Below, piece after piece: positions 1-64,000 of a stretch of DNA of 64,000 nt. The notes beneath the pieces were generated by a model. That model ran no database searches, had not been told where the DNA came from, and saw only the letters and a list, made by a program, of their open reading frames with translations. The translations under genes and the position numbers were made by a program. The DNA is from Nocardioidaceae bacterium SCSIO 66511 (GTDB taxonomy: Bacteria; Actinomycetota; Actinomycetes; Propionibacteriales; Nocardioidaceae). Position 1 is the first letter of the stretch, and every line of letters starts with the position of its first letter. The stretch spans positions 248,001 through 312,000 of the forward strand of contig CP095846.1 in assembly GCA_023100825.1 (NCBI GenBank), written 5' to 3'.

Positions 1-537
1 CGTCGATGCCCGCTGTCGCATGGGATAGACGTACGTACGTTGACCTTCGGAGATGTCGCCGCCTGCCATGTGCGAGTGGCCGCCGTGCCCGCCACCGCCT
101 GCCGGCAGCACCAGGTCGATCGGGTAGCCGTCGTGCTCAGGCGACGTACGAGCTCCGTGCAGGTGTACGACCGTCGGTACCGGTAGCTCGTTGCGGTGGC
201 GCACGACGGTACGCCGGCCGCTGCGCGACTCGATCGTCGGACCGGGGAAGGTGCCGTCGTATCCCCACACGGATGTCGTCGTACCGGGCACGATCTCCTG
301 CTGCTCCGCACGCTGCACGATCTCGAAGTAGTCCGTCGTGTCGTCCGATCGGACAGGCCGCAGCTTCTTCGGGATCGGCAGCGCGCGTTCGTACTTGGCG
401 GGTAGGTTGATCGCGCTCTCGAGCGACTTTCCCGTGGTGGTTGACCTGTCCGACAGCGAACAGCCGGTACTGACGAGCGGTAACGCGATCGCCAGTCCCC
501 CCGATGCTCGCAGCAGCGTGCGCCGGCTCAGAGTCAC
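1..537 (-). CDS. Multicopper oxidase, N-terminal part (runs off window)
   Basis: The reading frame starts at a GTG at 537 and runs off the left edge, giving about 179 residues. The N-terminus has a twin-arginine-like pattern (SRRTLL), a hydrophobic stretch, and a cysteine after LVSTG, so an exported, possibly lipid-anchored protein is likely. The first cupredoxin domain is recognisable: VWGYDGTFPGPTIE, then VVHLHGARTSP with the HLHG copper-ligand motif typical of type-1 multicopper oxidases. A glycine/histidine-rich stretch (GGGGHGGHSH) follows. The GTG overlaps the TGA of the upstream gene (GTGA), so the two are translationally coupled. Such enzymes oxidise metals or phenols with reduction of oxygen; the substrate cannot be told. 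The C-terminal copper sites lie outside the window. Confidence 0.85.
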   Translation of the reverse strand, partial: MTLSRRTLLRASGGLAIALPLVSTGCSLSDRSTTTGKSLESAINLPAKYERALPIPKKLRPVRSDDTTDYFEIVQRAEQQEIVPGTTTSVWGYDGTFPGPTIESRSGRRTVVRHRNELPVPTVVHLHGARTSPEHDGYPIDLVLPAGGGGHGGHSHMAGGDISEGQRTYVYPMRQRAST

Positions 538-974
538 GAGCCCGCCTCCGTACGGGTCGAGGCGAAGCCCTTCTCGCCGAACGCAAGCCGGGAGAGCAGA
601 CCCATGATGACCAGGCCGTTGAGGGCGTGGATGCCGCCGAACCACGCGTCGGTGTCGTCGCCGAGCTGTGCGAGTACGGTCTGGCCGACGGTGGCGAGCA
701 ATACGACGAGCACGGTCAACCCGACCGTCAACCAACTCGGGCGGGCCATCAGGACGACGATCAGCATCACGATGGTGAGCAGCATGATGATTCCGCCCAG
801 GGCTCGGTGCGCGTCGAAGCTCGCTCCGTACGCCCCGAGCCCGGCGAAGACGATCTGCACGACGCACGCCAGCAGCGTGAGCGCACCGAGCGCGCGGAAC
901 ACGGTGAGCGAACCCCGTCTGAACCCGCCGGGTCCGGATGAGGTCGGTGTGGGATGAGTCGAGGTGTCGGTCAT
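534..974 (-). CDS. DUF6220-like integral membrane protein
   Basis: A 146-residue protein with a short Pro/Ser/Thr-rich N-terminus and four predicted membrane helices (starting FRALGALTLLACVVQIV, then IIMLLTIVMLIVVLMA, LTVGLTVLVVLLATVG and IHALNGLVIMGLL). Layout and the GLGAYGASFDAHRALG segment resemble the DUF6220 family of small four-helix proteins, whose function is unknown. Its ATG overlaps the stop of the upstream 87-codon gene (ATGA), and its TGA overlaps the GTG of the multicopper oxidase gene. The three genes therefore form a tightly coupled operon, and a role in a membrane redox or metal process is a context inference only. Confidence 0.75.
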   Translation of the reverse strand: MTDTSTHPTPTSSGPGGFRRGSLTVFRALGALTLLACVVQIVFAGLGAYGASFDAHRALGGIIMLLTIVMLIVVLMARPSWLTVGLTVLVVLLATVGQTVLAQLGDDTDAWFGGIHALNGLVIMGLLSRLAFGEKGFASTRTEAGS

Positions 975-1234
975 GAGATGCCCCTTCTTTGGGTTTCGAG
1001 CGGCGAGAAGACCGGCGCGACAGCGTCGTGCAACGCGGGTTGCCGGCGGATCGAGTCGAGTAGCAGCCGGTCGGCGAGATCGGTGAGCGCCGCGTGGAGT
1101 GCGGCGAGATCCGCGGCCGAGAGTCCGGGACGCCGCCGGCGGAGGCGGTCCACCTCAACGGCGATCACGCCGTCGCAGTGCCGCGCTACGTGTGCCAGCA
1201 GCTCGTCGCCGTCGTGGGTCGTCAGCCGTGCCAT
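971..1234 (-). CDS. Small hypothetical protein, first gene of the oxidase operon
   Basis: An 87-residue soluble protein, mostly helical by composition, starting at ATG 1234. The stretch AVEVDRLRRRRPGLSAADL followed by LADRLLLDS and a closing QPALHDAV faintly resembles the C-terminal dimerisation helices of glutamyl-tRNA reductase, but there is no catalytic domain and I would not transfer that function. Its TGA overlaps the ATG of the DUF6220-like gene. It leads the operon that ends in the multicopper oxidase. Confidence 0.65.
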   Translation of the reverse strand: MARLTTHDGDELLAHVARHCDGVIAVEVDRLRRRRPGLSAADLAALHAALTDLADRLLLDSIRRQPALHDAVAPVFSPLETQRRGIS

Positions 1235-1315
1235 GTCCGCCCCCTTAGCCGATCTTGCAGCCCGACTCTGCCGCTGTTTGGTGCGTCAGCGCGTCGGCCG
1301 AGGAGCGACTCTTCG

Positions 1316-1352
1316 CGTACGTCAGAGGGAGTACTCCGCTCCATGACGTACG
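1316..1352. repeat. Inverted repeat between MMPL 3' end and oxidase operon
   Basis: Perfect 9-base arms (CGTACGTCA at 1316-1324 and its complement at 1344-1352) enclose a second palindrome, GGAGTACTCC (1328-1337). It lies in the gap between the end of the leftward MMPL gene and the start of the leftward oxidase operon. It could end MMPL transcription or be an operator for the operon. There is no T-run, so neither role is established. Confidence 0.5.
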
Positions 1353-1374
1353 CCGTGTGTGTCGATCGGGCGAC

Positions 1375-3645
1375 TCAGGAGTGAACACTCGCGTGCCCGG
1401 CTCGGTCGCGACTCTCGGGCAGGTACGTGTTCGCTCGGCCCTCGACGTGTAAGCGGGGAACCCAGCGATCCAATACGCGCGGCAGCCACCAGTTCCAGCG
1501 CCCGAACAATTGCATGACGGCAGGGACGAGGAGCATTCGGACGATAGTCGCGTCGACGAGGATCGCCGCCACCATGCCGATGCCGAACGACTTCATTATC
1601 ACGTTGTCGATCGCGATCATCGCGGCGAAGACCACGATCATGATCGTCGCCGCGGCGGTGATCACGCTGCCGGTTCCGGCGAGTCCCTGGAGCACGGCCC
1701 GGCCGTTGTCGCGAGTCCGGGACCATGTTTCGCTCATCCGGCTGATCAGGAACACCTCGTAGTCCATGGAGAGCCCGAACAGCAGCGCGAACATGATCAC
1801 CGGGACGTACCCGGCAATCGGGGCCGGATCGTCGATGCCGACGAGCTCGCCAGCCCAGCCGCCGTCCAGGAAGAACGCCAGGACGCCGAGGGCAGCACCG
1901 ACCTACAGGAGGTTCATCAGGGCGGCGGTGAGTGCGATGAGGACACTGCGGAACGCCACCAGAAGGAGCAGCATCGACACGATCACGACACCGCCGATGA
2001 GATAGGGGAGTCGGTCGACGATCTCTGAGTTCATATCGATGGTCGTTGCGGTACGCCCACCGACATGGACCTTCGTGTCACTGTCCGCGACCGCAGCCGG
2101 TATTGCCTCGTCCCTGACCGCGTGCACCAAGTCCTCAGTTGCGCCATCCTGTGGCCCGGTTGACGGCACGACACTGAGCATCGCTGTGTCCCCGCCCGCA
2201 TCGAACTGCGGCTGGGAGACGGCGGCAACGCCGGCCGTGTCCTGGAGGTGAGCGCGAAGCCGTTCGATGACAGCGCCGTCGGCGTTCGTCGTGTCGGCGA
2301 CGACGAGCAGCGGGCCGCTCGTACCCGCGCCGAATGCGTCGGCGACCATTTCGTACGCCTCCCGATTGGACGTGCCGGCAGGGTCGTTGCCCGCATCGGG
2401 AATCGCGAACCTAGCACCGAAGAACGGCAGCGCCAGCAGGATCAGTACTGCGAACGCGCCCGTGGCGGCGAGACTGCTGCGCCGTTGCACGAACCGGCTC
2501 CATCGCACCCATCCCGGCGCGGCGACCAGGTGACCATCGGCATCGACGTGAGCAGTCGGTCGGCGGCGGATCGGGAGCCGAAGCCGGTCGATGCGCGTAC
2601 CCAGGTAGCCGAGCATTGCCGGAAACAGGGTCAGGGCAGCGATCAGTACGACGAGTACACCCATCATCGTCACGACGGCTGTCCCGTCCATGATCGACAT
2701 GCCCATCGCGAACAGTCCGGCCATGCTGACCATCACCGTTGCGCCGGCCACGAGGACCGCCCGGCCCGCGGTGTCGAGTGTCGCAGCCGTCGCGGACTCG
2801 GTGTCGAGCCCCGCCGCGCGCCATTCTCGGAACCGGGTCACCATCAGCAGGGCGTAGTCGATCCCGACGGCAATACCGAGCATCGCCATGATCAGCGATG
2901 CGTAGTCCGGTACGTCGAACGCCGCTGCGACGAGCCCGACCAGGCTCATGCTCACGGCCAGTCCGCCGATCGCAACGCCGAGCGGCAGGCCGGCGGCCAC
3001 AACGGACCCGAAGGTGAAGAGCAGGATGATCGCGGCCGCGGCCAGACCGATCAGCTCGGTGTGGTTCTCCGGCTGCTCGGCAATCTGGACCGCTTGCCCG
3101 CCGAGGGCGATGTCTACACCGGCTCCCTCCGCTTCGTCGGCGAGTGACAGCAGCTCGTCGGTGTTCTCGACGGGCATGTCGTTGGGGTTCGTTACGCCGA
3201 GGTGCACTCTGGCCACCAGAGTGCGACCGTCGGGCGAGACGGCGGCATTGGCGGCGTACGGATCGTCAACGGCCACGACGTTGGGCACGGCCTCCATCTC
3301 GTCCAGGAGGGATTCAACTCGGCTCTGCACACCATCGACGGTCACGTCGTCGGCCTGGACTACAACATCGATCCGGTCGCCGGCCTGGTCCGGGAATCGC
3401 TCGCTGAGCAGTGTCTGTGCCTTCGCCGAATCCGATCCCGAGAGCGTCATCGCGTTGGTCGGCTCATCGCCGAGGGTCTGCGAAAGCCCGATGGCAAGGC
3501 CAAGGCTGAACAACCAGGCGAGCAGGACTGTTCCTCGTCTGCGGAAGCAGAGCCGTGCGATTCTGCCCAACGGGCCGGGCTCGTGGTTGACCCTTTGGCG
3601 CGGGCTGCCGTCGGCCGCGGTGGCTGCCTGTGGTGGTGAGTTCAT
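1375..3645 (-). pseudogene. MMPL/RND-type transporter interrupted by an in-frame TAG
   Basis: Read from ATG 3645, this encodes a typical MMPL-family exporter of about 756 codons: cytoplasmic N-terminus, first membrane helix (TVLLAWLFSLGLAIGL), an extracytoplasmic domain, a helix bundle with MLGIAVGIDYALLMVTRFRE, a second extracytoplasmic domain and a second bundle. Codon 581 is TAG (1903-1905) where relatives have an ordinary residue (NLL-stop-VGAALGV). The frame is open on both sides, so one base change would restore a full gene. After the stop come the conserved FGLSMDYEVFLISRM segment and the last helices. As it stands a 580-residue protein lacking the second helix bundle would be made. 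Family members export lipids, siderophores or drugs. It is divergent from the two-component pair at 3809, the likely regulator. Confidence 0.85.
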
Positions 3646-3808
3646 ATCAGCGATCGTCGCGTCGACATCGGGTTGGTCGCGTCGGCCCGCTGCTGAATCC
3701 GTGTACGCAGTTCTACGTACGTCTGGCGAGGCGACCACGCCGATCGACGTACGCCGCCACCTCATTTGGTGGACTCGTCCGGGGTCACCGAAACCTGGAA
3801 TCAAGGCC

Positions 3809-5044
3809 ATGCGAGAGTTTGCGGCCCGGCTCGGCCGGTCCACCCTGATCCAAGACGCGCTCCTTGCCGTCTTCATCACCGCCATGCAGGTGCAAGGCGT
3901 CCGACAGGCCGCCGAAGGGTCGGAGGTGGCGGCGCGATCTCTCGGCGCGTTCGGTGATCTCGGGTACGTGCTCCTCGCGCTGAGCGGCCTCGTGCTCGTC
4001 GCCCGACGACTGTTCCCCACTACGGTTTTCGTCGTCACCGCACTGATCAGCATGCTGTACTTCTCGCTCGACTTCCCGGACGGCCCGGGCTGGATCGCAC
4101 TGTTCGTGGCGACCTACACCCTGACCGCTCATGGAGACGGGCGACGGTCATTGGTGATCGCCGGAGTGGGCATCGCGACGCTCGCTGCGAGCTGGCTGAT
4201 CGCCGATGCTGACATCGAGCCACGGGCGGCCATCGGCTGGGTGTTCTTCCGGATTGGTGCGTCGATCATGAGCGCTGCGCTGGGCGAGTCGGCGCGGTCG
4301 CGGCGGGTCATCGCCGCCGAGGCTCAGGAGCGTGCGGAGCGCGCCGAACGCACCCGGGAAGAGGAGGCGCGGGCGCGAGTCGATGCCGAGCGACTCCGGA
4401 TCGCACGTGAGGTACACGACACGGTCGCCCACTCGATTGCGATCATCAACGTCCAGGCAGGTGTCACCGCGCATGTCCTCGACAAGCGCCCGGAACGTGC
4501 GCGGGAGACGCTGGTCGCCATCGAACACACGAGCTCCGCAGCCCTCCACGAGATGCGCGCGATTCTCGGTGTGCTGAGGGATGCGAACGACGGGCGGGCG
4601 CCTCATCCTGGCCTCGGACAGATCGACGAGCTGATTGCGAAGGCGCGGGCAGCTGACCTCGACGTCGAATGCGGCGGCGATCCGGCAGGGACCGAGCTGC
4701 CCACCGCGGTCGGCAGCGCCGCGTATCGCATTGTGCAAGAGTCGTTCACGAACGTGATCCGTCATGTCGGACCCACCCGGGTCGTTGTCGTCGTCGAACG
4801 CACGCCAGATCATCTCGACGTGAGCGTGACCAACGAACCTCCCCGGCACGATCGCGGCCGGGCAAGAACCGCGCACGAACGGGTCGGCGAAGATACGGAG
4901 GGCGGACTCGGTCACGGGATCGCCGGTATGCGTGAACGCTGCGAGCTGCTGGGCGGTGAACTCGACGCGGGCCCGACTCGCGACGGCGGATTCGAGGTCA
5001 GGGCGCGGCTACCTCTCGCGCCCGTAGGGGCGGTTCCCGCATGA
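3809..5044 (+). CDS. Sensor histidine kinase (NarL/DesK-type, HisKA_3)
   Basis: A 411-residue membrane kinase. The ATG at 3809 is chosen because upstream in-frame sequence is antisense to the MMPL gene. The N-terminal half has about five membrane helices, followed by a charged coiled-coil linker (RAERTREEEARARVDAERL) and the HisKA_3 box REVHDTVAHS with the phospho-acceptor His203. The ATPase domain has the N-box region (RIVQESFTNVIRH) and a G-box (GHGIAGMRERCELLGG). It passes phosphate to the response regulator whose ATG overlaps its stop (ATGA). It is divergent from the broken MMPL gene, with about 160 bases between the starts, suggesting the pair controls that transporter. Confidence 0.9.
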   Translation: MREFAARLGRSTLIQDALLAVFITAMQVQGVRQAAEGSEVAARSLGAFGDLGYVLLALSGLVLVARRLFPTTVFVVTALISMLYFSLDFPDGPGWIALFVATYTLTAHGDGRRSLVIAGVGIATLAASWLIADADIEPRAAIGWVFFRIGASIMSAALGESARSRRVIAAEAQERAERAERTREEEARARVDAERLRIAREVHDTVAHSIAIINVQAGVTAHVLDKRPERARETLVAIEHTSSAALHEMRAILGVLRDANDGRAPHPGLGQIDELIAKARAADLDVECGGDPAGTELPTAVGSAAYRIVQESFTNVIRHVGPTRVVVVVERTPDHLDVSVTNEPPRHDRGRARTAHERVGEDTEGGLGHGIAGMRERCELLGGELDAGPTRDGGFEVRARLPLAPVGAVPA

Positions 5045-5730
5045 GTGCTTCGACTCCAGCCCGACCGGACGAGCCCATCAAGGTCCTGCTCGCCGACGAC
5101 GAAGGCCTCGTACGCTCCGGATTCCGGGTCTTACTCGATACCGAGGACGACATCACTGTGGTCGGCGATGCCACCAACGGACTCGACGCGGTCGAGCAGG
5201 CCAGGGCAACCCGACCCGACGTCGTGTTGATGGACATCCGGATGCCGAAACTGGACGGGATCCAGGCGACGCGAGCGATCGCCGCGACGCCGGGGCTCGA
5301 GCAGGTGCGGGTGTTGATCTTGACGACGTACGACACCGATGCCTATGTGTACGAAGCGCTGCAGACCGGAGCCAGCGGTTTCCTGCTGAAGGATGCCGGT
5401 CCGGCGGAGCTGCTCCACGCCATCAGGGTTGTGGCTGCCGGCGACGCCCTCCTCGCGCCACGGATCACGCGGCGTCTGATCGGACAGTTCGCGGCCCGAC
5501 GTACCGCCGAGGCGGAGGGTGAGGCGACGCTTGGCTTGTTGACCGAGCGCGAGCGCGAGGTCCTCGCCTTGCTCGGCCAGGGCCTGAGCAACGACGAAAT
5601 AGGCGCACGGCTGTTCCTCAGCCCGGCAACCGCGCGTACGCACGTGAGCCGTGCGATGGGCAAGCTGGGCGCCCGCGACCGTGCGCAGTTGGTGGTGATC
5701 GCGTACCAGACCGGACTCGTCACGCCGTGA
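5041..5730 (+). CDS. Response regulator, NarL/LuxR family
   Basis: A 229-residue regulator with an N-terminal receiver domain (LLADDEGLVRSGFR, phospho-acceptor Asp65 in VLMDIRMPKLDG, conserved Lys in FLLKDAG) and a C-terminal LuxR-type helix-turn-helix (LTEREREVLALLGQGLSNDE, then TARTHVSRAMGKLGARD). It overlaps the upstream kinase by four bases and forms a two-component pair with it. It is likely a transcription factor for the divergent MMPL gene or its own operon; no binding site was identified. Confidence 0.93.
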   Translation: MSASTPARPDEPIKVLLADDEGLVRSGFRVLLDTEDDITVVGDATNGLDAVEQARATRPDVVLMDIRMPKLDGIQATRAIAATPGLEQVRVLILTTYDTDAYVYEALQTGASGFLLKDAGPAELLHAIRVVAAGDALLAPRITRRLIGQFAARRTAEAEGEATLGLLTEREREVLALLGQGLSNDEIGARLFLSPATARTHVSRAMGKLGARDRAQLVVIAYQTGLVTP

Positions 5731-5747
5731 TGTCTGTGGTGACGCGA

Positions 5748-6284
5748 TCAGCGTGACGCCTGTTTGCGGATCCGCCCCCACGGCTTGAACACCGAGAGGG
5801 TGACCGCGATCGTCAGCGCAGTGAGCGAAACGGTCGGCGGAAACCCCATCTGCCCCGTATCGACCGGGCTCGGGGTCTCACCGGCGAGCACGGCGCGACC
5901 GTACGCATCCAGGTCGTTGACGCCGGGTCGCAGCGCAACCAGCACCAGAGTGGTGAGGATGATGTTCAGACACAGTTTGATCGTCACCCACCAGTAGCGG
6001 AGCAGGCCGTACTTCGTGCCGAGCCCGAGCAGTACGCCGGTGGTGAGGCAGACCAACCCCGCAGTGAACATCGGCCATACCGCGATCATGCCGAGCGCGC
6101 GGTACGCGACTGCCTGTGTCTGGACGTCGTCGGTGACGAGGCTGACGACCGTCAGCAGTGCGATGACCACGTCGATGCCGATCCACGCGGCTGCCGACGC
6201 GATATGTGTCACGAGCATGGTCTTACGCAGTCGTCGACTGACCGTCAGCGTCGGTCGTACCTTGTGGGCCGTAGCGGTGGACAT
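5748..6284 (-). CDS. Four-helix integral membrane protein (DUF2269-like)
   Basis: A 178-residue protein; ATG 6284 is preferred over GTG 6287 because a GGAG lies six bases upstream of it. Four membrane helices are visible: MLVTHIASAAAWIGIDVVIA, the segment around MIAVWPMFTAGLVCLTTGVLLG, IKLCLNIILTTLVLVALRPG and VSLTALTIAVTLSVF. The conserved-looking KYGLLRYWWVTIK loop and overall layout resemble DUF2269-type membrane proteins, which have no agreed function. It is convergent with the response regulator gene. Confidence 0.7.
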   Translation of the reverse strand: MSTATAHKVRPTLTVSRRLRKTMLVTHIASAAAWIGIDVVIALLTVVSLVTDDVQTQAVAYRALGMIAVWPMFTAGLVCLTTGVLLGLGTKYGLLRYWWVTIKLCLNIILTTLVLVALRPGVNDLDAYGRAVLAGETPSPVDTGQMGFPPTVSLTALTIAVTLSVFKPWGRIRKQASR

Positions 6285-6441
6285 CACGATCTCCAGGTTC
6301 TGGCAGAGCCGGGTGGCTCGGTGTGATGTCGACTATCGCGTCGACTGGCCGGGCACCGCGTCCCATGGGAGACGGCATCGCGCGTACGTCAGCGGGCGCA
6401 GCACGGGCTGCGGGCCGAGGCCGACGGTGGTAGTGCCGTGA

Positions 6442-7020
6442 TCAGCGATCTGCTTCGACGACAGAGTCGAAGCAGTCGAGCACATCGTCGACGGTGGGTA
6501 CGTTCTTGCGCTTGGGCTCGGGGCGCGCGGGCGCGGCCTCTGCCTCGCGTGCCCTGCGCAGATGCCGCTTCACCGTCGACAGCGAGCAGCCGAGGCGCTC
6601 GGCGATCGACTCCAGCGAGTCGGCGGGGAACGCCGCCCGGGTGGAGAGCACGGTCTGATGGTCGATCGGCTTGCCCTCGGCGCGTACGCCGGCGATGGCG
6701 TCGAAATCTTCGGTCTGCACCGAGACACCGAGCATTCGACGGATGCGACGGCGTTCGCGGGCCGTCGTGCAGCCGACGTACCCGGAGACATCGACGTGTA
6801 CGACCGCGCGGTACAGACAATCGATGAACAGCGGGCATCCGGCGCACGCGTTGCGGACGGTCTCCAGCCGCTCGCGATACTCAGCCCAGACCGCCTTCGC
6901 CACCTTGGACTGGACCGGCGGGTTGTCGAGCATCTCATCGAGATACAGCTGCGGTTGCGCGGCGCAGGGCGGCACCTCATCATCGCCGGGTGCACCCGGC
7001 GTGGATGGAGTGACCTGCAT
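6442..7020 (-). CDS. WhiB-like iron-sulfur regulator with a C-terminal HTH extension
   Basis: A 192-residue protein. Four cysteines are arranged C19-x39-C59-x2-C62-x5-C68 (ACAGCPLFIDC), the [4Fe-4S] ligand pattern of WhiB proteins, followed by SGYVGCTTARERRRIRRML in place of the usual GVWGG turn and basic tail. Most WhiB proteins end near 80-120 residues. This one carries an added domain (about residues 125-160) with a sigma-region-4-like helix-turn-helix (ESIAERLGCSLSTVKRHL), then a charged linker and a C-terminal acidic stretch. WhiB proteins bind the primary sigma factor and respond to redox or nitric oxide. The extra HTH suggests it also contacts DNA itself. It stands alone between divergent or convergent neighbours. 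Confidence 0.8.
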   Translation of the reverse strand: MQVTPSTPGAPGDDEVPPCAAQPQLYLDEMLDNPPVQSKVAKAVWAEYRERLETVRNACAGCPLFIDCLYRAVVHVDVSGYVGCTTARERRRIRRMLGVSVQTEDFDAIAGVRAEGKPIDHQTVLSTRAAFPADSLESIAERLGCSLSTVKRHLRRAREAEAAPARPEPKRKNVPTVDDVLDCFDSVVEADR

Positions 7021-7100
7021 TTGTGTCCCGTCGTCTCTAGGCAGAACTACGGCTCGTGCGGCTCAGCGTACGCATGCTCGATGCGCAAGATACTCGGCCA

Positions 7101-7121
7101 CGGGGTGTTCCGGACACCCCG
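7101..7121. terminator. Hairpin between bpa and the whiB-like gene
   Basis: Perfect 8-base arms (CGGGGTGT and ACACCCCG) with a 5-base loop lie 3' of the leftward bpa gene and about 80 bases upstream of the leftward WhiB-like gene. It has no clear T-run, so it may be a terminator for bpa or an operator-like palindrome for the WhiB gene. Confidence 0.5.
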
Positions 7122-7176
7122 CCGTCCGGTTGAGACGCACTATGCCCGCACAGGGTTCACCCAAAGCGCATCCGAG

Positions 7177-7701
7177 TCAGAGATACATCCCGCGTCCGCC
7201 GGGCGACTCTCCCTCGCCGACACCTTGCCCTTGCGCGCCGGCTTCCAACCCTCCGGGCAACGCGCGGCGGATCTGCTGCAACTGGGACTGCGCAGCCATC
7301 TGCTGGGCGTAGATCGCGGTCTGGATGCCGTGGAACAGGCCCTCGAGCCAGCCGACGAGCTGGGCTTGCGCGATGCGCAACTCGGATTCGGACGGTGTTT
7401 CGGACCCGAACGGCAGGCTGAGCCGCTCCAGCTCCTCGATCAGCTCGGGCGCGAGCCCGTCCTCGAGCTCCTTGATCGAGGTCGTATGGATCTCACGGAG
7501 CCTCGCCCTGCTGGCGTCGTCGAGCGGCGCGGCCTTCACTTCTTCGAGAAGCTGCCGGATCATCCCGCCGATCCGCATCACCTTCGCCGGCTGCTCGACG
7601 AGGTCGGTGACCGACGGAGGCGTGTGCTCGCCGTCGTCGGACAACGGGACCGGTTGGCCGTCGGGTCCTATCACGGTGTGTTCGGATGGCGTCTCGGACA
7701 T
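7177..7701 (-). CDS. bpa: Bacterial proteasome activator Bpa (DUF2587)
   Basis: A 174-residue protein strongly resembling the ring-forming, ATP-independent activator of the actinobacterial 20S proteasome. The conserved core is continuous: VTDLVEQPAKVMRIGGMIRQ, then the helical hairpin REIHTTSIKELEDGLAPELI and LRIAQAQLVGWLEGLFHGIQ. The protein ends in GMYL, which matches the C-terminal docking motif (GQYL-type, HbYX-like) that inserts into the proteasome alpha-ring. N- and C-terminal tails are disordered and charged or Gly-rich, as in the family. It delivers unfolded proteins for degradation, including a heat-shock repressor in mycobacteria. No proteasome genes are in the window. Confidence 0.95.
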   Translation of the reverse strand: MSETPSEHTVIGPDGQPVPLSDDGEHTPPSVTDLVEQPAKVMRIGGMIRQLLEEVKAAPLDDASRARLREIHTTSIKELEDGLAPELIEELERLSLPFGSETPSESELRIAQAQLVGWLEGLFHGIQTAIYAQQMAAQSQLQQIRRALPGGLEAGAQGQGVGEGESPGGRGMYL

Positions 7702-7733
7702 ACGGCCACTCTACTGAGTCCAGCTGGCCGAAA

Positions 7734-8594
7734 TCAGGCGACTGCGCGTACGCCCCAATCGACGCGGTACGTCGCACCCGGCGCGATCACGACGAGGTCG
7801 TTGCCACTTCGGAAGGCGTCGGGCGGGCTGGTGCAGGGCTCGACCGCGATTGCGTCGCGGTCGGGTGGCGTGAAGAGCTGCACCCACGGCATGGCCGGTG
7901 ACCACCACACCTCTACTCCGCCGATGCGGAGGCGATGACGCCCGTCGTCTGATGCCGCGATTCCGCTGAACGCATCGTCGAGGTGAAGCGGCCCGATCGG
8001 ATGAGCCGAGGTGAAGTCGTACGGGGTGTCGACGGCGGACTCTTGGCCGATCGGCAGGAGGCGCACGTCATCGGTGAGCAGGCGTTCGGTGGCCTCGAGT
8101 CGCAGCGGCGCGGCGTCGATCGGCGTGACGCCCGGGCGGATGTACGGATGGAAGCCGCAGCCGAACGGTGCGCGGGTCGCCCCGGTGTTGCTGGCATCGA
8201 GGCGCACGGTCAGCCCCGAATCGGTGAGTGCGTACGTGAGCGTCAGGACCAGCTCGAAGGGATAACCGGCCGGCTGCGCGAGCTCCAGGCGCAGCGTCAC
8301 CGTGTCGTCGGCGCGCTCCGAACACTGCCAGTCCCGGTCGAGTACGAGCCCGTGCAGCGCGTTTCGGCGCTCCGGCTCGGTGACCGGCAACACGTGTTCG
8401 TTTCCGTCGAAGCTGTATCGCCCGTCGGCGATACGGTTCGACCATGGCGCCAGGACGGCGCCCCGAAAGTGCGGCGGCCCGGACTCGCCCGCCTGCGGAG
8501 TCACCAGGTCGGTGCCGTCATGGGTGAGCGTCGCGAGGCCTCCGCCGTGTCGGTTGACCTGCGCGGCGTACGCGCCGGCGGCGAGCTCGATCAC
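7734..8594 (-). CDS. Aldose 1-epimerase family protein
   Basis: A 286-residue protein starting at a GTG (8594) that overlaps the TGA of the upstream oxidoreductase gene (GTGA coupling); the longer open frame upstream is only read-through of that gene. Family hallmarks are visible: APWSNRIADGRYSFDG with the substrate-binding Asn-Arg, ERRNALHGLV with the catalytic-site His, FGCGFHPYIRPG with the second His, and VEPCTSPPDAF near the end with the catalytic Glu. It interconverts alpha and beta anomers of sugars or related hexose derivatives. Context with a quinone oxidoreductase gives no specific pathway. Confidence 0.88.
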   Translation of the reverse strand: MIELAAGAYAAQVNRHGGGLATLTHDGTDLVTPQAGESGPPHFRGAVLAPWSNRIADGRYSFDGNEHVLPVTEPERRNALHGLVLDRDWQCSERADDTVTLRLELAQPAGYPFELVLTLTYALTDSGLTVRLDASNTGATRAPFGCGFHPYIRPGVTPIDAAPLRLEATERLLTDDVRLLPIGQESAVDTPYDFTSAHPIGPLHLDDAFSGIAASDDGRHRLRIGGVEVWWSPAMPWVQLFTPPDRDAIAVEPCTSPPDAFRSGNDLVVIAPGATYRVDWGVRAVA

Positions 8595-9568
8595 GTGGTG
8601 AGGAGTACCTTGCCGATGTGCGTGCTGTCCTCGAGCGTTTGGTGCGCATCGCGTACCTGCTCGAGCGGGAAGGTAGTGTGCACGATCGGTCGAATCGCGC
8701 CTTCGGCGACCAGCGGCCACACGTTCTCGCGTACGCTCGCGACGATCGCGGCCTTCTCGTCGGCTGGGCGCCCACGCAGCGAGGTCGCCAGGACCGCGCC
8801 CCGCTTGCGTAGCAAGGTGGCGATGTTCAACTCGCCCTTGACCCCGCCCTGCATGCCGATGATGACGAGACGTCCGGACGTTGCGAGCAGATCGACGTTG
8901 CGGGGCAGGTACTTGGCACCCATGTTGTCCAGGATGACGTCGGCGCCGTGCCCGTCGGTCGCCTCTCGTACAACCTCGACGAAATCCTGGTCGCGGTAGT
9001 TGACGGCGATGTCTGCGCCGAGCTCACGGCATGCGTCGAGTTTCGCCTCGGTGCCCGCAGTAACGGCGACCCTTGCCCCGAGGGCCTTTGCGAGCTGGAT
9101 CGCCATCGTGCCGATGCCGCTGCTGCCACCGTGTACGAGGAGCACCTCGCTCGGCTGTAGGCCGGCGAGCATGAACACGTTGGACCACACCGTGGAGGCA
9201 ACTTCGACAAGGGAGGCGGCCTCGGTGGTCGTGATGCCGTCGGGCACGGGGAGGAGTTGTCCGGCGGGCACGGCCACCTGCTCCGCGTACCCGCCTCCCG
9301 AAAGGAGAGCGCACACCGGGTCACCGATGGTCCACCCGTCGACTCCCGCACCGACCGCGCTGACCTTGCCGGCGCACTCGAGGCCGAGTACGTCGGTCGC
9401 GCCGGGCGGGGGTGAGTAGTTGCCCATCCGCTGCAAGAGGTCTGCACGGTTGACTCCGGCGGCCTCGACATCGACCACGACCTCGCCCGCGGCAGGTTCT
9501 GGGGAGTCGCGGTCGACGAGCTCGAGGGCGTCGACACCGCCCGGCTCGGGCACAATCACTGCACGCAT
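8591..9568 (-). CDS. NAD(P)H quinone oxidoreductase (PIG3-like, MDR superfamily)
   Basis: A 325-residue medium-chain dehydrogenase/reductase without the structural zinc cysteines. It has the GroES-like N-terminal half (VNRADLLQRMGNYSPPPG, VLGLECAGKV) and a Rossmann half (VHGGSSGIGTMAIQLAKALG) with AVNYRDQDF and ILDNMGAKYL. These are close to the TP53I3/PIG3-type quinone oxidoreductases, which reduce quinones with NADPH. Its stop overlaps the start of the aldose epimerase gene downstream, so they are co-transcribed. Confidence 0.9.
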   Translation of the reverse strand: MRAVIVPEPGGVDALELVDRDSPEPAAGEVVVDVEAAGVNRADLLQRMGNYSPPPGATDVLGLECAGKVSAVGAGVDGWTIGDPVCALLSGGGYAEQVAVPAGQLLPVPDGITTTEAASLVEVASTVWSNVFMLAGLQPSEVLLVHGGSSGIGTMAIQLAKALGARVAVTAGTEAKLDACRELGADIAVNYRDQDFVEVVREATDGHGADVILDNMGAKYLPRNVDLLATSGRLVIIGMQGGVKGELNIATLLRKRGAVLATSLRGRPADEKAAIVASVRENVWPLVAEGAIRPIVHTTFPLEQVRDAHQTLEDSTHIGKVLLTT

Positions 9569-9625
9569 GCCGCAACCGTAACCGGCCGCGCGCCACCGCT
9601 TGAGGGAGTGGTCTACGGTGCAGGC

Positions 9626-10516
9626 ATGAAGCGGTTCGACGTGAAGTTCGCCTCAGGCCCAGATGCCTGTGCAGGTTGGCTTTACGAGCCCGACAGCGCC
9701 CCTCCGCGTACCCCTGTCGTGGTTCTCGGCCACGGTCTCGGCGCGACTCGGGAGATGGGCCTCGCTGCGTACGCCGAACGCTTCTGCGAGGCGGGCTACC
9801 GAGCGCTCGCATTCGACTACCGCCACTTCGGCGACAGCGAGGGCGAGCCGCGACAACTTCTCGACCTACGGCGCCAGCTCGACGACTGGACGGCGGCCGT
9901 TCACTACGCACGTACGCTGCCCGGCGCAGACCCGGAGCGGGTCGTGCTCTGGGGTACGAGCCTGGGAGGTGGTCTCGTACTGTCCGTCGCCGCTCGTGAC
10001 CACCGCATTGCCGCGGTGATCGCACAGTGTCCGTTCACCCACGGGATCGCGTCGGCCGTCAAACTCGGCCCGACCAGCAGTACGAAGGTCCTCCTTGCCG
10101 GCCTGCGAGACCTCGGAGCGCATCTGCGTCATCGCAAGCCGGCGACGGTGCGCATCACCGGTCAGCGCGGTGATGCGGCGCTGATGGTGACGAGCGATGC
10201 GGCCGACGGCTATGCGTCGCTCGTGCCCGTCGGCGGCAGCGTGCCCGATCGAGTCTCCGCGCGGGCCGGGCTGACGATCCCGATGTACGCGCCGGGCAGA
10301 GCGGTGCGGAGCATCGAATGTCCGGTGCTGTTCTGCGTATGCGACAACGATTCCGTCGCGCCCGCGCGAATCACGCGCTGGTACGCACGGAAGGCGCGTA
10401 CTCGCGAGGTGCGGCGCTACCCGATCGGTCATTTCGACATCTACCACGGTGACGCGTACGAGTCCGCGATCGCCGATCAACTGGCCTTCCTGGAGCGCCG
10501 CGTACCGGTCGGCTGA
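9626..10516 (+). CDS. Alpha/beta hydrolase
   Basis: A 296-residue serine hydrolase; ATG 9626 is preferred to the GTG 18 bases upstream because the conserved fold begins right after it. The oxyanion/HG motif is VVLGHGLGA, the nucleophile elbow is GTSLGG (Ser112), the acid is in CDNDSVAP (Asp240 or Asp242) and the histidine is in IGHFDIYHG (His269). Related proteins are annotated as dienelactone-hydrolase-like or acetylxylan-esterase-like enzymes, but the substrate cannot be inferred. It is divergent from the quinone oxidoreductase gene. Confidence 0.88.
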   Translation: MKRFDVKFASGPDACAGWLYEPDSAPPRTPVVVLGHGLGATREMGLAAYAERFCEAGYRALAFDYRHFGDSEGEPRQLLDLRRQLDDWTAAVHYARTLPGADPERVVLWGTSLGGGLVLSVAARDHRIAAVIAQCPFTHGIASAVKLGPTSSTKVLLAGLRDLGAHLRHRKPATVRITGQRGDAALMVTSDAADGYASLVPVGGSVPDRVSARAGLTIPMYAPGRAVRSIECPVLFCVCDNDSVAPARITRWYARKARTREVRRYPIGHFDIYHGDAYESAIADQLAFLERRVPVG

Positions 10517-10538
10517 GACCCGAGCACGGTGCGGTTCG

Positions 10539-11294
10539 TCACGACCTCGCCGGGACCCAGCTCCCCGTCGGTTGCGTGTGCGCCAGCCACTCGATCGCGA
10601 TGACCACCGCGATGACCTGGGCCGCGAGAATTCCCACCAGTACGAGGATCTGTGCCGCTCCCGCCTCGGTCGGAGAGCCGCCGCCGAGGAGCACACCGAT
10701 GAATGCACCGGGCAAGGTCACCAGCCCGACCGTGCGGGTCTGGTCCATCGTCGGGATGAGGGCCGTGGTCGCGGACGGGCGCATCAGCATCAGCGCGGAC
10801 TCGCGATCCGACAGTCCGAGGGCGAGAGCCGCCTCGTACTCACCGAAGCGTTCCGACAGCGCCTGCAGCGAGAGCCGCCCGGCGACAGACGTACCGACCA
10901 TCGCGTTGCCGATGATGATGCCCGAGATCGGGAGTACCGCTTCGGTCTGCCACGGTACGACGCCGCTCGCGAGCACGACCGTGAGGACCGGCGCCACCCC
11001 GACGGCGATGGGAACGATCGGCCACAGCGGTGGCCCGCTTGCACGGCCGATTCGCCCCCACGACGTCCACGCCCCGACGATCAGCATCAGCGCGATGAAC
11101 GCGGCGGTCCAGTAACCCGAGCGAAGCACCCAGACGAGAACCAGCGAAACCGCGGCGAGTTGGACGACCGCGCGCACAACGGAGTACGCGAGCCGCCGCG
11201 AGACCTCGAGTCGGCTGACCGCGCCGATGACCACGGCGAGCAGCGTCAGACCGGCGAGGACCGGCCCGAGCGCCCAGCTCGTCGCGTCGATCAC
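10539..11294 (-). CDS. UPF0014/FetB-type ABC export permease
   Basis: A 251-residue membrane protein with about seven helices starting at a GTG that overlaps the stop of the upstream DUF6457 gene. The UPF0014 signature is clear: PISGIIIGNAMVGTSV, then a cytoplasmic helix ALALGLSDRESALMLMRPS and TTALIPTMDQTRTVGLVTLPG, followed by GAFIGVLLGGGSP. In E. coli the homologue FetB works with the ATPase FetA in iron export. No ATPase partner is adjacent here. Instead it sits downstream of a mobA-like gene, which hints at a metal or molybdate context without proving it. Confidence 0.85.
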   Translation of the reverse strand: MIDATSWALGPVLAGLTLLAVVIGAVSRLEVSRRLAYSVVRAVVQLAAVSLVLVWVLRSGYWTAAFIALMLIVGAWTSWGRIGRASGPPLWPIVPIAVGVAPVLTVVLASGVVPWQTEAVLPISGIIIGNAMVGTSVAGRLSLQALSERFGEYEAALALGLSDRESALMLMRPSATTALIPTMDQTRTVGLVTLPGAFIGVLLGGGSPTEAGAAQILVLVGILAAQVIAVVIAIEWLAHTQPTGSWVPARS

Positions 11295-11533
11295 TCGTCG
11301 TCGGAGGTGGGCGGGACGAGTGAGCGGATGACGGCATCGACGTCGGCGATGTCAGCGAGGGATCCGCCTCGCGCCGCGGCTGCGTAGCCGATCAAGAACG
11401 CCGTGACGGGTGCCGCCGGCCGCTCGACGGCGTGAGCAACGTCGCGGGCGGTGTCCAGGATCGTGCGAAGGTCGGGCTCGACGTCGATGTCGAGTGCCTG
11501 GCGTGCCTCGTCGGTCCACTGCTGCAGGTTCAT
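11291..11533 (-). CDS. DUF6457 protein, linked to molybdenum cofactor genes
   Basis: An 80-residue acidic helical protein (LQQWTDEARQALDI, then VAHAVERPAAPVTAFLIGYAAA). It resembles the DUF6457 family, which commonly occurs next to or fused to molybdopterin nucleotidyltransferases. Here its ATG overlaps the stop of the mobA-like gene (ATGA) and its own stop overlaps the FetB-like start. The AAARGG region is typical. Its function is unknown; an accessory role in cofactor maturation is a context inference. Confidence 0.75.
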   Translation of the reverse strand: MNLQQWTDEARQALDIDVEPDLRTILDTARDVAHAVERPAAPVTAFLIGYAAAARGGSLADIADVDAVIRSLVPPTSDDE

Positions 11534-12081
11534 GGCTCAGACGGTATGTCGTCCGGTGTATCGATGTCGTGCGACTCGTCGCCGACCGCTGAAACGCGCG
11601 TTAGTTCGAGGGCTCCGAGCAGGTCTCGCATCGCGGCGCCGGCCCAGGTGTCCCGCGTACTGACCCGTCGCTGGAGCGAGGACGTACGTACGACCGCGCA
11701 CAGCCACTGCGGTCGTGCGGCGGAGTCCTGCAGCACCGCGCCGTCTCCTGCCACGCCGTCGACCAGCCTGGCGACGGTCGACCGCTCGACGTAGGGAAGG
11801 TCGCCGGCGAGAACGGCGACAAGGCCCGAGTCGAGGTACGGCACCGTACAGGCCACACCGTTCGCCGGACCCGTGCCGGGCGGCTCTTCGCGGACCCAGC
11901 GAATGCGCGCGTCGTCTTTGACGGGTCGCGCCGGGCCGACCACGAACCGCGTGTCCGCGTCGTCGACGGCCGCGAGCACCCGGTCGAGCACGGAACGGCC
12001 CCCGACCGTCACCCGCGTCTTGTCGGTGCCGAGGCGTGACGAGCGGCCGCCGGCGAGGATGACGGCGTCATAGGGGGTCAC
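11530..12081 (-). CDS. mobA: Molybdenum cofactor guanylyltransferase-like protein (MobA family)
   Basis: A 183-residue nucleotidyltransferase. The GTG at 12081 is chosen because the fold begins at once with DAVILAGGRSSRLGTDK, the nucleotide-binding loop of MobA-type enzymes. Also visible are GPANGVACTVPYL and AVLAGDLPYVERSTV, with the metal-binding Asp after LAG. The closing HDIDTPDDI is the MobA-type end. It is expected to attach GMP to molybdopterin. It leads a coupled operon with the DUF6457 and FetB-like genes. Its start is 34 bases from the divergent nitrilase start with a palindrome filling the gap. Confidence 0.85.
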   Translation of the reverse strand: MTPYDAVILAGGRSSRLGTDKTRVTVGGRSVLDRVLAAVDDADTRFVVGPARPVKDDARIRWVREEPPGTGPANGVACTVPYLDSGLVAVLAGDLPYVERSTVARLVDGVAGDGAVLQDSAARPQWLCAVVRTSSLQRRVSTRDTWAGAAMRDLLGALELTRVSAVGDESHDIDTPDDIPSEP

Positions 12082-12085
12082 TCGC

Positions 12086-12111
12086 CCATCTTGGCAGTCC
12101 TGCCAAGATGG
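12086..12111. promoter_or_regulatory. 26-bp perfect palindrome in the mobA/nitrilase divergent gap
   Basis: Arms of 12 bases (CCATCTTGGCAG and its exact complement) are separated by TC. It fills the 34-base gap between the divergent start codons, with four bases left on each side. Neither gene has room for a Shine-Dalgarno site and a separate promoter. CAAGAT and its mirror image sit about 7-12 bases before each start codon, where the -10 element of leaderless actinobacterial genes lies. It is best read as a shared operator and promoter core. Confidence 0.7.
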
Positions 12112-12115
12112 ATGG

Positions 12116-12895
12116 ATGCGCATCGCCTTGCACCAGATGAGTGCGACGACCGATTCGGCCGAGAACCGCGAGGCCGTCGAGAACGCTCTCGACGGCGTAC
12201 GTTGCCCGGTCGATCTGGTCGTGCTCCCTGAGGCGGTCATGCACGACTTCGGCGCACCCGATTACGACCTTGCCCCCGTCGCCGAGCCGCTGGACGGCCC
12301 GTTCTGTTCGCTGCTCGCGCGCCACGCCGAACGCCTCGCCACGACGATCGTCGCGGGCATGTTCGAGTCGAGCGACGGGCTGCCGTACAACACACTGGTC
12401 GCATTCGGCTCGGACGGTTCGCTGCGTGCCGCGTACCGCAAGATCCACCTGTACGACTCGTTCGGCTACCTGGAGTCGGAGCGGCTTTCGCCGGGGGAGG
12501 TCACGACCACAACGATCCCGGTCGCCGATCGCACGATCGGGCTGATGACCTGCTACGACCTGCGATTCCCGGAGTATGCCCGCGAGCTCGTCGACGCCGG
12601 CGCCGATGTGTTGGTCGTACCCGCAGCCTGGGTTGCCGGTCCGCTCAAGGAGGACCACTGGATCACCCTTCTCCGCGCCCGCGCGATCGAGAACACCGTC
12701 GACGTGATCGGCGTCGGCCAGAACGGTCGCCGCTACTCGGCCGGTACGTCTGTCGTCGACCCGTTGGGTGTCGTCAGCGTTGCTGCCGGTGAGCGTACGA
12801 CGACCGTCTACGCCGAGGTGGAGGCCGGCCGGCTGGCCGAGGCGCGCGCCACGAACCCGTCGCTCGCCAACCGCCGGATAGGGCGGCCTCGATGA
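12116..12895 (+). CDS. Carbon-nitrogen hydrolase (nitrilase superfamily)
   Basis: A 259-residue amidase-type enzyme with the full catalytic triad: Glu39 in VVLPEAVM, Lys109 in YRKIHLYDSFGY and Cys146 in TCYDLRFPEYA. The arrangement resembles the Nit2/deaminated-glutathione amidase or omega-amidase branch, in which LYD and DLRFPE are conserved. The start at 12116 is immediately downstream of the 26-bp palindrome with no Shine-Dalgarno site, suggesting leaderless translation. The next gene overlaps its stop by four bases. Confidence 0.9.
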   Translation: MRIALHQMSATTDSAENREAVENALDGVRCPVDLVVLPEAVMHDFGAPDYDLAPVAEPLDGPFCSLLARHAERLATTIVAGMFESSDGLPYNTLVAFGSDGSLRAAYRKIHLYDSFGYLESERLSPGEVTTTTIPVADRTIGLMTCYDLRFPEYARELVDAGADVLVVPAAWVAGPLKEDHWITLLRARAIENTVDVIGVGQNGRRYSAGTSVVDPLGVVSVAAGERTTTVYAEVEAGRLAEARATNPSLANRRIGRPR

Positions 12896-13965
12896 GCCAT
12901 CGCAGCCCGATCGAGCCGGCCCGCGACAGCGAGACCGGCATGACGGGCCTCTACAACCTGCCAACGGTCGGCAATCAGCGCCCGCGATCCGGCCGGTGGT
13001 ATTCGGTGTTGTGCTGGCTCGTGCTGTTGGTCGCGGGCACGGCGGCCGCTCTGACCGGTTTGGTCGACCTCGGGATCGACGTGACCGACCGGGTTGCAGC
13101 GGTCGGCTCGGCGTTACTGACGGTGCTGTACATCGTCGCGCTGGCGCATCGCTGCGGTGGCCGCGTGGTCCTGTGGGGCGGTCTCACGCTCATCGCAGCA
13201 GTCACCTGGCTGGTCTGGGACCCCTCTTGGCTCACCGCCGGGATGGCCGTTGCCGGCGCGGTGTCGTCCGGCGTACTCGCGGTGATGCTCACCCGTCCCG
13301 CACGTACGTGGTGGCAAGCGGCGATGGAAGCACTCATCGCTGCCGTCGTCGCGGGAACCGGCGCGGTGGCCGTTGCGGGCTTCGAAGCCGACGTGATCAC
13401 CCAGCGCTACAACATCAGCGTCCACATCCTCGCGCTGATCCTCACCATCAGCGTCGTCTGGGGCCTCGGGGCCGGCCTGCACGGCCTCGGCCGCCGTGGG
13501 TTCGTGACGATCCTGGGCGGGGCAGTCCTGATCCTCGTCGTCTTGACCTACGGCACGATCTTGCGGACGTACGGCTCCTCGACCGTCGTCGACGGGGTCG
13601 ACGATCTGATCGCCTGGTTGCGTGACACCTTCGGGGGCGTACCCCGGCCGAGCGAGGTGCTGGTCGGGTTCCCGGCCCTCGTCTGGGGTGTCAGCACACG
13701 CTCGACCCGGCGCCAGGGCTGGTGGATGTGCGCGTTCGGCGTCATCGGCACCGGCACCATCGCAACCTCGCTCGTCTCACCCGATGCAGTCACCGACTAC
13801 GTCGCCTGGTCGTCGGTGTACTCGGTCGTTCTCGGCATCCTGCTCGGCCTCGTCGTACGCCGCATCGACCAGCTGCTCACCGGCGGCACCGGACGCCGCG
13901 CTCGCCGCAACGAGGCCGAGGCACAGATCCGGCCCGAACCGCCACGTACGGCGGCCTTGCGGTAG
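12892..13965 (+). CDS. Polytopic membrane protein of unknown function
   Basis: A 357-residue protein with a short polar N-terminus and about nine hydrophobic segments (for example YSVLCWLVLLVAGTAAALTG, VVWGLGAGLHGLG and SVVLGILLGLVVRRI). It ends in a basic, proline-rich tail. I recognise no family. Its ATG overlaps the stop of the nitrilase gene, so it is translated from the same message, which is the only functional hint. Confidence 0.7.
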   Translation: MSHRSPIEPARDSETGMTGLYNLPTVGNQRPRSGRWYSVLCWLVLLVAGTAAALTGLVDLGIDVTDRVAAVGSALLTVLYIVALAHRCGGRVVLWGGLTLIAAVTWLVWDPSWLTAGMAVAGAVSSGVLAVMLTRPARTWWQAAMEALIAAVVAGTGAVAVAGFEADVITQRYNISVHILALILTISVVWGLGAGLHGLGRRGFVTILGGAVLILVVLTYGTILRTYGSSTVVDGVDDLIAWLRDTFGGVPRPSEVLVGFPALVWGVSTRSTRRQGWWMCAFGVIGTGTIATSLVSPDAVTDYVAWSSVYSVVLGILLGLVVRRIDQLLTGGTGRRARRNEAEAQIRPEPPRTAALR

Positions 13966-14017
13966 CCCGGCACTCCTCGGATGCGACAATCGGTGCCGGC
14001 GTCGTACGCGGCGCCGA

Positions 14018-14109
14018 GGAGGGGTGCCGGAGCGGCCGAACGGAACCGCCTTGAAAGCGGTCACTGGTAGAGATATCAGTCGCGGGTTCGAATCCCGCCC
14101 CCTCTGCCA
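14018..14109 (+). tRNA. tRNA-Ser(UGA)
   Basis: A complete class II tRNA: acceptor GGAGGGG pairing with CCCCTCT (one G-U), anticodon loop CTTGAAA giving UGA, a long variable arm, the T-arm GCGGGTTCGAATCCCGC, and an encoded CCA at 14107-14109. It reads UCA and related serine codons. Confidence 0.95.
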
Positions 14110-14130
14110 CGGCGGCTTCCCGCCCACCGA

Positions 14131-14188
14131 AGTTTGGTACGAATTGCACCACCGAGACGGTGCTGCGTGGTGCAATTCGTACCAAACT
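14131..14188. repeat. Perfect 22-bp inverted repeat downstream of tRNA-Ser
   Basis: The arms (14131-14152 and 14167-14188) are exact complements over 22 bases, beginning AGTTTGGTACGAATTGC, with a 14-base loop. They lie just after the tRNA gene and before the next gene. The arm is AT-richer than its surroundings and no T-run follows, so it is not a textbook terminator. It may be a terminator, an RNA processing hairpin or a small repeated element. Confidence 0.7.
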
Positions 14189-14254
14189 CCGGTCGACGGA
14201 GCGTCCGGTCCACACGGCGGCCGACCTGCAGGGCTGGGCTAGTCTTCGTACGCC

Positions 14255-14743
14255 ATGTCTGATCAGCCCTCCGAGCGCCCCTCGGTTCCCGCCACCGTCT
14301 ACCGCCTCGACGCCCGCCCGGGTCTGCGCCTGTTCGGGCTCAGGTTCGTTCTGGCAGCGGTCCTGGTGATGGCGGCCTGGTTGCTTGCCGGGATCTTCGA
14401 TGACGGTTTCGGGCGGGTTGCGGCCTGGGTGCTCGGGGTGCTCGCGGCGCTGCTGGTCCTCGCCAGCGTGCTCCTCCTTCTCCTCCCGCCCGTGGTCGTA
14501 CGCCTCGACGACGATGGGTACGCGCTGGGCCGAGTCCCGCAAGGGGGCGTACGTCAGGCGCGCTGGCGTGAGGTTTCGCGCGCGTCTACCGGAGACTCGA
14601 TCCACGGGTACGCGCTCATCATCAGGGTCGGCGACGGCTCGTCCACGATCCCGCTGCTGCTGGTCGCCGCCCGCTCCGAGGAGCTGCAGCGCGAGGTGAA
14701 CGAACGCCTCAACCGCGCACATGGATACCGCCCGTTGGAGTAG
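14255..14743 (+). CDS. Small membrane protein with two helices and a PH-like tail
   Basis: A 162-residue protein with two adjacent membrane helices (RFVLAAVLVMAAWLLAG and VLGVLAALLVLASVLLLLLP). A C-terminal beta-rich cytoplasmic part (VVRLDDDGYALG, ARWREVSRA, ALIIRVGDGSSTIPLLL) resembles bacterial PH-like domains. The function is unknown. It lies between two tRNA-Ser genes. Confidence 0.65.
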   Translation: MSDQPSERPSVPATVYRLDARPGLRLFGLRFVLAAVLVMAAWLLAGIFDDGFGRVAAWVLGVLAALLVLASVLLLLLPPVVVRLDDDGYALGRVPQGGVRQARWREVSRASTGDSIHGYALIIRVGDGSSTIPLLLVAARSEELQREVNERLNRAHGYRPLE

Positions 14744-14812
14744 CCGGCCGGCGACCTAGTAGTCTGTGGCGACGCCACTTGTTGTACGCGAGTTCGTGCG
14801 CTCCGGTGGCAT

Positions 14813-14899
14813 GGAGGTGTCGCATAGTGGCCTAGTGCGCCCGCCTGCTAAGCGGGTTGAGGATGAAACCTCTCGCGGGTTCAAATCCCGCCACCTCCG
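14813..14899 (+). tRNA. tRNA-Ser(GCU)
   Basis: A class II tRNA with acceptor GGAGGTG pairing with CACCTCC, anticodon loop CTGCTAA giving GCU, a long variable arm (GAGGATGAAACCTC) and T-arm GCGGGTTCAAATCCCGC. The discriminator is G and CCA is not encoded. It reads AGC and AGU serine codons. Confidence 0.95.
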
Positions 14900-14904
14900 C
14901 CGCT

Positions 14905-14937
14905 GCGGCCAGCACTTCTCGAAGTGCTGGCCGCTTT
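14905..14937 (+). terminator. Rho-independent terminator of tRNA-Ser(GCU)
   Basis: A 14-base perfect stem (GCGGCCAGCACTTC and its complement) with a 2-base centre is followed by TTT, six bases after the tRNA end. Confidence 0.85.
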
Positions 14938-14963
14938 GCATGCCCCCGCCGAGAAGCGATGCG

Positions 14964-15773
14964 ATGATGCGGAGTGTGGACACCGTCGACCAGCGCGCGA
15001 GGTCGGGCGATCTGGCGCATCCCCCGAAGCTCAAACATTCGAAGTATCGCCACGAACTGCACGAGCTCCAGGTCGAGCTGGTGAAGCTGCAGTCATCTCT
15101 TCACGAGCACGGCCAGCGGGTGCTGGTGATCTTCGAAGGTCGCGATACGGCCGGGAAGGGCGGCACCATTGCGCGCTTCCAGGAGCACACGAATCCGCGA
15201 TCCGTACGCCATGTAGCGCTCGCCAAGCCGAACGACACCGAGCGCAGTGAGTGGTACTTCCAGCGATACGTCGCACACCTGCCGTCGGCCGGTGAGCTCG
15301 CGCTGTTCGACCGGTCTTGGTACAACCGTGCCGGAGTCGAACGCGTGATGGGCTTCTGCACTGAGGAGGAGCACGCGCTGTTCCTGCGGCAGGCGCCTGA
15401 GCTGGAGCGATCGCTGGTGGAGTCCGGTATCAAGGTGTTCAAGCTGTGGCTCGCGGTCAACTACGACGAGCAGGCGCGACGTCTCGAGTCGCGCCGGACC
15501 GACCCCCTGAAGCGGTGGAAGCTGAGCTCGCTCGATCGGTTCGCCCAGGAACGCTGGGACGACTACACCGAAGCGATGGAGACGATGTTCCGGTTCACCG
15601 ACACCGTAGAGGCGCCGTGGTGGGTCGTGAACAGCAACGACAAGCGGTCGGGTCGGCTGAATGCGATCCGGCTCGTACTCGACGGCCTCGAGTACGACGG
15701 AAAGGATCCCGACATCGCGCGACCACCCGATCCCGGACTGGTCTGTCGTCCGGCTGATGCATTCCCCCTGTAG
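14964..15773 (+). CDS. ppk2: Polyphosphate kinase 2 family protein
   Basis: About 269 residues, starting at one of two adjacent ATG codons (14964 or 14967) after GAGAAG; the longer open frame crosses the tRNA and its terminator. Motifs of PPK2 are intact: Walker A FEGRDTAGKGGTI, Walker B LFDRSWYNRAGVERVMGF and the lid TDPLKRWKLSSLDR. It has one domain, so is of the class that uses polyphosphate to phosphorylate ADP or GDP, or the reverse. The final PDIARPPDPGLV tail is outside the core. Confidence 0.92.
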   Translation: MMRSVDTVDQRARSGDLAHPPKLKHSKYRHELHELQVELVKLQSSLHEHGQRVLVIFEGRDTAGKGGTIARFQEHTNPRSVRHVALAKPNDTERSEWYFQRYVAHLPSAGELALFDRSWYNRAGVERVMGFCTEEEHALFLRQAPELERSLVESGIKVFKLWLAVNYDEQARRLESRRTDPLKRWKLSSLDRFAQERWDDYTEAMETMFRFTDTVEAPWWVVNSNDKRSGRLNAIRLVLDGLEYDGKDPDIARPPDPGLVCRPADAFPL

Positions 15774-15874
15774 GTCTAGACCCACTGCCGATCTAGAGGT
15801 ACGACCCTCGTTGCGGCCGGATCAGCCTGCCAGACTCGAGGAGTAACGACCGAACGTCCCGAGGAGACCGACCG

Positions 15875-16129
15875 ATGAACGAACAAGCCGCCGACGAATG
15901 GCTCCTCCCTTCGATCGTACTCAAGGTCGTGACCGTCATCGCGGTGTTGGTCTCGGCGGTCCAGGCGTCGGTATGGGCCACCATCTGTCTGCTGACCTGG
16001 GATTTGAAGTACCCGTGGTGGTTGTGGTCGACGCTCATCGCCGCCGCGGTGGTCGGGTCGTTCTGGGCATACAACGCGATTCTGCGACGGATTCTGGCCG
16101 ACGAGCCCGCACCGTCCGAGGAGCATTGA
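15875..16129 (+). CDS. Small two-helix membrane protein
   Basis: An 84-residue protein with a good ribosome site (GAGGAGA, eight bases before ATG). It has two hydrophobic segments (IVLKVVTVIAVLVSAVQASV and LWSTLIAAAVVGSFWAYNAI) and short acidic ends. I recognise no family. Confidence 0.65.
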   Translation: MNEQAADEWLLPSIVLKVVTVIAVLVSAVQASVWATICLLTWDLKYPWWLWSTLIAAAVVGSFWAYNAILRRILADEPAPSEEH

Positions 16130-16207
16130 GGCGCGCTCACGACGGCGCTCGTCGCGTGTGTGTCGCAACTACCGGGTAACGCTGGTCGCGTCGCCTAACC
16201 TGGACCT

Positions 16208-17074
16208 ATGTTCGCTATCACGGGCGCGACGGGGGCGGTGGGCAAGCGAGTCGCCGCGCGTCTCGCCGCGGCGGGCGCGCAGCAGCGTCTGGTCGTCCGC
16301 GACCCGACCCGCGCACCGTCGTTGTCGGGCGTCGAGGTCAGTGCGCCGGCGGAGTTCGCCGACCGGGAGTCGATGGTCCGTGCATTCGACGGCACCGACA
16401 CTGTCTTCCTGGTCTCCGGCCGCGAGGCGGCGAACCGGGTCGACGAGCACCGCAGCGCCGTCGACGCCGCTGTGCGCGCGGGCGTCTCACGCATCGTCTA
16501 CCTGTCGTTCCAGGGCGCGGCGGAGTTCTGCACGTTCACCTTCGGTCGCGACCACTGGCATACCGAGCAGTACATCCGCGACTCTGGACTCGAGTTCACG
16601 TTCTTACGCGATTCGCTTTACCTCGGGGCGGTGGTTTCGTTCGTCGGTGACGACGGTGTCATCCGTGGGCCCGCCGGCGACGGACGGGTAGCGGCCGTCG
16701 CACGCGATGACGTCGCCGACGTCGCGGCGTCGATTCTGGTCGACGGCGACACCTCGGGTCGCACCTACGACGTCACCGGTCCGGACGCGATCTCGCTGGC
16801 CGAGGCCGCGCAGATCATCGGTCGCGCCTGCGGACGTGACATCACCTACCACGATGAGACGATCGAAGAGGCGTACGCGTCGCGTGCTCAGTACGCGGCC
16901 GAGGAGTTCGAAGTGACCGGCTGGGTGTCGTCGTACCAGGCGATCGCGGCCGGTGAGCTGTCGAAGGTGAGCGAGACCGTCGAGCGCATCACCGGCCACG
17001 CACCGATGGGCCTTCCCGAGTACCTCACTCGCCATCCGGCGAGCATCAGCCGGCTGCTTCCTCGCTTCGGCTGA
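16208..17074 (+). CDS. NAD(P)-binding NmrA/QOR2-like oxidoreductase
   Basis: A 288-residue atypical short-chain dehydrogenase. The dinucleotide motif is TGATGAVGKRVAARL near the N-terminus, followed by RIVYLSFQGAAEF and a C-terminal substrate region. It lacks the classical YxxxK active site, as in NmrA and QOR2-type quinone reductases. Nothing in the neighbourhood identifies a substrate. Confidence 0.82.
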   Translation: MFAITGATGAVGKRVAARLAAAGAQQRLVVRDPTRAPSLSGVEVSAPAEFADRESMVRAFDGTDTVFLVSGREAANRVDEHRSAVDAAVRAGVSRIVYLSFQGAAEFCTFTFGRDHWHTEQYIRDSGLEFTFLRDSLYLGAVVSFVGDDGVIRGPAGDGRVAAVARDDVADVAASILVDGDTSGRTYDVTGPDAISLAEAAQIIGRACGRDITYHDETIEEAYASRAQYAAEEFEVTGWVSSYQAIAAGELSKVSETVERITGHAPMGLPEYLTRHPASISRLLPRFG

Positions 17075-17102
17075 ACCAGCGCGAGCGGCGTACGCTCGGG
17101 CA

Positions 17103-17876
17103 ATGACGATCACCGGCCGCGCTGCGCGGCTCCTCGAGCTTCACAATGCACCCGAGCTGCTCAAGCTGGTCAACGTCTGGGACGTCGCCAGTACGAAGGT
17201 CGTCGCGGACGCGGCCGGCACCCAGGCGATCGCGACGGCGAGTCATTCGATCGCCGCGTCGTACGGCTATCCCGACGGTGAACAGATCCCGGTCGACCTG
17301 ATGATCGAGGCCGTCGGCCGCATCGCGGCCGCGACCGAGCTGCCCGTCACGGCCGATCTCGAGGCCGGATACGGCGCCCCTGGCGAGACGGTACGAAAGG
17401 CGATCGGTGTCGGCATCGTCGGCGCCAACCTCGAAGACCAGATGCGTCCGTTGGACGAAGCGGTCGCCGCGGTCGAGGCGGTCGTCGCCGCAGGCGAGAG
17501 CGAGGGAGTGTCGTTCGTACTCAACGCGCGTACGGATGCGTTCCTGCGGGGCGGTGACCGTCCTCGCGCCGAGGTGCTCGCGGAGGCGATCGAGCGCGGC
17601 CGGGCATTCCTCGACGCCGGCGCGGTGTGCGTGTTCGTACCCGGCATGCTCGACGAGCGGACGGTCGGGTCGCTGGTCGACGGCCTCGGCGAGCAGCGGG
17701 TGAGCGTGATCGGTGCACCGGGCGCCCTCTCCCATGCCGACCTCGAACGCCTCGGAGTCGCGCGCATCTCGTACGGACCGTTCAGCCAACAGGTCGCGCT
17801 GACGGCGTTGCAAGACTTCGCGTTCGACGTCGTCGCCGGCGGTTCACTGCCGGCGGGCACGCGTCCGCTCAACTGA
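17103..17876 (+). CDS. Isocitrate lyase/PEP mutase superfamily enzyme
   Basis: A 257-residue TIM-barrel enzyme. LVNVWDVASTKVV opens the fold, PVTADLEAGYG carries the metal-binding acidic residues, and GANLEDQM and VLNARTDAFLRGG follow in the usual order. The catalytic KKCGH loop of isocitrate and methylisocitrate lyases is absent, so it belongs with the carboxyvinyl-carboxyphosphonate/oxaloacetate-decarboxylase-like members. The substrate is undetermined. Confidence 0.85.
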   Translation: MTITGRAARLLELHNAPELLKLVNVWDVASTKVVADAAGTQAIATASHSIAASYGYPDGEQIPVDLMIEAVGRIAAATELPVTADLEAGYGAPGETVRKAIGVGIVGANLEDQMRPLDEAVAAVEAVVAAGESEGVSFVLNARTDAFLRGGDRPRAEVLAEAIERGRAFLDAGAVCVFVPGMLDERTVGSLVDGLGEQRVSVIGAPGALSHADLERLGVARISYGPFSQQVALTALQDFAFDVVAGGSLPAGTRPLN

Positions 17877-17923
17877 CGCCTGAGCGCCTCTCCGTCGCAG
17901 AACCTCTTCCGGGCGACCGGCCT

Positions 17924-17954
17924 CCCTCGCGCGGGTGACGTACCCGCGCGAGGG
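17924..17954. terminator. Hairpin before the two-component operon
   Basis: Perfect 13-base arms (CCCTCGCGCGGGT and its complement) flank a 5-base loop, 47 bases after the ICL/PEP-mutase gene. It probably terminates that gene. A GTG only two bases after it (17957) is an in-frame start for the kinase, which argues for the later GTG at 17975. Confidence 0.65.
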
Positions 17955-17974
17955 CCGTGCCAGACTCTTGGATC

Positions 17975-19204
17975 GTGACGACCACTCGGATCCGGCAGAT
18001 CCTGCTGGCACCCATACGCCCGCGCGCCTGGCGCCATTGGGTGTATCTCGTGCTTGGTGGGGCAGTGATGCTGCCGTACGTGTTCGTCGCAGCCACTCCG
18101 ATCGGGTTCAGTACCGAGCTGCCGACGGGGCCACTCGTCGGATTGCTCGCCCTCGTAGTGCTCGCGACGATCGCTGCCGTTGCGGCGACCGGCACCATCG
18201 ATGCCGTACGCAAGGTGGAGATGTTCACCGCTCGCGAGCTGCTCGGTGGTGGCATCCGGGACATCGCCGTGCCCGACCGCCCGCCGCGCGAGGATCGTTG
18301 GCGGGCCGGTACGTACTTCACGATCCACCTGCTTGCGGGTGGCATCATCGGCACGCTCACCATCACGATGGTCCCGCTCGCGATCTCCTGGATCGTCTAC
18401 CCGCTCACGGGCTGGGACGGCGATATGGGTGTTGCTCGTCCGACGTACCTGATGCCGGTCTATGCGGCGGGGATGCTCATTGGCTTCGGGTATCTCATCG
18501 CGATACTCGGCGAGGTGCTCGCTCGCCTGGCGCCGCGGCTGCTCGGGCCGTCGCAGGCCGCCCGGATCGCGCAGATGGAGCGGGTCGCCGATGACCTCGC
18601 CGAGCGCAACCGGCTCGCCCGAGACCTGCACGACTCGGTCGGCCATTCGCTGAGCGTGGTGACCTTGCAGGCAGCGGCCGCGCGCCGCATGTGGAGCAAG
18701 AATCCGGACTTCGCGTACGAGGCGTTGGGCGCTGTGGAGCAGTCCGCGCGTACCGCGCTCGCCGACCTCGACCATGTGCTCGGTCTGCTCCGCGAGGAGA
18801 CGACCGAGGAGGCGTCCGCGACGCTGCAGCAGCTCGACACGCTGGTCCGCCGCAACCGCGCAGCCGGTGCGACGATCGAGGTGGATGTCGACGGGGCGTT
18901 CGACAGTGTCCCGATCGGCGTCTCACGAGAGGCGTACCTGATGGTGCAGGAGTCGCTGACGAACACGACCCGCCACGCCGCCGGCCGCCCGGTGGACCTA
19001 TGCGTCCGCGTGCGCGATCATTCGCTCAGCTTGGTGATCCGCAACCCGCTTCCCGCGGCCGAGGCTCACTCTCGACCGAGTGGCGGGCGTGGTGTGCGCG
19101 GCATGCGTGAGCGCGTCGAGGCACTCGGCGGCACGATCGACATCGGCGCCGACGGCGACGATTGGCGGGTAGACATCCATCTCGACTGGGAGGCAGTCAC
19201 ATGA
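17975..19204 (+). CDS. Sensor histidine kinase (HisKA_3 type)
   Basis: About 409 residues from GTG 17975; GTG 17957 is possible but abuts a hairpin. Four hydrophobic segments form the sensor half (HWVYLVLGGAVMLPYVFVA, LVGLLALVVLATIAAVAA and two more). Then come a coiled coil, the phospho-acceptor box LARDLHDSVGHSLSVVTL, and an ATPase domain with LMVQESLTNTTRHAAG and GGRGVRGMRERVEALGG. Its stop overlaps the ATG of the response regulator. No target gene is adjacent. Confidence 0.88.
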   Translation: MTTTRIRQILLAPIRPRAWRHWVYLVLGGAVMLPYVFVAATPIGFSTELPTGPLVGLLALVVLATIAAVAATGTIDAVRKVEMFTARELLGGGIRDIAVPDRPPREDRWRAGTYFTIHLLAGGIIGTLTITMVPLAISWIVYPLTGWDGDMGVARPTYLMPVYAAGMLIGFGYLIAILGEVLARLAPRLLGPSQAARIAQMERVADDLAERNRLARDLHDSVGHSLSVVTLQAAAARRMWSKNPDFAYEALGAVEQSARTALADLDHVLGLLREETTEEASATLQQLDTLVRRNRAAGATIEVDVDGAFDSVPIGVSREAYLMVQESLTNTTRHAAGRPVDLCVRVRDHSLSLVIRNPLPAAEAHSRPSGGRGVRGMRERVEALGGTIDIGADGDDWRVDIHLDWEAVT

Positions 19205-19842
19205 CCATCCGAGTGTTGCTCGTCGACGACGAGTACCTCATCCGTAGCGGGCTCCGCGCGATCGTCGACTCCGAGGATGATCTCGAGGTCGTCGCGGAGG
19301 CGTCCGACGGCACTGAAGTGTTGCCGCTCGTACGCTCCTTGCGTCCCGACGTCGTGATGATGGACGTACGAATGCCGACGATGAACGGCATCGACACGAC
19401 TCGGATGCTCATCGACAAGCTCGACGACCCGCCAGCGATCCTGGTCGTCACGACGTACGAGAACGACGAGTACGTGTACGACGCCTTGCGCGTCGGCGCC
19501 CGTGGCTTCGTGCTCAAGCGCATCACGCCCGAGGGCCTGATCGAGGCGATCCGGGTGGTCGCGAAGGGTGAGTCGCTGCTCTTCCCCGCCGCGGTACGCC
19601 AGCTCGTCGCCGCCCAGGCCGATAAGCGCAAGAAGCGTGAGCTGCCCGCGCTGACCGACCGCGAGGGCGAGATCCTGCGGCTGATGGCGACCGGGGCGTC
19701 GAACGCCGAGATCGCGAAGGAGCTCTACATCACCGTCGAGACCGTCAAAACCCATGTCGGTAACGTGCTCGCGAAGGTCGGCGCGCGCGACCGTACACAG
19801 GCGGTCATCGCGGCATACGAGTCGGGCTTCGTGGAGGCCTGA
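19201..19842 (+). CDS. Response regulator, NarL/LuxR family
   Basis: A 213-residue partner of the upstream kinase, overlapping it by four bases. The receiver (VLLVDDEYLIRSGLR, Asp55 in MMDVRMPTMNG, Lys in FVLKRI) is followed by a LuxR-type HTH (LTDREGEILRLMATGASNAE and VKTHVGNVLAKVGARDR). It is a DNA-binding regulator of unknown target. It is convergent with another response regulator gene. Confidence 0.93.
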   Translation: MTIRVLLVDDEYLIRSGLRAIVDSEDDLEVVAEASDGTEVLPLVRSLRPDVVMMDVRMPTMNGIDTTRMLIDKLDDPPAILVVTTYENDEYVYDALRVGARGFVLKRITPEGLIEAIRVVAKGESLLFPAAVRQLVAAQADKRKKRELPALTDREGEILRLMATGASNAEIAKELYITVETVKTHVGNVLAKVGARDRTQAVIAAYESGFVEA

Positions 19843-19850
19843 GCAGGAGG

Positions 19851-20498
19851 TTACTCGCGCAGATAAGCCAGCACGGCGAGTACCCGCCGGTGTCCGGCGG
19901 CGTCGGGCGGGAGGTCGAGCTTCGTCATGATGCCGCCGACATGCTTGGCAACGGCAGCATCGCTGACCACCAAGGTCGTCGCGATTTCTGCGTTCGAGCG
20001 GCCTTCGGCCATCAGCGAGAGCACCTCGCGTTCGCGCGGGCTCAGCCGGCGCAACGGGTCACGCTTGTTCGAGACCATCAGTCGTACGACGTCAGGGTCG
20101 AGCACGGTGCCGCCCGCGGCGACGCTCGCAACCGCCGATGCGAACTCCGTGACGTCACCGATGCGTTCCTTGAGCAGGTAGCCGACCCCGGCTTCGGACG
20201 GTATGTCGAGCAGTTCGGTCGCGTACGTCGGCTGTACGTACTGGCTGAGCACCATCACCGCGAGGCGGGTCCAACGGCGACGAAGTGCGATCGCGGCGAC
20301 GAGGCCCTCGTCCGAGAACGTCGGAGGCATTCGTACATCGGTGATGACCAGGTCGGGCTGCTCGTCGGCCACCGCAGCCTCGAGGTCGCAGGCGTCGCCG
20401 AGGTCCGCGACGACCTCGTGACCGAAGCGATTCAGTACGCCGACGACTCCTTCGCGCAGCAGCAGGGAGTCTTCGCACAGCACTACGCGTAGACCCAC
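19851..20498 (-). CDS. Response regulator, NarL/LuxR family (pairs with kinase at 20483-21781)
   Basis: A 215-residue regulator. The GTG at 20498 is chosen because the receiver fold begins right after it (LRVVLCEDSLLLREGV); the gene overlaps the kinase 3' end by 16 bases. The phospho-acceptor is Asp54 in VITDVRMPP, with YLLKERI carrying the conserved Lys. The HTH is LSPREREVLSLMAEGRSNAE, AVAKHVGGIMTKLDLPPDA. The gene pair is divergent from an ABC exporter operon, which is its most likely target. Confidence 0.9.
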   Translation of the reverse strand: MGLRVVLCEDSLLLREGVVGVLNRFGHEVVADLGDACDLEAAVADEQPDLVITDVRMPPTFSDEGLVAAIALRRRWTRLAVMVLSQYVQPTYATELLDIPSEAGVGYLLKERIGDVTEFASAVASVAAGGTVLDPDVVRLMVSNKRDPLRRLSPREREVLSLMAEGRSNAEIATTLVVSDAAVAKHVGGIMTKLDLPPDAAGHRRVLAVLAYLRE

Positions 20499-21781
20499 GG
20501 CAACTCCACCTCGATCGTGGTCGGCCCACCCGCCGGACTCGACACCGAAATCGTGCCACCGACGACCGCGAGCCGGGCCTGCAGACCCGCCAGTCCCGAC
20601 TGCGGACGCGGCTCGGCTCCACCGTGGCCGTCGTCGGTGATCTGGAGGGCCAGTACACCGCCGCGTACCCGACCGGACACGTGCGCCTGCGTGGCCTCCG
20701 CGTGGCGGTCGACGTTGGTGAGTGCCTCGGCGACGCAGAAGTACGCGGCGGTCTCGACATCGGCGCTTGTACGACCGGGCAGGTCGATGTCCACTCTCAC
20801 CGGTACGCCCGTACGCCCGGCGATGTCGTGCACAGCCTCCTGCAACCCGCGCTCGGTCAGCACATGTGGGTGGATACCGCGGATCAGGTTGCGTACATCC
20901 TCCAGCGCGAGGCGGGTCTGATGCTGCGCCTTCTCGAGCTGAATCGCGGTATCCGATCCATCGCTCACGTCGAGCCGTGCCATGCCGAGGGCGACGTTGA
21001 GTGCGACCAGGCGTTGCTGCGCGCCGTCGTGCAGGTCGCGTTCGATGCGCCGACGTTCGACGTCGAACGCCTCCGACAAGGCCGCGCGCGAAGCCGTCAC
21101 CTCCGACAGCCGCCGCCCGAGCGCGAGGTCGTCGGGGCTCACCACGGCGCGAGTGATCTCGGCGCGAGCGGTCGCCCATCCGGCGATCACGTAGAAAGCG
21201 AGTGGCGTCAACACCACTCCGATGCCGCAGGAGAACAGGTACCAGTACCAGGTTTCGTAGTAGATGGTGCTCTGCACGAACACGCTGGCGACGAGGCCGA
21301 GGGTGATCGCCAGTACGCCCGCGTCGATCCAGCAGAGCGCGGCGGCACTGACGACGGCGTACCCCAGCTCGCGCCACGTTGAGCGTTCGCGCAACCGGGT
21401 CAGAATCCAGGCCCGCAGGCCGGGAGCGTCGGGGGTTCCGTGCGGATCGAACGTCGGACGTTCGTCAACGAGTCGCAGTCGCGAGCGTTCCCAGCGAGCG
21501 ACGAAGATCCCGCTCAGGAGGCAAGCCGCGAAGAAGCCGAATCCGATCAGCACGATCGCAAGCGCCGCGCCGGCGAGCACCATTGCGATGATCGCCGCTG
21601 CAGTCAGCGCGCCGAGGACCACACCGCTCGCCAGGTATGCGAGGCAGCGCCAGGGCCATGCCGACAACAGGAATCTGCGCGGCGGCAACAGCATCGCCTG
21701 GCGCGCGGTCGTGACGATCACGGCTCGACGGTACAGAGCGCGCCGGCCTCGGCGCGGTAGTGCACGGTATACCTCGATCAC
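20483..21781 (-). CDS. Sensor histidine kinase (LiaS/NarL-type) divergent from ABC exporter
   Basis: A 432-residue kinase starting at a GTG. The N-terminal half is membrane-embedded in two hydrophobic blocks (SGVVLGALTAAAIIAMV and ALCWIDAGVLAITLGLVASV) around a cytoplasmic loop. A linker leads to the phospho-acceptor box IERDLHDGAQQRLVALNV. The ATPase domain has CVAEALTNVDRHAEA and SGLAGLQARLAVVGG. The HDGAQQRL box is typical of actinobacterial kinases beside MacB-like exporters. Fifty-one bases separate its start from the exporter ATPase gene. Confidence 0.9.
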   Translation of the reverse strand: MIEVYRALPRRGRRALYRRAVIVTTARQAMLLPPRRFLLSAWPWRCLAYLASGVVLGALTAAAIIAMVLAGAALAIVLIGFGFFAACLLSGIFVARWERSRLRLVDERPTFDPHGTPDAPGLRAWILTRLRERSTWRELGYAVVSAAALCWIDAGVLAITLGLVASVFVQSTIYYETWYWYLFSCGIGVVLTPLAFYVIAGWATARAEITRAVVSPDDLALGRRLSEVTASRAALSEAFDVERRRIERDLHDGAQQRLVALNVALGMARLDVSDGSDTAIQLEKAQHQTRLALEDVRNLIRGIHPHVLTERGLQEAVHDIAGRTGVPVRVDIDLPGRTSADVETAAYFCVAEALTNVDRHAEATQAHVSGRVRGGVLALQITDDGHGGAEPRPQSGLAGLQARLAVVGGTISVSSPAGGPTTIEVELPWVYA

Positions 21782-21832
21782 TCGTCCCTACATGACTGCG
21801 CAGGGGGAACGCGTCGCGGTTCGCTTGACCAC

Positions 21833-22585
21833 ATGACAGAAACCCTCACCAACGTCACACACGCAGTCGCTGTCACGGGCGTCACCAAGGCGTACGGCAG
21901 CGCGGCGCAGCCCGTCGTGGCGCTCGACGACGTGTCGTTCACCGTCGCCGCGCGTACGTTCACGGCAGTGATGGGGCCGTCCGGCTCAGGCAAGTCCACC
22001 CTGATGCATTGCGCCGCCGGCCTCGAACGCCCCGACACCGGTTCCGTGCGAATCGGCGGTACCGAGATCGGCCAGTTGGACGAACGACGGCGTACGGAGT
22101 TCCGCAGACGCCAGGTCGGCTTCGTGTTCCAAGCGTTCAACCTGGTCGCGTCGCTCACCGCGCAGCAGAACGTCGCTCTCCCGGCGCGCCTCGACGGCCG
22201 TCGGCCAGAACGCGACGACGTGCTCGCCGCGCTGGAAGCGGTCGGTCTCGGCGACCGGTCGGGACACCGCCCGGCCGAGCTCTCCGGAGGACAGCAGCAG
22301 CGGGTCGCATTGGCGAGAGCCCTCATCACCGAGCCGGCCGTGCTGTTCGCCGACGAACCGACCGGTGCTCTCGACCTCCGTTCGTCGCGAGAGGTGTTGC
22401 GCAGACTGCGCGAGCTGGTCGACACGAGGCAGCAGACGGTCATCACGGTGACGCACGACCCGAATGTCGCGGCCGCAGCCGACCGGGTCGTCTTCCTCGC
22501 TGACGGTCGCATCGTCGATGACATGCGTACGGACATCGACGCGCGCACGATCGCCAATCGCATGACGCAGTTGGAGGACCGATGA
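21833..22585 (+). CDS. ABC transporter ATP-binding protein (MacB/LolD-type)
   Basis: A 250-residue ATPase with Walker A GPSGSGKST, Q-loop FVFQAFNLVASLTAQQNV, signature LSGGQQQRVALARAL, Walker B VLFADEPTGALD and the H-loop VTHDPNVAA. The QAFNLV/LTAQQNV stretch places it with the LolD/MacB/antimicrobial-peptide exporters. Its stop overlaps the permease start (ATGA). It is likely controlled by the divergent two-component pair. Confidence 0.93.
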   Translation: MTETLTNVTHAVAVTGVTKAYGSAAQPVVALDDVSFTVAARTFTAVMGPSGSGKSTLMHCAAGLERPDTGSVRIGGTEIGQLDERRRTEFRRRQVGFVFQAFNLVASLTAQQNVALPARLDGRRPERDDVLAALEAVGLGDRSGHRPAELSGGQQQRVALARALITEPAVLFADEPTGALDLRSSREVLRRLRELVDTRQQTVITVTHDPNVAAAADRVVFLADGRIVDDMRTDIDARTIANRMTQLEDR

Positions 22586-24957
22586 TCGCCTGGTCCACCG
22601 CCCGCTACCGCTGGCGTACGCTCCTCGGCAGCTTCATCGCGCTCGCCTTGGGAATCGGGCTGCTCGCGTCGGCCGCGATCGTCATCGCGTCTTCTCGCGC
22701 GCAGCCGGATCCGAGATACGCAGCGGCCGATGTGCTGGTGGCACCCGAGGCGATTGGCGATCCGGCGACGCTCACCGACCGCCGGTTGCCGTGGTCCAGC
22801 TCCGAGGCGGCTCGACTCACCCAGGAGCTCTCCGGTCTGGAAGGTGTCCGCACCGCTGCGGCCGACCGTGCATATCCCGTCGAGGTCTCCTATGACGGCG
22901 AGCAGCGCAGCGACGCCGCCGACGATGAGCTTCTCGGCCACGGTTGGTCGAGCCACCGCTTGGGTGAAGACTCGCTCGTAGACGGAACCGAGCCGGGCGA
23001 AGAAACCCAGGTGGTGGTTCCTGCCTCGTACGGGATCAAGCCGGGCGAGCGGGTCGAGTTGTCGACACCGATCGGTCAGCAGGACATGACGGTTGCGGGA
23101 ACGAGTACGGGGTCATCGGTGTACGTCGCCGATGGACTGGCGAGGAAGTGGTCGACGGGGGCGAGTGCGATCGGTGTCGTGCTCGACGCCGACGCCGATG
23201 TCGGCGACGTGGAAGCGGCCGTACGTGAGGTGGTCGGCGCGGACGCGTCTGTGCTCACCGGCCCCGATCGGTCTGAGCTCGAGAACGCCGTCGACCGCTC
23301 GAACCGCAACGTCGGTGCGCAACTGCTCACGGCAATGGGCGTACTGTCCTCGTTCGTCTCCGTGTTCGTCGTGGCCACGACCTTCGCCTTCGTCGTCGCG
23401 CACCGTCGCCGAGAGATCGGGCTGTTGCGTGCGATCGGAGCGACACCCCGGCACGTACGTCGGATGCTGCTCGGCGAGGCGCTCGTCGTCGGCATCGTTG
23501 CCTCGGGCGTCGGCGCGTTGCTCGGGCTCGTCGGCGCGCCCCTTCTGGGCGGTTGGATGGTTGATTCTGGCATGCAGGCGCGCGATTGGGAGCCGACAAC
23601 GATCGGGATGCCCTTGCTCGTCTCCGTTGTCACGGGCATCGCCGTCGCCCTCGCGGGCGTTTGGGCAGCATCGCGTCGGGCTGCGCGCACCTCGCCTCTG
23701 CAGGCCCTGCGAGAGTCGAGCGTCGAGCACAGGGCGATGACCGGCGCTCGGTGGGTCGTCGGGTCGGCGGCCGTCACGGGCGGCATCACTCTCGCGGTCC
23801 TGGCACCGGGCGCCGAGGGCGGCGCAGTCGCAGGTTTTGCGGTCGGGGCGGTGGCGGCTTTCGTCACCGGCCTGACGATGCTCGCTCCGGTCCACCTTCC
23901 GCCGCTCGTGCGGTTGTTCTGCCCGGGCCGTACGACTGCCGCCGAGCTCGTCCGGGCCGAGTCGAAGGTTGGCGTACGCCGGCTTGCATCGCTCGTGGCG
24001 CCGGTGTTCGTGACCGTCGCGTTCACGGTGACTATCACCGGCATGACGAACACCATGGACGGTGCATTCTCAGCAGATGTACGCGACGACGTGCCCACCG
24101 ATCACGTGGTCGTACCGGACGACCCGACCGTCGGTGTCCCGGACTCGGCAGTACGCGCCGCCGAGCGCTCTGGAGCGAGGGTCGCTGCGGATCTGGCGAC
24201 CGGTGTCGTCGTCGGTGGCACGTGGCAGGAAGCGCTGGGATCGGAGCGGATCGCGGTCGAGCGGGGGGCGATCGCGGTCAGTGCTGCGGCTTCGGCAGAC
24301 CTCCAGTGGCGCGACGGCGATCGCGTGCCGTTGACCTGGGCCGACGGCCGCCGCTCAACGGTTCGGGTCGCGGTCATCGAGGACGCGCCGGCGCCGATCG
24401 TCGTCAACCGGGCTCAGGCGCGGTCGCACGATCCGGCGGCCGTCGCCGACGTTGGGTACGTCGAGCCGACGGACCTTCACGACCTGAGTACGGCGGTTGC
24501 GTCGACGGCGGCATCGGTCCTGTCGACCGACAGCTATGAGTCGGTCGACAACGCCGATGAGGAACGGTTGCTGCGGTTGTTCGTGGTGGTTCTACTCGCG
24601 CTGTCGACGGGGTTCACCGCGCTCGCGATCGCCAACACGATGCTGATGGCGACGGGCGAACGTCGCCATGACTTCGGCGTGCTCCGGATGGCTGGCGCAA
24701 CGACGCGACAGATACGGCGATACGTCGGGGTGGAGGCAAGCGTGGTCGTGCTGATCGGGTCACTGCTCGGAGTCGTTGTCGCCTGGCCTGCCGTCTACGG
24801 CATTGCAGCGGGACTCTCCGACGACCTGGGTTTCGACGTCGCGGTTGCGATGGACTGGCGAGCGGTGATCGTGGTCGTAGTCGGCTGCCTCGCGATCGCG
24901 GTCGCGTCGAGCACCTTCTCGGTCGGATCAGCCGTTCCCAGATCCACCGAGAAATGA
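22582..24957 (+). CDS. ABC transporter permease, FtsX/MacB type
   Basis: A 791-residue permease: one N-terminal helix (LLGSFIALALGIGLLASAAI), a large extracytoplasmic domain, a three-helix FtsX block with HRRREIGLLRAIGATPRHVRRML, a central helix pair, a second extracytoplasmic domain, and a closing FtsX block with ERRHDFGVLRMAGATTRQIRRY. This duplicated arrangement is usual for actinobacterial peptide- or lipid-resistance exporters. It works with the ATPase encoded just upstream. Confidence 0.92.
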   Translation: MIAWSTARYRWRTLLGSFIALALGIGLLASAAIVIASSRAQPDPRYAAADVLVAPEAIGDPATLTDRRLPWSSSEAARLTQELSGLEGVRTAAADRAYPVEVSYDGEQRSDAADDELLGHGWSSHRLGEDSLVDGTEPGEETQVVVPASYGIKPGERVELSTPIGQQDMTVAGTSTGSSVYVADGLARKWSTGASAIGVVLDADADVGDVEAAVREVVGADASVLTGPDRSELENAVDRSNRNVGAQLLTAMGVLSSFVSVFVVATTFAFVVAHRRREIGLLRAIGATPRHVRRMLLGEALVVGIVASGVGALLGLVGAPLLGGWMVDSGMQARDWEPTTIGMPLLVSVVTGIAVALAGVWAASRRAARTSPLQALRESSVEHRAMTGARWVVGSAAVTGGITLAVLAPGAEGGAVAGFAVGAVAAFVTGLTMLAPVHLPPLVRLFCPGRTTAAELVRAESKVGVRRLASLVAPVFVTVAFTVTITGMTNTMDGAFSADVRDDVPTDHVVVPDDPTVGVPDSAVRAAERSGARVAADLATGVVVGGTWQEALGSERIAVERGAIAVSAAASADLQWRDGDRVPLTWADGRRSTVRVAVIEDAPAPIVVNRAQARSHDPAAVADVGYVEPTDLHDLSTAVASTAASVLSTDSYESVDNADEERLLRLFVVVLLALSTGFTALAIANTMLMATGERRHDFGVLRMAGATTRQIRRYVGVEASVVVLIGSLLGVVVAWPAVYGIAAGLSDDLGFDVAVAMDWRAVIVVVVGCLAIAVASSTFSVGSAVPRSTEK

Positions 24958-25021
24958 TAGAAATGCAAACAGTTCTGAATTGGAATCATCGTCTGGCACA
25001 GCGCCACGTGAGGGATTCGCA

Positions 25022-25606
25022 ATGACTGCTACGTACACGTTCGATGTCCTCTCGACCCTGGACGGGTTCGCCTCGTACGACGAGAACGGCGACTGGGGTG
25101 GCTACTGGGGCAAGCACGGGCCGGAGTTTCTGGACCGCCGCTCCGCGTGTTACGACGCCGACCAACGGATGGTTCTCGGTGCCAACACGTTTCGTCAGTT
25201 CATGGCGCTACTCGGCCCCGACAACGGCGAGATCCAGGACGTCGACCCGGTGAACGACCGGATGCGGCGGATGCCGACGACTGTCGTGTCACGCACCGTG
25301 GAAGGCCCGCTCGACTGGCCGGACGCGACGGTCGAGAAGGCTGACGCGGTGGAGGTCGTCGCGCGACTGAAGGAGGAGTCGCCGGTACCCCTGCGCTCGC
25401 ACGGCAGCCTGTCCATGAACCGGGCGCTGCTGGCGGCCGGGCTCGTGGATCGTGTCCAGGTGACGATCTTCCCGGTGATCTCGGGCCGCACCGGATCGGA
25501 CCCGGTCTTCGCAGGTGCAGGGGACTTCGATCTCGAGCTGATCGAGAGCCGCACGCTCGACGGGCGTACTCAGGAGCTCACGTATCGACCGACCCTGCAC
25601 GGGTGA
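25022..25606 (+). CDS. Dihydrofolate reductase family protein (RibD C-terminal-like)
   Basis: A 194-residue protein starting at ATG 25022. It has the RibD_C/DHFR fold: VLSTLDGFASYDENGDWGG, MVLGANTFRQFMALL, TTVVSRTVEGP, SHGSLSMNRALLAAGLVD and VFPVISGR-type strand (FPVISGRTGSDPVF). Such stand-alone proteins are NADPH-dependent reductases of unknown substrate. The 65 bases upstream are AT-rich and probably hold its promoter. Confidence 0.85.
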   Translation: MTATYTFDVLSTLDGFASYDENGDWGGYWGKHGPEFLDRRSACYDADQRMVLGANTFRQFMALLGPDNGEIQDVDPVNDRMRRMPTTVVSRTVEGPLDWPDATVEKADAVEVVARLKEESPVPLRSHGSLSMNRALLAAGLVDRVQVTIFPVISGRTGSDPVFAGAGDFDLELIESRTLDGRTQELTYRPTLHG

Positions 25607-25619
25607 CTCTGCTGGATCT

Positions 25620-25916
25620 CTAAGCATCGTCCATCGTCGTGAGCGTACGACGGGCAGAGAGCAACTCGAACTCGGGCCGAGCGGCGGCGAACCGCTCGAC
25701 CCGATCGAGGATCTCCATGACGTGGGAGCGGTCGGCGGCGACGCACGATGCGCCGACCGCCGACCGCCGGTGCAGATCGAGATGCCCGACCTCGGCGACG
25801 CTGAGCTCGAACCGCTGCCGGAGCTCGCGTACGAGCGGGCGAACCAGGCCACGCTTGGTCTTCAGCGAATGCACATCGCCGAGTAGCAGGTCGAGTTCGA
25901 CCGCACCGATCCACAT
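25620..25916 (-). CDS. DUF503 protein
   Basis: A 98-residue protein matching the DUF503/YlxP-type family throughout: MWIGAVELDLLLGDVHSLK, LVRELRQRFELSVAEVG and ASCVAADRSHVMEILDRV. Homologues are small ferredoxin-like-fold proteins, in Gram-positives often near ribosome biogenesis genes. The neighbourhood here is not of that kind. Confidence 0.88.
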   Translation of the reverse strand: MWIGAVELDLLLGDVHSLKTKRGLVRPLVRELRQRFELSVAEVGHLDLHRRSAVGASCVAADRSHVMEILDRVERFAAARPEFELLSARRTLTTMDDA

Positions 25917-25928
25917 GGTGACCGAACC

Positions 25929-26669
25929 CTACGTGGCCGAGTATCCCGACCCTTCGTCGCCGCTGGACCCCTTCGCGTTTCGGGTCTCGGACTCGATGTT
26001 CGACAGCCAGCCTTCCCAGCGCTGGCGCATCGGGGCGATGAGCCCACCGCCGACGCCGACGACAACGACGCCGCCGATCGTCGCGAGCACTGTGATCAAC
26101 ACCGGTGTCGTGACCGTCGTGGCGATGCCGACCTGGTTCAGCGCCGCGATCACGCCGAGGGCGACGATGAACACGCCCACGATGTTGGTGAGCACGTCGC
26201 CGTACGAGACTCCGCCGAGAACACCGCGCAGGATGTCCTTCACGGCGTTGGCGATCGCAGCGACGATCACGATGATCACGATCGCGACGACGGCCTTCGG
26301 CAGCCAGGCGACGATGTCATTGATGATGTTGCTGACCGGGTTGGACTGGCCGAACGCCGTCAGCGCGAGCTGGAGCGCGATCAGCAGGATGAAGTAGTAC
26401 ACGAGCTTGCAGATGAGGCTGATCGGGGTGAACGACGACTGAGCGAAGAACCTCGAGAGGCCCGCCTTGTCGAGCAATCGGCCAAATCCGAGACGGTCAA
26501 GCACTTTGCCCAGCACACCGGCGACCACCTTGGCGATGATCCAGCCAATGAGCAGGACGATCAGGAATGCGACAAGCTTCGGAATGAAGGTGGCGAAGGA
26601 CGACCAGGCGTCCTCGATGCCGGTACTCCATTCAATGGCTTGCGTTGATGTTGCCGCGTGCGATGACAT
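25929..26669 (-). CDS. CmpX/mechanosensitive-channel-like membrane protein
   Basis: A 246-residue protein with five membrane segments. The first (FIPKLVAFLIVLLIGWIIAK) and the repeated conserved-helix pattern (KLVYYFILLIALQLALTAFG, then AVVAIVIIVIVAAIANAVKD) match the TM_helix family found in CmpX and small-conductance channel relatives. There is no MscS pore domain. It ends in a Gly/Ser-rich charged tail. It may influence membrane tension or fluidity responses; this is inference from the family. Confidence 0.8.
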   Translation of the reverse strand: MSSHAATSTQAIEWSTGIEDAWSSFATFIPKLVAFLIVLLIGWIIAKVVAGVLGKVLDRLGFGRLLDKAGLSRFFAQSSFTPISLICKLVYYFILLIALQLALTAFGQSNPVSNIINDIVAWLPKAVVAIVIIVIVAAIANAVKDILRGVLGGVSYGDVLTNIVGVFIVALGVIAALNQVGIATTVTTPVLITVLATIGGVVVVGVGGGLIAPMRQRWEGWLSNIESETRNAKGSSGDEGSGYSAT

Positions 26670-26836
26670 CTGTGCCTCCCGAATAGGACACTCAGAGGAC
26701 TATCCTCCGGGCGGTTCGCACGCTAGCAACGTTGAACCGGTCCCGCAGATGTGCGAAACGGCCGTCATCCGTACGGGGGAGCCGTTCGGTACACGAGGGT
26801 GAGGCCGACTCGTACGGTGGGCGCGAGGCTAAGGGT

Positions 26837-28774
26837 ATGAACCTCCTCGTACTTCCGCTCGGCGCCGTAACGGCGTTGGCGTTCGCCGTTCTCGGCGGGC
26901 GTGCCGTGCGGCGACTGATGGGTGTCGACGTCGGCACGATCCGGATGCTGGTCGCTGGTGGCATCATCGTCGGCCTGCAGGGTCCGTTGGTCCGCTCGAT
27001 CGCGGGCGGTCAGTACCACGGCGAGAATGCGTACATCGGGCTCGGTCTGCTCGTGCTCTCGCTCGCCGGGTCGGCTGTCATCGCGATGATCGTGTTGGTG
27101 ATCGCCGAGGCCCTCGTACCAACGGGTTCGGTCGCAGGGCCCTTCACTGCCTGGCGAAACGGGCGCGGTTCGGTCGCACGACTGCGACGATATGTGCAGA
27201 TCGGGCGCATCGTCGCTCGACACGGCCTCGGTCCGTACGTACTCCGCCGCAACCGACGTCGGCGTACGACCCGCGACCAGCTGGCGCGTTCGTTGCGGCT
27301 GGCGTTGGAGGACGGCGGCCCTGCTTTCGTGAAGTTCGGGCAGCTGCTGTCCACCCGGGTCGACCTGCTTCCCGAGGCGTTCATCGGCGAGCTCGCATTG
27401 TTGCGCGACCGCGTGCCGCCCGCAGACTGGGCGGCCGTGGAACCCGCCCTTCGTACCGAGCTGCCCGAGTTTGACGCGACGTTCGAGTGGATCGACCGCA
27501 AACCGCTCGCTGCCGCATCGATTGCGCAGGTGCATGCGGCCATGCTCACCGATGGGTCCGAAGTGGTCGTGAAGATCCAGCGGCCGGGTGCTGCCGCAAC
27601 GATGGCCGCCGATCTCGACATTCTCACGCGGCTCGCCCGCTGCTTGCAGCGTCGTACGACGTGGGCCCGGCGCTTCGGCCTGACCGATCTCGTCGATGCG
27701 TACGCGATCGCGCTGCGGGAGGAGTTCGACTTCGAGCTGGAGGCGGCGAACGCGAGCGCGATCGAGGCTTCGGCGCGACGTGCGTCGACGACGCCGGCCG
27801 TCCGAGTGCCGCACGTGTACAGGTCGTTGACGACCAAACGCGTCCTCGTCATGGAGCGCCTTCGCGGAGCACCGCTCGGGCAAGCACCCGTGGATGACGA
27901 CGCCCCCGCGGTCGCCCGGGCGCTGCTCGCGTGTGCCCTCGACCAGATTCTCCAGAACGGGGTCTTCCACGCCGATCCGCACCAGGGCAACATCATGCTG
28001 CTCGACGACGGTGACGTCGGGCTGCTCGACTTCGGGTCGGTCGCTCGGATCGACGCCGAGCTTCGGGCGGGGCTGCGACGCCTGTTGCTCGCCGTCGACC
28101 GCGACGACCCGCGCGACGCCACGGATGCTTTGATCGCCATCGTCGAGTGCCCCCGCGAGTTGGACCATGGCCGGCTCGTACGCGAGGTCGGACGCTGCCT
28201 GGTTCGCCACCTCGGTCCGGGTGCCGCGGGAGGTGCAGGTCTACTGGTCGATCTCATCCGGGTACTGACCCGGTTCGAGCTGCGCGTACCTCCTGAGGTG
28301 GCGGCGGCGTTCCGCGCGGTCGCGACCCTGGAAGGCGTGCTTGCGCAGTGGATCCCCGGTTTCGACGTCATCTCGGAGGCGCGTGCCGGCGCGTCGCGGG
28401 TACGCATGCCGTCGTTCGGGCCGGCAGACGTGCAACGCGAGCTGGCGCGCGTCTTGCCGACGATCCAAGCGATTCCTCGTACGCTCGAGCGTCTCGGTCA
28501 TCTCGTCGAGTCGGGCAGTATGACGGTACGACACGAGGTCGCCGTCGACGACGAGGTACGCGGACGCGTACAAGGCACGGTGCACCAGGTGCTCGCCGGC
28601 GCGATCGGCACGGCTCTCGGGTTCATGGCGCTGATGGTGCTGCGGATGCCCGGCGGTGCACAGGTGACGAGCCGGCTCGACGTACCGGAACTGCTCGGGT
28701 ACGGGCTGCTGACCGTTGGCGCGATCCTCGTGACCCGATCACTCGTACCTGTCTTCAGGACTCCTGCGCGCTGA
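26837..28774 (+). CDS. ABC1/UbiB atypical kinase
   Basis: A 645-residue protein from ATG 26837; upstream in-frame sequence is not coding-like. Three N-terminal membrane helices come first. Then the ABC1 kinase core: KFGQLLSTRVDLLP (the KxGQ signature), AAASIAQVHAA replacing the Gly-rich loop, VVVKIQRPG with the catalytic Lys, FHADPHQGNIM with the catalytic loop, and LLDFGSVARID. Two C-terminal helices anchor it. UbiB/Coq8 proteins are ATPases needed for isoprenoid-quinone or lipid metabolism. Its last 20 bases overlap the convergent aroQ gene. Confidence 0.92.
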   Translation: MNLLVLPLGAVTALAFAVLGGRAVRRLMGVDVGTIRMLVAGGIIVGLQGPLVRSIAGGQYHGENAYIGLGLLVLSLAGSAVIAMIVLVIAEALVPTGSVAGPFTAWRNGRGSVARLRRYVQIGRIVARHGLGPYVLRRNRRRRTTRDQLARSLRLALEDGGPAFVKFGQLLSTRVDLLPEAFIGELALLRDRVPPADWAAVEPALRTELPEFDATFEWIDRKPLAAASIAQVHAAMLTDGSEVVVKIQRPGAAATMAADLDILTRLARCLQRRTTWARRFGLTDLVDAYAIALREEFDFELEAANASAIEASARRASTTPAVRVPHVYRSLTTKRVLVMERLRGAPLGQAPVDDDAPAVARALLACALDQILQNGVFHADPHQGNIMLLDDGDVGLLDFGSVARIDAELRAGLRRLLLAVDRDDPRDATDALIAIVECPRELDHGRLVREVGRCLVRHLGPGAAGGAGLLVDLIRVLTRFELRVPPEVAAAFRAVATLEGVLAQWIPGFDVISEARAGASRVRMPSFGPADVQRELARVLPTIQAIPRTLERLGHLVESGSMTVRHEVAVDDEVRGRVQGTVHQVLAGAIGTALGFMALMVLRMPGGAQVTSRLDVPELLGYGLLTVGAILVTRSLVPVFRTPAR

Positions 28775-29219
28775 GTACCTGCGCCAAGTGGTCGACCGCC
28801 AGCGCGTAACCGTTGATGCCCGCGCCGATGATCACGGCCTCGCTCACCGCAGAGAGGTACGAGTGGTGCCGGAACTCCTCACGCTTGTGCACGTTGGAGA
28901 TGTGCACCTCGATCGTCGGCAGCGCGACGGCCGAGATCGCATCCAGGATCGCGACTGAGGTGTGCGTGTACGCACCGGCGTTGATCACGATGCCTAAGCA
29001 GTCGAGGCGTGCCTCCTGGATCGCGTCGACCAGCGCACCCTCGTGGTTGCTCTGCACGAAGCGGCATTCGTACCCGTGCCGCTTCGCGCTCGCCTCGGTG
29101 ACGCGCTCGACGTCGGACAGTGTCGCGGAGCCGTACGTCGCGGGCTCGCGGGTGCCGAGCAGGTTGAGGTTCGGCCCGTTGACGATCAGGATCGTGCGCT
29201 GCGGGTTAGGAGAGTCCAC
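28755..29219 (-). CDS. aroQ: 3-dehydroquinate dehydratase, type II
   Basis: A 154-residue protein starting at GTG 29219. Family motifs are intact: VNGPNLNLLGTREPATYG with the catalytic Tyr, INAGAYTHTS, EVHISNVHKREEFRHHSYLS with the catalytic His, and GAGINGYALAVD. It catalyses the third step of the shikimate pathway. It stands alone, away from other aro genes, and its 3' end overlaps the convergent UbiB-type gene by 20 bases. Confidence 0.96.
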   Translation of the reverse strand: MDSPNPQRTILIVNGPNLNLLGTREPATYGSATLSDVERVTEASAKRHGYECRFVQSNHEGALVDAIQEARLDCLGIVINAGAYTHTSVAILDAISAVALPTIEVHISNVHKREEFRHHSYLSAVSEAVIIGAGINGYALAVDHLAQVLSAQES

Positions 29220-29338
29220 CCGCCTAGTTTCGCATCCTGCCGTTGTCCGTGTGTTACGTCGCAGTGGCTCTGCCGCCGGAATAGCCGGTGATCGCGTACC
29301 GCTGCACCTGGCACGACACCACGTAGAAAGGCGAAGGC

Positions 29339-30259
29339 ATGCGGGCAACAACGTATCCGGCGTACTCGAGTGATCTCAGCACGCTCGAGGTCGTAGAGCT
29401 TCCGGAGCCGAAGCTGTTTCCCGGCTCGGTTCTCATCGAGGTACGGGCCGCCGGGGTGAACCCGGTCGACTGGAAGGTCATGAGCGGCGGGCTCGACCCA
29501 CTGGTCGATGCAGTATTTCCGGTGATCCCGGGTTGGGATGTCGCCGGCGTCGTCACGGCCGTCGGGATGGACACCCCGGAGTACGAGGTCGGTGACGAGG
29601 TCATGGCGTACGCGCGCAAGGACGTCGTCGGCGCAGGTACTTTTGCCGAGCAGGTTGCGGTGTCCGCGGCCGCCGCCGCCCGCAAACCGGCGTCGCTGTC
29701 GTGGTCGGAGGCCGCTGGCCTACCGCTCGCGGGAGGCACCGCGTTGCGGACGATCGACGCACTCGGCGTACAAGAAGGCGAAACGCTGCTGATCCACGCT
29801 GCTGCCGGTGGGGTCGGCAGTCTCGCCGTACAGATTGCGCGAGCCCGTGGTGTACGCGTGATCGGGACTGCCTCCGAGCGCAATCACGAGTTCTTGCGCG
29901 GGCTCGGCGCAGAGCCCGTCGCGTACGGCGACGGTCTGGTCGAACGCGTCGGCGCTCTTGCTCCAGGTGGAGTCGACGCGGTTGCCGACTTCGTCGGTGG
30001 TCAGCTGGAAACGACATTGGGCGTACTGAAAGCAGGTGGGCGCCACGCATCGATTGCGGACGGCGAGGTCGAGCAGCACGGTGGCCGGCTGATCTGGGTA
30101 CGCCCCGACGGCGGCGAGACCGCACGGCTCGCAGCGCTGGCGGATGCGGGCGAGCTGACCGTCGAGATCGCGGCGACGTACGGACTCGACGGCGTCGCCG
30201 AAGCGTTCGAGTCGAGTCGATCGGGTCACGTACGCGGCAAGGTCGTCATCGTTCCGTGA
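29339..30259 (+). CDS. NADP-dependent quinone oxidoreductase (MDR family)
   Basis: A 306-residue zinc-free medium-chain reductase. AGVNPVDWKVMSGG and PVIPGWDVAGVV mark the GroES-like half, and HAAAGGVGSLAVQIARARG marks the nucleotide-binding half. The AGLPLAGGTALRTIDALGV segment is typical of this branch. A ribosome site (GGCGAAGG) precedes the ATG. It is distinct from the PIG3-like gene at 8591-9568. Confidence 0.9.
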   Translation: MRATTYPAYSSDLSTLEVVELPEPKLFPGSVLIEVRAAGVNPVDWKVMSGGLDPLVDAVFPVIPGWDVAGVVTAVGMDTPEYEVGDEVMAYARKDVVGAGTFAEQVAVSAAAAARKPASLSWSEAAGLPLAGGTALRTIDALGVQEGETLLIHAAAGGVGSLAVQIARARGVRVIGTASERNHEFLRGLGAEPVAYGDGLVERVGALAPGGVDAVADFVGGQLETTLGVLKAGGRHASIADGEVEQHGGRLIWVRPDGGETARLAALADAGELTVEIAATYGLDGVAEAFESSRSGHVRGKVVIVP

Positions 30260-30268
30260 CGGTATGAA

Positions 30269-30300
30269 ACGGCCCCGACTCCCAAGGGAGTCGGGGCCGT
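30269..30300. terminator. Bidirectional terminator between oxidoreductase and pckG
   Basis: A perfect 15-base stem (ACGGCCCCGACTCCC and its complement) with an AA centre lies between two convergent genes. It is followed by TT on the plus side and TTT on the minus side. Confidence 0.9.
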
Positions 30301-30317
30301 TGAGGTCGCGTCGAAGG

Positions 30318-32144
30318 TCAGCCGAGCCGCGACTTCAGACCGTCGAGCTCGGTCCAGAAGCTCGCCGGAACCTTGTCGCCGAACTTCTCGAACCACTCGG
30401 TGATCTGCGGGATCTCCTCGCGCCACTCCTCGGGCTTCACCGCGAGAGCCTTCGCGATTTCGTCCTCGGAAAGGTCGAGGCCGTCGATGTCGAGCGAGCC
30501 CGGTGCCGGGACGTTGCCGATCGGGGTCTCGACTGCGTCCACCTTGCCGTCGATCCGGTCGCAGACCCACTTGAGCACTCGGGAGTTCTCGCTGAAGCCC
30601 GGCCACAGGAAGCCGCCGTCGTCGTCGCGACGGAACCAGTTCACGTAGAACACCTTCGGCAGCTTGCCGGCGTCGGCGGACTTGCCGACGTTCAGCCAGT
30701 GCTGGAAGTAGTCACCGCCGTGGTAGCCCAGGAACGGCAGCATCGCCATCGGGTCGCGGCGTACGACACCGACCGCACCGGTTGCGGCGGCGGTCGTCTC
30801 GGAGCTGAGCGTCGCACCCATGAAGGTGCCGTGCTCCCAGTCGCGTGCCTCGGTGACCAGCGGGATCGTCGTCTTGCGGCGGCCGCCGAACAGGATCGCG
30901 TCGATCGGGACGCCCTGCGGGTCGTCGTACTCGTCGGCGATGATCGGGCACTGCCGGATCGGGGTGCAGAAGCGACTGTTCGGATGAGACGACGGCTCGG
31001 CGGACGCCGGTGTCCAGTCGCGGCCCTTCCAGTCGGTCAGGTGCGCCGGAGGCTCCTCGGTCATGCCCTCCCACCAGACGTCGCCGTCGTCGGTGAGCGC
31101 GACGTTGGTGAACACCGAGTTGCCCTGCTCGATCGTCTTCATCGCGTTCGGGTTCGTACCCTCGCCGGTGCCCGGAGCGACGCCGAAGAAGCCGTACTCG
31201 GGGTTCACGGCGTACAGACGGCCGTCCTTGCCGAAGCGCATCCAGGCGATGTCGTCACCGAGCGTCTCGGCCTTCCAGCCGGGAATCGTCGGGGTGATCA
31301 TCGCGAGGTTGGTCTTGCCGCAGGCGCTCGGGAATGCCGCGGCAACGTACTTGACGACACCCTCGGGGTTCGTCAGCTTCAGGATCAGCATGTGCTCGGC
31401 GAGCCAGCCCTCATCGCGAGCGATGGCCGAGGCGATGCGCAGGGAGTAGCACTTCTTGCCGAGCAGGGCGTTGCCGCCGTACCCGGAGCCGTACGACCAG
31501 ATCGCGCGCTCCTCGGGGAAGTGCACGATGTACTTGGTGTCGCTGCATGGCCACGAGACGTCGGCCTCGCCCGGTTCGAGCGGGGCGCCGACGGAGTGCA
31601 GGCAGGGTACGAAATCTGCTTCGGTCGACTCGATCTTGTCGAGCACCTCCTGGCCCATGCGGGCCATGACGCGCATCGACGCGACGACGTACGCGGAGTC
31701 GGTGATCTCTACGCCGAACATCGGCTCATCTGCGTCGAGATGGCCCATCACGAACGGGATGACGTACATCGTGCGGCCTCGCATCGACCCGCGGTACAGG
31801 TCGGTGAGGACGCCCTTCATCTCGCCGGGATCCATCCAGTTGTTGGTCGGACCGGCATCTTCCTCGTTCTGGCTACAGATGAAGGTGCGGTCCTCGACGC
31901 GAGCGACATCGCTCGGATCGGAGGCGCACCAGAACGAGTTGGGCTTCTTGGAGTCGTCGAGTCGGACGAACGTACCTGCCTGGACGAGGTCGTCGGTGAG
32001 GCGGTTCCACTCCTCTTCGGTGCCATCGCACCATTGGATGGAGTCGGGCTGCGTGAGCTCCGAAACCTCGTCGACCCACGCCGCTAGCTTGGCGTGGGTC
32101 GTGCGGTAGGTGTTCGTCAGGTGGTCTGTGGTGGCTGCGGCCAT
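30318..32144 (-). CDS. pckG: Phosphoenolpyruvate carboxykinase (GTP)
   Basis: A 608-residue protein starting at ATG 32144, the usual length for the GTP-dependent enzyme. The P-loop is [40 protein letters not shown] and [10 protein letters not shown] are all in place. It converts oxaloacetate and GTP to PEP and CO2 for gluconeogenesis or the PEP-pyruvate node. A terminator lies 3' and a 19-bp palindrome about 50 bases upstream of the start could mediate regulation. Confidence 0.97.
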
Positions 32145-32195
32145 GTGATTTCTAGTCCTTCTCGCGCATCGCGAAACGAGCGTATCGAATCGCAA

Positions 32196-32214
32196 TGTCG
32201 GGCATTGCCCGACA
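32196..32214. promoter_or_regulatory. Palindrome upstream of pckG
   Basis: TGTCGGGC and GCCCGACA are perfect 8-base arms around ATT, 52 bases upstream of the pckG start in a 286-base gap. The position suits a transcription factor operator. I do not recognise the cognate regulator. Confidence 0.6.
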
Positions 32215-32382
32215 AATTGATGTGGATAGGTGACCCCGACTGGGATCTGGCTCCTCACCGTACGCGTCCGACGGCGTGCGTGGTGTCGAACGGCTTGTGA
32301 AAAGCCTCACCAAACACGGCGTGTCGTGAGTTTCGTCGGCGTGTCGACGTGACGTTGCTCCCATGTGCTCGCGCAGACGACA

Positions 32383-32413
32383 GCGGCGGCACCCCTTCGC
32401 GGGGTGCCGCCGC
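32383..32413 (-). terminator. Terminator of the GH19 gene
   Basis: A perfect 13-base GC-rich stem (GCGGCGGCACCCC and its complement) with a 5-base loop lies 18 bases after the stop of the leftward GH19-type gene. Confidence 0.8.
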
Positions 32414-32430
32414 CAGAACTTGCGGAACGC

Positions 32431-33432
32431 TCAGCCGTGCTGAGTGCGCCGCTCTGCTCGCCGCTCGGACTTGGCGGTGAGCTTGTCGCCGTACTTCTCG
32501 AACTCCTCCGGGCTGAGGCCGCGGGTGTTCTTCGGCATGCCCGCGATGTTCGGACGCGAGCAGCTGAACGACCCGGAACCGCCGAAGTGCGAGAGTGCGC
32601 GGTTGGCGACGTCGCAGCGGGCGGCGTCCTCCGTACCGTCACCGACCGGGTAGCCGATCGCGGCATTGACCGCGCCCATGTCGAGGTTGTCGGCCATCGT
32701 GTTGATGTCGCGCGCCTGGGTCCAGTACCAGGTGGCGATCTTGCCGCTCCAGTCGATCGACATCGCCAAGTCGGGATCGCCGAGGAGGTCGATGCCGAGG
32801 TACTCGCCGGCGGGCCCGTAGTTGAAGTCACCGGTCAGCTGGATGTAGCCACGGCCGCCGTACGTGCGCGTGTCGCCTTCTTCGCGGCGGTCGTACTCGA
32901 CGTTCGACTCATGCGAGAGGGTGGCGATGAACGCGGCCTTGCGCTCGGGCGTGTTGATGCCGGCCTCTTCCATCGCGGCGTTGAGATTCGGCATGCCCTC
33001 GTCGATCTTGGCCAGATCGCGTACCTTCTCCGGCACGATCGCCTCAACGTCGTCGGCCGTCACTCCGTCGTCGCTGGGGGGTGGCTCGTCACCCTCGCAC
33101 TCGGGTACGCCGGGGAGCTTGCTCTCGACGACATCGACGTACGCGACGGTCACGTAGCCGTTGAGGTCGGGGACCTTCGCCCACCAGTTGCTCTTCGCCC
33201 CGTTTCCGAGGTCGATGGTCTCGCCCGACGCCTGGCATTCGACGTCGATCGTCGTCGGGCCGGGCAGCGACCCGACGACCGATGACTGGGTATTCGGTTC
33301 GGCGCGAACGTTGACGTTCGTGCCGTACGTGGTGAACTCGGCGGCATGCGCAGGGCCCGCAACGACAAGCGTCGTCGCGCCGATGGCCACGGCTCCGCCT
33401 ATCGCGGCGATCGGTCGAAGTTTGCGGATCAC
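32431..33432 (-). CDS. Secreted SH3b plus GH19 chitinase/lysozyme-like enzyme
   Basis: A 333-residue secreted protein. GTG 33432 is chosen because GAAGGGA lies eight bases upstream and a clean signal peptide follows (basic start, long hydrophobic core, cleavage after AHA). Residues of about 33-105 form a bacterial SH3 domain (YGTNVNVRAEPNTQSSVVGS). After a Pro/Asp-rich linker comes a GH19-type catalytic domain: FIATLSHESNVEYD with the catalytic Glu, then YGGRGYIQLTGDFNYG. It ends with a charged tail. GH19 members of this form cut chitin or, with SH3b domains, peptidoglycan. Its neighbour upstream encodes a kinase with a peptidoglycan-lysis-like domain, which favours a cell-wall role. Confidence 0.85.
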   Translation of the reverse strand: MIRKLRPIAAIGGAVAIGATTLVVAGPAHAAEFTTYGTNVNVRAEPNTQSSVVGSLPGPTTIDVECQASGETIDLGNGAKSNWWAKVPDLNGYVTVAYVDVVESKLPGVPECEGDEPPPSDDGVTADDVEAIVPEKVRDLAKIDEGMPNLNAAMEEAGINTPERKAAFIATLSHESNVEYDRREEGDTRTYGGRGYIQLTGDFNYGPAGEYLGIDLLGDPDLAMSIDWSGKIATWYWTQARDINTMADNLDMGAVNAAIGYPVGDGTEDAARCDVANRALSHFGGSGSFSCSRPNIAGMPKNTRGLSPEEFEKYGDKLTAKSERRAERRTQHG

Positions 33433-33537
33433 GGTGTTGTTCCCTTCGTCGATGTCGGTACGCGACATCGACCGCGTACCCCGACGAAGGTGACCTACCC
33501 CAGGCACTGGGTGCTTACACCTGTGACCGCGTTGGGA

Positions 33538-35118
33538 TCAGTCTGCGGAGAACTCGTCGAGGTGGCCGGCCACCTCGCTGGCGTATTCGCGGTATTCCGG
33601 TGGAACGCCGCCGAACTCGTTGACGGTCTTATCGCTGGTGCGGAACGCGACCGCGCGATAGACGGGGTCGTTGGCCGGAACCTTCTTGAGGCGTCCGCCG
33701 ACCCAGCAGAGGTAGTCGGTGAGGGCATTGATCGAGTCTCGGGGGTCGAACACCGATCGGTTCGGGTGGTTCTCGGTGTCGGCCCAGGCGTCGAAGATCG
33801 ACGGGGTCCACATCGCGATGCCGAACTCGCCCGTGCTGGGCGAACGCTTGTCCGGGTTGAAGCCGGACTCCGTCGCGACGACTGCCGCGACGAACGCCGG
33901 CGTGACTGCGGGGTCGCTGCACCGGTGTGCGCTGTTGGTGATCATCGCGCGGTACTTGGTTGGGACCTCGGCGTAGTCGGCGATCTCGCCCGACGAGACG
34001 GACGCGGCATCGACGGTGCCGGGCTGGCCAGATGGGTTCTCGCGGGTGGTCTGCGAGGCGTTCTCAGGAGAGTCATCCTGGCTGTAGACGAGCGCGCTGG
34101 CACCGGCGGCGGCGAGCGCGGCAACGACGGCGGCTGCGACCCCTACGGAGATGTGCATGCGCAGCGAGCGGAGTCGTGTCGGGAGGTCTCGGGCGGCAGC
34201 GTCGGCCTCGATCGGCTTCGATGCGAGGTCGTGGATCCGCTTCGCGAGCGTACCGGCAAGGGCTCCGCGTGCCGCAGGATCCGGGTTCAGGCAGTTGGCG
34301 ATGAGCGTACGCCAGGCGGGCGCGAGCGACGGGTGGATCTGCATGCCGTCGCCGGTTGCGGCGAACTGTCGAACAGCCGTTGCTCGCGTACGCGGATCGC
34401 AACCGGGGAAGGGGTGTCGCCCACCGCTGAGCAGTCGATGCGCGAGTACGCCGAACGCCCAGATGTCGCGGCTCGGCCGGGCCTCGACGCCGCGGTCGTC
34501 GACGGGAGCCGACCACCATTCGGCCGGCGTGTAGTCGAACGAGCCGAGTTGCGGGATGAAGGCGTGCGTACCGTCGAGCTCCGCGCTGAGGCCGAAGTCG
34601 GCGAGTCGGACACTTCCATCGTCCATGACCAGCACGTTGGATGCGGAGACGTCGCCGTGCACCCAGCCGGCGGTGTGCACATCGTCGAGGGCTTCGGCGA
34701 GGCCGCGCAGCATGTCGACCGCGTCGGGCACGGGGCCTTCGCCGGTGGCGTCGGCGAGGATGTCGCGAAGGCTGCATCGAGCGCGCTCCATCACGATCAC
34801 GGTGCAGCCGTCGAGGTCGGGATCGCGCTCGTCTTCGATGGTGTGCACTTCGTACGTGCGTACGAGGTGGTCGCCGCGGACGTTTGCGCCGAAGGCGCGC
34901 TCGCGATCGGCGAGGTCTTGGACCGTTGCGCGCTGGGCGGGCGTCAGCGCGTTGCCGGGAAGGAACTTGCACGCTGCTGTCGACGGTGTGCCGTCGTCGG
35001 TGCGGACGGCGTCGTACACGCTTCCCCAACAACCGCTGGCGATCGGCTTCCGGATGCGCCAGGTGCCTACCTGGTAGTCGACTGGTACGTCGACTGCCCA
35101 GCCTGCTCGGTTGCTCAT
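33538..35118 (-). CDS. Ser/Thr protein kinase fused to a lytic-transglycosylase-like extracytoplasmic domain
   Basis: A 526-residue membrane kinase. Residues 15-300 form a Hanks-type kinase: Gly-loop IASGCWGSVYDA, ATP-binding Lys51 (ACKFLP), catalytic loop HGDVSASNV (Asp156, HGD rather than HRD), DFG at 174-176, and RDIWAFGVLAHRLLSGG. A single membrane helix (321-345) leads to a Ser/Thr-rich stalk and a C-terminal domain (about 388-526) resembling the SLT fold: FVAAVVATESGFNPD with a candidate catalytic Glu417, then GEFGIAMWTPSIFDAWA. Usual sensor domains of such kinases are PASTA or NHL; an SLT-like module suggests it binds or cuts peptidoglycan. Its ATG overlaps the stop of the FHA gene. 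A GH19 muralytic gene follows. Confidence 0.88.
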   Translation of the reverse strand: MSNRAGWAVDVPVDYQVGTWRIRKPIASGCWGSVYDAVRTDDGTPSTAACKFLPGNALTPAQRATVQDLADRERAFGANVRGDHLVRTYEVHTIEDERDPDLDGCTVIVMERARCSLRDILADATGEGPVPDAVDMLRGLAEALDDVHTAGWVHGDVSASNVLVMDDGSVRLADFGLSAELDGTHAFIPQLGSFDYTPAEWWSAPVDDRGVEARPSRDIWAFGVLAHRLLSGGRHPFPGCDPRTRATAVRQFAATGDGMQIHPSLAPAWRTLIANCLNPDPAARGALAGTLAKRIHDLASKPIEADAAARDLPTRLRSLRMHISVGVAAAVVAALAAAGASALVYSQDDSPENASQTTRENPSGQPGTVDAASVSSGEIADYAEVPTKYRAMITNSAHRCSDPAVTPAFVAAVVATESGFNPDKRSPSTGEFGIAMWTPSIFDAWADTENHPNRSVFDPRDSINALTDYLCWVGGRLKKVPANDPVYRAVAFRTSDKTVNEFGGVPPEYREYASEVAGHLDEFSAD

Positions 35119-35870
35119 GCGTCGCTCCCTTCGCGTCTGCTCAGGATGCCCAGGTGGTCTTCGGTGACGAGATTGAAGCGCAGGGCGAGCGCGACGAGGG
35201 ATGCGCGTTTCGACTCGGCTCGGTCTGCCTCACCGGCCGCGCGGAGGCGCAGTTTGGTCTCGGCGAGGTAGTTGATGTGGTAGTCGACGGCAGAGCGACT
35301 CATCCGCTCGCCGGACGGAGCGAGGCGCGCCGCCACATCGTCGCTGCTCGGGATCGCGACACTCGAGGGGTCGCGCAGCCGCGGCTCGCACAGAGCCACG
35401 AGAACTCGGAAGTACTTCGATGTCTCATCCAGTACGAACGGTTTGACCGTCGTATCTCCCGCAACCGCCGGGCCGCTGTCGAGGTACGCGTGCTGCGGCG
35501 CGTACACGTGGAGGTCGTACGTGCCCGCGTCGACCGGGATGAGGAGGCGGGACAGCTCGAACGGCACCGGCGCATCGACCCGGCGCGGCGGGACCTTGAC
35601 GTGTTCGCCTGCGCCTTCGAGGTTCTCGACGACGTACGTGACGGTGCTCGTGTTGGTCAGCAACCAGTAGTCGGCAACCGCGCGGATGCTCCCGGCGCGT
35701 CGAGAGACCTCGGCGCTGTGCAACGCCATGTCGACGTCGACGTCGGGGCTGCCACGGCCGAAGGTGAGCGACTGGCCGGGCTCGAGGTCGCGCACAGCGT
35801 CTCGGCGGGTGGCTTCGTCGCAGCCCGGACTGCGGGTGATGGTGACGTCTTCGACGGTGACGGACGACAA
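35115..35870 (-). CDS. FHA-domain protein with C-terminal winged-helix region
   Basis: About 251 residues; the only available start in the conserved region is a TTG (35870), so the true start is uncertain. The N-terminal half contains an FHA-like core (LTFGRGSPDVDVDMAL, SAEVSRRAGSIRAV, YWLLTNTSTV), which would bind phosphothreonine. The middle is beta-rich. The last 90 residues (YFRVLVALCEPRL, VAARLAPSGERMSRSAVDYHI, ALALRFNLVTEDHLG) look like a winged-helix DNA-binding domain. The stop overlaps the ATG of the kinase-SLT gene. It is the likely phospho-dependent output or adaptor of that kinase. Confidence 0.75.
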   Translation of the reverse strand: MSSVTVEDVTITRSPGCDEATRRDAVRDLEPGQSLTFGRGSPDVDVDMALHSAEVSRRAGSIRAVADYWLLTNTSTVTYVVENLEGAGEHVKVPPRRVDAPVPFELSRLLIPVDAGTYDLHVYAPQHAYLDSGPAVAGDTTVKPFVLDETSKYFRVLVALCEPRLRDPSSVAIPSSDDVAARLAPSGERMSRSAVDYHINYLAETKLRLRAAGEADRAESKRASLVALALRFNLVTEDHLGILSRREGSDA

Positions 35871-35991
35871 GACGATTGCTTTCGGCGAGAGGGCCGCGCT
35901 TGTGGCGTGGCTGGCTTTCTTCGGGCAAACACAGTTTTACCGCAATCGTCCCACTTTTAAACACCCTGCAGCGAGAATTAGTGGGTGAACG

Positions 35992-36771
35992 TCAGTTGAC
36001 CGGAACCCTTCCTTGCGCGTACCAAGCCCGCGCATCGAGGCTGAACGGACCGTTCGGCACCGACGCCCGGCACGCCTCGCGTACGACTTCGCGTTCGGTG
36101 GGAGCGAGGCCTGTCAGGTATCGACCAGCCGGGCCGACACCGAAGGTGAACGGCTCCCAGAAGTCGTCGAAGTCCACGTAATCGGCGCTGACGGTCAGGG
36201 CACCGTCCAGTACGTCGTCGAGGCCGGCTTGGTCGAACAGCCGCGCTAGGTCGCCCCCGGCCGTACCCGGTAACGCGTGCTCACCAGCTGCGTCAGTTCT
36301 GACTTGTTCGACGGCGGACCAGAACGTTTTCAACATCGTCATCCCGCCGGTTGCGATGTCCCACATACAAGCGGCGACGGTGCCTCCGGGAGTTGTCACA
36401 CGCACCATCTCTCGTACGCCCTGCTCGGGGTCGTTCATGAACGCGACCACGAGGCAGCACAGGCTGACCTCGAAGGTGTTGTCGCCCCATGGCAACTCCT
36501 CCGCGTACCCCTCGCGTACGTCAGCGCCGGGATTTCGCTCGCGGCATGCCGCAACGAACAGCGGTGCGGGTTCGATCGCCGCAACCTGGTGCGCGCCCAG
36601 CCGGCCGACGAGCTCATCGGTGAGCGCACCAGGACCGCAACCGACGTCGAGTACGTGCTGTCCTGATACGACCCCTGCCATGTCGGCGAGTGTCGCTGCG
36701 AGGTTTCGGCTGTAGCGCCCCATGAACCGGTCATAATGCTCGGCAGGCGCCGAGAACTGCATGCCTTTCAT
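35992..36771 (-). CDS. Class I SAM-dependent methyltransferase
   Basis: A 259-residue methyltransferase. Motif I is VLDVGCGPGALTDEL, the acidic residue ends AIEPAP, motif post-I carries LPWGDNTFEVSLC, and VREMVRVTTPGGTVAACMWD follows. It resembles UbiE/Methyltransf_11-type enzymes acting on small molecules. The neighbours give no clue to the substrate. It stands alone between the FHA-kinase module and tRNA-Arg. Confidence 0.88.
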   Translation of the reverse strand: MKGMQFSAPAEHYDRFMGRYSRNLAATLADMAGVVSGQHVLDVGCGPGALTDELVGRLGAHQVAAIEPAPLFVAACRERNPGADVREGYAEELPWGDNTFEVSLCCLVVAFMNDPEQGVREMVRVTTPGGTVAACMWDIATGGMTMLKTFWSAVEQVRTDAAGEHALPGTAGGDLARLFDQAGLDDVLDGALTVSADYVDFDDFWEPFTFGVGPAGRYLTGLAPTEREVVREACRASVPNGPFSLDARAWYAQGRVPVN

Positions 36772-36872
36772 GCTACGTACGACTGCTCTCCCGGGGGCGG
36801 GAACGCAGAACCCGCCCCGATTTAGTCTCAGCGACGGAGAGCGGCTAGACTCTGCGAGGCCACAACGCCACT

Positions 36873-36945
36873 GCGCTCGTAGCTCAACGGATAGAGCATC
36901 TGACTACGGATCAGAAGGTTGGGGGTTCGAATCCCTCCGAGCGCG
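36873..36945 (+). tRNA. tRNA-Arg(ACG), integration site of the mobile element
   Basis: Acceptor GCGCTCG pairs with CGAGCGC, the anticodon loop is CTACGGA (ACG), and the T-arm is GGGGGTTCGAATCCCTC-like. CCA is not encoded. An excisionase and a tyrosine integrase begin about 210 bases downstream in the same direction, the usual layout when a tRNA 3' end serves as attachment site. Confidence 0.95.
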
Positions 36946-36952
36946 CCCACCT

Positions 36953-36995
36953 CAAACGGCCTCTGACCTGCGTAAACGCAGTCGGGGGCCGTTTG
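36953..36995 (+). terminator. tRNA-Arg terminator hairpin
   Basis: CAAACGGCC pairs with GGCCGTTTG, and the inner bases continue the stem with one bulge to a TAAA loop (CTGCG TAAA CGCAG). It lies eight bases after the tRNA. If it belongs to the core, the attachment site lies within the tRNA end or this hairpin. Confidence 0.75.
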
Positions 36996-37159
36996 CACTT
37001 CTCGCCCATCCCCGCCTCGACGGTCTCAACAACGGTCCAAGAACTCCGGCCGGACAGTCGTGGCGCCGCGAGTGACACTGGGCCGCATGAGGTCGCACCC
37101 GATACCTGAAATTTCCGCGAACGTGAACGCCAGCGGGCTGCTCGTTCCCGTGGGTGGGT

Positions 37160-37441
37160 ATGAACACGATGACTGACACCGACCCGACGCCCCACTCGTC
37201 CCACTCCCCCGGCTGGCGAGCGCCCCAGGAGACGCACACCTCCCCGGACACCCTGTTGCTGAATCTGAACGAGGTCGCTGAACAGCTGCGTTGCATGCGC
37301 CGCAGCGTCGAGCGCTACATCGCAGCGCGACGCCTTTTCGCGCTACACATCGGCCGCTCCGTGCGCGTCGAACGCCGTGAGCTCGAAGAATTCATCCAGC
37401 GCATGCGTGCACGAGAGACTCGCTATGGGCAGACCGCGTAG
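37160..37441 (+). CDS. Excisionase-type DNA-binding protein
   Basis: About 93 residues. ATG 37160, ATG 37169 and GTG 37154 are all possible starts. A disordered N-terminus leads to an excisionase/MerR-like winged helix: LLNLNEVAEQLRCMRRSVER, ARRLFALHIGRSVRVERREL. This is the helix-turn-helix 17 type used by Xis proteins and directs excision together with the integrase. It overlaps the integrase start by 17 bases, as is typical for mobile-element xis-int pairs. Confidence 0.85.
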   Translation: MNTMTDTDPTPHSSHSPGWRAPQETHTSPDTLLLNLNEVAEQLRCMRRSVERYIAARRLFALHIGRSVRVERRELEEFIQRMRARETRYGQTA

Positions 37442-38663
37442 AGCACCCGACGAGACGACGCCGTCGATCTACAAGGGCTACGACGGTCTGTGGCATGCCC
37501 GGGTCGCTATGCGGATCAGGGCCGACGGCAGCACCGAACGCAAACACGTCCGGCGTAAGGACCGTGCAGAACTCGTCAAAGTCGTACGGGGGCTCGAGCG
37601 CAGCCGCGACAACGGCAGCTACGCCTGGACCGAAGATGACCCGACGCTCGCACAATGGATCGAGCATTGGCTGTCTGCCATCTTGCCAATGAGCGCACGA
37701 CCCAAGACCCTGGCCACTTACCGATCACAGATGGTCCGTCACCTCCTCCCAGCGCTTGGTCACTGCCGACTCAGCGAACTTCGGCCCGAGCACCTGGAGA
37801 ACCTCTACATCTCGCTCGGGCACGATGGCGCATCGGTGCCCACGATCCGTGCCGTGCACCGCGTCGTACGCTCCGCCCTCAACGAGGCGATCCGACGTCG
37901 CCGGCTGCTCCACAACCCGGCCCAGGTGGCGCGACCACCCCGACTCATCGAGAACGAAGCTGACCCGCTGACCGTCGACGAGTGCCGCCGAGTCCTGGAA
38001 GAGGCCGCAACCAAACGCAACGGTCCACGATGGGCGATCGCCCTGTCGCTCGGTCTACGCCAAGGCGAAGCGCTCGGACTGCTGTGGTCCGACCTCGACC
38101 TCGACGACGGCACACTGACCGTGCGCCGCTCCGCCCAGCGCCTCACCTGGCAGCATGGATGCTAGCCCGGACTGGAAGGCCCGTCATGCGAGCGCACCCG
38201 AGGCGGAAGCTGCCCGCAGCGGCGCGACGGAGGACTGGTTCTGGTCGAGCCCAAGACGAAGGCTTCCCGTCGCACCATAGTGCTTCCCCGCCCGCTGCGT
38301 GACGAACTCCGTGCCCACCGCGCCGAACAGGCGCGAGAACGTCTGGCTGCGGGGCCCGCCTGGGTCGGCGAACACAACCTGGTGTTCGCCACCGAGTGGG
38401 GCCAGGTCATCGACCCCGTCAATGATGGGCAGTCCTGGCGACGCCTCCTCGAGTCGGCGGGCGTGCGCAAGGCGCGAGTCCACGACGCCCGCCACACCGC
38501 CGCCACCCTCCTTCTCCTCGAGGAGACCGATCTGCGCACCGTGATGGCCATCATGGGATGGACCGAACTTGCCACCGCGCAGCGCTACACCCACGCCGTC
38601 GACGAGCTGAGAAGTCGCGCAGCGGCACGGATGGGCAGCCTCCTCTGGAGCAGTGCACGGTGA
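37425..38663 (+). pseudogene. Tyrosine recombinase/integrase interrupted by an in-frame TAG
   Basis: From ATG 37425 the frame encodes an AP2-like/SAM-like N-terminal arm-binding region (YKGYDGLWHARVAMRIRADG), the core-binding domain and the catalytic domain. Arg I lies in LSLGLRQGEALGLLWSD. Codon 247 is TAG (38163-38165), after LTWQHGC. The same frame then continues with a Cys-containing insert, GGLVLVEPKTKASRRTIVLP, the HDARHTAATLLL box (His-x-x-Arg) and the nucleophile region TAQRYTHAVDEL, ending at 38663. Relatives have uninterrupted sequence between HGC and GGLV. Without readthrough the product lacks most catalytic residues, which would lock the element in place. A TGG-to-TAG change is plausible. 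Confidence 0.88.
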
Positions 38664-38800
38664 GGCCTGAACATGATAAGAAGCACGACCGGAGCAGGGT
38701 CACCGCCCTCCGAATGCTCAACTGGGCGGATCTATCGCGCCAACGAGGGAACGTGGTGAACCGCGGATTATGAGCACGGCCGTGCGTATCCTGACCCCCG

Positions 38801-38830
38801 TACTATTGTGCGACAAATCGTACAATAGTA
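38801..38830. promoter_or_regulatory. Palindromic operator of the HEPN/MNT pair
   Basis: The 13-base arms TACTATTGTGCGA and TCGTACAATAGTA match in all but one position around CAAA. The right arm contains TACAAT, a good -10 hexamer. It lies 17 bases before the preferred start (38848) of the nucleotidyltransferase. This is the usual place for autoregulation by a toxin-antitoxin antitoxin; the wHTH of that protein could bind it. Confidence 0.75.
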
Positions 38831-38847
38831 TGATCAAGGTCATGGAC

Positions 38848-39630
38848 ATGAGCGAGCCACTCCGCGCCTTGACACCGACGTTGGATGCGCCCGTGCTGCG
38901 CGTGCTCGCCGGTACCGCAGGAGAGATGACTCGCCAACAGGTCACTCGGCTGGTGCACGACGCCAGCGAAGCGGGCGTCCGCAAGGTGCTGCGCCGCCTC
39001 GCCGGTCAGGGGATCGTCCTCGAACGACGGATCGGAACGCAGTACACGTACGCAGCCAATCGGGACCATCTCATGTGGCGCGCCGTCGATGCCGCCGTCA
39101 CGGCGGGCGAGCGTCTGGACGGCCGGATCCGAACCCACATCGAGAACTGGGCCGTCGCTCCCCTGTCGGTCCAGATCTTCGGATCGGCCGCAACCGGCAG
39201 TGCGACGGGGGAATCGGATATCGATCTGTTGCTATACCGGTCAAACCTAAACGCCGCCGACCAAGCAACGTGGGATGAACAGACCACCGCACTACGCGCA
39301 GCCATCGAACAGTGGACGGGCAATGCATGCGAGATTCTCGAGATTGACCCACCGACATTGGTGGACATGGCCGCTGAGGCCGAGCCCGTGCTCGGCTCGT
39401 CGATGCGACGAATCGCCGGTGTCCGGCTCGAGAAGGCCACACCGAGCGCCTCGCTCGCGAGAACCCTTCGCGATACGGCATCGAGCAGGGCTCGTGGTAC
39501 CAACTGGGCCAAGATCCCAGAGGTCGCCAAGAGCGTCTCGCCGGAGCTACGGAGGACAATCGAAGAGCTGTTCACCTCGATGAATACGACGGTGCCACCG
39601 CAACTGGCGAAGGCGATGCGATCACAGTGA
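38848..39630 (+). CDS. wHTH plus MNT-type nucleotidyltransferase (antitoxin-like)
   Basis: About 260 residues. ATG 38848 is preferred because AAGG lies eight bases upstream; earlier in-frame ATGs fall in the operator palindrome. Residues 1-75 are a winged helix (LRVLAGTAGEMTRQQVTRLV, VRKVLRRLAGQGIVLER). A minimal nucleotidyltransferase domain follows with IFGSAATGSATGESDIDLLL, the GSx(n)DxD signature of MNT proteins. In HEPN/MNT systems the MNT partner AMPylates or neutralises the HEPN RNase. Its stop overlaps the start of the HEPN-like gene. Confidence 0.85.
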   Translation: MSEPLRALTPTLDAPVLRVLAGTAGEMTRQQVTRLVHDASEAGVRKVLRRLAGQGIVLERRIGTQYTYAANRDHLMWRAVDAAVTAGERLDGRIRTHIENWAVAPLSVQIFGSAATGSATGESDIDLLLYRSNLNAADQATWDEQTTALRAAIEQWTGNACEILEIDPPTLVDMAAEAEPVLGSSMRRIAGVRLEKATPSASLARTLRDTASSRARGTNWAKIPEVAKSVSPELRRTIEELFTSMNTTVPPQLAKAMRSQ

Positions 39631-40034
39631 TGGTCCGCGCTGACAAGACCCGCCCTGCCAGCCGAACCCAGGCGGCGACCCGACTTGCCGATGCGCGCGC
39701 GTTCCTGCAGCAGGCCGAAATCAGCGCCGAACTCATCGATAGCTCTCGACGCGATGCCGCCGTCGTCTCATCAGCAGTCCTTGCCGGAATCGCCGCCGCC
39801 GACGCAGCTTGCGGCGCACGACTCGGCGAAATCGCTGTGGGATCACACGACTACGGACCGCGCCTCCTCAAACGAGTAGCGGGAAGCGAACGAAGTGTCA
39901 CGGCGCTGTCACGTCTCCTGAGTATCAAAACGAGTTCGCAGTACGCAGGCGAGTCGATCGGCGTCAGGCACGCGACCGAAGCCACCGAACGCGCACGTCG
40001 GATCGTCGAATTCGCCGAAAGCTGTCTGCAGTGA
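39627..40034 (+). CDS. HEPN-domain protein (toxin-like partner)
   Basis: A 135-residue, largely helical protein. Its ATG overlaps the nucleotidyltransferase stop (ATGATG, so 39630 is an alternative). The core SSAVLAGIAAADAACGARLG, LSRLLSIKTSSQYAGESIG and ATERARRIVEFAES resembles HEPN proteins paired with nucleotidyltransferases. The canonical RX4-6H RNase motif is not evident: the nearest candidates are an Arg followed by HATEA and a His in GSHDYG. Either it is a divergent RNase or a non-catalytic HEPN. The operon order (MNT before HEPN) and overlap support a toxin-antitoxin pair. Confidence 0.75.
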   Translation: MMVRADKTRPASRTQAATRLADARAFLQQAEISAELIDSSRRDAAVVSSAVLAGIAAADAACGARLGEIAVGSHDYGPRLLKRVAGSERSVTALSRLLSIKTSSQYAGESIGVRHATEATERARRIVEFAESCLQ

Positions 40035-40166
40035 CGTCACGTCAACCCACAACCTGGACCGAGAGGAAATCGAGAACTGGAACCGGACCAGATGTAAGCG
40101 GCCCGAACAAGTGCAGCAACACCTGCCCGGGCCTTGTCAACCACCTGAACCAGCAGGAGGCCGACC

Positions 40167-40849
40167 ATGCCGAACACTACCCATTGCCGTGTCCTCGAGG
40201 TATCAGTCCTCGGACCCATCTCGACTAGCACTCTCCCCCCGTTTCCTGCCGACGATGGCGAGGTTCTGCGACGTCGCGGCTGATCACCGACTTCGTCGTC
40301 TACCTCGCACTCAATGGAGGACGGACAAGCGAGACGATCGACGGCGAGTTCTTCCAACACGCACGCCAGCCCTCGCAGCTCCGCTGGAACATCGCCGCCC
40401 TGGCACGCCACTGGCTCGGGCGTGGCCGTGTCCCGCGCACACCGCGGAATGGGATTGTGCAGCTCGTCGACGTGACGACCGACTGGGCACGATTTGATCA
40501 CTACCACCAACGCGGCGCGGGACGACATCGCGCTGCGACTGGTCCGCGGCCAACCGCTGACTGGACTATCGCGCCACGCGTCCGGGTGGGCAGACATGTG
40601 GCAAGCCCAGATGATCGCGGTCGTACATCAAGCGGGCTTTCCTACGGACGCGAGCAGCTGCGACGCGAAAACTGGACCGACGCACGCCTCGGGATCAGCG
40701 CGGCACTGGCAGCCGAACCAGCAAGCATCCCTGCATACCGCTTGGTGGACGCGCTGGCCCGAAAGACAAACGATGCTCCTGCACTGGAGCGGACTCGGAA
40801 TGCGAAGGATCAGATGCGTGGCGCGCTGCACGTCCCGCGCTATGCGTGA
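40167..40849 (+). pseudogene. Frameshifted BTAD-type (bacterial transcriptional activator domain) gene
   Basis: A strong ribosome site (CAGGAGG, seven bases before ATG 40167) opens a frame reading VLEVSVLGPIST that stops at 40281. The next frame carries LITDFVVYLALNGGRTSE, LRWNIAALARHWLGRGRV and QLVDVTTDWARFDHYHQRG. A third frame carries ALRLVRGQPLTGLSRHASGW and MIAVVHQAG. The second frame resumes with LRRENWTDARLGISAALAAEP and closes at 40849. Joined, this follows the winged-helix then tetratricopeptide-like order of BTAD domains found in LysM/BTAD proteins of conjugative actinobacterial elements. At least three frameshifts, two of them compensating, make it dead. Confidence 0.65.
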
Positions 40850-41388
40850 ACTGACTGCCAGCAGCGCCCGCTCGGAGCTTGCTCATCGGGAGCGCCACGA
40901 CCAGCGGCGCACCCGAGCCGCCCGGCGTCAGACACCGTTCGCGGAAGCTCCGGCAAGTGCCTCTCTTCGATTGTCACCAGGACCGACTGACGCGCGGGCA
41001 CGTGGCCGATTGCCAATCTCCATCCCTGAAGGGAAGCAGGGATGACCGGGGGTAGCACTGCCGGCGGCATCCCGCAGTTTTCGTGCACGACCCATGCCCT
41101 TGAGCACGACGTGGCCGCTTGGACTGACCGAGGGTGCATCTAGGAGTCCCCTCGTTGCCTGCCGACAAGAAATCTTTCATTGGGTGAACGCTGGGAAGGC
41201 TCTCACTGCCTTGGGTTGTCACGAGGGCGAACGCGGCATCAACAACGGAAGTGAGCCGGATGAGGCATGGAACGCAGCACCACGGACGCGGCGACGTGGA
41301 CAACCTGCTCAAGTGGCCCGTTCGTTCTAGGGTGAGGACCACGGTAACCCTCCGTAACCAACAGCTCCAAACATCGAGAGGGAGAAGC
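40850..41388. other. Gene-poor stretch in the element
   Basis: A frame from 40845 to 41045 encodes 66 mostly charged residues (ELTASSARSELAHRERHDQR) and may be a remnant. A short hairpin (CATCCCT and AGGGATG arms) lies at its end, near 41020-41045. The remainder, to the lipoprotein gene, shows no coding signal I trust. Confidence 0.4.
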
Positions 41389-41768
41389 GTGGGCATACTC
41401 CGTATCGCTGTGGCAGCCACAATCCTTCCGGCATTGCTCGTCGCCGGCTGCAGGGGCGATGACGACAGCCTGCCTCCCGTCGACAAGTCGAGCGAGTCAA
41501 CGACCGACGAGCCGAGCAACGCCGCCGGGAAAGACGGTGCTGGTGATTCTGAGCCGGCAGATGATTCGACGAAGTACGCGCCGAACCCTCAGGGAGCGAA
41601 GCTCACCAAGGGGGAGCAGGCCGCGTACAAGAAGGCACAACGCGACTACGACCGGTGGCATGCGATCGCGGCACAACTCAACCGAAATCCTCGTACAACG
41701 AAGGCAGTGCAGCGCAAGATCATCAACCACACATACAGCCCGTACACCGCGTCGTTCTACAAGAAGGT
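41389..41768 (+). pseudogene. Lipoprotein gene truncated by the IS3 element
   Basis: GTG 41389 follows GAGAGGGAGAAG and opens a lipoprotein signal (RIAVAATILPALLVAGC; lipobox LVAGC). A Ser/Asp/Glu-rich stalk and a Lys/Arg-rich helical part (AAYKKAQRDYDRWHAIAAQL) follow. The coding frame is cut by the left end of the IS at 41769 after about 126 codons and then reads on into IS sequence to 41994. The lost C-terminus prevents a functional assignment. Confidence 0.8.
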
Positions 41769-41838
41769 TGAGTCGCCCCGGGATGTCTGGAGGCTTTGGT
41801 GTGTCCCGGGTTCCGCGGTGTCGAGATGTCTTGGATTC

Positions 41839-42693
41839 TCATGCCACGGTGATGATGCGGTTGCGTTCGAACCCTATCGGCGTGAGCCATCCGAGTTGGC
41901 TGTGGCGGCGCTTGCGGTTGTGCCAGATCTCGAGGTACTCGAAGATCGCGTTCGCAAGCTCGAGGCGGGTGTTCCACTTCTTCCGGCCGAGTAGTTCGAC
42001 CTGCATCCGGGACCAGAACGCCTCGATCATGGAGTTGTCGTAGCAATCTCCGATGCTCCCCATCGAGGCGAGCAGGCCGGAGTCTCGGGCACGTCTGGTG
42101 AAGGCCCAGGAACCGAATTGAACTCCCTGGTCGGAGTGAATGACCGTGCCCAGCTCGTTGGCCTTGCCCAGGCGGGTGTCGATGGCCATACCGAGTGTGT
42201 TGGTCACGAGCGCGGCATTGGGCGAGGAGTCGATCGCCCAGCCCACGACTCTTCGGGAGTAGGTGTCCAGGACGACGCAGCAGTACAACTTCCCCTCGCG
42301 GGTTGGATGCTCGGTGATGTCGGTGACCCAGAGCTTGTTCGGCTCGTCGCGGGTGAAGTCACGTTCCACAAGGTCGCGGGCGATGCTGTCGGGCTTGATT
42401 CGCTTCCACTTCCTTCGACCGGTGACGCCTTGCAGGCCAGCACGACGCATCAGCATCTCCACCTGGTTGTGGCCGACCAATACGCCGCGGCCCAGGGTCA
42501 GCTCGGCGTGCACCCGGCGAGCCCCGTAGATGCCGTTGCACTCGGCATGAATCTGAGTGATCAGGTCGGTCAGCATCGCGTGCCGAATGGCACGCTCGGA
42601 CGGCGGTCGATTGCGCCGCTCGTAGAACCCGGACTCAGAGACCCCGAGGACCCGGCACGCAGCCTGCACGGGAAGGTTATCCGCGGCGATCAA
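41839..42693 (-). CDS. IS3-family transposase OrfB (DDE integrase core)
   Basis: About 284 residues from a TTG, but in nature probably made as an OrfAB fusion by -1 frameshift, which would add KRRYAAVEL upstream. The HTH_21 part (NGIYGARRVHAELTL) precedes the rve core: LWVTDITEHPTREG with the first Asp, VIHSDQGVQFGSWAF with the second, and the Glu in DNSMIEAFWSRMQVELLG. All catalytic residues appear intact, so the element could still be active. Confidence 0.94.
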   Translation of the reverse strand: MIAADNLPVQAACRVLGVSESGFYERRNRPPSERAIRHAMLTDLITQIHAECNGIYGARRVHAELTLGRGVLVGHNQVEMLMRRAGLQGVTGRRKWKRIKPDSIARDLVERDFTRDEPNKLWVTDITEHPTREGKLYCCVVLDTYSRRVVGWAIDSSPNAALVTNTLGMAIDTRLGKANELGTVIHSDQGVQFGSWAFTRRARDSGLLASMGSIGDCYDNSMIEAFWSRMQVELLGRKKWNTRLELANAIFEYLEIWHNRKRRHSQLGWLTPIGFERNRIITVA

Positions 42694-42995
42694 CTCGACC
42701 GCCGCGTACCTCCTTTTGGGCTCACCTCCTCCTTCAACGCATCGACCGCCTTCTGTGCGACCGCGAGCTCGGTCTCCAAGTCGCGGATCCGCTTCCTCGA
42801 CGCCGCCAACTCGGCGTGCTCAGCGGTCGTCAGACCCGGCAATTCACCGCGGTCAACACGGTCTTGGCGGCGCCAGTTGTAGAGCGTCTGGTCACTGATG
42901 TCGAGATCGTGCGCGACGCTGGCAACACTGCGGCCCGCGGCAAGCAGGTCGAGAGCCTTGCGTCGGAACTCAGCCGGATAGCCCGGTCGTCCCAT
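42690..42995 (-). CDS. IS3-family transposase OrfA
   Basis: A 101-residue protein with an HTH of the IS3 type (YPAEFRRKALDLLAAGRSVA, VAHDLDISDQTLYNWRRQD) followed by a leucine-zipper-like coiled coil (LAASRKRIRDLETELAVAQK). It binds the terminal repeats. The end of the gene has CCCAAAAGG (about 42711-42720 on the plus strand as its complement), a slippery site for -1 frameshifting into orfB. Confidence 0.93.
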   Translation of the reverse strand: MGRPGYPAEFRRKALDLLAAGRSVASVAHDLDISDQTLYNWRRQDRVDRGELPGLTTAEHAELAASRKRIRDLETELAVAQKAVDALKEEVSPKGGTRRSS

Positions 42996-43471
42996 CTGAA
43001 CCTCCTGGTGTCAGGCACCAGAATCCAGAAACTCAGACGCCGTAGAACCCGGGACACACCAGAGTCTCCGGACTCGCCGGGGCGACTCAGATCACGTCGT
43101 GACCTGGCTGAACCACGAATACACCTGGGATGCCGCCGACACGATCCCCACCTGCTGGCCCAAACACCCCCACATCATCAATGAGATCGCCGTCGTTGCC
43201 GACCAACGACGCCGCGCCCACCTCGACCCCGCCAGCAACACCCTCGAGGAATGGCACCGCTATTGCCTGCCCGCGTTCATCGACCGCATGCGCGGACGAC
43301 TGAAAGCGCACTGCGACCACGACCACACCAGGTGGCCAGGCCGCGGCCGCCACAGCGAATACACCTCCGACAATGAGGCAGAGCGTCGCCAGGTGATGTT
43401 CGCGGCCGACGCCGCTGCTCTGAATCAGGGCCCGACACCTCAGAGCTCACGACCGGGTCCGCGGCTATCGG

Positions 43472-44870
43472 GGGACTGTCAGGAAAATGGTGGATCTGGT
43501 CTTGGTCTGACCGAGAGGAATGACCATGACGACGACCGATCCGAGAGATCGTGAGGTCGCAGCGGGCGAGATGATCGAGCCCGTGAGCGAAGAGGGCATT
43601 GATCAGCAGCAGTTGGCCGAGCAGCTTCTGGCGCAGGCCAAGGAACAGGGCATCGATCTGGTTGGCCCGGACGGGCTGCTCAACCAGTTGACGAAGAATG
43701 TGCTGGAGACGGCGCTCGAGGCCGAGATGGATGACCATCTCGGCTATGAACGCCATGACCCGGTGGGCCGCAACAGCGGCAACTCCCGCAACGGGACCAG
43801 GTCGAAGACAGTGCTGACGGAGATCGGCCCGGTCGAGATCGACGTTCCCCGCGACACTGACGCGTCGTTCGACCCGAAGATCGTGCGTAAGCGGCAACGG
43901 CGGTTGGACGGGATCGACGAGGTCGTGCTGTCGTTGACCGCCCGCGGGCTGACCACCGGTGAGATCGCGGCGCACTTCGACGAGGTCTATGGGGCCAAGG
44001 TCTCCAAGGAGACGATCTCGAAGATCACCGACAAGGTCGTCGATCAGATGGCCGAGTGGTCATCGCGGCCGCTCGATTCGATCTACCCGGTGATCTTCGT
44101 CGACGCCCTGGTGATCAAGGTCCGTGATGGGCAGGTGGTGAACAAGCCGTTCTATGTCGTCGTCGGTGTGACCACCAACGGTGAACGCGACATCCTTGGC
44201 ATTTGGGCCGGCGACGATGGTGGCGAAGGTGCACGGTTCTGGCTGCAGGTCTTCGCCGAGCTCAAGAACCGCGGCGTGACCGATGTGCTGATCGCGGTCT
44301 GCGACGGGCTCAAGGGCCTGCCAGAAGCGATCACCACGACCTGGGAACACACGATCGTGCAGCAGTGCGTGATCCACCTGATTCGCAACTCGTTCCGCTA
44401 CGCCGGGCGCCAGCACCGGGATGCGATCGTGCGAGGTCTCAAGCCGATCTATACCGCACCGTCGGAGCAGGCGGCCAAGGACCGGTTCGACGAGTTCGCG
44501 GCACAGTGGCAGGACAAGTATCCGGCGATCGTGCAGCTATGGCGCAACGCCTGGGCCGAGTTCGTACCGTTCCTCGAGTACGACGTCGAGATACGCAAGG
44601 TCATCTGCACGACGAACGCGATCGAGTCGATCAACGCCCGCTACCGCCGCGCGGTCAAGGCCCGCGGCCACTTTCCCTCCGAAGCCGCGGCGCTCAAATG
44701 CCTGTACCTCGTCACCCGATCCCTTGACCCCACCGGGAAGGGCCGAGCACGATGGACGATGCGCTGGAAAGCGCCGCTGAACGCGTTCGCGATCACGTTC
44801 CCCGGACGCCTGGACCCGACCAGCAACTAAGAACCGCCAAGGTCAGATCCACCGTTCATCTGACAGACCC
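43472..44870 (+). mobile_element. IS256-family insertion sequence
   Basis: Terminal inverted repeats start GGGACTGTCAG and GGGTCTGTCAG and continue GGTGGATCTG with mismatches. The 8-base flanks are GCTATCGG (43464-43471) and TCTATCGG (44871-44878), a target duplication with one mismatch. The size, 1399 bp, and a single transposase gene fit IS256. Confidence 0.9.
43526..44830 (+). CDS. IS256-family transposase (mutator type)
   Basis: About 434 residues; ATG 43520 is equally possible. The mutator transposase layout is intact: LETALEAEMDDHLGYERHD, RNGTRSKTVLTEIGPVEIDV, PVIFVDALVIKVRDG with the first catalytic Asp, LIAVCDGLKGLPEAI with the second, QQCVIHLIRNSFRY, and the Glu region TTNAIESINARYRRAVKARG. 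It ends 40 bases before the right repeat. It is probably active and entered the element after the host gene was formed. Confidence 0.96.
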   Translation: MTTTDPRDREVAAGEMIEPVSEEGIDQQQLAEQLLAQAKEQGIDLVGPDGLLNQLTKNVLETALEAEMDDHLGYERHDPVGRNSGNSRNGTRSKTVLTEIGPVEIDVPRDTDASFDPKIVRKRQRRLDGIDEVVLSLTARGLTTGEIAAHFDEVYGAKVSKETISKITDKVVDQMAEWSSRPLDSIYPVIFVDALVIKVRDGQVVNKPFYVVVGVTTNGERDILGIWAGDDGGEGARFWLQVFAELKNRGVTDVLIAVCDGLKGLPEAITTTWEHTIVQQCVIHLIRNSFRYAGRQHRDAIVRGLKPIYTAPSEQAAKDRFDEFAAQWQDKYPAIVQLWRNAWAEFVPFLEYDVEIRKVICTTNAIESINARYRRAVKARGHFPSEAAALKCLYLVTRSLDPTGKGRARWTMRWKAPLNAFAITFPGRLDPTSN

Positions 44871-44916
44871 TCTATCGGTCGTCGATGAGGACACCGGCGA
44901 GATTGTCGACACCTAG

Positions 44917-45172
44917 TCTTGCCGGTATCCGTCAATGGTGGCGTTCTTGTCTGCCGTATCCGGTAGAGTTTGCCGGTCGTTGCACGATGGGGCCTACGGG
45001 GCCGCAGCCCTGGTGGCTCGGTGGGCGAGAGATGCCCACTCGGGTCCGTGCCCTGCGTGTCGGCGGTCGAGGCGCGGCGTACCCCTGGTGGGAGTTCTTG
45101 GCAGTGCCCGAGTTGGAGCGCCGTCTCCTCTGCTGGATCAGAGCCGCAACGGCCCCAGCAGAGGAGACATGC
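44917..45172. other. Spacer with no confident gene
   Basis: Several short overlapping open frames are present, none with a convincing start, length or domain. No hairpin or promoter stands out. Confidence 0.4.
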
Positions 45173-45571
45173 CTACTCGCCAAATGGGGACTCGGCGACA
45201 GGATGACGGACGCTCCGATTGATTCGGAGCCCCCCAGCCCGGAGTTCGGCGGCGAACCGTCGTAGTTCGACACGTGTCTGCGCAGGCGTGGCCTTCGTCA
45301 ACGTATAGGTCTTACCGCGTGTGCTGCGTAGCCGTAGGGTCGTCTCACTGTTGGTCTTGACCGTCCACCCCTGGGCGAGCGCACTGCTACACACCAGTTC
45401 GAGCTCCTGACTGAGCACTGTGCGCCCGGTGAGCTTTCCGGAGACAGGGATTGGGGGACGCTGTCCATGCGTCGAGATCTGCTGCTCGATTGCCAGGGCA
45501 GCGTTGTTGAGCGCGGCGCGCAGATTCCCAACGACGCCGGAACTCCGGCGGCTTCGCAGCAGGCATGTCAC
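45173..45571 (-). CDS. Hypothetical protein of the element
   Basis: A 132-residue protein with plausible coding character: LRAALNNAALAIEQQISTHG, a beta-rich middle (GWTVKTNSETTLRLRSTRGK) and a helical end (TRVELRRFAAELRAGGLRIN). I recognise no family. It lies near the right side of the mobile region and no partner gene adjoins it. Confidence 0.55.
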   Translation of the reverse strand: MTCLLRSRRSSGVVGNLRAALNNAALAIEQQISTHGQRPPIPVSGKLTGRTVLSQELELVCSSALAQGWTVKTNSETTLRLRSTRGKTYTLTKATPAQTRVELRRFAAELRAGGLRINRSVRHPVAESPFGE

Positions 45572-45851
45572 GGACTCCTATCTGAGACGATCATCGTCTC
45601 AACTCAGGTGTCCGTGAAAGCGGGTCATGCTCCGACGCACATTGAATGTCAAGAGGCGCTGAGCCACCGGCGGTAGCGCTCTGAACCGTCACCGGTTGAG
45701 TATCCGTGGACCGTCGCGGCCAGCGGTTACTGACGGGGTGCTGATCTGGAGGTAGTACGTCTACTCGTACACGGTTGACGGCGACACAGGAGAGCGCGGT
45801 GGAGGCAGCGATCATCGCATCAGTGAACCCCTTGTCAGCTGCGGGTGGTCC
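45572..45851. other. Gap at the probable right edge of the mobile region
   Basis: No coding frame or RNA gene is evident. The segment would contain the right attachment site if the element ends here, but I see no repeat of the tRNA-Arg 3' end. Confidence 0.4.
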
Positions 45852-47933
45852 CTAGCGGGTTCGTGTTTGTGAGCGTGTCGTTCGGGAGAGATGTCCTGGC
45901 CACCAGAACCGGCGGCCGAGCAGAGTGATCAGGGCGGGTACGAGCACGCTGCGTACGAGGAGGGTGTCGAGTAGGACGCCGAAGCCGACGATGACGCCGA
46001 TCTGGGCCAGCACGATCAGTGGTAGGACACCGAGCACGGTGAACACTGCGGCCAGCAGGATCCCGGCACTGGTGATCACTCCACCGGTGACGGCGAGAGC
46101 GGTCGAGATCGCTGTGGTGGTGTTGGCGTGCTCGGCTTCTTCCTTGGCGCGTGTGGTGAGGAAGATGTTGTAGTCGACGCCGAGCGCGACCAGGAACAGG
46201 AATGCGAGTAGCGGCACACTCGAGTCGAGCGCTGGGAAGTCGAGCAGCTGAGTGAAGGCGAGCCAGCTGACGCCGAGGCTGGCCAGATAGGTGGCCACCA
46301 CGGTGAGCACGAGGACGACGGCTGCAACCGCCGAGCGCAGCAGAGCGAACAGCATGAGCAGGACCACGCCGAGGATCAGCGGGATGATCAGCCCTTGGTC
46401 ACGCTCTGCGGTCTCGGCCGTGTCGAGTGCTTCGGCATCGGGACCACCGATGAGCGCGGTTGGGCTGACATCGGTTGCGGACGCGCGTACCGCTTCCACC
46501 GCGGCGAAGGCCTGATCCGATGCGGGCGCGGTGGTCAGGACGACCTCGAGCACAGATCGTCCATCGCCGGTGCCGCCGTCGTCCACCGACTGCACGGCGG
46601 GTATCTGTGCGACCGCGCGCTTGACCCGCTCGGCCGCATCCTCAGATACGACGACCCTAGTCGTCTGGCCGCTGCCGGCAGGGAAGTGGTCAGAGAGCAC
46701 TTGCTGGCCGGTAACCGACTCGGGAGTATCGATGAACTGCTCCGTTTCCGACAAGCCTCTCTCGGCGCCGGTGAGCGGTACGGCCATCGCGATCAGCGCC
46801 AGCGCCCCGGCCAGGCTGACGGCGACTGGACGTGCGGTGACGTTCTCCGCGACACGCGCCCACCACCCGCTGCGGGCGGGGTCGCGCTGCCCGACGCGAG
46901 GCATGAACGGCCAGAACAGCCAACGCCCGAAGCAGGTCATCGCAGCCGGCAGTACGAGCAAGGCGTAGCTGACGGCCGTGGCTATGCCGATCGCGCCGCC
47001 GAAGCCGATGTTGCGGCTGGTCGGATTGTCGGCGAAGCCGAGGCAGAGCAGAGCCAGGATCACCGTGCCCGCGCTGGCGACGATCGCCGGGGCGGCCCGG
47101 CCGACCGCCTTTCGCATGGCGTCGTAGCGGTTCTCGATGCGACGCAGCTCCTCGCGATAGCGAGCGATGAGCAGCAAGGCGTAGTTCGTGCCTGCGCCGA
47201 AGACCAGGACCGAGGTGATCCCTGTGGACTGGCCGTCGGCCTGGAACGGAAGGACCTGCGTGCCGACGGCAACCAACGACGCGGCGACCTGGTCGCCGAC
47301 GGCGACGACCGAGAGCGGTACCAGCCACAGCCACGGGCTCCGGTAGGTGACCAACAGCAGGAGCGCGACGACCGAAGCTGTGACGATCAGCAATCGAGTG
47401 TCGGCACCGTCGAACACGTTCCCGAGGTCGAAGGAGATCGCCGGCGCCCCGGTCACCTGGGCGCGCAGATCGTCGGGCAGCGAGCCCCCAACCGTGTCGC
47501 GCAGTCGCTCGACCGCGGCATTGCGTTCCTCCTCGGGCAGGTCCGTACGCAGCGGCACTCCGATGAGCACCGCCTCCTTATCGTCAGCGGGCACGGAGAA
47601 CACCCGCTGCCCACTGCCAACCTGGTCCTGCAGGTGACCCGCCAGGTCCTCGATCGCCGTCCGGTCGGATGCCGTGAGTTGCTCCCCCCCGCGGTCGACG
47701 ACGATGAGCGCCGGCACGAACTCCGCGGCACCGATCGCGTCCGCGAGATCAGCGGCGTGAGCCGACTCCGCATCCGAAGGCAGCCCAGCCGAGGCGTTGT
47801 CCGCCTCGTCGGTCTCGATGTTCGCTCCCAGCATCACCGCCGAGAACCCCACGGCGACCAACACCACGACCCAACTGATCCAATGGCCGACGAACTGCAT
47901 CAGGTGGCGAGGCTCGCGATTTACTTCCACCAT
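45852..47933 (-). CDS. MMPL/RND-type transporter
   Basis: A 693-residue exporter starting at ATG 47933. Two membrane bundles separated by extracytoplasmic domains are seen. The first has VLVFGAGTNYALLLIARYREEL and the second has FLFLVALGVDYNIFLTTRAKEEA, the GxxxDYxxF-type proton-relay helix. The frame is intact, unlike the MMPL gene at 1375-3645. Homologues export lipids, drugs or heme. The MarR-type gene starts 20 bases away in the opposite direction and is the likely repressor. Confidence 0.92.
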   Translation of the reverse strand: MVEVNREPRHLMQFVGHWISWVVVLVAVGFSAVMLGANIETDEADNASAGLPSDAESAHAADLADAIGAAEFVPALIVVDRGGEQLTASDRTAIEDLAGHLQDQVGSGQRVFSVPADDKEAVLIGVPLRTDLPEEERNAAVERLRDTVGGSLPDDLRAQVTGAPAISFDLGNVFDGADTRLLIVTASVVALLLLVTYRSPWLWLVPLSVVAVGDQVAASLVAVGTQVLPFQADGQSTGITSVLVFGAGTNYALLLIARYREELRRIENRYDAMRKAVGRAAPAIVASAGTVILALLCLGFADNPTSRNIGFGGAIGIATAVSYALLVLPAAMTCFGRWLFWPFMPRVGQRDPARSGWWARVAENVTARPVAVSLAGALALIAMAVPLTGAERGLSETEQFIDTPESVTGQQVLSDHFPAGSGQTTRVVVSEDAAERVKRAVAQIPAVQSVDDGGTGDGRSVLEVVLTTAPASDQAFAAVEAVRASATDVSPTALIGGPDAEALDTAETAERDQGLIIPLILGVVLLMLFALLRSAVAAVVLVLTVVATYLASLGVSWLAFTQLLDFPALDSSVPLLAFLFLVALGVDYNIFLTTRAKEEAEHANTTTAISTALAVTGGVITSAGILLAAVFTVLGVLPLIVLAQIGVIVGFGVLLDTLLVRSVLVPALITLLGRRFWWPGHLSRTTRSQTRTR

Positions 47934-47953
47934 CGAAAGAGTACGCTCGGTAG

Positions 47954-48454
47954 ATGGCCGACGGCAACGCGCCCCATAACGAAGACCGCCCCGAGATGGC
48001 TCGTCGTGTCGTCCGCGCGCTGCGCCGCTACGCCACCGAAACCGACCTGTATGTCGCTGCCGCCGGACGCTCCTCGGCAATGCACCACACGGATCTCAAA
48101 GGGTTGGCGCTCGTGATGGACTGGGGTCTGGAGGGCGATCCCGCGACGCCGGGCAGGCTGAGCACGGCACTGCAGCTGAGCCCGGCCGCGACTTCGGCGA
48201 TGCTCGATCGACTCGAGCGCCATGGCCACATCACGCGCGCCACCCACCCGCTCGACCATCGCTCGGTCGTCGTGGAGATCACCGAGCACGCGATGGAGGT
48301 CGGCGGCCAGCTCTTCGGACGTCTCGCCCAGCACCTGGGACCCGTACTTGCACGCCACAGTGAGCAGGAGCTTATCCTCGTCGCCCGATTCCTCGAGGAT
48401 GCAGGAGCTGCCACCATCGCGGCCCGCAACGACACCCTGACGCATCGCTCGTGA
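47954..48454 (+). CDS. MarR-family transcriptional regulator
   Basis: A 166-residue winged-helix regulator: LSTALQLSPAATSAMLDRLE is the recognition helix region, and HITRATHPLDHRSVVVEIT is the wing with the conserved Asp-x-Arg. Its start is 20 bases from the divergent MMPL start, so one operator would control both. There is no space for a standard ribosome site, suggesting leaderless messages. Confidence 0.9.
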   Translation: MADGNAPHNEDRPEMARRVVRALRRYATETDLYVAAAGRSSAMHHTDLKGLALVMDWGLEGDPATPGRLSTALQLSPAATSAMLDRLERHGHITRATHPLDHRSVVVEITEHAMEVGGQLFGRLAQHLGPVLARHSEQELILVARFLEDAGAATIAARNDTLTHRS

Positions 48455-48493
48455 CCGAACGACACGAGTGGCACCTATCGAGAACCCCGGCCG

Positions 48494-48913
48494 ATGAACC
48501 TCTTCGCTCTAGGCGCTGATGTCGCGGCGCCGGCCGATCAGGTGTGGGAGTTGTTGGTCGACACCGACGCCTGGCCACAATGGGGTCCGAGCGTGCGGGA
48601 AGTGCACCTGGCATCCGGCGCACGGCAGCTCACGCCCGACGTCACGGGCCGGGTACGCGTCGGGGTCGGGCCAGCGCTTCCCTTCGCCGTTCGGGACTGG
48701 AGAGAAGGGCCTGAGGAGTACGGCTGGTCATGGCGGGTCGTTGGGGTCGTCGCGACCGACCATCGGGTCCGACCTGCAGGGCCGCGTACGTGCCGGGTCG
48801 AATTCACGTGGCCATGGTGGGCGCCGGCGTACGGCGTCGTTGTGTTGCTGGCGTTGCGACGGCTGCGTCGCATGGCTGAGCGGGGCGAGCGCGGTGGTGA
48901 CCACCCGGGCTGA
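48494..48913 (+). CDS. SRPBCC/polyketide-cyclase-like protein
   Basis: A 139-residue START-like protein: VAAPADQVWELLVDTDAWPQ is the family opening, and the core runs to WSWRVVGVVATDHRV. A hydrophobic C-terminal helix (WWAPAYGVVVLLALRRL) may associate with membrane. Such proteins bind or modify lipids. It leads into the stress cluster and lies 40 bases after the MarR gene. Confidence 0.8.
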   Translation: MNLFALGADVAAPADQVWELLVDTDAWPQWGPSVREVHLASGARQLTPDVTGRVRVGVGPALPFAVRDWREGPEEYGWSWRVVGVVATDHRVRPAGPRTCRVEFTWPWWAPAYGVVVLLALRRLRRMAERGERGGDHPG

Positions 48914-48992
48914 CCTCCCGGATAGCGGCAGCGGTCAGATCGGTCGACAGCCTGTCGTTGCCCGAGGCGCCCGCATCAGGTGGGATGGGCAC

Positions 48993-49505
48993 ATGTGCGA
49001 TCGCTCTCAACACCAGCCGATCCCCGTGCGTGCTGCACCCGGTCAGGAATCGGTCTGGGAGTATCCCCGTCCACCGCGGGCGGAACCCAGCAGGTCACGG
49101 ATCGAGGTCGTGCTGGGCGGGCAGGCGATCATTGCGACGACCCGGTCCTACCGCGTGCTGGAGACGAGTCATCCACCGACGTACTACCTGCCCGTACGTG
49201 ACGCCGTTCCCGGTGCGCTCGTTCCGGTCGACGGAGGGTCGTGGTGCGAGTTCAAGGGCCGCGCGGCGTACTTCGATCTGCACGGCGGGGATCGGGTGGT
49301 CGCCCATGCCGCCTGGACCTATCCGGAGCCGACGCCTACGTACGCCATGTTGCGTGGACACGTCGGCCTCTATCCCGGCCTGGTCGATCGTTGCACCGTC
49401 GACGGTGAGGTCGTGCGGCCTCAGCCTGGCGGATTCTACGGCGGCTGGGTCACAGATGCTGTCGTCGGACCCTTCAAGGGCGAGCCCGGCACGGCCGGCT
49501 GGTGA
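48993..49505 (+). CDS. DUF427 domain protein
   Basis: A 170-residue protein from ATG 48993; upstream in-frame sequence overlaps the SRPBCC gene. The DUF427 core is clear: YPRPPRAEPSRSRIEVVLGG, RSYRVLETSHPPTYYLP, CEFKGRAAYFDLHGGDRV, AAWTYPEPTPTYAMLRGHV and YPGLVDRCTVDG. The fold is small and beta-rich, and the function is unknown, but DUF427 genes recur in light- and oxidative-stress-induced clusters. Convergent with the MerR-DICT gene. Confidence 0.88.
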   Translation: MCDRSQHQPIPVRAAPGQESVWEYPRPPRAEPSRSRIEVVLGGQAIIATTRSYRVLETSHPPTYYLPVRDAVPGALVPVDGGSWCEFKGRAAYFDLHGGDRVVAHAAWTYPEPTPTYAMLRGHVGLYPGLVDRCTVDGEVVRPQPGGFYGGWVTDAVVGPFKGEPGTAGW

Positions 49506-49571
49506 CAGGCCGATGAATCGACTCGACTCAGTGGTGGGGAGGCCCCGCAACAATGTTCCGGCGGATGCCGG

Positions 49572-50450
49572 TCACCGTGGAGCTGTGGCGTCCAGGTAGC
49601 CGAGGGTCCGGTTGAGCAGTCCGTCGGCGCGCCGCAGATCATCGGACGCCGGAGGAGGCGCCTCGTCGGCGAGAAGCTGGGCCACGGCGGGGTCGGCGGA
49701 TCTTGTGTAGCTCTCGGCGAGCCGGGCGCAGATACGGGCAGCGTCACGGACGGCCTGGGGATCGACGGTCCAGATCGTTTCGAACCGACGGTCGGCATCT
49801 GCCAGTGCGTCCTGCCCCGGATGTTCCCAGCCGGCGACGCATGCCGGGTAGTCCGAGGCCTCGCAGACCAGCACCCACTCCCGGCGTAACGCGGCACGAG
49901 CGGGGACGGGCACATGCAGCGGCGTATCCCCGGACTCCGGCTGTTCGTCGAAGTCGGCGAAAATGATCACCGAACGCGCGGTGCGGGCGAGCTCGATCCA
50001 CCGGTACTGAACCTGCTCGTAGAAGTGCCGCTTCTGGAAGCTGGCGAACAGAACCGGGTCGTCGGCGCGCGCGCAACACTCGTCCTCGATCGCCCGAGAC
50101 AGTGCGAGCAGTGTCGGCTTCCGGACAACCCGCGGCTGCAGATCGGGGCGCCGGCGCCGAAGCCCGGCGAAGATTGACGGCTCAGGTTGCTCGAACTGTG
50201 CGACGGTCGCAGCGATTGCGGTGGAGATCGTCTGACCGGTCGAACGGCGGCGGACGATCGCCTTGATGGCATCGACGTCGCGGTCGAGGTAACGGCGGTG
50301 CCCTCCGGCCAGCCTCCGGGGGCTGGGATAGCCGTACCGACTCTCCCAGGTGCGCAGCGTCGCGGCGGAGACGCCAGTCCGATCGGCCAGGTCACTGATG
50401 GACAAGCCGGCCGGCTGGCCATCATCTCGAACCGAGGTATCATCCGCCAT
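49572..50450 (-). CDS. MerR-family regulator with a DICT sensory domain
   Basis: A 292-residue protein. Residues 16-80 are a MerR DNA-binding domain (ISDLADRTGVSAATLRTWES, YGYPSPRRLAGGHRRYLDRD). The rest matches the DICT domain: LLALSRAIEDECCARADDP, FASFQKRHFYEQVQYRWIEL, ARSVIIFADFDEQPE. DICT is a putative light or redox sensor domain found with MerR and cyclase outputs. In B12-dependent relatives (LitR/CarH) the sensor is a cobalamin domain; none is present here. The gene is divergent from the CFA-synthase-like gene and is the only regulator in the stress cluster. Confidence 0.85.
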   Translation of the reverse strand: MADDTSVRDDGQPAGLSISDLADRTGVSAATLRTWESRYGYPSPRRLAGGHRRYLDRDVDAIKAIVRRRSTGQTISTAIAATVAQFEQPEPSIFAGLRRRRPDLQPRVVRKPTLLALSRAIEDECCARADDPVLFASFQKRHFYEQVQYRWIELARTARSVIIFADFDEQPESGDTPLHVPVPARAALRREWVLVCEASDYPACVAGWEHPGQDALADADRRFETIWTVDPQAVRDAARICARLAESYTRSADPAVAQLLADEAPPPASDDLRRADGLLNRTLGYLDATAPR

Positions 50451-50461
50451 GATGAGGAAAG

Positions 50462-50469
50462 TCTACATC
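50462..50469. promoter_or_regulatory. Shared octamer in the MerR/cfa divergent gap
   Basis: TCTACATC at this position recurs as its complement GATGTAGA at 54757-54764, before the PPOX gene. Each copy falls in an otherwise AT-rich intergenic promoter region. It may be a half-site of the MerR-DICT operator. Only two copies were found, so the assignment is tentative. Confidence 0.35.
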
Positions 50470-50567
50470 TCTTGCCTAAGTTATGGGGAGGACAGGTTGG
50501 GCCAGCCGTCGGGAGGAAGCCACGACGGCGTCCGTCCTCATGCCTGACTGATCGGAGGTATACCGCC

Positions 50568-51851
50568 GTGGTCACTGTAGCGGAGCCGCTGTGCGTGCGA
50601 CGTCCCTTGCTGCGCCCGCTGTGCCTGCGCGCCAAGATCGCGCGGATGATCGTCGAACGCGTCTTGGATTCGGTGCCCGTACGGGTGGTGTATCCCGACG
50701 GGACGGTGCGCTTCGGCATAGATGAGCCAGGCGCGCCGAAGCTGGAGATCGTCCGCCCGGCGGCGCTGTTCGACCGCGTGGGAGACAATCCGAAGATCGG
50801 TCTAGGGGAGGCGTACATGGCCGGTGACTGGCGCGCCGCCGCCGGGACCGACCTCGCCGACCTGCTGACGCCGTTCGCTGCACGACTCGCCAATCTCGTC
50901 CCTGCTTGGCTCACGCGCCTTCGGGTCGTCGTCGACAAGCGCATTCCGCGCAGTCAGCGCAACACGGTGGACGGTGCGCGCAAGAACATCAGCTCCCACT
51001 ATGACCTGAGCAACGAGCTGTTCGCGCAGTTCCTCGACCCCAGCATGACCTACAGCTCGGCATGGTTCGACGCCGCGGCGCCGTTCGCCGGCCAGTCGCT
51101 CGAAAATGCCCAGCACGGCAAGATCGGCCGCATCCTGGACCTGGCGAACGTCGCCGAGGGCTCGCGCGTGCTCGAGATCGGTACCGGCTGGGGAACGCTG
51201 GCGATCGAGGCCGCACGCCGTGGGGCGCACGTCACGAGCGTCACGATCTCGAAGGAACAGTACGATCTCGCCAGCGAACGTGTCGCCGAGGCGGGTCTGG
51301 CAGACGAGGTCGATCTGCGCCTGCAGGACTACAGGCATGTGCGTGGCACATTCGACTCGATCGTCAGCGTGGAGATGATCGAGGCGGTCGGTGAGGCGTA
51401 CTGGCCGACGTACTTCGCAACCCTGGACCGCCTCCTCGCGCCGAACGGAACCATCGGACTGCAGGCGATCCTGATGGACGACGACCGGATGCTGGCTACC
51501 CGCAAGTCCTACGGCTGGATCCAGAAGTACATCTTCCCCGGCGGCCTGATCCCCTCGCTCGACGCGATCCAACGCGCGATGTCCGACCACACCGGTCTTG
51601 GACTCGTTGGCCGGCCGCTGCGGTTCGGCGAACACTACGCGGAGACCCTTCGGCGCTGGCGACGTCGGTTCATGGACAACTGGCCACAGATCTGTGACCT
51701 GGGCCTCGACTCCACGGCTCGTCGGGCCTGGGAGTTCTACCTTGCGTACTGCGAGGCCGGGTTCCGTTCGGGATACCTCGACGTAGCCCAACTGCAACTC
51801 GCCCACCGAAACGATGATCGGCCGGAGCCGGGGAGGCACGAATGGGCATAA
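50568..51851 (+). CDS. Cyclopropane-fatty-acyl-phospholipid synthase-like methyltransferase
   Basis: A 427-residue protein from GTG 50568 with GGAGGT nine bases upstream. The N-terminal lipid-binding region (AYMAGDWRAAAGTDLADLLTP) is followed by ISSHYDLSNELFAQFLDPSMTYS, the CFA-synthase signature, the SAM site VLEIGTGWGTLAIEAARRGA, and SVEMIEAVGEAYWP. The enzymes add a methylene group to unsaturated membrane lipids. Genes of this kind belong to light-induced LitR regulons. The next gene overlaps by ten bases. Confidence 0.9.
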   Translation: MVTVAEPLCVRRPLLRPLCLRAKIARMIVERVLDSVPVRVVYPDGTVRFGIDEPGAPKLEIVRPAALFDRVGDNPKIGLGEAYMAGDWRAAAGTDLADLLTPFAARLANLVPAWLTRLRVVVDKRIPRSQRNTVDGARKNISSHYDLSNELFAQFLDPSMTYSSAWFDAAAPFAGQSLENAQHGKIGRILDLANVAEGSRVLEIGTGWGTLAIEAARRGAHVTSVTISKEQYDLASERVAEAGLADEVDLRLQDYRHVRGTFDSIVSVEMIEAVGEAYWPTYFATLDRLLAPNGTIGLQAILMDDDRMLATRKSYGWIQKYIFPGGLIPSLDAIQRAMSDHTGLGLVGRPLRFGEHYAETLRRWRRRFMDNWPQICDLGLDSTARRAWEFYLAYCEAGFRSGYLDVAQLQLAHRNDDRPEPGRHEWA

Positions 51852-52801
51852 CCGACTTGCTCGACACGAGCATCGACCGGACAGTCGTTCTCGGGTACAC
51901 CCGCGTGGGCTTCGCGCTTAGGAAACAGTGGTGGCCGGCCGATCCACCCCCTGGCGCGCTCACGGACCGGCATGTGCTGGTGACCGGAGCGACTTCCGGG
52001 ATAGGGCAGGCTGCCGCTGTGGGACTCGCTCGCCTGGGAGCGACGGTGCATGCGCTGGGACGCGATCATGACCGTACGGCGCGCGCAGCGCAGCACGTTG
52101 TGGATCGCGTACCCGGAGCCCACGTCGAGGTCGAGGTCTGCGACGTCTCGAGCCTGGACGCCGTGCGAACCTTCGCCGAGGACTTCGGCAGTCGCGTCGA
52201 GCGCCTACACGCGTTGCTTCACAACGCGGGCGCGTTGACGCAGCAACGCACCGTTACCCCGGAGGGCAACGAGCTGACCCTCGCCACCCACGTGCTCGGC
52301 CCATTCCTGCTGACCGAGCTGCTCACCGCGTCTCTGCGCGCCGACGGCGATGCTCGCGTCCTGTTCACCTCCTCGGGTGGCATGTATGCGGAATCTCTGC
52401 ACGGCGACGACCCCCAGTACGAGCGTGGAACCTACTCCGGCACGACCGCGTACGCACGCACGAAACGTATGCAGGTATCGCTCGCAGAGCTGATGGCCGA
52501 GCACATGCGTCCCAAAGCCGTCGCCGTGCACAGCATGCACCCTGGCTGGGTCGATACTCCCGGCGTGCAGGAGAGCCTGCCCCGGTTTCGCGCCCTGACC
52601 GGTCCGCTGCTGCGTAACGACGAGCAGGGCGCCGACACCCTGGTGTGGCTGTCGGCGGCCGCCGAGGCGACGTCCAGAACGGGACTGTTCTGGCACGACC
52701 GCCGCGCCCGCCCGACAACGTATGGTCCATGGCCTCGCCAGGCCGACAGCGAACGGCAGCAGCTATGGGATTTCTGTGTCCGCATGACGGCGAGCGTCTG
52801 A
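51842..52801 (+). CDS. Short-chain dehydrogenase/reductase
   Basis: A 319-residue classical SDR: VLVTGATSGIGQAAAVGLAR at the dinucleotide site, LHNAGALT, FTSSGGMY with the catalytic Ser and YARTKRMQ (Tyr-x-x-x-Lys). A 45-residue N-terminal extension precedes the fold. It overlaps the CFA-synthase-like gene by ten bases and probably acts on the same lipid or stress pathway. Confidence 0.9.
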   Translation: MGITDLLDTSIDRTVVLGYTRVGFALRKQWWPADPPPGALTDRHVLVTGATSGIGQAAAVGLARLGATVHALGRDHDRTARAAQHVVDRVPGAHVEVEVCDVSSLDAVRTFAEDFGSRVERLHALLHNAGALTQQRTVTPEGNELTLATHVLGPFLLTELLTASLRADGDARVLFTSSGGMYAESLHGDDPQYERGTYSGTTAYARTKRMQVSLAELMAEHMRPKAVAVHSMHPGWVDTPGVQESLPRFRALTGPLLRNDEQGADTLVWLSAAAEATSRTGLFWHDRRARPTTYGPWPRQADSERQQLWDFCVRMTASV

Positions 52802-52802
52802 G

Positions 52803-53189
52803 ATGTTTCAGCGCTTCGAGTTCGACTTCGACCTGTCCTATCGCCTGCCGGCCCTGCTGTTCGGCGTGAGACCGACAACCGCCTACACCGACGTTGGCGA
52901 CGAAGATCTGCATGTCCGCTTCGGACCGTGGCGGCTGCGCACGTCGCTGGCAAATATCTCCGGATGCGAACAGACGCACCGTTTTGCCTTCCTGAAGACG
53001 GCCGGACCGCCCCGGCTATCCCTGGCGGATCGCGGCGTGACGTTCGCGACCAACGGGCGGCGGGCGGTATGCGTACGTTTCCATGAGCCAGTCGCGGCGA
53101 TCGAACGATCGGGACGGCTTCGACATCCTGGTGCAACGCTGACAGTGGCGGACCCTGCGGCGTTGATCGCCGCGCTTGAGGAAGGCTGA
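52803..53189 (+). CDS. Small beta-rich hypothetical protein
   Basis: A 128-residue protein one base after the SDR stop. It is beta-rich (FEFDFDLSYRLPALLFGVRP, YTDVGDEDLHVRFGPWRLRT) with a PH-like pattern. I recognise no family with confidence. The position between SDR and photolyase genes recurs in related light-response clusters. Confidence 0.65.
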   Translation: MFQRFEFDFDLSYRLPALLFGVRPTTAYTDVGDEDLHVRFGPWRLRTSLANISGCEQTHRFAFLKTAGPPRLSLADRGVTFATNGRRAVCVRFHEPVAAIERSGRLRHPGATLTVADPAALIAALEEG

Positions 53190-53206
53190 TTGTCCATACG
53201 CCGAGT

Positions 53207-54537
53207 GTGATGTGGTTTCGTCGCGACCTTCGGCTTCGCGACAATCCTGCGTTGGCGTCGGCGGTCGCGGACGCCGGTGACGGTCGTGTTGTTCCGTTGT
53301 TCGTGCTGGACCGGAGGTTGTGGGGCCGGCGGGTGCCGCGAGGCGCGCGTATCTGAATGCGAGCCTGTCTCGGCTCGGTGAGAGCGTCGGTGGCCTGCAG
53401 CTGCGGCGGGGCGATCCGGTCGAGGAGGTCGTCTCGGTGGCTCGTGCGGCCGGCGCGGCTGCTGTGTATGTGACCGAGGACTTCGGCCCGTACGGCGTTC
53501 GGCGTGACGATGCGGTCGAGGCGGCGCTCGCGTGGCACGGTATCGACCTGGTCCGCAGCGGCTCGCCATACGCCGTTGCGCCCGGTGCGGTGCTCAACGG
53601 CAGCGGCGACCCGTACCAGGTGTTCACTCCGTACTCCCACGCGTGGCGCGAGCACGGCTGGGACGCGCCGGTCGATCCCGGTGCGGCACCGACCTGGACC
53701 CGCCCGCTGAAGAGCCATCGGTTGTACGCGGCACCGGCGCCGGACGGGCTGTCGCTGCCCGAAGCCGGGGACGACGCCGCGCGGCAACGCTGGGCCGGCT
53801 TCCTCGGGCACCGTCTCGACGGGTACGGCTCCGCGCGCAACCGACCCGACCTGGATCGCACCTCACGGATGTCGGTGCACCTGAAATGGGGCGAGATCCA
53901 CCCGCGGACGATGCTGGCCGACCTGTCCGCACACGGCGACGACGCGTCCCGGTACCGCACCGAGCTCGCCTGGCGCGACTTCTACGCCGACGTGCTGTGG
54001 CGGCAACCGGCCACCGCCCACGAGTACCTGAAGCCGCAGTTCGCCCGGATGGAATACGACGAACCGCGGGACCGGTTCGACGCCTGGCGCGACGGCAGGA
54101 CCGGCTATCCGATCGTCGACGCCGGGATGCGTCAGCTCAGGAACGAGGGCTGGATGCACAACCGGGTACGGATGATCGTGGCCAGCTTCCTGGTCAAGGA
54201 CCTGCACATCGAGTGGCAACACGGAGCACGCCACTTCATGCGGCACCTCGTCGACGGCGACCTCGCCTCCAACCAGCACGGATGGCAGTGGACCGCCGGC
54301 TGCGGCACCGACGCCGCACCGTACTTCCGGATATTCAACCCCACCACCCAGGGCCACCGCTTCGACCCCGACGGCGACTACGTCCGCCGCCACGTACCGG
54401 AACTGCGGGACCACGACCCGGCGACCATCCACGAACCCTGGAAGACCGGAACCGGCCCCACCGGCTACACGCCACCGATCATCAACCACGCCGACGAACG
54501 CAGGGAGTCACTGCGCCGCCTCCAGGACCTCGAGTAG
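53207..54537 (+). pseudogene. phr: Deoxyribodipyrimidine photolyase with a one-base frameshift
   Basis: The N-terminus opens at GTG 53207 or ATG 53210 (MWFRRDLRLRDNPALASA, VPLFVLDRRLWG). The frame then fails in the GGGG run at 53322-53325 and stops soon after. Deleting one G short, or adding a base there, joins it to the downstream frame, PAGAARRAYLNASLSRLGE, which runs to 54537. The rest is a complete photolyase core: VHLKWGEIHPRTML, ELAWRDFYADVLWRQP, YPIVDAGMRQLRNEGWMHNR, FLVKDLHIEWQHGARHFM and YFRIFNPTTQG, with FAD-binding residues intact. It repairs UV dimers with light. A sequencing error in the homopolymer is possible. Confidence 0.88.
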
Positions 54538-54735
54538 AAGCAGCGGCGGTAGATGCCGACGTGAGCTGCCCCAACGGCGCAACCCTCGGCCCACGGCCCT
54601 CGATGGGTGGCGCGGCATTCGCAGGATCCTGTCATCCCTCAGGGGCCGATGCCGGCAGAGCACGGAGCCTGATTGCGCCCAGACGCCGACCGGAGCCCGC
54701 ATGGTCTCCGGGATCCGGGGTGCTTCGACAACATG
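54538..54735. other. Gap between photolyase and the stress operon promoter
   Basis: No gene is supported here. It is followed by the AT-rich promoter block. The base composition is ordinary for this genome until about 54720, where AT content rises sharply. Confidence 0.4.
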
Positions 54736-54766
54736 TTGAAATATATCTTTACACTGGATGTAGATA
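54736..54766 (+). promoter_or_regulatory. Promoter with a 19-bp spacer before the PPOX gene
   Basis: TTGAAA (54736-54741) and TAGATA (54761-54766) are separated by 19 bases. Normal spacing is 17; the elongated spacer is characteristic of promoters activated by MerR proteins, which retwist the DNA. The octamer GATGTAGA lies in the right part. An AGGAGG follows at 54775-54780 without a near start codon. Confidence 0.6.
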
Positions 54767-54881
54767 CGAACAAAAGGAGGACGCGGAGCAAACGGCGCTG
54801 CTCATCCGAGCAGACCCGTGACGAATGATCGACCTAGCCGTTCGCAACCAGCATCGACGTTGTGACGAGGAAGGACACAGA

Positions 54882-55526
54882 ATGTCAGACCAGCACGAAA
54901 AGGCCGTTGATCATCTCACCGCCCTGATGAGCCGCGCTCGACTGTGCATGCTGACGACGACGACCGCCGATGGCCGACAGGCGAGTCGTCCGATGGCACT
55001 GCAGGAAGTCGAGTTCGACGGGGACCTGTGGTTCTTCGCCGACGACACCTCCGCAAAAGTCCGCCAGATCGCCGAGCATCCACAGGTCAACGTCGCTTTC
55101 TCTGACAACAAGGACGGTGAATGGACCTCGATCTCAGGGCCTGCGCTCCTCGTTCACGATCGCGAGAAGGCCGAGGCGCTCTGGTCCTCGCCGCTCAAGG
55201 CCCGGTTTCCCGACGGGATCGAGACGCCTGGGCTGAGTCTGATCAAGGTTCATGCGGAAAGCGCCGAGTACTGGGAAGGCCCGAATAGCAAAGTCGTTCG
55301 GCTGCTCGGCGCCGCCCGAGCAGCGGCTGCCGGTGACCCGACCAGGTTCCCCGGGCCGCAACGAGGAAATCCGCCTATGAGCGATCAACAGCATGAAGTC
55401 GATTCCAAGGCCTCGCTGGCGGCAAACAGCACCTGGGCGAGGGCAGCAGAAGGAGGACCGCCGAAGCGAGGGCCGGCGTCACCGCAGAAGCCTACCCATC
55501 GACCCGCGCACTGGAAGACACCATGA
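54882..55526 (+). CDS. General stress PPOX-type flavin-binding protein
   Basis: A 214-residue protein from ATG 54882 with AAGGA six bases upstream. The split-barrel fold of pyridoxamine-phosphate-oxidase-like/general stress protein 26 members is visible: SRARLCMLTTTTADGRQASR, DLWFFADDTSAKVRQIAEHP and VHAESAEYWEGPNSKVV. The last 65 residues are a disordered Pro/Lys-rich tail not seen in most members. Its stop overlaps the SRPBCC-epimerase ATG. Confidence 0.85.
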   Translation: MSDQHEKAVDHLTALMSRARLCMLTTTTADGRQASRPMALQEVEFDGDLWFFADDTSAKVRQIAEHPQVNVAFSDNKDGEWTSISGPALLVHDREKAEALWSSPLKARFPDGIETPGLSLIKVHAESAEYWEGPNSKVVRLLGAARAAAAGDPTRFPGPQRGNPPMSDQQHEVDSKASLAANSTWARAAEGGPPKRGPASPQKPTHRPAHWKTP

Positions 55527-56863
55527 GTCTCATCCACTCCACCGAGGTGGCTGCGCCGATCGATGACGTTTTCGGCTGGCACCAGCGACCTGGCGCCGTC
55601 GATCGGTTGACGCCACCGTGGCAGCCGGTACGGGTCGTGGCCGAAGCTGACTCGATTCGCGACGGTCGAGCGGTACTCGCCTTGCCCGGTCCGCTGCGCT
55701 GGGTCGCGCAGCACGACGCGGACGGTTACCGGCCGCCACGACAATTCGTGGACCAGCTCACCTCGGGGCTCCTGGGCTCAGTCCTGAGCTGGCGACACAC
55801 TCACGAGTTCGCCGCCGTTTCCGAGAAGTCCACGCGCGTCACCGACATCGTCCAGACCCCGCTCCCGGCGGCCATGCTGCGGTCGATGTTCGAGTACCGT
55901 CACCGTCAGCTCGCCGACGACCTTGCCGCGAACGAGCGTGCACGCAAGCACGATGACGCGCCGCTCGCCGTGGCCGTCACTGGATCCTCCGGGCTGGTCG
56001 GGAAGGCACTGACAGCGGCGCTGTCGACCGCTGGACATCGGGTGGTCCGGCTGGTCCGGCGGCCCGCGAGTGCGTCCGGAGAGCGACAGTGGGACCCGAC
56101 CGACCCTGCTCCGGACCTGCTCGACGGTGTCGACGCGGTCGTCCACCTCGCGGGAGCTCCCATCGCGGGCCGCTTCACCGACCGTCACAAGCAGCAGGTG
56201 TACGGCAGCCGGGTCGGCCCGACCCGCAAGCTCGCCCAACTGGCTGCCGACAGCGATATCAGGACGTTCGTGTCGGCCTCGGCGATCGGCTACTACGGTC
56301 CCGACCGGGGAGACGAGCGGCTCGCCGAGTCCAGCGAATCTGGTGCGGGCTTTCTTGCTGAGCTGGTGCAGGACTGGGAGGCCGACTGCGAACCGGCTCG
56401 CGCCGCCGGGCTGCGCGTTGTGAACGTGCGTACCGGTGTGGTGCAGTCGCCGTCGGGTGGCATGTTGCGGCTGCTGTGGCCGATCTTCGCCGCGGGCCTC
56501 GGCGGTCGTATTGGCGACGGAATGCAGTGGATGGCATGGATCGGTATCGACGACGTCGTCGACATCTACCACCGGGCCCTGCTCGACGACGCCATGGCCG
56601 GTCCGGTCAACGCCGTCGCACCGAACGCCGTGCGCAATGACGAGTACACCCGCACTCTCGGTCACGTTCTGCGCCGGCCCACTGTTTTGCCTGTCCCGGC
56701 CATCGGCCCACGCCTGCTGCTGGCGAACGAGGGTGCACGTGAGGTCGCCAGGGCCAACCAACGCGTCGAGCCGCGCTGGCTGGTGGAGCACGATCACGTC
56801 TTCCGCCAGCCGACACTCGAGGCCGCCCTGAGCCACGTTCTCGGGAAGACGGTCCTCACCTGA
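55523..56863 (+). CDS. SRPBCC plus TIGR01777 epimerase fusion
   Basis: A 446-residue protein starting inside the stop of the PPOX gene (ATGA). Residues 1-150 are a polyketide-cyclase/SRPBCC domain (STEVAAPIDDVFGWHQRPGA). The rest is a TIGR01777/YfcH-type extended SDR: VAVTGSSGLVGKALTAALST, VVHLAGAPIAGRFTDRHKQQ, VSASAIGYYGPDRGDE, RTGVVQSPSGGML. The fusion is a known architecture. It probably uses a lipid or hydrophobic substrate passed from the SRPBCC domain. Confidence 0.88.
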   Translation: MSLIHSTEVAAPIDDVFGWHQRPGAVDRLTPPWQPVRVVAEADSIRDGRAVLALPGPLRWVAQHDADGYRPPRQFVDQLTSGLLGSVLSWRHTHEFAAVSEKSTRVTDIVQTPLPAAMLRSMFEYRHRQLADDLAANERARKHDDAPLAVAVTGSSGLVGKALTAALSTAGHRVVRLVRRPASASGERQWDPTDPAPDLLDGVDAVVHLAGAPIAGRFTDRHKQQVYGSRVGPTRKLAQLAADSDIRTFVSASAIGYYGPDRGDERLAESSESGAGFLAELVQDWEADCEPARAAGLRVVNVRTGVVQSPSGGMLRLLWPIFAAGLGGRIGDGMQWMAWIGIDDVVDIYHRALLDDAMAGPVNAVAPNAVRNDEYTRTLGHVLRRPTVLPVPAIGPRLLLANEGAREVARANQRVEPRWLVEHDHVFRQPTLEAALSHVLGKTVLT

Positions 56864-56980
56864 AGTTTGTAGCAGCAATGACGGTGAGGCGATCAGCGTC
56901 ACCGGGAACCGGGAGGTGTCGAATCGGCGAACAACTCAGATGCACATTTCAGATCGAGGACGAAAGTAGGTTGAGAACAG

Positions 56981-57574
56981 ATGACTTCTGACAACGGCAC
57001 CCGCGTCAACGACCGCTCGGACGCTGGCTCGTTCACTGTGCCGAGCCTGGCAATCGAGAAGGGTCAGGAGGTCGCGGAGATACTGCAGGCACGGCTGAAC
57101 GCGCTGAATGACTTGATGTTGACGCTCAAGCACGTGCACTGGAACGTGGTGGGGCCACACTTCATCGCGGTGCACGAGATGATCGACCCGCACGTGGATG
57201 AAGTCCGCGCGATGGTAGATGAGACCGCCGAGCGAATCGCGACCCTCGGCGGTTCACCGACGGGAACATCCGGACATATCGTCGAGCACCGGTCATGGGA
57301 TGACTACGCGCTCGGACGAGCAACGACCAACGAGCATCTCGGCGCACTCGACCTCGTCTACGAAGGGCTGATCGGCGATCATCGTGCGGCGCAGCACGCA
57401 ACGTCCGATCTCGACCCGGTCAGCGAAGACATGATCATCGGACAGCTGCGTCAGCTGGAGCTGTTCCAGTGGTTCATTCGCGCACACCTGGAGAATGTGA
57501 AGGGCAGCCTCGCGACGGCATCCACCAGCACGGAGAAGGCGGCCGCAGCCCACGCGTCCCAAGCGTCTGACTAG
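56981..57574 (+). CDS. dps: Dps-family DNA-binding ferritin-like protein
   Basis: A 197-residue protein with a Dps core: LNALNDLMLTLKHVHWNVVG with the first ferroxidase His, FIAVHEMIDPHVDEVRAMVD with the other ligands, and AERIATLGGSPTG. The last helix ends in LRQLELFQWFIRAHLEN. N- and C-terminal tails are polar. It oxidises iron with peroxide and protects DNA. It fits the oxidative-stress content of the cluster. Confidence 0.93.
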   Translation: MTSDNGTRVNDRSDAGSFTVPSLAIEKGQEVAEILQARLNALNDLMLTLKHVHWNVVGPHFIAVHEMIDPHVDEVRAMVDETAERIATLGGSPTGTSGHIVEHRSWDDYALGRATTNEHLGALDLVYEGLIGDHRAAQHATSDLDPVSEDMIIGQLRQLELFQWFIRAHLENVKGSLATASTSTEKAAAAHASQASD

Positions 57575-57606
57575 GACGATCGGAGCAGGAACGAGAGGAT
57601 CCCCAC

Positions 57607-58506
57607 ATGCAGGTGCTGGTAGCGGGTGCGTCGGGTTTCGTCGGTCGGCGGCTGTGTTCGGCATTGGTAGACGCCGGGTACGACGTGCGCTCGATGACTC
57701 GGCACCCCGATACCTACGGTGGCTCCGGCCTTGCCGTCTACGGCGATGTGCACGATCCCTCGAGCCTGCCCGATGCGCTGCGCGGCTGCGAGACGGCGTA
57801 CTACCTGGTGCACTCGCTGGACTCACCCGACTTCGAGCGTCTCGACGCTGAGGCCGCGCAGTCGTTCGCCGAAACGGCCGCCGACGTCGGCGTGCGGCGG
57901 ATCATCTACCTCGGTGGCCTGGGAAGTGACGACGACGATCTGTCGACGCACCTGCGGAGTCGGCGGGAGGTGGAGGGCATTCTCGGTGCGGGCGGAGTCC
58001 CTGTCACCAGCCTTCGCGCCGGCATCATCGTCGGCCACGGCGGTATCTCGTGGGAACTCACCCGTCAGCTGGTCGAACATCTCCCGGCGATGGTGACGCC
58101 TCGCTGGGTACGCACGCGCACCCAGCCGATCGCGGTCGATGACGTCGTCCGATATCTCGTCGGCGTGCTCGAGGTCGAGGACACGGTCGGGCGGGCGTTC
58201 GAGATCGGCGGCCCCGAGGTGCTCAAGTACTTGACGATGATGCGGCGGCTGGCCGCGATCGAGGGCCGACCGATGCTGGTGGTTCCGGTACCGCTGCTGA
58301 GTCCGGGGCTATCGTCACGGTGGTTGTCCCTGGTCACCGACGTCGACACACAGACCGGCAGGGCCTTGATCAACTCGATGACCAACGAAGTCGTGGTCAC
58401 CGACGATTCGATCCGCTCACTGGTCTCGTTCGAGCCGATGGATTATGACACGGCCGTCTTACGGGCACTGGGTGAGCGTGCCAGGGGAGCGCGGGGGCGA
58501 CGATGA
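57607..58506 (+). CDS. NAD(P)-binding SDR (atypical SDR5-like)
   Basis: A 299-residue protein with an N-terminal VLVAGASGFVGRRLCSAL motif, YYLVHSLDSPDFERLDAEAA, IYLGGLGSDDDDLSTHL and a C-terminal substrate half. It is close to the NAD(P)-binding proteins annotated as NmrA-like or DUF2867-linked epimerases. The next gene overlaps its stop by four bases. Part of a three-gene unit with the CPBP protease and a YeeZ-like epimerase. Confidence 0.85.
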   Translation: MQVLVAGASGFVGRRLCSALVDAGYDVRSMTRHPDTYGGSGLAVYGDVHDPSSLPDALRGCETAYYLVHSLDSPDFERLDAEAAQSFAETAADVGVRRIIYLGGLGSDDDDLSTHLRSRREVEGILGAGGVPVTSLRAGIIVGHGGISWELTRQLVEHLPAMVTPRWVRTRTQPIAVDDVVRYLVGVLEVEDTVGRAFEIGGPEVLKYLTMMRRLAAIEGRPMLVVPVPLLSPGLSSRWLSLVTDVDTQTGRALINSMTNEVVVTDDSIRSLVSFEPMDYDTAVLRALGERARGARGRR

Positions 58507-59273
58507 AGGCCGCTCGTCCCCGGCGAATTCATGCCCGGCTGGACCGCATCGCCGGCCAGCTGCCCAAACCGTTGGCGCACCAGGTTGTCCGGGACCATTG
58601 CGAGTCCGACGAGGCGTTCCGCCGTCGTCGCCAGGTGGTGACTGGCGTCGGTCTGGCCGGCGCGAGCCTGCTGGGGGTCTCGCTGTCGTCGCCGCCCGGG
58701 TCGACTCGGTTCTACCTGCTCACCCTGGGAGTCGCGGGCACCTGGTTGACCGGCGCGCTCCGTTCCGGGCCGGTGCACCTGGGCTGGATCGAAACCCGCG
58801 ACGAGACCATCAGTCGTCCCGTCGTCGTCCCGGTACTCACTGGTGTCGCTGCCTTCGGCGTCTTCTACGCGGGCGCTCACGTCGTGCGGCGCATACCTGT
58901 TCTCAATGACGCGGTGGCTCGCATCATGCAGTTCGCGGACCGAGGGTCGTCACCGTTGGTGCTGCTGACCACCTGCGCGAATGGCATGGCCGAGGAAGTC
59001 TTCTTCCGCGGAGCCCTGTACTCGGCGGTTGGGGCCAATAGCCCCGTGCTCAAATCGACCGCTGCGTACACCGCCGCGACCCTCGCGACCCGGAACCCGG
59101 CACTCGTACTCGCAAGCTCGGTGATGGGAACGGTCTTCGGCCTGCAACGCCGTGCATCGGGCGGTATTCAGGCCCCCGCGCTGACTCACCTGACGTGGTC
59201 GGTCCTGATGTTGCGCTACCTGCCGCCGCTGTTCCGGCAACGGGCCGAGCGCCGGTCTCGAGCGAACCCGTGA
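58503..59273 (+). CDS. CPBP-family intramembrane metalloprotease
   Basis: A 256-residue membrane protein. Four or five membrane helices frame the abortive-infection/CAAX protease signature NGMAEEVFFRGALYSAVGAN (paired Glu and Arg), with the later His motif in ALTHLTWSVLML. It may process or degrade membrane proteins. It overlaps the SDR gene upstream and precedes the YeeZ-like epimerase gene by 17 bases. Confidence 0.87.
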   Translation: MKAARPRRIHARLDRIAGQLPKPLAHQVVRDHCESDEAFRRRRQVVTGVGLAGASLLGVSLSSPPGSTRFYLLTLGVAGTWLTGALRSGPVHLGWIETRDETISRPVVVPVLTGVAAFGVFYAGAHVVRRIPVLNDAVARIMQFADRGSSPLVLLTTCANGMAEEVFFRGALYSAVGANSPVLKSTAAYTAATLATRNPALVLASSVMGTVFGLQRRASGGIQAPALTHLTWSVLMLRYLPPLFRQRAERRSRANP

Positions 59274-59289
59274 TCGGCCGGGGTCGGCA

Positions 59290-60132
59290 ATGACTGTACT
59301 GATCGCCGGGTGCGGTGACCTCGGCACCGAGGCCGGCCTACGGTTTGCCTCGAGCGGCTTACGCGTCTACGGAGTACGCCGCTCGCCGCACAAGCTGCCC
59401 CCGGAGATCATCGGGATCGGATCTGACCTCAGCTGCGAAGTGCCGGACGTCCCGCCAGAGACCGAGGTCGTGGTCATGTCGACCACCGCCGACCGGAGAA
59501 CCGAACGCGCCTACCGCGCGGCCTACATCGACGCGCTCCTGAATCTGCTCGACGGGCTGAGACGTGCCCGTACCTATCCTCGGCGCTTCCTTCTCGTGTC
59601 CTCCACGTCCGTCTACGGCTCCAACGACGGTTGGATAGACGAAGACACACCCACCACACCCACGGTGGGTACCGCAGCAATCCTGCGTGACGCAGAGACC
59701 CTTCTCCAGCGACGCATGCCGCAAGCCACTCTGTTGCGCCTCGCTGGCTTGTACGGGCCCGGCCGCACGCGGCTCGTCGACCAGGTACGGAACGGATCAG
59801 CGGTGTTGAGCGGCCCCGATCGGTGGACCAACCGAATCCACCGCGACGACGCGGCGGCCGCGATCGTTCATCTGAGTACGATGAACCCTGAGCCAGATCC
59901 CGTCTACATCGGAGTCGATCGCGAGCCTGCGGCCCGCGGCGCAGTCCTGCGCTTTGTCGCCGACGAACTCGACATAGCACTGCCACCCGACGCCTCACAG
60001 GGTAGCGTCCGGCCCGAGGGAAAGCGTTGCCGCAACGACCGCCTGATCGCGAGTGGCCTCCAATACCGGTATCCCACCTACCGTGAGGGATACCGCGCGA
60101 TCCTCGCGGGCGACGGCGTACGTCATCCGTGA
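59290..60132 (+). CDS. YeeZ-like NAD-dependent epimerase
   Basis: A 280-residue extended SDR: VLIAGCGDLGTEAGLRFASS opens the Rossmann fold, LLVSSTSVYGSNDGWIDEDT is the active-site strand, and GKRCRNDRLIASGLQYRYPT near the C-terminus is characteristic of the SDR_a4/YeeZ group. It ends the SDR-protease-epimerase unit. Confidence 0.88.
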   Translation: MTVLIAGCGDLGTEAGLRFASSGLRVYGVRRSPHKLPPEIIGIGSDLSCEVPDVPPETEVVVMSTTADRRTERAYRAAYIDALLNLLDGLRRARTYPRRFLLVSSTSVYGSNDGWIDEDTPTTPTVGTAAILRDAETLLQRRMPQATLLRLAGLYGPGRTRLVDQVRNGSAVLSGPDRWTNRIHRDDAAAAIVHLSTMNPEPDPVYIGVDREPAARGAVLRFVADELDIALPPDASQGSVRPEGKRCRNDRLIASGLQYRYPTYREGYRAILAGDGVRHP

Positions 60133-60154
60133 CGATCCGTCAGCCCACGGTCGG

Positions 60155-61510
60155 CTAGGGATGGCCCACCAGGCGTGGACCACCTGCGAGGTCGGCGAGC
60201 ACAGCCGTCGTCGGGCGCCGACCCGACACCAAGGCCCCTTGAATAGAGCTCGTGTCCCGGTGATCGCCACACACGTACACACCGCCGTGACGTACCGGCT
60301 TACGGAAACTGTGCGGTGCCTTCATCGCCGGCAGCGCATGTGCGATGTCGTAGGTCGCGAGAGGCTCCCACGCCGACGTACTCGTCCGATACAACGTGGC
60401 CAAACGTTCGCGCACGGCCCGCAGATCCTGGATGCCGGCATTGGGATCAGGCACGAGAGACGTCGCGATCAGAGCTCGATCGTCGGGTGAGTAGGAGGCC
60501 GCCGCGGCCGACATCACCACGGTGTTGCTGACCCGAGGCGGGTCAGAGTCGACGACCAAGATCGGATCATCCACCGGGGCGCGCGGCGCGACGTGATAGA
60601 CGGTCATGACGCCGCGCCAGAGGGGACGGGCGAGGCCGCCGACCAGGCTCCGCGCGTCATCGACGTAGGTGGCGACCACGACCGCCGAAGCCTCGATCGA
60701 TCCGGCGTCGGTGTCGACGCCGTTTGCCCGAACCCGGCGCGCAGGTGTGAGCAGGTGAATGGCGTCGTCGCGAAGCTGGACGGCGAGCTGTCGAGGAATC
60801 TGCTGCATTCCGAGCGCCGGCACGACCGCGTCCCCGCGTACGAACATCCGCATCATCAGGTCGACGAAGCGAATCGATGTCTCCATCTCGGCTTCGAGAA
60901 CCATACCTTCGAAGAACGACCGCAGGACGCGATCGACCACCGCGTCGGACAGCCCGCGGCGTCGCCACCCGGTGCGGGCCGTGACGTCTCGCTGACCCCG
61001 CAGCGCGCGGGCCGGGAGTCCCGAGGCGAGGCCGGCATAGGTGGCGAGTGCCCGCTTGTCCTTCACTCCGCCCAACGGTGCACCGACGGCCTGCAGCGCC
61101 TGGCGCATGTCGCGGCGCGGATCCGTGATCCGCACGCTGTGACCGTCGATCTGCAACAACGCCGCGCGGTCGAACCGTCGCAGCTCCAGGGCGTCGAGGT
61201 CCAGGACGCGTCGCGCTTCGGGGTAGGCGGAGTTCAGCAACTGGAAGCCGCGGTCGAGCCGGAACCCGTCCACGACGTCGGTCCGTACCCGCCCGCCGAC
61301 ATCGTCGGACGCCTCCAGCACGCACAAGTCCAGACCAGCGTTCGTGAGTGGGACCGCACACGCAAGGCCGCTGAGTCCACCTCCGACAACCACGACGTCG
61401 CAACGGGTCGGCACCGAGTCGCTACCTTCCACGGGGGTCAACGCCACCTCCTGGGATCTGGAGCATCCGGCATTCGTCGGTCCCGCTCTTCCTCGAATAC
61501 TCTTCAACAT
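60155..61510 (-). CDS. FAD-dependent amine oxidase/phytoene-desaturase-like protein
   Basis: A 451-residue flavoprotein. The dinucleotide motif VVVGGGLSGLACAVPLTNAG and the ATP/GTP-like second FAD loop VLEASDDVGGRVRTDVVDGF lie near the N-terminus. The C-terminal FAD contact is GVYVCGDHRDTSSIQGALVS. It resembles NAD(P)/FAD oxidoreductases of the protoporphyrinogen oxidase/phytoene desaturase type seen in light-response clusters. It is convergent with the YeeZ-like gene and divergent from qcrB. Confidence 0.87.
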   Translation of the reverse strand: MLKSIRGRAGPTNAGCSRSQEVALTPVEGSDSVPTRCDVVVVGGGLSGLACAVPLTNAGLDLCVLEASDDVGGRVRTDVVDGFRLDRGFQLLNSAYPEARRVLDLDALELRRFDRAALLQIDGHSVRITDPRRDMRQALQAVGAPLGGVKDKRALATYAGLASGLPARALRGQRDVTARTGWRRRGLSDAVVDRVLRSFFEGMVLEAEMETSIRFVDLMMRMFVRGDAVVPALGMQQIPRQLAVQLRDDAIHLLTPARRVRANGVDTDAGSIEASAVVVATYVDDARSLVGGLARPLWRGVMTVYHVAPRAPVDDPILVVDSDPPRVSNTVVMSAAAASYSPDDRALIATSLVPDPNAGIQDLRAVRERLATLYRTSTSAWEPLATYDIAHALPAMKAPHSFRKPVRHGGVYVCGDHRDTSSIQGALVSGRRPTTAVLADLAGGPRLVGHP

Positions 61511-61630
61511 GTCAAACTTATCCTATCCGATCTGACGAAGTTCGGAGAGGAGCCTGCGGATGCGTGGAGGCAACAGACCCCTCGAACGGGCCGGGCGCCG
61601 GCGGCCGCGTACCGACATCCAGGGATCACG

Positions 61631-63343
61631 ATGAGTTCGGGCGGACAGAGCTCGACTCGTATCCAGGACACCGGTGTGGGCAAGAAGCCGGCCGGGCCGG
61701 TTGGCTGGCTCGACGACCGTCTCGGTCTCGCGACGCTGGCGAAGAGCAACCTACGCAAGGTGTTCCCCGACCACTGGTCCTTCATGCTCGGCGAGATTGC
61801 CCTCTGGAGCTTCGTGGTGCTGCTGCTGTCGGGCGTGTTCCTGACCCTCTGGTACGACCCGAGCATGAACGAGGTCGTCTACGACGGCTCGTACGCTCCG
61901 TTGCGCGGCGTTGAGATGTCCGCGGCGTACGAGTCGACGCTGCACATCTCGTTCGACATCCGCGGTGGCCTGCTGATGCGCCAGATCCACCACTGGGCGG
62001 CGATGCTGTTCGTCGCTTCCATGATGGTGCACATGCTGAGGGTGTTCTTCACCGGCGCCTACCGCAAGCCTCGTGAGTTGAACTGGCTGATCGGCGTGGC
62101 CCTGTTGTCCCTCGGCCTGATCGAGGGCTTCGCCGGCTACTCGCTTCCCGACGACCTGCTGTCCGGCACCGGCCCGAGATTCGTGGACGGCCTGAGCCGG
62201 TCGATCCCGATCGTGGGCTCGTACCTGGAGTTATTCATCTTCGGCGGGGAGTTTCCCGGCGACATCCTGATCCCACGCTTGACCATGGTGCACATCCTGC
62301 TCGTTCCGGCGCTGCTGCTCGGGCTGATCGGTGCGCACATGCTGTTGCTCGTCTACCACAAGCACACCCAGTGGCCTGGGCCCGGGCGTACGGAGAAGAA
62401 CGTCGTCGGCTACCCGATGCTGCCGGTCTACGCGGCCAAGGCGGGCGGCTTCTTCTTCATCGTGTCCGGCTTCACCGCGATCATGGGTGCGTTGTTCCAG
62501 ATCAACCCCGTCTGGAACTACGGTCCCTACGACCCATCCCAGATCACTGCCGGAACTCAGCCCGACTGGTACATGGGCTGTGTCGAGGGCGCCGTACGGA
62601 TCATGCCGAACTGGGAGAGCACCATCCTCGGCTGGACGTTCAGCTGGAACCTGTTCCTCCCCGGGGTCGGCGTGCTCGGGCTCCTGTTCACCCTGCTCGG
62701 TGCGTTCCCGTTCGTGGAACAGTGGGTGACCGGTGACAAGCGGGAGCACCATCTGCTCGAGCGCCCTCGCAACGCGCCCACACGAACGGCACTCGGGGTC
62801 GCGGGCATCACCTGCTTCGGGATCCTCTGGACTGCCGGCGGAAACGACATCCTCGCCATCGTTTTCCACCTCGACATCTACGCCGTCATCTGGCTCTGTC
62901 GTGTCGGTGTGTTCGTAGGCCCCATCGTCGCCTTCGTCATCACCCGGCGCGTCTGCATCGGTCTGCAACGGCAGGACGAGGAGCGGGTGCTGCACGGCTA
63001 CGAGACCGGCATCATCGAGCGCTCTCCCGACGGCGGGTACTCCGAGCGGCACGCCCCGATCACAGACACCCACGCCTATCAGCTGACCGCACACGATCGG
63101 CCGACAGTGCATGAGCTGCCCGCGGACGTGGACGACAACGGCGTACGTGCCCCGCACTCACGGGTCGTGCGACTGCGGGCACGCCTGTCGCGGTTCTACC
63201 AGGGCTCCGATGTCCGTAAACCGAGCGCCGACGACATCGAGGTCGCCCATCAACATCACGACCGGCGGCCAGACGTCGAGGACTCCGGAGAGTCCGACGA
63301 ATTCACCGGCGTCAGCGAGACCGGCATCGCCCGCAAACCCTGA
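61631..63343 (+). CDS. Cytochrome b subunit of a bc1 complex (orphan QcrB paralogue)
   Basis: A 570-residue membrane protein from ATG 61631; the longer upstream frame is antisense to the FAD oxidase gene. It has the cytochrome b heme ligands in HHWAAMLFVASMMVHMLRVF and in the later pair around MVHILLVPALLLGLIGAHML, plus the Qo-site PDWYMG motif used by actinobacteria. The long hydrophilic C-terminal extension is an actinobacterial QcrB feature. No qcrA, qcrC or ctaE genes adjoin. It may be a stress-induced second copy of the main complex subunit, or an independent quinone-linked protein. Confidence 0.85.
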   Translation: MSSGGQSSTRIQDTGVGKKPAGPVGWLDDRLGLATLAKSNLRKVFPDHWSFMLGEIALWSFVVLLLSGVFLTLWYDPSMNEVVYDGSYAPLRGVEMSAAYESTLHISFDIRGGLLMRQIHHWAAMLFVASMMVHMLRVFFTGAYRKPRELNWLIGVALLSLGLIEGFAGYSLPDDLLSGTGPRFVDGLSRSIPIVGSYLELFIFGGEFPGDILIPRLTMVHILLVPALLLGLIGAHMLLLVYHKHTQWPGPGRTEKNVVGYPMLPVYAAKAGGFFFIVSGFTAIMGALFQINPVWNYGPYDPSQITAGTQPDWYMGCVEGAVRIMPNWESTILGWTFSWNLFLPGVGVLGLLFTLLGAFPFVEQWVTGDKREHHLLERPRNAPTRTALGVAGITCFGILWTAGGNDILAIVFHLDIYAVIWLCRVGVFVGPIVAFVITRRVCIGLQRQDEERVLHGYETGIIERSPDGGYSERHAPITDTHAYQLTAHDRPTVHELPADVDDNGVRAPHSRVVRLRARLSRFYQGSDVRKPSADDIEVAHQHHDRRPDVEDSGESDEFTGVSETGIARKP

Positions 63344-63667
63344 TCGAGCCTGCCAGGGCCTGAGGGTCCTGCGTGCAACAACCGCGCCACGACCTACGCG
63401 CAGATGGGCAAGGTCAACGACGCTATGCGAGATGGCAAGTGTCGCGATGGACCTGCCTGTCGATTGGATGGCGGAGCCTCGGTCACCTCGGTTCTGAAAC
63501 TTGCGGACAGGGGTCTGGTGCTCGCCTACCACGTCGACGACCCGATCCTCGAGCGAACTCGGCGACCCCGAGCTTGTCGGAGTTCGCGATCGTGCCGCCC
63601 AGGTGGCAGATCCCATCCCGCCAGCGACCACAGGTTAGGCCGAACGTCGACTTGAACCGTCACTCGG
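63344..63667. other. Gap between qcrB and the DUF2267 gene
   Basis: Short frames exist on both strands. A plus-strand stretch near 63380-63500 reads MGKVNDAMRDGKC and then VTSVLKLADRGLVLAY, which faintly suggests a decayed CBS-type gene, but no continuous frame supports it. No RNA gene was recognised. Confidence 0.35.
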
Positions 63668-64000
63668 TCAGCCGATGATCGGCTCGTACTCGGGTGGCAA
63701 CTGGCGGCGGAGGTCATCCATCTCTCCGTGGCTGACGAAAGAGCCGATGGTCGCGAGCACCGCATGGGCATGGGTCTCGGCCTCAGCACGGGTGCACCCA
63801 TCGCGTTGGCGTTCGGCGATTCTTCGGAAGAACTCGTCGAGGTCGTACTTCTGAGGTTCGCCGGCGTGCCTGATCAACACGTCCCTGAACTCGGCGGGGA
63901 GCTGGTCCGCGAGGTTGGTCGGCTCGTTGCCGGCAAGGCGCTCGCCAAGGGTGTCGAGGGTCGCGAAGGTAGCGGCAGCGGCCGCGTCCTCATCGGGAAG
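63668..64000 (-). CDS. DUF2267 protein, C-terminal part (runs off window)
   Basis: The leftward frame runs in from the right edge (about 110 residues seen). AATFATLDTLGERLAGNEPT and LADQLPAEFRDVLIRHAGEP, then EFFRRIAERQRDGCTRAEAE, HAVLATIGSFVSHGEMDDLR and QLPPEYEPIIG are the two repeated units of DUF2267. The family has unknown function and is often stress-linked. Confidence 0.85.
   Translation of the reverse strand, partial: LPDEDAAAAATFATLDTLGERLAGNEPTNLADQLPAEFRDVLIRHAGEPQKYDLDEFFRRIAERQRDGCTRAEAETHAHAVLATIGSFVSHGEMDDLRRQLPPEYEPIIG

Follow-up and report, generated by a model that had tools for sequence, protein, structure and literature searches.

What does a bacterial protein kinase perceive when its outer domain descends from a cell-wall enzyme, and through which partner does it pass the signal on? 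The question is raised by three genes of Nocardioidaceae bacterium SCSIO 66511 (contig CP095846.1), located in the 64,000-nucleotide stretch analysed here, hereafter the window. To our knowledge, most bacterial Ser/Thr kinases have no known signal. The natural ligand of the SLT fold is the peptidoglycan glycan strand and, since this ligand is known and a likely partner is encoded next door, both signal and output are directly testable in the present case. As a whole, the analysis describes a kinase-FHA gene pair with a wall-enzyme-derived outer domain, present in many actinobacteria, apparently undescribed so far, and which may sense the state of the cell wall.

Layout of the locus

All three genes lie on the minus strand. 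The FHA protein gene (35115..35870; 251 aa, TTG start) is followed by a gene coding for its partner, a transmembrane Ser/Thr (Hanks-type) kinase with an SLT-derived ectodomain (33538..35118; 526 aa), with an overlap of four bases (ATGA), and then by the gene of a secreted SH3b-GH19 enzyme (32431..33432; 333 aa). The open reading frame of the latter extends up to 33507, although GTG 33432 is its most likely start, having the best ribosome site and signal peptide fit (VIRKLRPIAAIGG...AHA). The distance to the kinase gene is 105 bases with this start, as originally proposed, vs. 30 bases with the longer one. The preliminary description of these three genes, including their places and the four-base overlap, was confirmed; its interpretation, in which the kinase senses or cuts wall material and signals through an FHA-linked DNA-binding protein, is partly supported.

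The same order, PEPCK-GH19-kinase-FHA-methyltransferase, was found in the second species of the genus, where the FHA, kinase and GH19 proteins display about 71-90% identity with those of the window, the dN/dS of their genes being about 0.10-0.29. A tRNA-Arg and integrase remnants adjoin the locus.

The kinase and its SLT-derived ectodomain

The kinase domain (residues 22-287; 34258..35055, minus strand; Pfam 7.8e-24) possesses Lys51, Glu73, Asp156, Asn161 and Asp174, corresponding to the catalytic Lys, Glu, Asp and Asn and to the DFG Asp, all of which are invariant in the 62 aligned kinases; the loop Lys of the HxDxK motif is replaced by Ser in the kinase of this genus. Hydropathy indicates a single hydrophobic segment at residues 326-344 (34087..34143, minus strand), in line with the one membrane helix previously claimed. 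As for PASTA repeats, no Pfam match was obtained in the kinase, and the NCBIfam PASTA-kinase model reached 67.6 bits vs. a cut-off of 450, over the kinase part only.

Beyond the helix lies the ectodomain (residues 369-526; 33541..34014, minus strand), in which Cys400 and Cys471 are invariant. It holds a Pfam SLT match (4.1e-8, residues 403-478), is modelled as a lytic-transglycosylase fold (pLDDT 93, top Z 16.5) and shows profile similarity (E 1e-24 to 1e-26) to canonical actinobacterial SLT-M23 proteins, so that the SLT-like C-terminal domain proposed from the sequence was borne out by the fold. The candidate catalytic residue, Glu417 (codon 33868..33870, minus strand), occupies the catalytic-acid position, is placed at the Glu-Ser motif in the alignment with SLT enzymes and is kept in 56 of the 60 relatives. 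This frequency is higher than a pure binder would need.

In a few relatives, Glu417 is replaced by Gln, Met or Ala and the kinase-FHA pair is still present; cutting is therefore not needed in those members. The Gln of motif II (GxxQ) is absent, with Met or Arg among the relatives and Met436 in the window, as is the Asn of motif III (AYN), mostly Arg among the relatives and Arg493 in the window, while the canonical relatives L134 and L135, as well as Slt70, retain both residues. In some kinases of the group, the SLT domain is itself replaced by I36 or other ectodomains. Because two of the three active-site motifs are altered and Glu is lost in some members that keep the pair, the "senses" half of the earlier "senses or cuts" is preferred to the other, and the domain probably works as a sensor of SLT descent, not as an ordinary enzyme.

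The FHA partner, the GH19 enzyme and their distribution

Concerning the partner protein, which had been described as FHA-like plus winged-helix, the FHA part held and the winged helix was not confirmed. An FHA fold at residues 7-126 (35493..35852, minus strand) is indicated by the model (pLDDT 86), by Foldseek/VIA matches to FHA domains, with a Z of 12.6, and by conservation. The phosphothreonine-contact Arg and Ser of FHA domains are present: among the 51 aligned relatives, the phosphopeptide-contact residues Gly38-Arg39 are invariant and Ser56 occurs in 48. Pfam did not call the domain in the window protein; it did so in 12 of 51 relatives.

The C-terminal domain (residues 150-242; 35145..35423, minus strand) is modelled as all-helical (residues 152-242), with neither strands nor wing. 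None of the HTH family profiles, GerE and OmpR-type included, matched it, and its comparison with the OmpR-type domains of the same genome gave an hhalign probability of 2.7% from a shallow alignment. A winged-helix or LuxR-type C-terminus, being without profile support, was set aside. By eye, both spacing and sequence resemble a helix-turn-helix (P..EV..RL....LTRSAVnyHIDYLA..KL). DNA binding is unproven, since no wing was modelled and no HTH family was matched; a putative DNA-binding role is nonetheless plausible.

The third protein combines an SH3b domain (33136..33318, minus strand; Pfam SH3_3 4.9e-6) with a GH19 domain whose core (32677..32871, minus strand; Pfam 6.5e-10) also matches PHROG endolysin families and scores above the curated Pfam cut-off (39.6 vs. 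25.5 bits). Upstream of the FHA gene, a block of the form GTTTAA-N15-GGTA (35938..35962, minus strand), within about 34 bases of unbroken identity with the sister species, is a possible promoter or operator, and a tentative counterpart resembling it, GTGTAA-N15-GGTA, lies upstream of the GH19 gene (33496..33520, minus strand). The pattern GTKTAA-N14-16-GGTA has only these two sites in the 4.6-Mb genome, from which it was itself derived, and shuffled pairs of the two upstream regions matched equally well in 104 of 400 trials, so that the likeness is not significant. A shared operator of the two genes was accordingly rejected as evidence. No sigma-B-like pattern was found upstream of the FHA genes of the relatives (0/81).

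Relatives of the FHA protein numbered 471 in genome contigs, and the best 80 of them were all actinobacterial. An SLT-type kinase gene lies within 3 kb of the FHA gene in 66 of the 78 gene-called loci, in tandem (47), convergent (11) or divergent (8) orientation, which indicates that the linkage survives rearrangement; a four-base overlap is the commonest spacing among the tandem pairs. As for the other 12 loci, some end at a contig edge and one has another ectodomain. Relatives of the FHA protein are absent from phage records, and a phage origin was rejected on this ground.

Secreted SH3b, M23, NlpC/P60 and beta-lactamase-like proteins recur next to the pair. SH3b genes, among them the type carried by the GH19 protein, are enriched there, occupying 34 of 317 neighbouring positions vs. 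11 of 769 further off when relatedness is ignored; the link extends over 7 of 26 FHA clusters (80% identity) and is partly driven by related Streptomyces. In Nonomuraea, the SH3b gene directly precedes the FHA gene, in the same orientation, and a Streptomyces plasmid codes for a kinase with an I36 ectodomain, a domain which the adjoining secreted M23 enzyme also carries. The co-occurrence expected for all three genes was thus observed for the FHA-kinase pair across actinobacteria, but GH19 was seen beside it in this genus only (both species), other secreted SH3b or wall-enzyme genes taking its place elsewhere.

Readings of the pair and comparison with known systems

On balance, we lean slightly towards a wall-sensing signalling pair that works like PknH-EmbR and is built of other parts. 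The kinase would cross the membrane once, and its outer domain, of presumed lytic-transglycosylase descent, would most likely bind glycan strands or fragments rather than cut them efficiently. Ligand binding would alter the inner kinase and lead to autophosphorylation, phosphorylation of the FHA partner, or both; the FHA domain would read the phosphothreonine, and the helical C-terminal domain would provide the output, most likely transcription control, which would include that of secreted wall proteins encoded nearby, such as the SH3b-GH19 enzyme in the window. Counting against this reading are the frequency at which Glu417 is kept, the lack of an HTH family match, the limited spread of the SH3b link among FHA clusters and the 12 loci with no SLT-type kinase gene in the vicinity.

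Alternatively, the SLT domain could belong to a membrane-tethered enzyme under kinase control, cutting glycan strands for local wall remodelling from the inside out. The Glu-Ser motif of most members, the intact modelled fold and the secreted wall enzymes encoded alongside fit this proposal, which we nevertheless regard as unlikely given the changes in motifs II and III, where Gln and AYN persist in the canonical relatives of actinobacteria, the members that lack Glu and still have the gene pair, and those with I36 or other ectodomains. A similarly low probability is given to a real kinase-FHA pair in which the FHA protein acts in a phospho-dependent way as an adaptor or as a regulator of enzymes, and the GH19 and SH3b neighbours are not its targets. 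The missing wing and HTH profile matches, the non-significant upstream pattern and the distant FHA relatives located beside kinases elsewhere, some near putative type VII secretion genes, would suit an adaptor; the helix-turn-helix-like segment, the SH3b enrichment in several lineages and the Nonomuraea arrangement argue against it.

Very improbable is an anti-phage or conflict module whose kinase detects a breach of the wall. Although the kinase domain scores on PADLOC kinase models such as MAD6 and PD-T4-6, and the tRNA-Arg and integrase remnants lie beside the locus, the NCBIfam MAD6 match (62.1 bits) is so far under the equivalog cut-off of 460 that the likeness is to protein kinases in general; moreover, neither the FHA nor the GH19 protein is matched by PADLOC, and the neighbours are PEPCK and a methyltransferase, likewise in the sister species.

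If the wall-sensing reading is true, Gram-positive kinases would have a second route, besides PASTA, to read the wall, and an enzyme fold would have turned receptor. A broader proposal, to which we give somewhat less than an even chance, is that in these widespread actinobacterial pairs a lytic-transglycosylase fold has become the part of a Hanks kinase that receives glycan, the kinase being coupled one-to-one with an FHA regulator of local wall-enzyme genes and the ectodomain (SLT, I36 or others) being exchangeable according to the extracellular substrate. In agreement with the initial remark that no system of this exact make-up is described, a literature search covering few subscription journals found no account of an SLT kinase paired with an FHA protein.

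Among known systems, GH23-type (family 1) lytic transglycosylases, i.e. Slt70, MltF, MltC and actinobacterial SLT-M23 proteins, have the fold of the window ectodomain (Z 15-16.5). The kinase ectodomains share with them the Glu-Ser motif, the Tyr/Phe position of motif III and the Gly-(Val/Ile)-Pro motif, whereas GxxQ has become GIA(M/R)WTP and AYN has become (Y/F)RT or similar; unlike these enzymes, the ectodomain is attached to a kinase and some members are without Glu. The PASTA kinases PknB, PrkC and Stk1 are likewise Hanks kinases with one membrane helix and an outer wall-recognition domain, muropeptides being the ligands of PrkC in B. subtilis (PMC4601284), but the window kinase carries an SLT-derived domain in place of PASTA repeats. 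Distant actinobacterial kinase-FHA pairs also place a transmembrane kinase gene next to that of an FHA protein, which shares about 28% identity over most of the sequence; they differ in having the kinase gene first and other ectodomains, some being near FtsK-like genes.

In Mycobacterium tuberculosis, PknH, a Ser/Thr kinase with a single transmembrane helix, shares an operon with the FHA-bearing regulator EmbR, which it can phosphorylate in vitro (PMC9239209, PMC4601284), with a proposed wall-related output that is contested by PMC9239209. In the literature found, PknH is not described as having an SLT domain, and in EmbR the FHA domain is C-terminal, preceded by an OmpR-type winged helix at the N-terminus and by a BTAD domain, whereas the window protein begins with its FHA domain, followed by the helical one. 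In both systems, however, a transmembrane Hanks kinase gene adjoins that of an FHA protein, and the structural matches of the window protein include the FHA domain of EmbR (Z 11.3).

Layout and distribution of the kinase-FHA pair

On the minus strand, the gene of a 251-aa FHA protein (35115-35870) overlaps by four bases that of a 526-aa Ser/Thr kinase (33538-35118), which is followed by the gene of a secreted SH3b-GH19 protein (32431-33432 from the most likely start, within an ORF reaching up to 33507). Pfam detects a protein kinase domain (7.8e-24) and an SLT domain (4.1e-8) in the kinase, and GH19 (6.5e-10) and SH3_3 (4.9e-6) in the secreted protein. The module is flanked by a methyltransferase gene upstream and a PEP carboxykinase (PEPCK) gene downstream, and the order PEPCK-GH19-kinase-FHA-methyltransferase is unchanged in the second species of the genus, with protein identities of about 71-90%. 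Between both species, dN/dS (NG86) is about 0.29 for GH19, 0.22 for the kinase and 0.10 for FHA; the three genes are under purifying selection. As a whole, the module is real and conserved, and its outline in the preliminary description was correct.

A scan of genome contigs returned at least 471 relatives of the FHA protein, the best 80 of which are all actinobacterial (Streptomyces, Kitasatospora, Nonomuraea, Actinoplanes, Microtetraspora, Catenulisporales and others). Evenly sampled genomes show a patchy distribution: 10 of 396 from the phylum have the FHA protein, and 6 of 246 from the bacterial family have the SLT ectodomain or secreted relatives of it. An SLT-kinase lies within 3 kb of the FHA gene in 66 of the 78 gene-called loci, as 47 tandem, 11 convergent and 8 divergent pairs. 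The persistence of this linkage in all three arrangements speaks for the two proteins acting together rather than for operon inertia. The proposed three-gene association holds for FHA and kinase; GH19 was seen adjoining the pair in this genus only.

Among the 66 kinases examined beside an FHA gene, 61 carry an SLT-like ectodomain; an I36 domain replaces it in at least one, and small uncharacterised ectodomains are found on others. In two Actinacidiphila loci (L066 and L078), the kinase encoded after the FHA gene is unrelated, of HRD type and with a small ectodomain that contains cysteine; it may be a replacement partner. In L021, L023 and L027, distant FHA relatives (about 28% identity) are flanked by a transmembrane kinase gene on one side and an FtsK/type VII secretion-like gene on the other.

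Kinase, ectodomain and FHA protein

The kinase should be active, since Lys51, Glu73, Asp156, Asn161 and Asp174 are invariant across 62 aligned kinases. Most members have HGD instead of HRD in the catalytic loop; residues 153-160 (34639-34662) read HGDVSASN in both species of the genus and HGDLKPxN in relatives, the Lys to Ser change being limited to these two species among the 62.

The predicted fold of residues 369-526 (53-sequence alignment; pLDDT 93, pTM 0.89) bears out the SLT-like domain initially proposed, its top structural matches being the lytic transglycosylases MltF, Slt, MltC and Slt70 (VIA Z up to 16.5; Foldseek probability 1.00). Pfam SLT is matched by 44 and SLT_2 by 30 of the 53 ectodomains (E 0.05 or better), and the ectodomain profile matches secreted SLT-M23 proteins of canonical type from the same bacterial family (E 1e-24 to 1e-26). 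Two such close relatives, at L134 446-1474 and L135 1033-2070, have intact GxxQ and AYN motifs.

Functional roles have been assigned to SLT motifs I-III across the lytic transglycosylase family. Compared with canonical SLT-M23 proteins and E. coli Slt70, the first motif (Glu417-Ser, at the catalytic-acid position) is retained in 56 of 60 relatives, the motif-II Gln is replaced by Met or Arg within a G-x-A-x-W-T-P stretch that hardly varies elsewhere, and motif III mostly has Arg in place of Asn. In four members Glu417 is replaced by Gln, Met or Ala, and all four still have the FHA gene adjacent. The invariant Cys400 and Cys471 could form an extracellular disulfide. We read the ectodomain as an SLT-derived receptor, which may have residual catalysis.

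In the FHA protein model (pLDDT 86), residues 7-126 match FHA domains (Z 12.6), including that of EmbR (Z 11.3). Gly38-Arg39 is invariant in 51 FHA proteins and Ser56 is present in 48 of them; the usual His three positions beyond Ser56 is Ala. The C-terminal part, HTH-like by eye, had been described as a winged helix, a label that is unproven because the model has five helices without a wing and neither Pfam and PDB profile searches nor profile-profile comparison with LuxR- and OmpR-type domains supported it.

Neighbouring genes and upstream DNA

A profile seeded with the SH3b domain of the window located SH3b genes at 34 of the 317 positions between -1 and +3 relative to the FHA gene vs. 11 of 769 farther off (Fisher test 6e-11, relatedness ignored), and, by FHA cluster at 80% identity, in 7 of 26 near vs. 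1 far. Neighbours of the pair include proteins combining a beta-lactamase-like domain with SH3b (Pfam scores weak) or NlpC/P60 with four SH3b domains, others with M23, and small secreted proteins bearing SH3b. On a plasmid of Streptomyces sp. NBC_01001 (L030 3830-7457), a secreted M23 peptidase flanks the pair and shares its I36 (inhibitor-type) domain with the kinase ectodomain.

About 34 bases upstream of the FHA gene are identical in both species, vs. 79.5% overall. A similar bipartite pattern precedes the GH19 gene, and these two sites are the genome's only matches to GTKTAA-N14-16-GGTA; this likeness was set aside because 104 of 400 shuffling trials gave an equal similarity. In several Streptosporangiales genera, the palindrome AACCTGGAAGGTT, a candidate autoregulatory operator, lies just 5' of the FHA gene (L056 7918-7930, L057 6741-6753, L080 7911-7923) as the sole such site within those loci, with variants in L060 and L102.

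Adjoining the module on the plus strand is an integrated-element remnant (36872-38663), consisting of tRNA-Arg, an excisionase-like HTH gene (37154-37441) and a tyrosine-integrase-like ORF with an in-frame stop at about 38163-38165; the module apparently lies outside it. At 38770-40034 (plus strand), a nucleotidyltransferase-like gene with an HTH-like N-terminus and a small overlapping ORF (39627-40034) resemble a nucleotidyltransferase/HEPN-type toxin-antitoxin pair.

Comparison with known systems

The literature search found no SLT-bearing kinase paired with an FHA protein, which is weak evidence because most subscription journals were outside the search; an early overview of kinase architectures in prokaryotes mentions neither SLT nor lytic enzymes (PMC1262709). 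The nearest described logic is that of PknH-EmbR, a membrane kinase sharing its operon with an FHA regulator (PMC9239209, PMC4601284), and the nearest described wall sensors are PASTA kinases that bind muropeptides (PMC4601284). The module belongs with the transmembrane Hanks kinases having an FHA partner; what sets it apart from the known pairs is a probable receptor of lytic-transglycosylase descent.
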